Source: a virus
Length of the DNA: 24,316 nt
Virus record (IMG/VR): IMGVR_UViG_3300042905_005541
Location: 1-24,316 of that record
Direction: 5' to 3' (one strand)
Shown here piece after piece: positions 1 to 24,316 of the stretch (positions within the stretch are counted from its first letter, which is position 1; each line of letters opens with the position of its first letter). The position numbers and the translations under genes were made by a program. The notes under the pieces were generated by a model that had not been told where the DNA came from, did not search any database, and saw only the letters and a program-made list of their open reading frames with translations.

Positions 1-369
1 TTAACTTCATACCTCAACGATAAAGTATTAGTAGATAATCCAGTGCCAATAGGTCAAGTATCTGTAAAGACAACTTTAGAAGAAGTTTCAGCAGTAGTCA
101 CAGATGCGGAAGTTTTGGCACTAGCTGAAAGTCCAGTCTATTTAAGGATATTAGATGCTATTACCCAAAATCGACCTGATTGGATTGTTGGAAATCTGAC
201 CACTTTAAAACGTGGTGGCAAACTAACCCAAGCAAGTTTTGATGCCATCATAGCCTTACTTCAAAGAACTCAATTAGATCCTAGCTATCAAGAGCAAATA
301 TTGATAAGCCCTGCCGAGTTGGCAGGATATGGGGTTATTTTAGTTAGTGATGTTGAGGAGTTGATTTAG
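1..369 (+). CDS. Phage protein of unknown function, 5' end cut by window edge
   Basis: The frame is open from base 1 and ends at the stop at 367-369. A GTG at 43 is the first possible start inside the window, but the residues before it (LTSYLNDK, then VLVDNPVP) match those of the partial gene at 24215, so the real start lies outside the window. The visible part is 122 residues, acidic to neutral, with no membrane segment. It has the look of a small cyanophage protein family with a conserved N-terminal (E)LTxYLND motif and a C-terminal SPAELAGYG-type segment. I do not know its function. It is followed 6 bp later by the SWIM protein gene, so the two are probably cotranscribed. Confidence 0.7.
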   Translation, partial: LTSYLNDKVLVDNPVPIGQVSVKTTLEEVSAVVTDAEVLALAESPVYLRILDAITQNRPDWIVGNLTTLKRGGKLTQASFDAIIALLQRTQLDPSYQEQILISPAELAGYGVILVSDVEELI

Positions 370-375
370 TTTACT

Positions 376-1155
376 ATGTCTAGATATAGTCAACACGCCA
401 GAAATTTGTATTATTCTTATCCTCGCAGAATTGAGAAGGGAATTTCTGATCATACTGTTGTGCGTATTGGTGATAAAAAATGGCGTGTTTTGCCTATTTT
501 AAGCCGTACTCCTTACAGCCGCTTTCAGGGTTGGGTTGTTGAGGCTAAAAAGTTTCCTCCTGACACTTCTGATTTTGGCAAGATTTGTTACCCTGGGAAA
601 GATAGAGTTCAGCCTAGAGAAATTAAATGTAGTTGTCCTGATGCTACTGCTACTGAAGATTACGGAAGGGATTGGACATTTTCAAGGGCGGGGTTATTTT
701 ATCCTTGTAAACATATTATTGCTGTTTTAATTAAAGAGAAAGTTGATTTTATAGAAAATACTTTAGCTAATTATAATAAAGATAGAAATGATGATTGTTT
801 CGTTTGTCCGCCTGGGGCTTTTTGTGGTGAGGTTGGTGATCTTCCCAATTATGGAGATTTTTCCCCTTGTACCAGACTAAAAATTTCTTTTAATACTGTT
901 CATCGGAACAATTTTACTGACGAGATTGTTACTTTAACTCATACTGCTTATGTGTATGCTCCAATTCAATCTATTTCTGTTAGTCTATCTGGTCGAGTTG
1001 TTACTCGTGCTTATGGTCAACAATATTATTTAGGTTATGATTTTTGTAATAACTCTTTTGGTAATTCTGACACTCACGGCGGTGGTGCCTCATATACATT
1101 TATATCATCTAGTTATATTATAGAAGAAGGTTACCCTCCTGATGATTGGTATTAA
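376..1155 (+). CDS. SWIM zinc-finger protein
   Basis: A protein of 259 residues with a SWIM-type zinc-binding motif CxCx23CxH: Cys85, Cys87, Cys111 and His113. SWIM domains bind DNA or protein and occur in cyanobacterial phage and plasmid proteins whose roles are mostly unknown. After the SWIM motif there is a second Cys cluster (DDCFVCPP and FCGE, about residues 139-150) and then a Ser/Thr/Tyr-rich region ending in a Gly-Gly-Gly and acidic tail, suggesting a separate beta-rich C-terminal domain. It sits in the late, structural strand, 6 bp after the preceding gene. A second, unrelated-length SWIM protein is encoded at 11923-12336. Structural versus DNA-binding role cannot be decided here. 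Confidence 0.75.
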   Translation: MSRYSQHARNLYYSYPRRIEKGISDHTVVRIGDKKWRVLPILSRTPYSRFQGWVVEAKKFPPDTSDFGKICYPGKDRVQPREIKCSCPDATATEDYGRDWTFSRAGLFYPCKHIIAVLIKEKVDFIENTLANYNKDRNDDCFVCPPGAFCGEVGDLPNYGDFSPCTRLKISFNTVHRNNFTDEIVTLTHTAYVYAPIQSISVSLSGRVVTRAYGQQYYLGYDFCNNSFGNSDTHGGGASYTFISSSYIIEEGYPPDDWY

Positions 1156-1177
1156 TTAGTTTTATTGGTAGGTATTT

Positions 1178-1339
1178 ATGGCTTGTGGGAAGAATCAGGA
1201 CAAAGGCAAGATGTCAGAGAAGCAGCGCGCTGCTATTTCTAAAGCTGCTACTGGCAAGAAAAAAACAGCCGAACAGAAAAAGAAGATATCTGACGGCATG
1301 AAAAATAGTGATTGTGTTAAAAAAAAGAAGAAGAAATAA
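1178..1339 (+). CDS. Small Lys-rich protein with NUMOD3-like repeats
   Basis: A 53-residue ORF opened by ATG at 1178, with a weak GGTAGG upstream, ending in TAA at 1337-1339. It contains two copies of a pattern close to NUMOD3, the short DNA-binding module found in GIY-YIG and HNH homing endonucleases: KMSEKQRAAISKAATGKK and then KTAEQKKKISDGMKN. It ends in a run of six lysines. No nuclease domain is attached, so it may be a free DNA-binding peptide or a virion or packaging accessory. Its stop codon abuts the stop codon of the convergent small-terminase-like gene with no spacer. Confidence 0.6.
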   Translation: MACGKNQDKGKMSEKQRAAISKAATGKKKTAEQKKKISDGMKNSDCVKKKKKK

Positions 1340-1675
1340 TTATTCCTTTTCTGGTAAATAAATTTTAATTTCTGCTTTGTTATTGTTTTCTTCGGCTTTA
1401 TCTTTTTCTCTCCATCCTGCTTGACATTTTAGGTAAAAGAATATAGCCGCGGGTTCTCCTTTTTCAATTAAATCAAACAATTTTTCTGATACTTTTAATT
1501 TAGCTTTTGCTCGTCCGGCGTTATATGCTTCGCGTGCTTTTTCGTTGTCTGCGAGTCGTCTGTCTAATGTTCTGGGACTTGTGCCTATTAAATAGGAAAT
1601 ATCATCAAGATTTAATCCTAATCCTGCGGCTTTTTCAATTAAAGTAATTTGTTCATCTGTTAAAATAATAGTCAT
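1340..1675 (-). CDS. Terminase small subunit-like HTH protein
   Basis: A protein of 111 residues. The N-terminal part has a helix-turn-helix segment (LNLDDISYLIGTSPRTLDRR, about residues 21-40). The C-terminal part has the pattern AxxEGRAKAKxxVxxxLxxxxxxGxPAAIFFYLKxxAGWREKDK, typical of phage small terminases, which recognise packaging sites on DNA. Oddly it lies on the - strand inside a + strand structural block. It converges with the NUMOD3-like gene (adjacent stops) and diverges from the next gene with only 17 bp between the two ATGs. It is also far from the large terminase gene in this linear layout, though only a few kilobases away if the ends join. A general HTH regulator is the alternative. 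Confidence 0.65.
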   Translation of the reverse strand: MTIILTDEQITLIEKAAGLGLNLDDISYLIGTSPRTLDRRLADNEKAREAYNAGRAKAKLKVSEKLFDLIEKGEPAAIFFYLKCQAGWREKDKAEENNNKAEIKIYLPEKE

Positions 1676-1692
1676 GTTTAAATAAAAATATT

Positions 1693-2040
1693 ATGGCTTT
1701 TACCAATGCTCAAAAATCTAAAGCTATAGGGCATCTTGGTTATACTGTTGATTCTTGGTCTTTGGGTTACATTGGCGGTAAGTTAGATGCGATCGCTAAT
1801 TTATCTGTTGATAGTGAGACTAGAGTTGGTGCAATTATTACTCAGTTAGATACGCTAGAAACACAATTAAATTCTAGCACTGCTTCTAACGCTGGCATTC
1901 AGGTTAAGCCAGATGGTACGGTGTTTTTTCAAGGTCAAATTATATCTGAGATTAATAATCAGTATAATTATTGGAAGAATAAACTTTCTATAGCTTTGGG
2001 TGTTTCTACGTTTTCTAGTTCTCGCGTTGTTCGTTCTTGA
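1693..2040 (+). CDS. Phage structural-region protein, unknown function
   Basis: A protein of 115 residues. The middle (about residues 25-65) is predicted helical, with the segment DTLETQLNSSTASNAGIQVK and then a short beta-like stretch VKPDGTVFFQGQ, and it ends in ITSFSSSRVVRS-like Ser-rich residues. The length, position just before the portal gene and helix-then-VxF-(F/L)xG layout resemble small head-completion or connector-type proteins, but no diagnostic motif is visible, so this is only a positional guess. The ATG is 17 bp from the divergent small-terminase-like ATG, leaving no room for its own promoter in the gap. Confidence 0.55.
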   Translation: MAFTNAQKSKAIGHLGYTVDSWSLGYIGGKLDAIANLSVDSETRVGAIITQLDTLETQLNSSTASNAGIQVKPDGTVFFQGQIISEINNQYNYWKNKLSIALGVSTFSSSRVVRS

Positions 2041-2093
2041 TTCAGTGATGTGATTTTAATTAGTGAGCGATCGCTAAATTTTAGGAGGTAGTT

Positions 2094-2384
2094 ATGCGTA
2101 AGTCTGCTAAGTATTATAATTCTAATCCTAAAGCTAAGGCTAAAAAGGATGCTTACAACAAGGAGTTTAATAAAAAGTCTGATCAAGTAAAAAAAAGAAC
2201 TGAATTAAATAAAATTAATCGTGATAACGGTACGTATGGCAACGGTGATAAAATGGATATGAGTCATACTAAGGAGGGAATAAAACCGAAACCACAATCA
2301 GAGAATCGTGGCAGTTCTAAAGATATGCCTGGTGATAAACGCTCGCGTGGAAAGAAGTCTGCAAGCAAAAAGAAAAAGCTGTGA
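2094..2384 (+). CDS. Conserved small basic cyanophage protein
   Basis: A 96-residue protein very rich in Lys, Arg, Asn and Ser. It starts at an ATG with an excellent ribosome binding site (TAGGAGGTAGTT just upstream). The segment NKINRDNGTYGNGDKMDMSH, followed by a basic tail with NRGSSKD and RSRGKKSAS, resembles a widespread small protein of cyanophages and other aquatic phages with the core TYGNGDG(K)D(x)SH. Its function is not known to me. The charge suggests DNA contact or a packaged internal protein. It is the last gene before a 234-bp gap that separates it from the portal gene. Confidence 0.65.
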   Translation: MRKSAKYYNSNPKAKAKKDAYNKEFNKKSDQVKKRTELNKINRDNGTYGNGDKMDMSHTKEGIKPKPQSENRGSSKDMPGDKRSRGKKSASKKKKL

Positions 2385-2618
2385 TGTGATTACTTTATCT
2401 TGTTGTGTGATCGCTCTTTAGAATTTCACGCTTTAGAATTTCGCGCAACACAAAATAATAATGTAAATTATAATAAAATAAATAATATAGAATATAATAA
2501 TACAGGATACAAGAGAACAAAGCGCACATTATAACACAATTGATAAGCCCCTATACCCCCATTTATAGTTTTTCTTATGTCGAAGTTACACACACAAAAT
2601 TTTTGATTTTTAGCAATT
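2385..2618. other. AT-rich gap before portal gene with a 15-bp tandem duplication
   Basis: No gene is visible. Two adjacent copies of CTTTAGAATTTC(A/G)CG lie at 2416-2430 and 2431-2445. Downstream is a very AT-rich stretch (about 2455-2510) that could hold a promoter for the portal operon, although no clear -35/-10 pair stands out. Confidence 0.5.
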
Positions 2619-4058
2619 ATGGAAAGTATCAATCATGACAATTCTGTTAGCAGCCTTCATCCTGATTATATTGACAGTATTAGCTTATGGGATTATTTGG
2701 ATGATTTATATTATGGATCAGACAGATGGCTTGAATTAGCAAAAACAGGGTTTAAACCTACTGACAAAACTGCTTTGTATCTTCCCCGCCATGCTGCGGA
2801 ATCGTTTGAGAATTGGCAGAGTAGGATTAATCAAAGTTGCTATGATGATTTATTTGCTAAGGCTATTAGACAATTTGTAGGTTTGATATTTAAGAATGAT
2901 GTTAATTTTACTTCTGATAGTGAGTTTATTTCTCATTACGAGAATTTGGATAATCATGGTGTTAATGGAGATGTATTTTTTAGACAAGTTGCTTTAATGG
3001 CGATGCGTTTGGGTCATTGTTTTATATTTATTGATTTACCTGTTATTAATGCTAAAAATTATCAAGAATACTCAGAATTATCACCTCGTCCTTACTGGTC
3101 TTTGATTTCCCCGCAAAATTTAATTAATTGGGAGTGTGAATTTATTGATAATAAATTAGTTTTCACTTTGGCAGTTATTAAAGAAGAAATTTATACAAGA
3201 GCTGGTGACTTTGGTTATCAGAAAATTAATCAATATCGGGTTTATCGTCCTGGGTCTTATTTTATTTATAGAGAGGTTGATAATAAAGCTGAAAATAAGA
3301 CTGATAACAAAACTGATAACAAGTTTGTTTTATATTCTTCTGGTGATTTTATTTCTGAATACGCTTATGTTCCCATTGTTCCTGTATTTGGCGGTTCTCG
3401 TTTGGATGATTGCGTTAGCGTTCCACCACTTAGGGGTTTAGCTGATAAGAATAGAGTTCTTTATCAACTAACGTCTGATCACAATCGCAAGGTTTCGCTA
3501 TGTTGTCAGCCGGTGCCAGTTTTAAAGGATTCTATGAGGGGTGATGAGCCTTTGGAAATTGGACCGAATAGTTTTATTAACCTTCGTGATCCTAATGGCA
3601 GTTTTCAATGGGTTGAGCCGTTAGCACTTAGTTTAGAGCAAAGTCGGAAGGATTTAGATGATTTGAGAGACAGTATTAGCAATGATGCTGCGAAATTTTT
3701 AACTTCACCGTCTGATCGTCAAACCAGTGCGGCGACTTATTTGTTAGCTTCTCCAGTAGAGGCTAGTTTAGCGAGTTTTACTGCTAATTTTTCAGATGGC
3801 ATTAATCAGGCGATTGCTATTCATAATCAGATGATTAATTGTGATTGTGAGGTTAAAATTGTTCTTGATACTAAATTAATACCCGCTTCTGACGTTCCGA
3901 ACAAGGAACAAATTGCAATTTCGCTGCGCGGTTTATTTACTGATGGTATTATTGGTAGAGCAACTGTATTAAAGGCGCTTGAGAAATTAGATTTATTTGG
4001 CAAAGATTTTGATTTAGAACAGGAATTAATTACAGATGACAGATACATTAAACTCTAG
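2619..4058 (+). CDS. Portal protein
   Basis: A protein of 479 residues, the usual length for portal proteins of siphovirus- or podovirus-like phages. Recognisable segments include YLPRHAAESFENWQSRINQS near residues 54-73, followed by a helical KAIRQFVGLIFKNDV segment, as in DUF4055-type portals, then a central beta-rich clip-like region and a C-terminal region with LASPVEASLASF and repeated helices. The portal forms the dodecameric ring at one head vertex through which DNA is packaged. A short low-complexity insertion of DNKxENKTDNKTDN repeats occurs around residues 218-231. The following scaffold gene overlaps its last 23 bp, so the two are translationally coupled. There is no good ribosome binding site before the ATG. 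Confidence 0.82.
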   Translation: MESINHDNSVSSLHPDYIDSISLWDYLDDLYYGSDRWLELAKTGFKPTDKTALYLPRHAAESFENWQSRINQSCYDDLFAKAIRQFVGLIFKNDVNFTSDSEFISHYENLDNHGVNGDVFFRQVALMAMRLGHCFIFIDLPVINAKNYQEYSELSPRPYWSLISPQNLINWECEFIDNKLVFTLAVIKEEIYTRAGDFGYQKINQYRVYRPGSYFIYREVDNKAENKTDNKTDNKFVLYSSGDFISEYAYVPIVPVFGGSRLDDCVSVPPLRGLADKNRVLYQLTSDHNRKVSLCCQPVPVLKDSMRGDEPLEIGPNSFINLRDPNGSFQWVEPLALSLEQSRKDLDDLRDSISNDAAKFLTSPSDRQTSAATYLLASPVEASLASFTANFSDGINQAIAIHNQMINCDCEVKIVLDTKLIPASDVPNKEQIAISLRGLFTDGIIGRATVLKALEKLDLFGKDFDLEQELITDDRYIKL

Positions 4059-4644
4059 TGATGATAATTTACCCCCTTCTACACCATTGGGTGATACTGG
4101 GTTGGAGGCACTCAGAAAAGAGCGCGAGGAACGGAAAAAATTAGAACAGCAATTGAAGGAATTAAAGGGTAAAGCTGAAGCTGGTGATATTTTAGCAGGG
4201 GAGATTCAGGAGTATAAAACTAAGCTACAAATTAAGGAGGAAGAACATACTCAGAGCTTGGACCAATTAAGGGGGGAGAAATTAGCACTTGAGAAGATTA
4301 TTACATCTTCAAAAATTGAATCTGAGTTTTTAAAAACTGCGGGGGAAATTCAGTTAAATTCTAAATATCAGGGTTTATTGCTTAATGGTCACAAGCATGA
4401 ATTTACTGTAGTTGATGGGGTGGTTAAAACTGTTGATGGCAAGACTGTGAAGGAGTGGCTAGAAAATCAGCGATCGCAATATCCTGAATTGTTTGATGCC
4501 CCAAAAACTTCTGGCTCTGGTATTGGTGGTAGTCGTTCTAATTCTTCAGGTGGTCGTCGGACTGTAATTGATTCTTCCAATAATCAACAGTTTCTTGACA
4601 ATTTGGATGGAATTATTGACGGTTCGGTGTCTGTTGAGCGATAA
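4036..4644 (+). CDS. Capsid scaffolding protein
   Basis: A protein of 202 residues, highly charged, with a long coiled coil (about residues 24-95, KEREERKKLEQQLKELKGKA onward) and a Gly/Ser-rich linker near residue 160, then a C-terminal segment DSSNNQQFLDNLDGIIDG. This is the classic build of a head scaffolding (GP20-like) protein. It overlaps the end of the portal gene and precedes the coat gene, which is the normal portal-scaffold-coat order. No protease domain or separate protease gene is visible, so the scaffold may exit intact as in P22. Confidence 0.8.
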   Translation: MTDTLNSSDDNLPPSTPLGDTGLEALRKEREERKKLEQQLKELKGKAEAGDILAGEIQEYKTKLQIKEEEHTQSLDQLRGEKLALEKIITSSKIESEFLKTAGEIQLNSKYQGLLLNGHKHEFTVVDGVVKTVDGKTVKEWLENQRSQYPELFDAPKTSGSGIGGSRSNSSGGRRTVIDSSNNQQFLDNLDGIIDGSVSVER

Positions 4645-4708
4645 TATTTTTGCAGCGGTTGCACCTTTTCCGCTACTCCTGCAATATATTTGAAAATTAT
4701 ATTTATTG

Positions 4709-4740
4709 GTGGCATTTCTCCTTAGACGTGCCACTTTATT
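4709..4740 (+). terminator. Possible terminator after scaffold gene
   Basis: Inverted repeat GTGGCA (4709-4714) and TGCCAC (4729-4734) with a 14-nt loop, followed by TTTATTATTT. The stem is short, so it may only attenuate readthrough from the portal-scaffold transcript. Confidence 0.4.
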
Positions 4741-4742
4741 AT

Positions 4743-4770
4743 TTGACGCTAAATAAAAATAGTTTATACT
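4743..4770 (+). promoter_or_regulatory. Promoter for the coat gene
   Basis: TTGACG (4743-4748) and TATACT (4765-4770) are separated by 16 bp, a good sigma70-type match. It would start transcription near 4777, giving the coat mRNA a leader of about 57 nt that includes a GC-rich potential stem between GTGCGA (4783-4788) and TTGCAC (4808-4813). A dedicated promoter fits the need for many copies of coat protein. Confidence 0.6.
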
Positions 4771-4833
4771 TAGATTGCTAAGGTGCGATACCTGGCGGCG
4801 CGATGCCTTGCACACTTTTTAAGATTTTGAACA

Positions 4834-6000
4834 ATGGCAAATACTATTAACTCTCTCTTAGTTGATCGGATTTATGCAATGGGGCTAAAGGCTCTACGTC
4901 GCCAAACTGCATTACTTCGTTACGTGACAACTTACGAGAAGGAGGTAATGGATAACAGTTTTAGGGGTGATACTGTTGTTGTTCCAATTCCTTCTCAACG
5001 GTCTGATTCTGATGTTACTGATGTAGTACCATCGAATACTCCACCTGCCCCTTCTGACATTACTCCTCGTTATGCTTCTGTTACCTTGAGCAATTGGAAA
5101 AAGGTAAACTTTGCATTAACAGACTTTGAGGTTTCTAAACTTTCTGCGGGTACGATGTCTGATGAGTTTAGCGGTGCTATTGATGTTCTTGCTGGGAATA
5201 TTATTCGGTCCGTGATGGCGAATTACACTGGGATTTACCAGTACGCGGGTACTGCTGGCACTACTCCTTTTGCATCTTCTACAGCTTCTGCCGCTAGTGC
5301 TAGAAAGTTACTCAATATTTCCGGTGCGCCTATGGAAAATCGTGCCATGGTTTTAAATTTTGACGCTGACGCTAACGCTATTGGTTTATCTCTTTTCCAG
5401 CAATATTTGCAAAAGGGTGATACTGAGACTTTAAAGGAAGGCACTATTAAACGTGCTTTGGGCTTTGATTGGGCTGTGGATGGATATTTACCAACTTTCA
5501 CTGGTGGCACACTTTCTAACGGAACTTCTAAAGCCGCTTTGGTTAACGGCGCGGCTACGGTTGGGGTTTCTACTATAAATATTGATTCTGGTACTTTAAC
5601 CGGAACTTTAGTAGTTGGTGATTTATTTACTGTGGCGGGTGACACTCAACAGTATGTTTGTACTATTGCCAGGACTGCATCTAGTAACGCTATTGCTGGT
5701 TTGACTTTTTCTCCCGCTGCTAAAGTTGCATGGGCCGATAATGCTGTGATCACGTTTGTGGCTTCTCATGATGTTGCTGGCTTGGCACTTCATCGGCAAG
5801 CGCTCGCTTTTGCTTCTAAACCTTTGGATGATGTGACTTTAGAGGGCGGTTCTCAGATTCGCCAAATACCTGATCCTGTTTCTGGCTTAACTTTGTGCTT
5901 AGAAATTACTCGGCAGTATAAACAGACTGTCGCTGAGTTTTCTTGCTTGTGGGGTTCTACCCTTGCTCGTCCTGAATGTGCGGTTAGGATACTGGGGTAA
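4834..6000 (+). CDS. Major capsid protein, P22 coat-like
   Basis: A protein of 388 residues. The start MANTINSLLVDRIYAMGLKA, the early GDTVVVPIP segment, the later GTLVVGDLFTVAG plus QQYVCTIA and LTFSPA segments, and the region SHDVAGLALHRQALAFASKP, are the landmarks of the P22 coat protein family (HK97 fold). It assembles the icosahedral shell on the scaffold. It lies after the scaffold gene with its own promoter at 4743-4770. No strong ribosome binding site precedes the ATG (GATTTTGAACA), which is notable for a highly expressed gene. Confidence 0.87.
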   Translation: MANTINSLLVDRIYAMGLKALRRQTALLRYVTTYEKEVMDNSFRGDTVVVPIPSQRSDSDVTDVVPSNTPPAPSDITPRYASVTLSNWKKVNFALTDFEVSKLSAGTMSDEFSGAIDVLAGNIIRSVMANYTGIYQYAGTAGTTPFASSTASAASARKLLNISGAPMENRAMVLNFDADANAIGLSLFQQYLQKGDTETLKEGTIKRALGFDWAVDGYLPTFTGGTLSNGTSKAALVNGAATVGVSTINIDSGTLTGTLVVGDLFTVAGDTQQYVCTIARTASSNAIAGLTFSPAAKVAWADNAVITFVASHDVAGLALHRQALAFASKPLDDVTLEGGSQIRQIPDPVSGLTLCLEITRQYKQTVAEFSCLWGSTLARPECAVRILG

Positions 6001-6006
6001 TAAATT

Positions 6007-6213
6007 ATGGCTGCAATTTCAACTGTAAAAATTCAAGATGGGGACGATTACGCCATTATTAATGAGCGTGATTTTGATCCTGGGATTCATCAGATTTATG
6101 TTAAGAAATCCAAGAAATTCAAGAAAACTTTAGTTTCTGATCTTGTTTCTGGTGACGGTGATAGTAATGGTGATGGTGTGACTGATGTTGATGGTGTTAA
6201 TAATGAGGAATAA
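6007..6213 (+). CDS. Small post-capsid protein with acidic tail
   Basis: A 68-residue protein, 6 bp after the coat gene. The first half (VKIQDGDDYAIINERDFDPG and HQIY) matches a short family often found directly after phage coat genes, with a core of INExDFDPxxH. The second half is GDGDSNGDGVTDVDG, an Asp/Gly run resembling a dockerin or EF-hand calcium loop (DSNGDGVTDVD). A head-joining or decoration role is plausible from position; calcium binding is inferred from the loop only. Confidence 0.65.
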   Translation: MAAISTVKIQDGDDYAIINERDFDPGIHQIYVKKSKKFKKTLVSDLVSGDGDSNGDGVTDVDGVNNEE

Positions 6214-6214
6214 A

Positions 6215-6424
6215 ATGCAGTTTAATGATTCTCATTTGCAACTTATTTTGACTGTGATGGCGATCGCTTCAGGTTTTTATCGACTTTTTAAAATTGAGAC
6301 AACTATACATTCAAAAATTGATAAACTACAATCTGATTTTAATGTTTATGTTGTTCAGAATACTGGTGATTTAGCCTTAATTAGAAGAGATGTTTCTCGC
6401 GTTTTGGAAAAATTAGACAGTTGA
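6215..6424 (+). CDS. Small membrane-anchored coiled-coil protein
   Basis: A 69-residue protein. The start at 6215 is chosen because GAGGA lies 6 bp upstream; upstream in-frame starts would have poor sites. Residues about 8-26 (LQLILTVMAIASGFYRLFK) form one membrane segment, followed by a helical, heptad-like region to the end (IHSKIDKLQSDFNVY and LALIRRDVSRVLEKL). The layout recalls XhlA-type small lysis-associated proteins in mirror order. It could be a holin-like or other membrane accessory, but there is no endolysin nearby to support that. A HIP1 site lies within it (6260-6267). Confidence 0.55.
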   Translation: MQFNDSHLQLILTVMAIASGFYRLFKIETTIHSKIDKLQSDFNVYVVQNTGDLALIRRDVSRVLEKLDS

Positions 6425-6427
6425 TTT

Positions 6428-6700
6428 ATGGCTAAATTAAGTAAAAAGGATATGCCTTGTAATAAGCCGAAAGCTACACCTAGTCATTCTAAAAAATCTC
6501 ATGTCGTTAAGGCTTGCGATTCTGGAGTTGAAAAGATTATTAGATTTGGTGAACAGGGTGCAAAAACTGCGGGTAAACCTAAAAAGGGAGAGTCGGAAGC
6601 TACTAAAATGAAACGAAAATCTTTCAAAGCCCGTCATGCTAAAAATATTGCCAAAGGTAAAATGAGCGCGGCATATTGGGCGGATAAAGTTAAATGGTAA
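6428..6700 (+). CDS. Conserved basic phage protein with KSFKARH motif
   Basis: A 90-residue, Lys-rich protein with the segments MPCNKPK, VVKACDSGVEKIIRFGEQG, and KRKSFKARHAKNIAKGKMSA plus AAYWADKVKW. This combination (ACxxGxEKxIRFGxQG then KSFxARH) is seen in a small protein family of many aquatic phages; its function is unknown to me. It ends the + strand late block and is followed by a strong bidirectional terminator. Spacing to the previous gene is 3 bp, so it is in the same operon. Confidence 0.65.
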   Translation: MAKLSKKDMPCNKPKATPSHSKKSHVVKACDSGVEKIIRFGEQGAKTAGKPKKGESEATKMKRKSFKARHAKNIAKGKMSAAYWADKVKW

Positions 6701-6721
6701 CGTGGGTTTAGGGTATCTAAA

Positions 6722-6746
6722 AAAAAGAGGCTAAAGGCCTCTTTTT
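6722..6746. terminator. Bidirectional rho-independent terminator
   Basis: Perfect 10-bp inverted repeat AAAAAGAGGC and GCCTCTTTTT around a 5-nt loop, giving U-tails on both strands. It separates the + late genes from the - early operon, which converge here. A smaller GTGATG/CATCAC hairpin follows at 6750-6767. Confidence 0.85.
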
Positions 6747-6778
6747 AATGTGATGTATTTTCATCACACCTGATATTT

Positions 6779-7099
6779 TTAGTTTGGGAATGATAGTGAC
6801 AATTGGATTACTTTGGGGGTGTTGGTGATAGTGTATGCTCCTTTGCTGTCTAGATCAATTATTGCTTTTTGAACTTCGATAATTCTTAAATTCCATCTAT
6901 CTGCAAAATCCACTAAATTAATTTCGAGTTTTTTAGGGTCTGCATTTTCTGCCTTTTCAATTTCAATTGCAAGGTAGATGTAGCCTAGACCTTTAATTAT
7001 TCCTGATTCTTTTAAGGCTTTGATTGTCTTTTCATCAATCAGTAATTTGGCTTCGTTCTTGTTCTTTCCTACCGCTTCCTTATTTACTAATTCCAACAT
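6779..7099 (-). CDS. Hypothetical protein at the end of the early operon
   Basis: A protein of 106 residues. The ATG at 7099 is chosen over the upstream ATG because AGGAG lies 8 bp before it; the upstream reading would use that site as codons. The C-terminal half (LEINLVDFADRWNLRIIEVQKAIIDLDSKGAYTI) has the look of a winged-helix domain: helix, turn, helix and beta wing. The protein encoded at 16857-17195 shows a similar small pattern, DFxxxxNLxxxxxxxxLxxL followed by a short C-terminal segment, so both may belong to one group of small DNA-binding proteins. Function unknown. Confidence 0.6.
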   Translation of the reverse strand: MLELVNKEAVGKNKNEAKLLIDEKTIKALKESGIIKGLGYIYLAIEIEKAENADPKKLEINLVDFADRWNLRIIEVQKAIIDLDSKGAYTITNTPKVIQLSLSFPN

Positions 7100-7220
7100 T
7101 TTGATAACTCCTATCATGACTAGAATTAAATTTTTTTACCAACATTTCCCGGCGTAATTTTGGATACTGAGGAAGATTTAAAGATTTATATTCCCGTGCC
7201 AGTGCAATTAAATCAGGCAT
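7080..7220 (-). CDS. Small ORF of 46 residues overlapping both neighbours
   Basis: ATG at 7218-7220, TAA at 7080-7082. The ATG lies within the last codons of the upstream gene (AATGCCTGA) and is preceded by AGGAG with a 3-bp gap. The ORF runs 20 bp into the next gene. The predicted product begins MPDLIALAREYKSLNLPQYP and continues with KLRREMLVKKFNSSHDRSYQ, basic and helical. The nested start-stop overlaps on both sides and the strong ribosome binding site indicate a real, translationally coupled gene. No function is recognised. Confidence 0.6.
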   Translation of the reverse strand: MPDLIALAREYKSLNLPQYPKLRREMLVKKFNSSHDRSYQNVGISK

Positions 7221-7644
7221 TTTCTCCTATTGCCTCCCATGCTTTAGCCTCTGCAATACCATCTTCTTTGCGGTATTTTTTCATTGACTTTCTGTTTACC
7301 AATTCTTGCAAGTCAATAACGTTGGTGTTTTCAGGTTTGGTCAAATTTTCTTTTTCAGTTTTCCCGACTTGGTGCATTTCCTCACACATATCATGGCTAA
7401 AGCGCATATCCATTATTTCCATCTCAATTAGGGTGATAAACTTTAGCCCTAGTCCACACTGCATTCGTTGGCAAATTGGTTGTTTGTCAGTTTCGGGGTT
7501 GTAAGCAGGGATGGCCATTTTAATTAACTGGGGTTGAATTTTCCCTGTGTCATTGCAGCAATGGCATTTAATATTCGGTTGTAAATCTTCCAGCTTGTAG
7601 GCTTTTGCTGGTGCTGGTGCTGGCGTTAATGAGAATTTAAGCAT
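7213..7644 (-). CDS. Hypothetical protein with Cys-rich zinc-ribbon-like segment
   Basis: A protein of 143 residues. After an Ala/Pro-rich start it has IKCHCCNDTGKI (Cys27, Cys29, Cys30) and then PICQRMQCG (about residues 57-65), which together could bind zinc in a DnaJ- or replication-accessory-like ribbon. The C-terminal half is charged and helical. It overlaps the preceding replication-like gene by 19 bp and the following small gene by 8 bp, so it belongs to the same translationally coupled replication cluster. A helper of the O-like protein, such as a helicase-loading factor, is a contextual guess only. Confidence 0.6.
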   Translation of the reverse strand: MLKFSLTPAPAPAKAYKLEDLQPNIKCHCCNDTGKIQPQLIKMAIPAYNPETDKQPICQRMQCGLGLKFITLIEMEIMDMRFSHDMCEEMHQVGKTEKENLTKPENTNVIDLQELVNRKSMKKYRKEDGIAEAKAWEAIGENA

Positions 7645-8474
7645 GATAAAATCTCCTCCGTAATTTCCTGTGATTCGTGGCAGAATTTACAAAAATCCTT
7701 GATTGTGGTATCCCTGATGTTTTGGATAATATAACTCGTTGTCCCGTGTGTACATACGCCTAGCCATAACTCATCAAAGCGCGGGTGATTTGCCCAAACT
7801 TCAAATTTATTGGATTGATGAGATGAGCTATCATCACTTGTTCCACAAAAAGATTCCCATTTGGCTTTTAAATCCTCTAGATTACGCTCGATCCACCTCA
7901 TGGGTAATGTAGGAGGTTTAGGCAACTTCTTGGCTTCTTCCTGGCAAAAATTCAAGAAGTTTTTTCTCTCTCCCTCTGAGAGAGATCTGAGGTAAATCTG
8001 GTAAGAATCTGAATATAAATCTGAAGGGGGGCTGGAATTCAGCTTTGACAATGGTTTCGGGGCTTCATTTTCTACGATCAGAGACTGCTGTCTACGATTA
8101 GAGACTTCTGTCTCCATTTGGAGACTTTTGTCTACGATTGGAGACTCTTGTCTACATTTGGAGACTGTTTCTACATTTGGAGACTGTTCTATAATGTTGT
8201 CTCCGTCTAGGTTTGGGTTAGTATTAGTAACTGTGATCTCCCCATGAATTTCAATGGAAATCATTCCTAAAGTTTGCAGTTTGGCGATCGCTTTATAGAA
8301 TGCTGGTTTGCTAATTCCTAGTTCTGCGATGATGTCGGTGGGTTTGTATTTGCCTTTCCACCCATATTTTAGTTTGATTTCAAAATACAGATGTACTAGC
8401 CCACTGGTGGTTAACAACCCTTGGCTGTACCCTTCTAGGGCTTTTTCGATGGTCATTTTATAAAACTGTGCCAT
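7626..8474 (-). CDS. Winged-helix replication initiator-like protein (lambda O-like)
   Basis: A protein of 282 residues counted from the ATG at 8474, which has AAGGGTGG upstream; ATGs at 8489 and 8531 are alternatives. Residues about 1-85 form a winged-helix domain (YKPTDIIAELGISKPAFYKA with a following wing MISIEIHGEITVT). The middle is a repetitive, Gln/Ser-rich linker encoded by 20-bp DNA iterons (8071-8189). The C-terminal part is helical with conserved Trp residues (MRWIERNLEDLKAKW; FEVWANHPRFDELWLG). A DNA-binding N-terminus, a linker encoded by iterons, and a C-terminal interaction domain is the arrangement of lambda O. No lambda P or helicase gene is recognised next to it. Regulator is the alternative. 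Confidence 0.65.
   Translation of the reverse strand: MAQFYKMTIEKALEGYSQGLLTTSGLVHLYFEIKLKYGWKGKYKPTDIIAELGISKPAFYKAIAKLQTLGMISIEIHGEITVTNTNPNLDGDNIIEQSPNVETVSKCRQESPIVDKSLQMETEVSNRRQQSLIVENEAPKPLSKLNSSPPSDLYSDSYQIYLRSLSEGERKNFLNFCQEEAKKLPKPPTLPMRWIERNLEDLKAKWESFCGTSDDSSSHQSNKFEVWANHPRFDELWLGVCTHGTTSYIIQNIRDTTIKDFCKFCHESQEITEEILSCLNSH
8071..8189. repeat. Six 20-bp iterons inside the replication gene (candidate origin)
   Basis: Six head-to-tail copies of a unit close to TCTAC(G/A)(A/T)T(T/C)(G/A)GAGACTNNTG, at 8071, 8091, 8111, 8131, 8151 (19 bp) and 8170. Copy 3 contains the perfect palindrome GTCTCC-ATTT-GGAGAC. The period is not a multiple of three, so the repeats are read in rotating frames without a stop, which points to selection on DNA rather than on the peptide. 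Lambda-type phages place origin iterons inside the initiator gene in the same way. Confidence 0.7.
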
Positions 8475-8562
8475 TATTCCACCCTTCATTACTTGTCCGC
8501 CTGTTATTAAAAAAAGACTCCTAATGTGCATAGGGGTCTTTGTAATTTAGGTTGTTGTTTAC

Positions 8563-9216
8563 TCACTCAATAATAATACCAAGTTTTTGAAACTTTAGCA
8601 ATCTTTCATCCCATAATTTTTCGTATTTTTTGATATTATTTTCGGTGAATATTTGCAGTTTTTCAGGTGAAATTACAATCACTGCTAATTGGGTAATATC
8701 GTTTAGATATGCCGGTGAATCTTGCGTTGGTAATGCTGAAAAATTCCAAGCTTTGGCATAGGCGGCGGTTTGAATGAAAGCTTCGTCTATCCATTGGCGT
8801 TTTTTAATGCGATCGCTAGTTTTCCAGTCTAGCAGGGTTGGTTGATTGTCTATGATTGCTATTAAGTCAGCAGTGCCAGCATAGCCGGAACTGTGCCATA
8901 CTTCTCGCTCACATTCTATGATAGTGATTGATTTTAGGAATGGTTGCAGATGTTTCCACCTTTGGGCGTTGCCTTCATGAATCCAAGTTTCCGCAGGTTC
9001 GACATTAAATTTGTGTAAGTTTTCGATAGCTGCATGAATTTCTTTCCCGCGATTTAGCCGATCATCACTATTATTATTTGCTTGCTCTACGCCGTAAATT
9101 TTGTCCTGTTTGTGCTGCCATTTTCTCAGTCGGTCTTTGGCTTTTTCGTCTTCAGTCGCTCGTAAAATTGTTGTGACTGATGCTAGTTTACCAATGGGCG
9201 TTTCGTGTGTTTTCAT
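8563..9216 (-). CDS. PD-(D/E)XK nuclease (RecB/Cas4-like fold)
   Basis: A protein of 217 residues with the complete motif set of the family: KEIHAAIENLH (His61, Glu65), GTADLIAI (Asp117), TLLDWKTS (Asp130 and Lys132, the D/E-x-K), and QTAAYAKAW (Gln149, Tyr153). No Fe-S cysteines are present, so it is not a canonical Cas4. Phage proteins of this type act as 5'-3' or recombination exonucleases or in DNA end processing. It lies in the early operon beside the O-like protein, consistent with replication or recombination. A recombinase (annealing) partner is not recognised among its neighbours. Confidence 0.8.
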   Translation of the reverse strand: MKTHETPIGKLASVTTILRATEDEKAKDRLRKWQHKQDKIYGVEQANNNSDDRLNRGKEIHAAIENLHKFNVEPAETWIHEGNAQRWKHLQPFLKSITIIECEREVWHSSGYAGTADLIAIIDNQPTLLDWKTSDRIKKRQWIDEAFIQTAAYAKAWNFSALPTQDSPAYLNDITQLAVIVISPEKLQIFTENNIKKYEKLWDERLLKFQKLGIIIE

Positions 9217-9221
9217 GATTT

Positions 9222-9443
9222 TTATTTTAATGGGTTGATAATTAGGTTTAGGGCTGCTGCTTTTTTCTTGGCTGCTTTTTCAGTTAAAGCATTTTGGATT
9301 GTTTCTGGTTTTGAACTAATAAAACGTTTAAAACATACTTTCCATTTTTTGCTTTGTTCTTCTTGAAATGCGAAGAACCCGCAGGGCATTTTAAACAATT
9401 CTTCCCGGTAAGATATGGCTTGATATATTGGTGAATTGTCCAT
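9222..9443 (-). CDS. Small hypothetical protein
   Basis: A 73-residue protein, 5 bp upstream of the nuclease gene and so probably cotranslated. The middle (FFAFQEEQSKKWKVCFKRFI) reads as a small beta sheet, and the C-terminus is helical and Lys/Ala-rich. No family is recognised. Being between the nuclease and unknown early genes it may be a nuclease accessory, without direct evidence. Confidence 0.5.
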   Translation of the reverse strand: MDNSPIYQAISYREELFKMPCGFFAFQEEQSKKWKVCFKRFISSKPETIQNALTEKAAKKKAAALNLIINPLK

Positions 9444-9498
9444 ATTGGTAGTTAGTGATTGGTATTAGAAAAGCAGGGTATTTAACCCTGCCGATGAA

Positions 9499-9732
9499 CT
9501 ATTTAACCTTGAAGACTTCTTTTACTTTGCTTATCTCTCCATTTTTGCTTAAACAGAATATCCAGGTTTTGTCGTACATACTTACATTTGCCGTTATAGA
9601 TGTTTTCCCTTCTGGCATGGCTTCCAATTCTTGAATCATTCCTTTTAAGTCTTTTTGCTCATGCTCGTTTAGGGCATTTTTATCTATTGAATAGATATTT
9701 TTCTTTTCAAAAATTAATTGCGTTAGTCTCAT
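9499..9732 (-). CDS. Small hypothetical protein
   Basis: A 77-residue protein whose start codon overlaps the stop codon of the upstream gene by one base (TAATG), a sign of translational coupling. It has an N-terminal mixed segment, an acidic helix (NEHEQKDLKGMIQELEAMPE) and C-terminal beta strands (TSITANVSMYDKTWIFCLSK). No family recognised. Confidence 0.55.
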   Translation of the reverse strand: MRLTQLIFEKKNIYSIDKNALNEHEQKDLKGMIQELEAMPEGKTSITANVSMYDKTWIFCLSKNGEISKVKEVFKVK

Positions 9733-10340
9733 TATTTCTTACTAGCCTCATCTTTCATGATTGCTTTAAAATCTTCTTGGGCAACTTCATAATTACCGTC
9801 GTAAACTTTAACCATTGTTTTGGGGAGTCCGGTGTCTTCTAAGATTGGGGCGGTTGCCAGGAAATTAGCAATTAATACTAACTGGGCTTTTTCATCTTCC
9901 GTTCTTTCACGCCAGTTAAATTTAACTGACGCGTAGCTACCGTAATCATTGGAGTGTTTGAGGAATGACCCGGTAAATATTCCTGTTGCTGGTTCACCGT
10001 TTGACATTAGTTCGATGATTGTTTGCCCAAATTGTGCTATTGATCGGGTTTTTATGTAGGTTACACAAACTACATTCTTGGGTAGTTTAGTTTCATCTGG
10101 TCCGGCAACAAACCAAATTTGTAGCCAATTTCCAGTCGACTTACCTAACTTCCCGTAGAACTCGTTAGTCCCGATAATCGCAATGTCTAAGCTATTGCTG
10201 ATGAACTCATCTTCGGACTTTGCCCATTGCCCTACCTGGCAGTTATTTCGCACGTTGTAGGGCGGTTTGAAAAAGTTAACGGTTTCTGTTGCCAATTTCC
10301 CAAATACTTTTAATTCAATCGCTGTCGTTTCTGTTGTCAT
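9732..10340 (-). CDS. Conserved hypothetical early protein, single-stranded DNA-binding-like in context
   Basis: A protein of 202 residues, beta-rich in its first three quarters (for example WLQIWFVAGPDETKLPKNVV, CVTYIKTRSIAQFGQTI, YGSYASVKFNWRERTEDE) and helical and acidic or basic at the end (VAQEDFKAIMKDEASKK). It precedes a small coupled gene and the nuclease, which is a place where phages keep single-stranded DNA-binding or recombination proteins, but I see no OB-fold signature that proves it. The gene is preceded by one copy of the 27-nt leader element (10371-10398), 30 nt before the ATG, and has no obvious ribosome binding site. Confidence 0.5.
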   Translation of the reverse strand: MTTETTAIELKVFGKLATETVNFFKPPYNVRNNCQVGQWAKSEDEFISNSLDIAIIGTNEFYGKLGKSTGNWLQIWFVAGPDETKLPKNVVCVTYIKTRSIAQFGQTIIELMSNGEPATGIFTGSFLKHSNDYGSYASVKFNWRERTEDEKAQLVLIANFLATAPILEDTGLPKTMVKVYDGNYEVAQEDFKAIMKDEASKK

Positions 10341-10370
10341 TGTTTTAAATTAAGTTGTGTTGATTTGAAT

Positions 10371-10398
10371 AAGCCTTTTAACGTCTTGCTTAGGACGT
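10371..10398 (-). promoter_or_regulatory. Leader element copy 1
   Basis: First of three near-identical elements in front of consecutive - strand genes. Read on the - strand it holds ACGTC-CTAAGCAA-GACGT (a 5-bp stem with an 8-nt loop) followed by TAAAAGGCTT. It ends 30 nt before the ATG at 10340. Confidence 0.7.
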
Positions 10399-10414
10399 TT
10401 TAACTGTTATGCGT

Positions 10415-10822
10415 TTAATCTTCGTCGTTAATTCCTGTTATGTATGCTTTTTTACTGAATGCGTCAGAACAAAGACTTAGTCCGATGTCTTCAGCCGTTC
10501 GTATTTTGGCTTTTCTTTGGTAAGCTTCTTGTAATAATTCTGAAATATTTAAATTTCTTAAACAAGCTTCCATTACATAAGGCTTTATACTTTCATCAAG
10601 ATTTCTAACTGACAAAGTAGCTTTCTTTTTCATTGCTTCTTGCGAAAACTCTGGGCGTAAGGCTGTTATTAGTGCGCCTCCTTCGATGTTTACCCCGTTT
10701 AGAATTTTTACGCAAGTCGCTATTTTGGAGCAAAGTAATTTGATTTGTTTAATTAAATGATCATCGCTCATTTGAGCAATCATCATTTCTTCGCCTTCTG
10801 TTGTTCTGTGAATTTGAAACAT
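10415..10822 (-). CDS. Hypothetical early protein
   Basis: A protein of 135 residues with a good ribosome binding site (AAGGAAAAATC before ATG). It is largely helical, with segments MSDDHLIKQIKLLCSKIATC, SVRNLDESIKPYVMEACLRN and ISELLQEAYQRKAKIRTAED. No family or motif is recognised. It has the leader element copy 2 (10847-10874) 24 nt upstream of its ATG. Confidence 0.55.
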   Translation of the reverse strand: MFQIHRTTEGEEMMIAQMSDDHLIKQIKLLCSKIATCVKILNGVNIEGGALITALRPEFSQEAMKKKATLSVRNLDESIKPYVMEACLRNLNISELLQEAYQRKAKIRTAEDIGLSLCSDAFSKKAYITGINDED

Positions 10823-10846
10823 GATTTTTCCTTTGATTTGATTAAT

Positions 10847-10874
10847 AAGCCTTTTAACGTCGTGCTTAGGACGT
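10847..10874 (-). promoter_or_regulatory. Leader element copy 2
   Basis: Same element as at 10371-10398, differing at one internal position (16th base on the + strand, G instead of T). The 5-bp stem ACGTC/GACGT is intact. It ends 24 nt before the ATG at 10822. Confidence 0.7.
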
Positions 10875-10907
10875 ACTAATTACCTGTAACTGAAAGTCAA
10901 TGATTAT

Positions 10908-11480
10908 CTATTCATCGTAGTCAACTTCAATTTCATTTTCATATTCGTAATCTTCAATGACTTCATCAACCTTAGATCTAACCTTAAATCTTCGTGATTC
11001 ACGTGGTTCATCAACATTAGATAATTTAGATGTATACCACTCTGGTTGCGGTAAAACTATATTAGGATTCATTTCAATTAATTCTGATTGAACCTTATCC
11101 CAATTTGGATATAATGCCTCAGTTAAGGACTCATAATGAGTCCTTCCAGACATAGCTCTATCATCGGGTATCCAGACAGATACCTCAATTTCTTTCACTT
11201 GCATTGAGTCATCAAACTTATACTCTACTAGAACTGATGTTCCACTTGTAGATGTATAGCTGATCATCATAACCCCTTCATTGAAGGTCAGGGTTAAATC
11301 AGCCCGCATACTCATGTATGGATTAAATGACCTCGATAGTTGTATTTTACTGAAGTTGGATACAACTTCAGTTACGTTATCACCAATCGGAATGTATGTG
11401 GTATTGATACATCTGTTAAGTTTCAATAAGATACAGTTAGCTTCAGAAAATGTGGAAACGGTCTTGTTTAGTAATCTCAT
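10908..11480 (-). CDS. Hypothetical early protein
   Basis: A protein of 190 residues with an AGGA ribosome binding site 4 bp before the ATG. The central part is a run of predicted beta strands (SMRADLTLTFNEGVMMISYT, TSVLVEYKFDDSMQVKEIEV) and the C-terminus is strongly acidic (VIEDYEYENEIEVDYDE). Acidic-tailed small beta proteins in phage early operons can be DNA mimics or single-stranded DNA-binding proteins, but nothing here proves either. Leader element copy 3 lies 27 nt upstream of the ATG. Confidence 0.5.
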   Translation of the reverse strand: MRLLNKTVSTFSEANCILLKLNRCINTTYIPIGDNVTEVVSNFSKIQLSRSFNPYMSMRADLTLTFNEGVMMISYTSTSGTSVLVEYKFDDSMQVKEIEVSVWIPDDRAMSGRTHYESLTEALYPNWDKVQSELIEMNPNIVLPQPEWYTSKLSNVDEPRESRRFKVRSKVDEVIEDYEYENEIEVDYDE

Positions 11481-11507
11481 GATGTCCTGTAATTTGAGTT
11501 ATTAATT

Positions 11508-11534
11508 AAGCCTTTTAACGTCATGCTTAGGACG
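11508..11534 (-). promoter_or_regulatory. Leader element copy 3
   Basis: Third copy of the element, with A at the variable 16th position. Stem CGTC/GACG (4 bp). The match stops exactly after the stem; the flanking bases differ among the three copies, so the conserved unit is 27 nt. It ends 27 nt before the ATG at 11480. Confidence 0.7.
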
Positions 11535-11546
11535 CGGGTGAGTAGA

Positions 11547-11822
11547 TTAAAAACAATCTGAATCTGGATTGTGTAAATTTTTTTCATAATCATCAATAAT
11601 TGAGATTATGAATTTTGCAATGTTCGATTTGTGATTGTGGGTAATTTCTCTCCGTTCCAGACAGCGCAGCAGCGGGTGAATTTTTAATTTGACAGGGTAG
11701 GGATATTCGGTTTCTTGTGAGATCAGGGAACTAACAATTAGGCTGATCTCTTTGTGTGAGTAATATTGGAAATTGTGTCCGTTCTTACTTATTATTTCCA
11801 GCCAGTGTTTCAATGACTCCAT
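11547..11822 (-). CDS. Small hypothetical early protein
   Basis: A 91-residue protein, helical, with HKEISLIVSSLISQETEYPY in the middle and a C-terminal segment HKSNIAKFIISIIDDYEKN. It has no recognisable family. No clear ribosome binding site precedes the ATG. A copy of the 61-bp hairpin repeat lies just upstream (11841-11901). Confidence 0.5.
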   Translation of the reverse strand: MESLKHWLEIISKNGHNFQYYSHKEISLIVSSLISQETEYPYPVKLKIHPLLRCLERREITHNHKSNIAKFIISIIDDYEKNLHNPDSDCF

Positions 11823-11840
11823 AATTTATTAAATGTTGAG

Positions 11841-11901
11841 TGAGTTTCTAACGCGAGTGAGGACTGGGACTCCTTGTGAGTCCCCGACGAATGAGCAAAT
11901 T
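11841..11901 (+). repeat. 61-bp hairpin repeat, copy 1
   Basis: Matches 12978-13038 at 58 of 61 positions. It contains GGGACTC-CTTGT-GAGTCCC, a perfect 7-bp stem with a 5-nt loop, and ends in ACGAATGAGCAAATT, in which an ATG opens an 11-codon frame. It lies between two - strand genes, so if it works as a + strand RNA it would be antisense to the early operon. Confidence 0.75.
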
Positions 11902-11922
11902 CAGGCTCTTGAAGCTGATGAG

Positions 11923-12336
11923 TTAAGCTGCCTTACCCTGGTTTGATTGAATGTAAGCTGATAGTGAATTGAAGTTAAGATGATTAAGTAAAGCCCATGC
12001 ATGCTTGCAAATTGGATATCGAAATTTAGCTTTTACCTGATTAGCAAAATCTGCACATTCACACTGGATGTCGTCGCCAAGTGACACAAAATAAGGGTCT
12101 ATTTGGGATTGAGAGGAAACTTGATATAGGTCTCTGTCGTAATATCCAACGGTTAAATCTTTGGCGCGTTCCTTGCGTGACCGATGGAACTCAATCCAAA
12201 AAAGATTTTTGGATACGAATCGGCCTTGCCCATTAGCAAATTTGACGAAAATTACACGCGCCCAGACTTCTAGCTTTAAAATATCTTTCCGTCCTAAAAT
12301 TTTGATAGCTGCTGTGATAGAATAGATGTTAATCAT
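11923..12336 (-). CDS. SWIM zinc-finger protein
   Basis: A protein of 137 residues with a SWIM motif CxCx15CxH: Cys92, Cys94, Cys110 and His112 (IQCECADFANQ to YPICKHAWALLNHL). The N-terminal two thirds are beta-rich with basic residues. AGGAG lies 8 bp before the ATG. Small SWIM proteins of this size are common in cyanobacterial genomes and mobile elements, where they are thought to bind DNA. Its leader has a potential GCCGCC/GGCGGC hairpin (about 12380-12406). It is the second gene of the early operon, so it may regulate it. Confidence 0.75.
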   Translation of the reverse strand: MINIYSITAAIKILGRKDILKLEVWARVIFVKFANGQGRFVSKNLFWIEFHRSRKERAKDLTVGYYDRDLYQVSSQSQIDPYFVSLGDDIQCECADFANQVKAKFRYPICKHAWALLNHLNFNSLSAYIQSNQGKAA

Positions 12337-12434
12337 TTGGTTCGCTCCTGTGATTTGCTAGTGTTGAGGCTTTTGGATTGGCCGCCTTTGTTGACTCCAT
12401 TGGCGGCTGATTTATTTGGGGATAACGTTTATCA

Positions 12435-12644
12435 TCATTCTTTAGCTCTAGCGCGGCGTTTACATCTGTGAATAGCTTTATCAAGAATTTTGTGTAATCG
12501 GTTTACATCTGTCTGGGCTGCTATCCAGTGATCGAAACTTGATTTTAATTCGTCTGCTATTGCTGAGGCTTCTAGTAATTCTTTGAGTAATCGGCTTGCT
12601 AATTCGTTGGCTTCTATTAGTAAAATGGCTTGCTGTTTAGTCAT
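12435..12644 (-). CDS. Small helical basic protein, first early gene
   Basis: A 69-residue, almost entirely helical protein (AILLIEANELASRLLKELLE and onward) with a basic C-terminus CKRRARAKE. It is the first gene after the early promoter at 12696-12725, with AAGGA about 11 bp before the ATG. No family is recognised. Being first in an early operon it could be a small regulator or host-takeover protein. Confidence 0.55.
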   Translation of the reverse strand: MTKQQAILLIEANELASRLLKELLEASAIADELKSSFDHWIAAQTDVNRLHKILDKAIHRCKRRARAKE

Positions 12645-12695
12645 GGGTTAAAATCCTTTTTTTTGTGTTTGATGATTGAACTTATCTACTCTTAT

Positions 12696-12725
12696 ATAGT
12701 AGCTTGTATACTGGCTATTTGTCAA
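12696..12725 (-). promoter_or_regulatory. Early promoter with embedded operator
   Basis: On the - strand TTGACA (12725-12720) and TACTAT (12701-12696) are 18 bp apart, directing transcription toward the early operon. The spacer carries the 18-bp palindrome TAGCTTGTATACTGGCTA (12700-12717), centred on GTATAC, so a bound repressor would block polymerase. The 26 bp 12701-12726 recur exactly at 13684-13709. Confidence 0.7.
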
Positions 12726-12754
12726 GTGGTAAATAAAAAATATTTTTACTCAAA

Positions 12755-12772
12755 TAATTGATATACTGGTTA
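12755..12772 (+). promoter_or_regulatory. Second, degenerate operator
   Basis: TAATTGATATACTGGTTA matches the operator above at 13 of 18 positions and sits 23 bp before the ATG at 12795. TATACT inside it (12763-12768) could be the -10 element for that gene, which would make it autoregulated. Confidence 0.5.
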
Positions 12773-12794
12773 TTGATGATAGTGAGGTTCTGTA

Positions 12795-12980
12795 ATGGTA
12801 ATGAATCGTCGTGGTAATCCCGACCTTGATAAGCATTTTATCCAGCCGATGGGTGACAATCCCTTACTTGGGCATCTTCAGGTTAGGATTGACTCTCAGG
12901 ATTTAGCTAAATTAAAAGAACTCCCCAATTGGCGGCAAGTTCTTCGGATTAAAATTCGTGAGATTGTAGCTGGTGGTTGA
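12795..12980 (+). CDS. Small ribbon-helix-helix-like protein, candidate repressor
   Basis: A 61-residue protein, divergent from the early operon, with GAGG 7 bp before the ATG. It starts MVMNRRGNPDLDKHFIQPMG; the second half reads as strand (HLQVRIDSQDL), helix (AKLKELPNWR) and helix (QVLRIKIREIVAG), the pattern of Arc/CopG-type ribbon-helix-helix proteins in which the first strand contacts DNA. Similar short RGNP-starting proteins occur in cyanobacteria. Operator-like palindromes flank its promoter region, so it is the best positional candidate for the protein that binds them. Its stop codon lies within the second 61-bp repeat. Confidence 0.6.
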   Translation: MVMNRRGNPDLDKHFIQPMGDNPLLGHLQVRIDSQDLAKLKELPNWRQVLRIKIREIVAGG

Positions 12981-13038
12981 GTTTCTAACGCGAGTGAGGA
13001 CTGGGACTCCTTGTGGGTTCCTGACGAATGAGCAAATT
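12978..13038 (+). repeat. 61-bp hairpin repeat, copy 2
   Basis: Second copy of the element at 11841-11901. Two of the three differences fall in the hairpin arm (GAGTCCC becomes GGGTTCC). Both keep pairing as G-U wobbles in a + strand RNA but would give A-C mismatches in a - strand RNA, so the + strand is probably the functional one. A further inverted repeat GCAAATTA/TAATTTGC (13032-13039 and 13056-13063) and a GGCCAG/CTGGCC hairpin (13092-13108) follow. Confidence 0.75.
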
Positions 13039-13115
13039 AGAACATTTATCACTGTTAATTTGCATGATTTTAATTGGTGGTGGATTGAATAGGCCAGGAA
13101 AACTGGCCAGAAAAA

Positions 13116-13652
13116 TTAGAACAATGACAACTGTGTGTGCGGTGGCCGAATATTTAAGGCTGATTCACAACCAAACCAACCAGACCACCCAGGCACGGGA
13201 ATCAACCCCCAACCAGGAGGGCACGGGAGAGAGCCTAGGAAAACAAGGCAGGGAACACCAGATCCCAGAGCAAAAGCCAAGCTCGCCCAAGAACCTGAGC
13301 CACTGCCGCAGAATGCGGTCGAGGAACAGGAAGAAGGTAGCAAACCAGTTGGGCAGGGAGACGACGGAAAGGAAACCCACAAACCATTAGCAGCTTTTAC
13401 CGCTTTGACTACTGCCACAGAACGGGCCGCAAACCTACCTTTCCCAGTACCGTATTTATGGGCATAAAATATTTCTGCTTGTTGAAAACTTACACGGAAA
13501 TAGGCATCTATGCCATTAGCGCATCCTACTAGTATGCGAGAATCTTTTGGCACGGAAATTACTGCTCTTAGACAAGCGCCGTTGCTGTGCAACTTTCTTG
13601 ATCCTGAGAAACCGAACGCGGAAAACTGAGAAAAAATCTTTGTCAGTGACAT
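13116..13652 (-). CDS. SLOG-superfamily (DprA/LOG-like) Rossmann protein
   Basis: A protein of 178 residues from the ATG at 13652. It has three landmarks of a SLOG family common in cyanobacterial mobile elements: an N-terminal FGFSGSR nucleotide-binding loop, VGCANGIDAYFRVSF, and a C-terminal GSGSGSWASLAFALG followed by PCLVFLG and PPGWGL. SLOG proteins bind nucleotides or single-stranded DNA and several act in defence signalling or DNA processing. The 3' half of the gene is markedly GC-rich for this window and leaves two other frames open, which look like shadows. It is driven by a near-consensus promoter sharing its operator with the early operon. Exact function unknown. Confidence 0.75.
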   Translation of the reverse strand: MSLTKIFSQFSAFGFSGSRKLHSNGACLRAVISVPKDSRILVGCANGIDAYFRVSFQQAEIFYAHKYGTGKGRFAARSVAVVKAVKAANGLWVSFPSSPCPTGLLPSSCSSTAFCGSGSGSWASLAFALGSGVPCLVFLGSLPCPPGWGLIPVPGWSGWFGCESALNIRPPHTQLSLF

Positions 13653-13678
13653 AACAACACCAACCAAACTACATTATT

Positions 13679-13708
13679 ATTATAGCTTGTATACTGGCTA
13701 TTTGTCAA
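13679..13708 (-). promoter_or_regulatory. Near-consensus promoter with operator, for the SLOG gene
   Basis: On the - strand TTGACA (13708-13703) and TATAAT (13684-13679) are both perfect, 18 bp apart. The spacer contains the same 18-bp palindrome (13683-13700) as the early promoter. An inverted repeat GGGTAGT/ACTACCC (13709-13729) abuts the -35 and may end transcription from the upstream oxygenase gene. Confidence 0.8.
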
Positions 13709-13742
13709 GGGTAGTCCGAAAAACTACCCTATACTACACATA

Positions 13743-14237
13743 CTACAATAATACTTTTCTAATACTCAAACTCCATCTCTCTGACGTAACTTTTCTCACT
13801 CCATGTATCTTTTTATTATTAAATTCAATTATTTCTCCATCTCTTAAAATCTCAATTTTTTCATCATAGAAAAAACTAACACTGCCCCCAAATAAATTAT
13901 CTTCACAAATATTTACAACAACTACTTTATCATCAAAAATATCTCGATCAATATGATCCTTTAACTCACAACCAACATTATATTTATATAATAAAATACT
14001 ATTCCAATCCTCACCACCCCACAATTTATTACATTTTTTTCTTAACCCATCACTAATTTTTTCACCTTCAAAAATACTACATTTTAATCCTAATTCTACA
14101 CCCATCCCGAACCACAAGCATCTTCTGCCACTATTATTTTCTTTCCTATTCCATCTCTCATTATTCAATTTATTCTCAAAATTCTTAACAAAATTCCAAA
14201 TTTTATCTTTATCTACAAAACCTTTTCTAACTAACAT
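13743..14237 (-). CDS. 2OG-Fe(II) oxygenase (AlkB/P4H-like)
   Basis: A protein of 164 residues. The ATG at 14237 is chosen because AGGTGG lies 5 bp upstream. The C-terminal half carries the facial triad: HxD (His95, Asp97 in KDHIDRDIF), a distal His145 (KKIHGVRKV) and an Arg for 2-oxoglutarate (Arg154 or Arg160 in ERWSLSIRK). The family oxidises nucleic-acid bases or protein side chains. In phages, such enzymes repair alkylated DNA or modify bases. The gene is more AT-rich than its neighbours, especially in codon third positions, suggesting separate origin. It lies between the SLOG gene and a methyltransferase gene. Confidence 0.75.
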   Translation of the reverse strand: MLVRKGFVDKDKIWNFVKNFENKLNNERWNRKENNSGRRCLWFGMGVELGLKCSIFEGEKISDGLRKKCNKLWGGEDWNSILLYKYNVGCELKDHIDRDIFDDKVVVVNICEDNLFGGSVSFFYDEKIEILRDGEIIEFNNKKIHGVRKVTSERWSLSIRKVLL

Positions 14238-14592
14238 AAACACCACCTAAATTAATACTTATATTATAACATAAATATTTAACTAATTCTTATTATTAAT
14301 AATTTCTTTATAATTAACTATTTACAAAAAACATTCTTTATGCTGTTAACAATTATCCCCAAGGGACAGGGGATTAGGGGATAGGGTTTTGGGGGATCAG
14401 CAAGTTTTTTTATTTTTAGTATTTTGGCATTTTTCCTGTCATTGTTATTCTTCATAATAGTCTCAGGAAAAATGTCTAAATACGGGGAATAAAAAAACTT
14501 GCCCCCAACGATAACCGACAGGGGCAAGTAGGGTAACAGATCAATTTTGTATAACTTCCGGCGCGAGCGTTAGCGAGCAGTGAAATATCTTC
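14238..14592. other. Gap between oxygenase and methyltransferase genes
   Basis: A very AT-rich segment (14238-14340), a G-rich stretch around 14360-14398, and the terminator at 14491-14528. A 69-codon frame on the - strand (14318-14527) runs through the terminator and looks accidental. I see no gene here. Confidence 0.5.
14491..14528 (-). terminator. Rho-independent terminator of the methyltransferase gene
   Basis: On the - strand CTTGCCCC and GGGGCAAG pair around a 15-nt loop (14498-14528) and are followed by seven T residues (14497-14491). Confidence 0.8.
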
Positions 14593-15582
14593 TTATTCAT
14601 AAAATGTTACTATGTCTTTTAAGAAATTAAACTTTTTAAATCCTGCAAATTCTTCTATAAATTTTTGTTCTATGCAATGAAATTTAATTTTATTTATCAA
14701 GTTTCTTCTTTTAAATGCTGCGATCGCTTCCTGCATTGCTTTACTTTGCTTTCCCCCAGGAATATGCAAACATTTTATATCATATCCATTTTTTCCTGGT
14801 AATCCTCCAGTTTTTGAATATATTCTATAATGCCTAATCCTACCGGGAAAATCGGGATTATCAGTAGTATCTATTTTCCCAATATATCTAGGTTTAAAAT
14901 CTGTACAGTATCCTTTGATAACTGCTAAATTTGGTGGTATCCAACCTTCTAATTTTATTTGTTCGATTTTATCAATAACTTGATCATAATTCATGGGTGA
15001 ATCATATTTAAATCCATCCTTGGAAATTATAAATTTATCTTTGTCAATTCTGATTAGTTCATATCCTAATGATGATTCAACAAAACCTTTTAATTCAATG
15101 CTGGTAAAGCTTTTTCTGAATGTTTCTATTGTTGTCTTTTCATTTAAACATCCTTTCCCACCTTTAATATTTGTAGAAATTATTAAATGTTTATTAGTTA
15201 ACTCCCATGCTTTAATTAGCGTTTCTCGTCTTTCTTGAAAATTATCAATTACATTTAATACATATCCTAGAGTTACAATATCTGCTTTTTTTGGATATTG
15301 GGGGAAATAGTAGGGGTCATATCCTGTTGATTGATAACCTAATTTAATAAGCTCTTCTACGTCTTTTCCGTATCCACACCCATAATCTAAATGAGTTTCT
15401 GATTTTTTCAATAAACCCATGTTTAACATTTTTCTTGATAAACATGACATTCTTTGTCTGATTGGTGCTGCTAAATGTGATTTATTCATTTTTATTAAGG
15501 GATTACTTAGAGAGTTAAAAACTAATTGTAGCGATATAGCGTCATAATGACGTTTTTGTTGAATAAATTTGAATAAGTTCAA
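14593..15582 (-). CDS. DNA phosphorothioation-associated family methyltransferase
   Basis: A protein of 329 residues read from a TTG at 15582; the first ATG in frame is at 15489 and would remove 31 residues, including the RHYDAI segment that matches the RHRTAI start of the family. Motif I for S-adenosylmethionine is DYGCGYG (residues 66-72), then GYDPYYFP and ADIVTLGYVLNVIDNFQERR, the hallmarks of the putative methyltransferase family found near dnd genes. Full-length members are longer, so the C-terminal half is shorter here. No dndBCDE genes are in the window. Base or backbone modification for protection against host defences is a reasonable inference. Confidence 0.72.
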   Translation of the reverse strand: MNLFKFIQQKRHYDAISLQLVFNSLSNPLIKMNKSHLAAPIRQRMSCLSRKMLNMGLLKKSETHLDYGCGYGKDVEELIKLGYQSTGYDPYYFPQYPKKADIVTLGYVLNVIDNFQERRETLIKAWELTNKHLIISTNIKGGKGCLNEKTTIETFRKSFTSIELKGFVESSLGYELIRIDKDKFIISKDGFKYDSPMNYDQVIDKIEQIKLEGWIPPNLAVIKGYCTDFKPRYIGKIDTTDNPDFPGRIRHYRIYSKTGGLPGKNGYDIKCLHIPGGKQSKAMQEAIAAFKRRNLINKIKFHCIEQKFIEEFAGFKKFNFLKDIVTFYE

Positions 15583-15726
15583 AACGTTTAATTTATAATG
15601 AATTTATGAATTAAAAAATTTGCCATGAAAAAATACAGACTAGACTACAGCATTGAATCTGTTTGAGTCTTTAGCGTCAAGCTAGTAATTCCATCAACAA
15701 ATTGTAGCTATTGGAGAAGTTGAATT

Positions 15727-16131
15727 TTGAACCTAGTAAAACCCCACGTATCATCACACTTATCACTTGAGGATCAATATCCTCTAGGAACATGGATTAA
15801 AGACTTATTGTTAATAGACTTTCTGCCACCGTCTTTTCACAAAGTTGTGGCATATAAAGATGGCTATGTAATGGGTGAAAATGAACACGGCGTTTCTAGC
15901 TTGTCTCCATTTGATTGTTGCCAACCCACAGCAACGGAAATTCAGAGGCTAGAATCTAAACCTGCTTTTAGAAAATCAATAGGTGTAGATTCTATTTGCA
16001 CTTATGATAGTGAAAAATATATTGTTGTCGGGTTTGATTGCAAGAAATCAATGATTAGTATTCAAAAACTTAACAACAAATCAGTTAAAGTAAAAAATGT
16101 AAGTATCAAACTTTTACAATTTGAGGATTAA
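15727..16131 (+). CDS. Hypothetical protein
   Basis: A protein of 134 residues. It starts at TTG 15727, since a stop lies directly upstream in frame, no ATG occurs before residue 49, and GGAG sits at a suitable distance. The two beta-rich parts (FHKVVAYKDGYVMGENEHGV and GVDSICTYDSEKYIVVGFDC followed by MISIQKLNNKSVKV) look like a duplicated small beta domain. No family recognised. The next gene begins 40 bp downstream on the same strand. Confidence 0.5.
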   Translation: MNLVKPHVSSHLSLEDQYPLGTWIKDLLLIDFLPPSFHKVVAYKDGYVMGENEHGVSSLSPFDCCQPTATEIQRLESKPAFRKSIGVDSICTYDSEKYIVVGFDCKKSMISIQKLNNKSVKVKNVSIKLLQFED

Positions 16132-16170
16132 CTATGGATTTATTCAAATACTGTAACCAAGAGGCAAATC

Positions 16171-16863
16171 ATGGCAAATACAAATACATCAATTGAATGG
16201 ACAGATAAATCTTGGAATCCTGTAACCGGATGTACTAAGGTTAGTCCAGGCTGCATACATTGCTACGCAGAAACCATTACTAAACGGTTTCGTTTTTCAA
16301 ATGGATTTGATTTAACTTTATATCCAGAAAGGGTAGAACAACCTTTATCGTGGAAAAAGCCATCTAAAATCTTTGTTAATTCAATGAGTGATCTTTTTCA
16401 TGAAGAAGTACCTTTAGACTTTATTCAGTCTGTATTTGAGACAATAAAGAAAACCCCGCAGCACACCTATCAAATTCTCACAAAGCGTCCTGAGAGATTA
16501 GTTGAATTAGCACCACATCTAGAATTTCATAAAAATATCTGGTTAGGTGTATCAGTAGAAAGTCAAGATTATATTTCTCGTATTGATTTACTTCGTCAAG
16601 TTCCTGCAAATGTGCGGTTCCTTTCCTGTGAACCATTGCTAGGCTCATTATATCTTGATTTAACTAATATTGATTGGGTTATTGTCGGTGGTGAATCTGG
16701 TCAAAAACATCGACCAATAAATCTTGATTGGGTTAGAGATATTCGTAACCAATGCCGAAGGGCAAAAGTTGCATTTTTCTTTAAGCAAGTTGGCGGGAAA
16801 ACTTCTAAATCTGGAGGTAATTCATTGGATGGTAAAAAGTATTTGGAGTTTCCAAAATGTTAA
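16171..16863 (+). CDS. Phage Gp37/Gp68 family protein (DUF5131), three-Cys motif
   Basis: A protein of 230 residues, close to the family's usual size. It begins SIEWTDKSWNPVTGCTKVSP with Cys21, Cys28 and Cys31 (C-x6-C-x2-C), then SKIFVNSMSDLFHEEVP, HTYQILTKRPERL, NIWLGVSVESQDY, FLSCEPLLG, DWVIVGGESGQKHRP and AFFFKQVGG. These segments in this order define the family. It has a TIM-barrel-like pattern and a Cys triplet resembling radical-SAM enzymes, but its reaction is unknown. It is followed by two overlapping genes, including an ASCH protein, so the three are translated together. GAGG precedes the ATG. Confidence 0.87.
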   Translation: MANTNTSIEWTDKSWNPVTGCTKVSPGCIHCYAETITKRFRFSNGFDLTLYPERVEQPLSWKKPSKIFVNSMSDLFHEEVPLDFIQSVFETIKKTPQHTYQILTKRPERLVELAPHLEFHKNIWLGVSVESQDYISRIDLLRQVPANVRFLSCEPLLGSLYLDLTNIDWVIVGGESGQKHRPINLDWVRDIRNQCRRAKVAFFFKQVGGKTSKSGGNSLDGKKYLEFPKC

Positions 16864-17195
16864 TGATTAGTGGTTTAGATTTAGAGCTTACTCAACACCT
16901 CAGAAAAGCTAAAGGATATGAATTTAAACTTTTGTTTACTGTGGCAATTGATAAAATTGGTTTATATTTACAGCTTGAAGTACAAGAAAGAGGAAAAGTA
17001 GGCGTTTCAGATATCGCTGATTTTTGTATAACCTATAATCTCACGTTTAAAACTTGTACTGAAATTTTGGAGGAATTGAAAATACTACCAGAAGGTACAT
17101 TTTTGACGCTTAGAAGGGACGGGCTTAATGTTGGGGAAGTTATGTCAGAGGCTAGAAGATTAGCGGAATTGAAGAATGGAAACACTACTGATTAG
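16857..17195 (+). CDS. Hypothetical protein between DUF5131 and ASCH genes
   Basis: A protein of 112 residues starting inside the end of the DUF5131 gene (7-bp overlap) and overlapping the ASCH gene by 20 bp. The middle (VGVSDIADFCITYNLTFKTC, TEILEELKIL) reads as a small helix-turn-helix or winged-helix domain. It is not the usual TcmP partner of three-Cys proteins, which is much longer. The segment recalls the DFADRWNL region of the protein at 6779-7099. Confidence 0.55.
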   Translation: MLMISGLDLELTQHLRKAKGYEFKLLFTVAIDKIGLYLQLEVQERGKVGVSDIADFCITYNLTFKTCTEILEELKILPEGTFLTLRRDGLNVGEVMSEARRLAELKNGNTTD

Positions 17196-17646
17196 TTTAA
17201 AACCACGGCACTGCAAAAATGTCTTCAGCGGTAGGAAGACCATGGAACTGAGAAAGCGATCGCCTAAAAAATACTCCACTTTAGATGGTAGGGTTTATCC
17301 TGAGTTTACTCATATAATGATCTATCAATCAGTGAGGCATGAAATAGTCGGAATGGTTGAGTGTGGAGAGATCATCACAAGATATAAGGATGAGTGGTCG
17401 GCTGATGAAATCAAATCACTTTGCATCAGCAAAGATGAGATAGCCGCATACACAGGCGACAGAAAGGGAGTGGGGATTAATATATTTAATCCTAGATTAT
17501 TCAATACACCAATTCCAATCGGGGTCATGATCAATGATTTTGGCATACATCCACCGCAGCATTTCAAATATTTAAATTCAGATTTATCAAAGAAGTTGAT
17601 CAACTTCGGTCAGATTGGCACTCCTAGGAACGTGGCTAGAATTTAA
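17176..17646 (+). CDS. ASCH-domain protein
   Basis: A protein of 156 residues. Its start LLISLKPRHCKNVFSGRKTM followed by ELRKRSPKK, and later HIMIYQSV and EIVGMVECGEI, fits the ASCH/PUA-like fold, with the basic G-x-K-T-(x)-E-L-R-(K/R)-R signature that binds RNA or modified nucleotides. Phage ASCH proteins are poorly characterised; members act on RNA or as N4-acetylcytidine hydrolases. It overlaps the preceding gene by 20 bp. It is the last gene before the CRISPR-repeat-like unit. Confidence 0.75.
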   Translation: METLLISLKPRHCKNVFSGRKTMELRKRSPKKYSTLDGRVYPEFTHIMIYQSVRHEIVGMVECGEIITRYKDEWSADEIKSLCISKDEIAAYTGDRKGVGINIFNPRLFNTPIPIGVMINDFGIHPPQHFKYLNSDLSKKLINFGQIGTPRNVARI

Positions 17647-17665
17647 CACTTGTTTAACATATTAG

Positions 17666-17702
17666 GTGACAATTACTATTTAAGGTAATTGAGGATTGAA
17701 AC
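17666..17702 (+). CRISPR. Solitary CRISPR-repeat-like unit (possible RNA anti-CRISPR)
   Basis: A single 37-nt sequence that looks like a cyanobacterial CRISPR repeat. It begins GTGAC, contains the inverted pair AATTAC (17671-17676) and GTAATT (17685-17690) around an 8-nt loop, and ends GAGGATTGAAAC. The last 8 nt, ATTGAAAC, are the typical 5' crRNA handle. Length, hairpin and handle all fit. There is no second repeat, no array and no cas gene. It is followed by 28 nt and then the terminator at 17731-17759. It may be transcribed from the ASCH operon, whose stop is 19 bp upstream. Confidence 0.65.
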
Positions 17703-17730
17703 AACGACACGATTGATTAACCACAAAATG

Positions 17731-17759
17731 AAACCCTGTAAGTTAATTACAGGGTTTTT
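17731..17759. terminator. Rho-independent terminator
   Basis: Perfect 11-bp stem AAACCCTGTAA and TTACAGGGTTT around a 5-nt loop, followed by T residues on the + strand and a U-rich tail on the - strand. It ends the + transcript with the CRISPR-like unit and may also serve the convergent gene at 17796-17951. Confidence 0.8.
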
Positions 17760-17795
17760 AATTGCAGCCATGATTAATACTGAGAAACGTAATTA

Positions 17796-17951
17796 TTATT
17801 TTAATGTTGAATCAAAGTTTTTTATGGTTTCCATAAGGATAATTTCTACCGTCTGGGAAACACTTCGTTGTTGATTATCTGCTAATTCCTTAATTCTCTT
17901 AGCTAATTCCTCGGTTGTAACTGTGGTGATACGAGCGGTTTTAGTTTTCAT
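17796..17951 (-). CDS. Small ribbon-helix-helix protein
   Basis: A 51-residue protein from the ATG at 17951. The pattern is strand TARITTVTT, helix EELAKRIKELADNQ, turn and helix RSVSQTVEIILMETIKN, typical of Arc/CopG-like DNA-binding proteins that often repress their own operon. It is divergent from the gene at 18096 and convergent with the + strand ASCH operon. No toxin partner is beside it, which speaks for a regulator rather than an antitoxin. Confidence 0.65.
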   Translation of the reverse strand: MKTKTARITTVTTEELAKRIKELADNQQRSVSQTVEIILMETIKNFDSTLK

Positions 17952-18019
17952 TATTTTAGATTTGTTTTTTGAACAGTTTGAAACTTTTGACAACTATTTA
18001 TATTATAATTTCCTTAGAT

Positions 18020-18055
18020 AAAAAAAGCTCTGGATTGCTTCTAACAATTCAGAGC
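18020..18055 (-). terminator. Terminator-like hairpin facing the - strand
   Basis: GCTCTGGATTG and CAATTCAGAGC (18027-18055) pair over 11 positions with one G-U, and on the - strand the hairpin is followed by seven T residues. No - strand gene lies upstream, so it may end an antisense transcript or insulate the gene at 17796-17951. Confidence 0.6.
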
Positions 18056-18095
18056 GATACCGTCCCCACAAATTTGCCTTGTAGGAGGTTTCATA

Positions 18096-18326
18096 ATGAT
18101 ACGTTCATCTCAAATAAATATCATGCCAATGAGCCCTAAAGAATTTGTAGCTCTTTACGGGAAGAAATTTGCCGCGCGTGTTTCAGGATATCCAGAAGAA
18201 ACATTAGGTAAGTATTTGGCTAAACCAGAATCTAAGCGGTACATTAACCCCAGTGATTCAGTAAAGCTGCACTTTGGAGCTATTCACCAAATTATCAATA
18301 CTAATTCAAAACCACAAGAGTCATAA
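18096..18326 (+). CDS. Small HTH-like protein
   Basis: A 76-residue protein with a strong ribosome binding site (TAGGAGGTTTCATA before the ATG). The segment MSPKEFVALYGKKFAARVSG followed by YPEETLGKYLAKPESKRYIN reads as a helix-turn-helix that recognises a site, and INPSDSVKLHFGAIHQIINT as a closing helix. This resembles small Cro-like regulators in cyanobacteria. Two copies of the palindrome GTCATAATGAC lie at and just after its end and may be operators. No family is certain. Confidence 0.6.
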   Translation: MIRSSQINIMPMSPKEFVALYGKKFAARVSGYPEETLGKYLAKPESKRYINPSDSVKLHFGAIHQIINTNSKPQES

Positions 18327-18359
18327 TGACGTTTTTGGTACGAATATAGTCATAATGAC
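18320..18359. promoter_or_regulatory. Two copies of palindrome GTCATAATGAC
   Basis: GTCATAATGAC at 18320-18330 and 18349-18359, each a perfect odd palindrome (GTCAT-A-ATGAC), 29 bp apart. A third copy lies at 15541-15551, inside the start of the methyltransferase gene. They look like operator sites. Confidence 0.5.
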
Positions 18360-18386
18360 ACTCCCATATTTTATGGGAGTTTTTTA
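18360..18386 (+). terminator. Rho-independent terminator
   Basis: ACTCCCATA and TATGGGAGT form a 9-bp stem with a 3-nt loop, followed by TTTTTT. It ends the small HTH-like gene's transcript just before the iteron array. Confidence 0.85.
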
Positions 18387-18397
18387 ATATAGAAGAA

Positions 18398-18491
18398 GTT
18401 CACGGGAAGTTCGCGGGAGGTTCGCGGGAGGTTCACGGGAAGGTTATGAGTAGTTCACAAGTAGTTCGCGGATAGTTAGCGAAAAGGTTAC
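18398..18491. repeat. Tandem 11-bp iterons upstream of HTH gene
   Basis: About eight consecutive units close to GTTC(A/G)CGGGA(A/G), with starts at 18398, 18409, 18420, 18431, 18443, 18453, 18464 and 18475, then GTTAC directly before the ATG at 18492. The unit length is about one DNA turn, so bound proteins would line up on one face. Units degrade toward the gene. This arrangement is typical of plasmid partition centromeres or iteron origins. Confidence 0.7.
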
Positions 18492-19067
18492 ATGAAGTCG
18501 ATGAACAGATTGCCTAAACAGGATTTATCTTCTGGTCAAATCGCTGAGTTTCTGGGAGTAAGTCGTAAGACGATTACGAGTTACTACGAAAAAGTGAAAC
18601 AAGCCTACTACTGGCTTGAAGAATCTGAACTAAGTTATGGTGCATCTAACCAAAAAAGATACACACAGTTTTGTGTGGCTGCTATTGAAGATTTATTTGC
18701 ATCTGAAAATCACCAGAAATGGATAAATGATATTCAGTCAAGCCACAAGAATGATAGTGATAGTAATTTATCTGAGTCTGGGGGTGAGATTGTTAGCTTG
18801 GCTATTCCTGATGACGTTGTAGAAATAGTAGAAGTGGAGGTAATTGATTCAGCAGAAATCAAAAAATATGATTTATCCAAATTTACACAAGCCAATTTAA
18901 TAAATGTGGGAAATCTAAGAACAAACAACAATATTAAATTAAAAGCATTGGAAGAGGCAACAAAGGAGAGATTTAGGATGATGGGAATAGTCGCTGCTCA
19001 AAAAGCGATTTATGCCTACACTGAGGCATTTAATGAAGAAATAAATTCGCTTTCGCTGGAGGATTGA
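18492..19067 (+). CDS. HTH DNA-binding protein next to iteron array
   Basis: A protein of 191 residues. The N-terminal part (SSGQIAEFLGVSRKTITSYY) is a clear helix-turn-helix of the MerR/Xre kind. A helical middle (YYWLEESEL) and an acidic linker (SDSNLSESGGEIVSL) follow, then a C-terminal helical basic segment. The 11-bp iterons end at its start codon, so it probably binds them and represses itself; the array would then be either an autoregulatory or a centromere site. ATG 18501 is an alternative start. The next gene overlaps its end by coupling (GGAGG lies within its last codons). Confidence 0.65.
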   Translation: MKSMNRLPKQDLSSGQIAEFLGVSRKTITSYYEKVKQAYYWLEESELSYGASNQKRYTQFCVAAIEDLFASENHQKWINDIQSSHKNDSDSNLSESGGEIVSLAIPDDVVEIVEVEVIDSAEIKKYDLSKFTQANLINVGNLRTNNNIKLKALEEATKERFRMMGIVAAQKAIYAYTEAFNEEINSLSLED

Positions 19068-19069
19068 AC

Positions 19070-19306
19070 ATGGAATTATTTTTAGCGATCGCTCTAGGAA
19101 GCATAATACTTTTATCACCATCGGGATTATTAATCTATGGTTTTCTAAAGTCTTGTGAAAAAGGTAGATTAGCCACGCTGAATAATTTATCTAATCATCC
19201 TGAATTAGCAGAATTATCAGAAATCAGAAATGATTACGAAAAAATTGTGGAAATACCTGCAGAACCTGAGACTAAAAAAAAGTCTTTCCTGGAAATCATG
19301 TTTTAA
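19070..19306 (+). CDS. Small membrane protein
   Basis: A 78-residue protein. The ATG at 19070 has GGAGG 7 bp upstream, favouring it over the TTG at 19064. Residues 1-27 (FLAIALGSIILLSPSGLLIY) form one membrane segment, followed by a hydrophilic, charged cytoplasmic tail ending in KKKSFLEIMF. It precedes the ATPase gene by 20 bp and probably acts with it, as a membrane anchor. Confidence 0.6.
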   Translation: MELFLAIALGSIILLSPSGLLIYGFLKSCEKGRLATLNNLSNHPELAELSEIRNDYEKIVEIPAEPETKKKSFLEIMF

Positions 19307-19326
19307 ATGATTCCTGGTGGCAGGTC

Positions 19327-20250
19327 ATGATTCACCAAACCGCATTAATTTGGGGCAATCAGGGAGGTGGTAAATCGTGGCTTGCTAGGTTCATAATCCA
19401 GCAAAAACTAAAATCATCAACAGGTTACAGAATTATTGTACTAGACCCTGATTCTAATCGTAGTGAATGGCAGGGTGTGGAATCCTACCATGATCACGAA
19501 TCAATTGAGAAGATGATGAGGTGGTATTATGGCGAATTAATTGCCAGATATAAAGAATTTTCTCAGTCTAATATCCTAGAAAATCAATGGAGAGAAAAAT
19601 TATGGAGTCAAGGTAAAGCAATTACTTTAGTGATAGAGGAGGCCACTACTTACTCATCATTTATCAAAGACCATGAATTTCTTAGCAATTTTGGTAAGTA
19701 TGCTTTGACTAAATCTAGAAAACAAGAAATGCCAGTTTTAATTGTTGCTCATAATAATACACAATCGTGTTTGTTTGGTATTTCTGGACTTCATAATTTA
19801 GTTTCTAAGATGCTACAGATTGAATGTTTGGCTGAGATTAATAAATCATCATTTAAGCCTATCTCTACCGGGAAAGCTAGAGTTAAATTAGATTCTTCAA
19901 GCGAATGGCTGTTAGTTGATTTACCGAAACAGGATAATAAAATTATTAATTTTGGTACACCAATTAAAGAAATTCCCCAAGGCGATAACAATGAATTATT
20001 AATTTCAGAAATTTTACCTGATGGTCTGAAATCAATTCTGAAATTCGCCATTGAGAAACAGAATTGGATATCAATTAGAGAAGTTTTAAGAAAAGATTTT
20101 AGTACATTAAAAAATTATAATTCTCAGAAAGTCAGGGAATTGTTTTTAATACTAAAGTCTAAAGGATACGGAGATTGTAGAACTCTACAGTCTAGTTTCC
20201 AGTTTAAAATTCATTGTGTCGAACCCTTGCGGGATATACCTGACAACTGA
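19327..20250 (+). CDS. P-loop ATPase of HerA/FtsK type
   Basis: A protein of 307 residues. Walker A is GNQGGGKS (residues 10-17), very near the N-terminus; Walker B is ITLVIEEA (99-106), and VLIVAHNN (about residue 140) fits a sensor motif. The segment YRIIVLDPDSNRSEWQGVES after Walker A recalls HerA/FtsK-like DNA translocases and VirD4-type proteins. The C-terminal part (SIREVLRKDFSTLKNYNSQK, VRELFLILKSKGYGD) looks like a winged-helix DNA-binding domain. It lies among membrane protein genes, so a DNA-translocation or partition motor at the membrane is plausible. The terminase at 21431 is a separate packaging ATPase. Confidence 0.72.
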   Translation: MIHQTALIWGNQGGGKSWLARFIIQQKLKSSTGYRIIVLDPDSNRSEWQGVESYHDHESIEKMMRWYYGELIARYKEFSQSNILENQWREKLWSQGKAITLVIEEATTYSSFIKDHEFLSNFGKYALTKSRKQEMPVLIVAHNNTQSCLFGISGLHNLVSKMLQIECLAEINKSSFKPISTGKARVKLDSSSEWLLVDLPKQDNKIINFGTPIKEIPQGDNNELLISEILPDGLKSILKFAIEKQNWISIREVLRKDFSTLKNYNSQKVRELFLILKSKGYGDCRTLQSSFQFKIHCVEPLRDIPDN

Positions 20251-20275
20251 CAACTGACAACTGACAACTGACAAA
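20241..20275. repeat. Heptanucleotide STRR, five TGACAAC units
   Basis: Five head-to-tail copies of TGACAAC (last TGACAAA) overlapping the stop codon of the ATPase gene. Short tandem heptamers of this kind are typical of filamentous, heterocyst-forming cyanobacteria. Confidence 0.75.
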
Positions 20276-20301
20276 AACCATTATCGAGGTAGGTAAGTAA
20301 G

Positions 20302-20682
20302 ATGAATAACAATTCTGACATTACTAATACTGAATGCCTAGAGTCGATTTATCATTTAAAGTGCAATTTATTGGCTCTAACAACTAGTTTGGTCAAGGCG
20401 GATAATACAGCGATCGCTCGCTTAGAAATACAGTCTAAAAAGACTATTACCGATATCATAAATGATTTAGATGATTTAGCAATGATGATAAATGGCATCA
20501 AGAAAAATGATTCAATTGAGGATATGATCAGTAAAACTATTACTGGGATAATTAGGGGAATTTTGTTTGGAGCGATCGCGTCTTTGATATTGCTAATATT
20601 CAAACCAGAAATTACACGCCCCGCGTTCTGTCTTAGTTTTTTAATCGGTGTTACCAGCAGTTATTTAACAGTAGAGAAATAA
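20302..20682 (+). CDS. Membrane protein with C-terminal hairpin of two membrane segments
   Basis: A protein of 126 residues. The first 75 residues are soluble and helical, with heptad-like repeats (LALTTSLVKADNTAIARLEI). Residues about 82-102 (TGIIRGILFGAIASLILLIF) and 106-122 (TRPAFCLSFLIGVTSSYL) are membrane segments. Its stop codon is directly followed by the start codon of the next membrane protein gene, so they form a pair. Two HIP1 sites lie within it. No family recognised; anchoring of the ATPase is a contextual guess. Confidence 0.6.
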   Translation: MNNNSDITNTECLESIYHLKCNLLALTTSLVKADNTAIARLEIQSKKTITDIINDLDDLAMMINGIKKNDSIEDMISKTITGIIRGILFGAIASLILLIFKPEITRPAFCLSFLIGVTSSYLTVEK

Positions 20683-21162
20683 ATGGGGTTCAATAATTTA
20701 ACACTAAGAATTATTTGGTTTGCACTAATTGGCGGTGGTGCATTAATGACGATAATTGATGCTGTTATGTCTACCGAATGGATTGCAAAAATGACTAACG
20801 CCGCATCAGTTACGCCATCTTTACCATTTATTCTAGCCTTGGTAAACACTTCCGTGGTCAGTGCCACTGGTGCAGTTCTGACTAATCCTAGCTCATGGCA
20901 CTTTGTGTTAACTGGAGGACGCAAAATAGGATCGATAACAGATGATTTAGAAAGAATTATTTGTTTTTTCGGGATTTCTTTATTAATTGTGTTTTTGGTT
21001 GTAGGAATTACATCATCTTTATGGATTGACATAATTAGCAATTACCACAAAACCAAGAATTGGCCATTAGCTCTAGCTATATCTCTATCTGGTAATTTTT
21101 GTTTCTTGTTTGCCAATTATATTTCACTTAGTTTAGGGGGAGCATTAAGTAAGAAAATGTGA
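20683..21162 (+). CDS. Integral membrane protein with four segments
   Basis: A protein of 159 residues with four predicted membrane segments: about residues 9-30 (IIWFALIGGGALMTIIDAVM), 45-66 (SLPFILALVNTSVVSATGAV), 89-112 (CFFGISLLIVFLVVGITSSL) and 128-150 (LALAISLSGNFCFLFANYIS). Loops are short. It begins directly after the previous gene without spacer. No family recognised. It is the last gene of the ATPase-membrane operon, closed by two terminators. Confidence 0.6.
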   Translation: MGFNNLTLRIIWFALIGGGALMTIIDAVMSTEWIAKMTNAASVTPSLPFILALVNTSVVSATGAVLTNPSSWHFVLTGGRKIGSITDDLERIICFFGISLLIVFLVVGITSSLWIDIISNYHKTKNWPLALAISLSGNFCFLFANYISLSLGGALSKKM

Positions 21163-21200
21163 TAAAATATAGTATTGCAAGATAAACGACACAACACCAC

Positions 21201-21230
21201 AAGCAGGGGTTAAATCCCTGCTTTCTTTAT
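21201..21230 (+). terminator. Rho-independent terminator
   Basis: AAGCAGGG and CCCTGCTT pair around a 7-nt loop, followed by TCTTTAT. It ends the ATPase-membrane operon. Confidence 0.75.
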
Positions 21231-21316
21231 GGTAAAATTTGACAAAATTATTAAAATGGTATATTATATATAAAGATAATATACAGAACTTTTATAAGAA
21301 TAAACCCATCTCCTTT

Positions 21317-21343
21317 AACCGAGTCTAGCCGCTCGGTTTTTTT
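21317..21343 (+). terminator. Rho-independent terminator
   Basis: AACCGAG and CTCGGTT (21317-21338) pair around an 8-nt loop, followed by TTTTT. With the one above it isolates the terminase gene, so the late block must have its own promoter between about 21344 and 21430. Confidence 0.8.
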
Positions 21344-21430
21344 ATGACAAATTTTTAAACATTGCTACCGCTTGAATTGTTGTTGTTTTTCGTGTAAACC
21401 AATGATAATTAATTTTGCTGGTATTAGTAG

Positions 21431-22783
21431 ATGATAGTGATAGAAATAAAACCTAATCCTGGTCCACAAGTAAAGGCTTTGCAATCTACAGCCAAAGTAG
21501 TGCTTCTTGGCGGTGCTAAGGGTGGCGGTAAATCTTTTGCCTTGAGGCTTGCACCTTGTTACTATCTGGACAATCCAGATTATCATGCTGTAATTTTTAG
21601 GCGATCGCTACCGCAAGTCAAAAAGCCGGGGGGAATGTGGGATAAAAGTTATCAGCTTTATTCTGCAATGGGGGGATATCCTAGAGTTTCAGAATTAAAG
21701 TGGATATTTCCTTCCGGGGCATCGGTACAATTTGGGCATTTACAGAATCCTACAAGTTGGCAGGATTGGCAGGGTACAGAGTCTGCTTTTTTTGGTTTTG
21801 ACCAGTTAGAAGAATTTACCCAGGAGCATTTTTTAAAAATATTGGGGTGTATGAGAACGACTTCGGGGTGTCCGACTCAACTTATGGCCACAATGAATCC
21901 TGATGCTAATAGTTGGTTAAGGGAGTTTGTTAGCCCCTGGATTGCTAAAGATGGTTATGTAGATTTGGATTTGAATGGGAAGACATTTTACTTTACTGTT
22001 GAGAATAGTCAGATTACTTGGGTAGATGCTGATTGGAGGGATGCTAACGGCCAGCCTCCGGTATCTGTTGTTTATATTTCTGCTGATATTTGGGATAATC
22101 CTGCATTGTTAAAGGCTGACCCTGCATACCTTAGCAGTTTAATGACTCAAAGTCTTGTAGATCGTGAGCGATATTTAGGCATTCGTGGCCGTGGGGGTAA
22201 TTGGAATAGCAAGGCTGAGGCGGGTAAGGTTTTTCAGGAGCAATGGTTTCAGAGAACGCAGTTAGTTAGTTATCAGCATGGCGATCAGTTAGTTAGATTT
22301 TGGGATTTTGCCGCGTCGTTGGCAACTGCTAGGCGTTCTGATTTTACGGTAGGGGTTTTGTTGTTGAAGCGGGGCGATCGCTATTTTGTTTTAGATATGG
22401 TTCGTTTGAGGTTGCCACCAACTCAAGCTAATACATTGGTATTAAATACTGCTAGAGCCGATGGAAATAGATGTCAAGTTAGATGGCAGGTTGAGCCGGG
22501 CGCGTCTGGGGTTCGTGATTCTGCAAATTTACAAACTTTGTTGGCTGGGTTTGATGCTAGGGGCGTTACTGAGTTGAGGGATAAAGTTAGTCGGGCTATG
22601 CCATCAAGTGCTGGTTTTGAGTCTGGAACTATTCAGCTTTGTTATGGGGAGTGGAATCAAGTATTTATTAATGAGTTAGTTAATTTTCCTGACGGTGATC
22701 ACGATGATATTGTTGATGCTGTTACTGGGTCCTATAATTGTTTGACGGGGTTTAAAACTGGAGTTAGTAATTTTACTTATTAA
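21431..22783 (+). CDS. terL: Terminase large subunit
   Basis: A protein of 450 residues. Walker A is GGAKGGGKS (residues 27-35), and the motif FFGFDQLEEF (120-129) corresponds to Walker B and the catalytic carboxylate; ATMNPDANSW near residue 155 fits motif III. The C-terminal nuclease domain has VRFWDFAAS with the first metal-binding Asp and GDHDDIVDAVTGSY with the last. It drives ATP-dependent DNA packaging into the prohead through the portal and cuts the concatemer. It lies alone after two terminators; a small terminase-like gene is at 1340-1675. Confidence 0.93.
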   Translation: MIVIEIKPNPGPQVKALQSTAKVVLLGGAKGGGKSFALRLAPCYYLDNPDYHAVIFRRSLPQVKKPGGMWDKSYQLYSAMGGYPRVSELKWIFPSGASVQFGHLQNPTSWQDWQGTESAFFGFDQLEEFTQEHFLKILGCMRTTSGCPTQLMATMNPDANSWLREFVSPWIAKDGYVDLDLNGKTFYFTVENSQITWVDADWRDANGQPPVSVVYISADIWDNPALLKADPAYLSSLMTQSLVDRERYLGIRGRGGNWNSKAEAGKVFQEQWFQRTQLVSYQHGDQLVRFWDFAASLATARRSDFTVGVLLLKRGDRYFVLDMVRLRLPPTQANTLVLNTARADGNRCQVRWQVEPGASGVRDSANLQTLLAGFDARGVTELRDKVSRAMPSSAGFESGTIQLCYGEWNQVFINELVNFPDGDHDDIVDAVTGSYNCLTGFKTGVSNFTY

Positions 22784-22788
22784 TTAAT

Positions 22789-23364
22789 ATGCAGCAAGTT
22801 TTTAATTATGATGTTATTTCTGGCGTTACTTCAGGTGGTGTTGAAAAAAGAATTTTAGTTAATTCTGATGGTTCTATTGCAGTACCAGCAGGACTAGCTT
22901 ATGTTGCATCAACGCTAGTAACAAGACCTGCTAACACTACAGCCTATACAGCTAACGATGTTTATGGTGGTGTATTTGAACTTCAGAATATTGGTGCTAG
23001 TGGTGGATTTATATTTATTGAAAGTATAGATATTATTTTCAATATCACAGCAGTACCAGCAGGTATGAGTGGTTTCACTGTTTATTTGTTTGGCGTTACC
23101 CCACCATCAGCTATAGCTGATAATCTACCATTTTCTATATCTTCTGGAGATAGAGCAAGTATTCTCAATCCCAGAGGTATAGCTTTATCTGCATCATTAG
23201 CTCAAGGTGGTGGTGGTAGTGTAGTTACTGAGGTTAGAAACCTAAACCAACTTTATAAACTAACTGGCACTTCTTTGTTTGGATATGTGGTGACAAGTGG
23301 TGCATTTACTCCGGCTGCAAATAGTGAAAGTTTTACAATTAGAGTTAGGAGTTTTGCACCATGA
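22789..23364 (+). CDS. Virion-like structural protein
   Basis: A protein of 191 residues, beta-rich and Ser/Thr/Gly-rich, without Cys and without membrane segments. The segments VTRPANTTAYTANDVYGGVF, ESIDIIFNITAVPAGMSGFT and SFTIRVRSFAP resemble small phage structural (decoration or adaptor) proteins found in cyanophages near terminase genes. It begins 5 bp after the large terminase gene and overlaps the lectin-fold gene by 4 bp. Which virion part it forms cannot be told from the sequence. Confidence 0.6.
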   Translation: MQQVFNYDVISGVTSGGVEKRILVNSDGSIAVPAGLAYVASTLVTRPANTTAYTANDVYGGVFELQNIGASGGFIFIESIDIIFNITAVPAGMSGFTVYLFGVTPPSAIADNLPFSISSGDRASILNPRGIALSASLAQGGGGSVVTEVRNLNQLYKLTGTSLFGYVVTSGAFTPAANSESFTIRVRSFAP

Positions 23365-24209
23365 GAACTTCTACTAGAATGGTGGTGTTGCGTGGTTTTA
23401 AATGTGTTCTTGATTTAATTTTTGCTATAGCCTTTGTCGCTTATGGATTAAGACGGCTTTCCAGGTTTTGGACTGGCGCAGCTATAAGAGTAATGAGAAC
23501 TAGTGATGATGCGGAGCTAGATATAGGTTTTATTGGAGAGGATTTAGATGTAGTTACATTATTAGCATTTGTCGGTTTGGCCAACGGTGAGATTGTTATC
23601 TGGTATGATCAATCTGGCAATGGTCGTCATGCAGTTTCAACGGCGGGGAGGCGGCCGCGCATTGTGAACGCAGGGGTACTTGATATTGCCAACGGCAAAC
23701 CCGCTGTCAGGTTTAACGGGTCAAATACGTTTTTCAGTGGTGTATCCCTTCCACTTTCTCAGCTTACCTTAATATCTGTGTTGAATGACGTAACACAAGC
23801 ACCAACTATTCGCTATTCTATTGGGACTGGCAGCGGTTCACCCGGAAGGGGAATATTCAGCAGCTTTACTGGATTCGTCCCGCCAACCCCAAATGCCTCA
23901 TTGGGATACATTCCAGACGCAGGGGCTCCAGTAGTGCAGACAGGCTTTTTGCCAACAATAGGACAGTCTTATGTTGTGAGCTTAACCACGACTGCGACAG
24001 AATCAAGCATTTGGGCAAACGGTGGCAATAATGGAACGGGTGGAAAAATCACACTGAACCAACTCTTTATTGGTCAACGCGGTGACAATCTTTGGTATTA
24101 CGATGGGTATAACTCAGAAACTATCGTATTCCCATCGGCACTCTCCACCGCCGACCGACAGTTGCTTGAGCGCAATCAGGGACTTTATTATAAAATTGCT
24201 GTAAATTAA
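23361..24209 (+). CDS. Lectin/LamG-like (arabinofuranosidase B-type fold) protein, candidate receptor-binding
   Basis: A protein of 282 residues. Residues about 20-65 (IAFVAYGLRRLSRFWTGAAI) and then VIWYDQSGNGRHAVSTAGRR, NGKPAVRFNGSN and a C-terminal YDGYNSETIVFPSALSTADR match the concanavalin-like domain seen in AbfB-type proteins and phage fibres. Residues about 12-28 are hydrophobic and could be a membrane or buried segment. From about 23640 the DNA is more GC-rich than the genes around it, suggesting an acquired binding domain. It is the only obvious carbohydrate-binding protein here, hence a candidate for host attachment. Confidence 0.7.
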   Translation: MRTSTRMVVLRGFKCVLDLIFAIAFVAYGLRRLSRFWTGAAIRVMRTSDDAELDIGFIGEDLDVVTLLAFVGLANGEIVIWYDQSGNGRHAVSTAGRRPRIVNAGVLDIANGKPAVRFNGSNTFFSGVSLPLSQLTLISVLNDVTQAPTIRYSIGTGSGSPGRGIFSSFTGFVPPTPNASLGYIPDAGAPVVQTGFLPTIGQSYVVSLTTTATESSIWANGGNNGTGGKITLNQLFIGQRGDNLWYYDGYNSETIVFPSALSTADRQLLERNQGLYYKIAVN

Positions 24210-24214
24210 AAACC

Positions 24215-24316
24215 ATGACAAAACAACAAGAACAATGGCTGCTTATTCAAATTGAACAATTCCCTGAACTATCTGCTAGGGAATTAACTTCATATTTGAA
24301 TGACAAACAATTGATT
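24215..24316 (+). CDS. Start of a gene homologous to the one at position 1, cut by window edge
   Basis: ATG at 24215, open for 34 codons to the last base. The product MTKQQEQWLLIQIEQFPELS followed by ARELTSYLNDKQLI shares ELTSYLNDK with the N-terminal edge of the gene at 1-369 (LTSYLNDKVLVDN). Its N-terminal 22 residues supply what that gene lacks. If base 24316 is followed by base 1 the frame stays open, giving 156 residues with the LTSYLNDK motif twice. Confidence 0.65.
   Translation, partial: MTKQQEQWLLIQIEQFPELSARELTSYLNDKQLI

Follow-up and report, generated by a model that had tools for sequence, protein, structure and literature searches.

What is a single CRISPR repeat doing between two convergent genes of a virus? 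We examined this for a virus record of 24,316 bases (the window, in what follows) that encodes the large and small subunits of terminase, a portal, a scaffold and a major head protein. The earlier note on this DNA had described a 37-nt unit with 28 nt and then a terminator behind it, and these positions proved exact: the repeat unit, GTGACAATTACTATTTAAGGTAATTGAGGATTGAAAC, occupies 17666..17702 on the + strand, a guide-like pseudo-spacer of 28 nt occupies 17703..17730 on the same strand, and a terminator hairpin begins at 17731.

Identity and setting of the repeat unit

We scanned 84,980 species genomes with the exact pattern and matched a sole contig, contig 38 of Aphanizomenon flos-aquae FACHB-1287, which gave 56 matches. 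The unit of the window is identical at 37 out of 37 positions to each of the 56 repeats of the array on that contig, whose spacers measure 31-41 nt (commonest length 35 nt). The comparison with host repeats proposed in the earlier note thus yielded an exact match, and the reading of the unit as a cyanobacterial CRISPR repeat held. Arrays with alleles of the same repeat (a TAAT loop and others) were present in 4 of 198 other relatives. A chance match of the 37-mer is excluded, since the best match in 200 shuffled windows never fell below 11 mismatches, against 0 mismatches at one site in the real window.

SRUFinder defines a solitary repeat unit by at least 90% identity over at least 90% of a known CRISPR repeat, and by an intergenic position with no full or partial second repeat within 100 bp. 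The unit shows 100% identity over 37/37 nt and lies between an ORF ending at 17646 and a convergent ORF ending at 17796. As had been claimed, no second copy exists in the window at up to 13 mismatches on either strand, and the 19-nt core of the repeat occurs once even with up to 3 mismatches allowed. A viral CRISPR mini-array comprises at least two repeats around a spacer matching another element; here there is one repeat and the pseudo-spacer is unmatched. The claim that cas genes are lacking also held, in that no cas model matched among the window ORFs scanned; among the same ORFs we found no integrase. A mechanical call placed a 61-aa ORF with a TTG start (17689-17874) over the repeat, but this ORF has no support. 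Rfam gave no match in the window at gathering level and, with relaxed E-values over 17600-17800, returned chance matches and a weak CRISPR-DR9 match at 15 bits. The GenBank phage collection held no relative of the repeat region; its one partial match to the repeat (24 nt, E=0.5) was rejected, as was a match to an 18-nt core in IMG/VR (L050-L052) that fell by chance in a coding gene of one phage lineage.

The upstream neighbour is a 156-aa ORF (17176..17646, + strand) that ends 19 nt 5' of the repeat. It matches phrog_3136 and the PADLOC candidate PDC-M11B, appears ASCH-like by inspection and has no Pfam match. We do not claim it as an anti-CRISPR, because it matches only candidate-defence (PDC) families and families of unknown function. 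The region 16171-17646 encodes this ORF together with a DUF5131 protein that matches the PADLOC candidate defence families PDC-M41B/M30B. The convergent neighbour (17796..17951, - strand) is a small ORF and a candidate ribbon-helix-helix (CopG-like) regulator (Pfam RHH_5, E=0.0011, below the gathering score). Further downstream, 18395-18475 contains intergenic irregular direct repeats of the type GTTCGCGGGAGGTTCACGGGAAG, whose copy pattern differs between the window, two IMG/VR relatives of its lineage (L003 and L004) and L065.

The array of FACHB-1287 adjoins cas7 (TIGR02589 Csd2, E=1e-86), cas8c (TIGR01863, Csd1), cas5c (TIGR01876 Cas5d, above the cut-off) and cas3. One further array (L047) is also flanked by a full cas3-cas5c-cas8c-cas7 set, and three others (L046, L048 and L049) by I-C cas homologues; conserved I-C cas homologues were found in four Nostocales genomes besides FACHB-1287. 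Judged by these array-adjacent genes (Csd2, Csd1, Cas5d and Cas3), the subtype is type I-C and not I-D or III-B, as had been guessed. The enzyme to consider changes with it: Cas6 had been proposed, whereas in type I-C processing is done by Cas5c (PMC5965380, PMC7684278). These systems have no Cas6; cleavage of the repeat by Cas5c (Cas5d) generates a 5' handle of 11 nt (PMC5965380), on which a Cas5c-Cas7 clamp nucleates the I-C Cascade (PMC7684278). In FACHB-1287, an insert of about 180 bp splits cas8c (L020:5500-7329); it keeps the reading frame but brings in several stop codons, so that the I-C system of this strain may be dead. The adjacent array of 56 repeats is intact. The exact repeat and I-C cas genes co-occur in this strain, which may or may not be the host of the virus.

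TTC is the usual PAM of type I-C systems. We compared 98 spacers from five arrays of the same repeat family with the window, and one of them matched. This spacer, from the type I-C array of the Nostocales locus L049, agrees at 28 of 34 positions with 22934..22967 (- strand), within the phage ORF 22789-23364, and its first 18 nt are identical. None of 2000 shuffled versions of the spacer reached 28 (best 24). The spacers of the FACHB-1287 array did not match the window. Since no TTC motif is present at the flank of the site, we read the match as the trace of an encounter with a relative and not as a sign of immunity at present. Together, repeat identity and spacer match appear to tie the phage to Aphanizomenon-like hosts. 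A short tandem repeat, (CTGACAA)n, at 20240-20277 of the window, of which about 36 nt recur at 100% identity in many genomes of Nostocales, is a further pointer to a Nostocales host.

Hairpin, handle and terminator

The repeat contains a hairpin with an 8 bp stem (17670-17677 paired with 17684-17691; 17670..17691, + strand), supported by the fold and by covariation in nine units. A hairpin AATTAC/GTAATT had been noted before; the hairpin exists, but its stem is longer, CAATTAC(U)/(G)GTAATTG, with 7-8 bp. Compared with 200 dinucleotide shuffles, the 121 nt from 17650 to 17770 have a more stable fold (z -3.4), which consists of the repeat hairpin and the terminator hairpin. Exactly 11 nt of the repeat, AGGATTGAAAC (17692..17702, + strand), lie 3' of the stem, which is the expected 5' handle made by Cas5c (PMC5965380). 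The geometry of hairpin and 11-nt handle, as read from the sequence, fits Cas5c.

The terminator, AAACCCTGTAA-GTTAA-TTACAGGGTTT (17731..17759, + strand), was recognised by sequence, fold and scan, with its hairpin at 17731-17757 and a T tail to 17759. The earlier note called it perfect. An 11-bp stem terminator is indeed present, but just 4 of its pairs are G-C, and the scan assigned its score to the - strand. Lying between convergent genes, it is likely bidirectional and could serve both, and it may exist for the sake of those genes. A possible sigma-70-like promoter, TTGGCA-16-TAGAAT (17615..17642, + strand), was found by a consensus scan at 10 out of 12 positions; it sits within the 3' end of the upstream ORF, with a predicted RNA start at about 17649. 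The number of promoter-like sites in the region equals that of shuffles, and this candidate is weak and no better than chance.

The unit in relatives of the virus and on other elements

Two IMG/VR contigs of the lineage of the window (L003 and L004) carry the unit, with the 114 nt from 17647 to 17760 unchanged and 13-14 differences in the surrounding 2.25 kb. The repeat unit is intergenic and single in all three. So few changes in 2.25 kb do not allow selection on the unit to be demonstrated from these three sequences. In a Nostocales genome (G007), we found a homologue of the left flank, with 70-77% identity over most of the flank and ending at 17600, and on a separate contig a homologue of the right flank (84%), whose homology starts from 17773. 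Neither homologue contains a repeat-like sequence, by which comparison two phage modules are separated by a variable insert, the repeat unit; this genome is not a clean empty site, since the two flanks are on different contigs. No remnant of a longer array, which the earlier note had named as a finding that would speak against its reading, appeared in the relatives examined. In G007 (L063, around 15600-16200), the element related to this phage ends, as read by eye, beside a nifH-like 3' end, which suggests a prophage-like element interrupting a nitrogenase gene.

A relaxed search with the repeat pattern retrieved two other virus contigs, each with one full repeat. The first (L005, 48 kb, with virion structural and head proteins) contains a full repeat, 35 nt, and then a repeat that stops after 23 nt. 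The second (L006, a viral contig of 197 kb) has one repeat, at L006:14136-14172, that ends right at the ATG of a small ORF; at this position, Cas5c cutting could affect the leader of the mRNA of that ORF. In the stretches read, neither contig shares any other DNA with the window. Plasmids matched in 3 out of 72,556 cases: Dolichospermum pUHCC0315c, Anabaena sp. 90 pANA01 and Calothrix NIES-4105 plasmid2. The first two represent one plasmid lineage with a lone repeat and the Calothrix plasmid has two repeats. No annotated feature lies beneath any of the three matches (L078:3001-3037, L079:3001-3037 and L080:2927-3037), and all three plasmids have a strong hairpin 3' of the repeat unit. Among loci homologous to the plasmids, the unit is kept in two genomes (G015 and G006) and absent in a third (G014), together with about 30 nt.

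We aligned nine distinct units, taken from hosts as well as from phages and plasmids, and found all the stem cells paired (72/72). Covariation was seen in 4 cells with changes on both sides, in two pairs, and sliding the stem partner in this alignment abolished the pairing. The plasmid units kept the stem pairing with changed sequences, and the 11-nt handle did not vary in any aligned unit.

Candidate function and competing explanations

We consider it probable that the lone repeat is a type I-C RNA anti-CRISPR (Racr) candidate, whose crRNA-like processed RNA would occupy Cas5c and Cas7 and leave fewer of them for crRNAs that target the phage. Recurrence on unrelated phages and plasmids makes this the likeliest reading. 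Two further points speak for it, namely that no guide target was found and that a spacer of a type I-C array of the same family matches the phage; counted against it were the chance-level promoter, the interrupted cas8c of the strain with the exact repeat, the closeness of L003 and L004 to the window, the missing TTC motif beside the spacer-matched site, and the lack of a detectable I-C cas7 in the two genomes that keep the plasmid unit (G006 and G015), a lack that decides neither for nor against a role during transfer. Transcription, cleavage, sequestration of Cas proteins and inhibition of CRISPR are all steps that we infer. The RNA would arise either at a weak promoter of its own or through transcription running on from the upstream ORF, and would end at the terminator; started at the candidate promoter, it would be about 110 nt long. 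The host Cas5c would recognise the repeat hairpin and cut 3' of it. The upstream cleavage product would retain the repeat hairpin, and the downstream product, of about 66-68 nt, would consist of the 11-nt handle, the 28 nt of guide-like sequence and the 3' hairpin. A native crRNA measures 11 + about 35 + 26 = 72 nt; because the geometry after the cut would be so near to it, we favour a decoy crRNA. Cas5c and Cas7 would then load onto the products in complexes without a target, and the phage-targeting crRNAs would run short of Cas proteins. More tentatively, and with clearly greater doubt than confidence, the unit could be a near-complete crRNA mimic, with the terminator hairpin standing in for the 3' repeat hairpin, that assembles a full, targetless I-C Cascade; similar layouts would then have evolved several times among Nostocales phages and plasmids and form a common element of counter-defence.

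The same predicted product, with a complete 5' handle and a 3' hairpin, would also suit a functional single-repeat guide, whose 28 nt direct the Cascade of the host against a plasmid, a competing phage or one of the host's own genes. Viral mini-arrays directed against related viruses are known (PMC11656645), and the repeat, 35-nt spacer and truncated repeat of L005, as well as the two repeats of the Calothrix plasmid, resemble mini-arrays. The pseudo-spacer, however, had no exact 20-mer match in IMG/VR outside its own lineage, no match at up to 3 mismatches in 60 genomes of Nostocales relatives and no seed match of at least 8 nt in the five I-C cas loci read, and this want of a target argues against a guide role. 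The spacer of L005 likewise had no other exact 19-mer match in IMG/VR, and the segment of 28 nt falls short of the 31-41 nt of the host array. We regard a guide role as unlikely.

A functionless fragment captured from a host array, with recombination leaving one repeat between convergent genes, seems to us unlikely to a similar or slightly greater degree. The sequence is exactly that of the host array, so that a capture could be recent; the flanks have homologues in the related elements of G007, where the unit is missing, and the low divergence between the window and its two close relatives is too little for showing constraint. Against this, at least four further lineages of mobile elements carry such units, single or truncated and intergenic, with stem covariation and an invariant handle, and the plasmid units preserve the pairing despite sequence change.

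A regulatory RNA like CreA, by whose partial complementarity the host Cascade would repress a promoter (e.g. of the cas operon or a toxin) with no DNA cutting, has precedents among repeat-derived RNAs of type I systems (CreTA, PMC8501985), but the five I-C loci again offer no seed, and the sole 8-nt seed match within the window lies at 21185, in the phage's own sequence, and does not reach beyond these 8 nt; we hold this reading to be very improbable. Finally, some viral repeat-like sequences serve for insertion into host CRISPR arrays (PMC10651486, discussion), but use of the repeat as such an integration or recombination site is scarcely credible here, given no integrase among the ORFs scanned and a 56-repeat array uninterrupted by phage sequence, with all its spacers 31-41 nt long.

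Solitary repeat units as anti-CRISPRs are already published, including a tested type I-C one behind a small ORF, and Racrs have been shown in laboratory hosts for types I-C, I-E, I-F and V-A (Camara-Wilpert et al. 2023, PMC10651486). That type I-C unit, RacrIC1, comes from a Bifidobacterium pseudocatenulatum prophage, where it sits 11 nt downstream of an acr gene; tested with phage, it inhibited type I-C (PMC10651486). Like the window unit, RacrIC1 is a lone type I-C repeat in a phage-derived element, with Cas5 as the cognate processing enzyme, and stands just 3' of a small ORF (at 11 nt, as against 19 nt in the window). It differs in having been assayed with phage and in having a known anti-CRISPR, AcrIC5, as its neighbour; the window unit is known from sequence and its neighbouring ORF has no known relation to Acr proteins. 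In further contrast to RacrIC1, the window has a repeat from an A+T-rich, 37-nt family of cyanobacterial repeats, and the unit continues into a terminator hairpin, which would give a crRNA-like product. With RacrIF1 (type I-F, PMC10651486), the window unit shares a lone phage unit, repeat mimicry and the proposed decoy principle. In that case, Cas6f holds the upstream stem-loop product and a Cas6f-Cas7f filament forms without Cas5f and Cas8f (PMC10651486), whereas type I-C lacks Cas6 and starts assembly with Cas5c on the 5' handle; the downstream product of the window unit could therefore matter. The viral mini-arrays of Saccharolobus portogloboviruses (PMC11656645) are similar in having virus-borne repeats identical to those of the host and no cas genes; unlike the window unit, they enclose one or two spacers between their repeats, and the majority of these spacers match related viruses (PMC11656645). 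A cyanophage of Aphanizomenon that encodes a CRISPR array was already known (PMC6293099). The survey in PMC10651486 covered IMG/VR3, and the window contig or its kin may therefore already be listed there.

We found no published test of repeat decoys in a cyanobacterial type I-C system. What is added here is the exact pairing with a cyanobacterial I-C array, the finding that such units recur on phages and plasmids of Nostocales, and a layout resembling a crRNA. If the Racr reading is true, it would extend Racrs to cyanobacteria, through an apparent cyanophage and through phages and plasmids of bloom-forming Nostocales, and it would predict a difference in mechanism for the Cas6-less type I-C, in which the decoy would be a crRNA with a complete handle.
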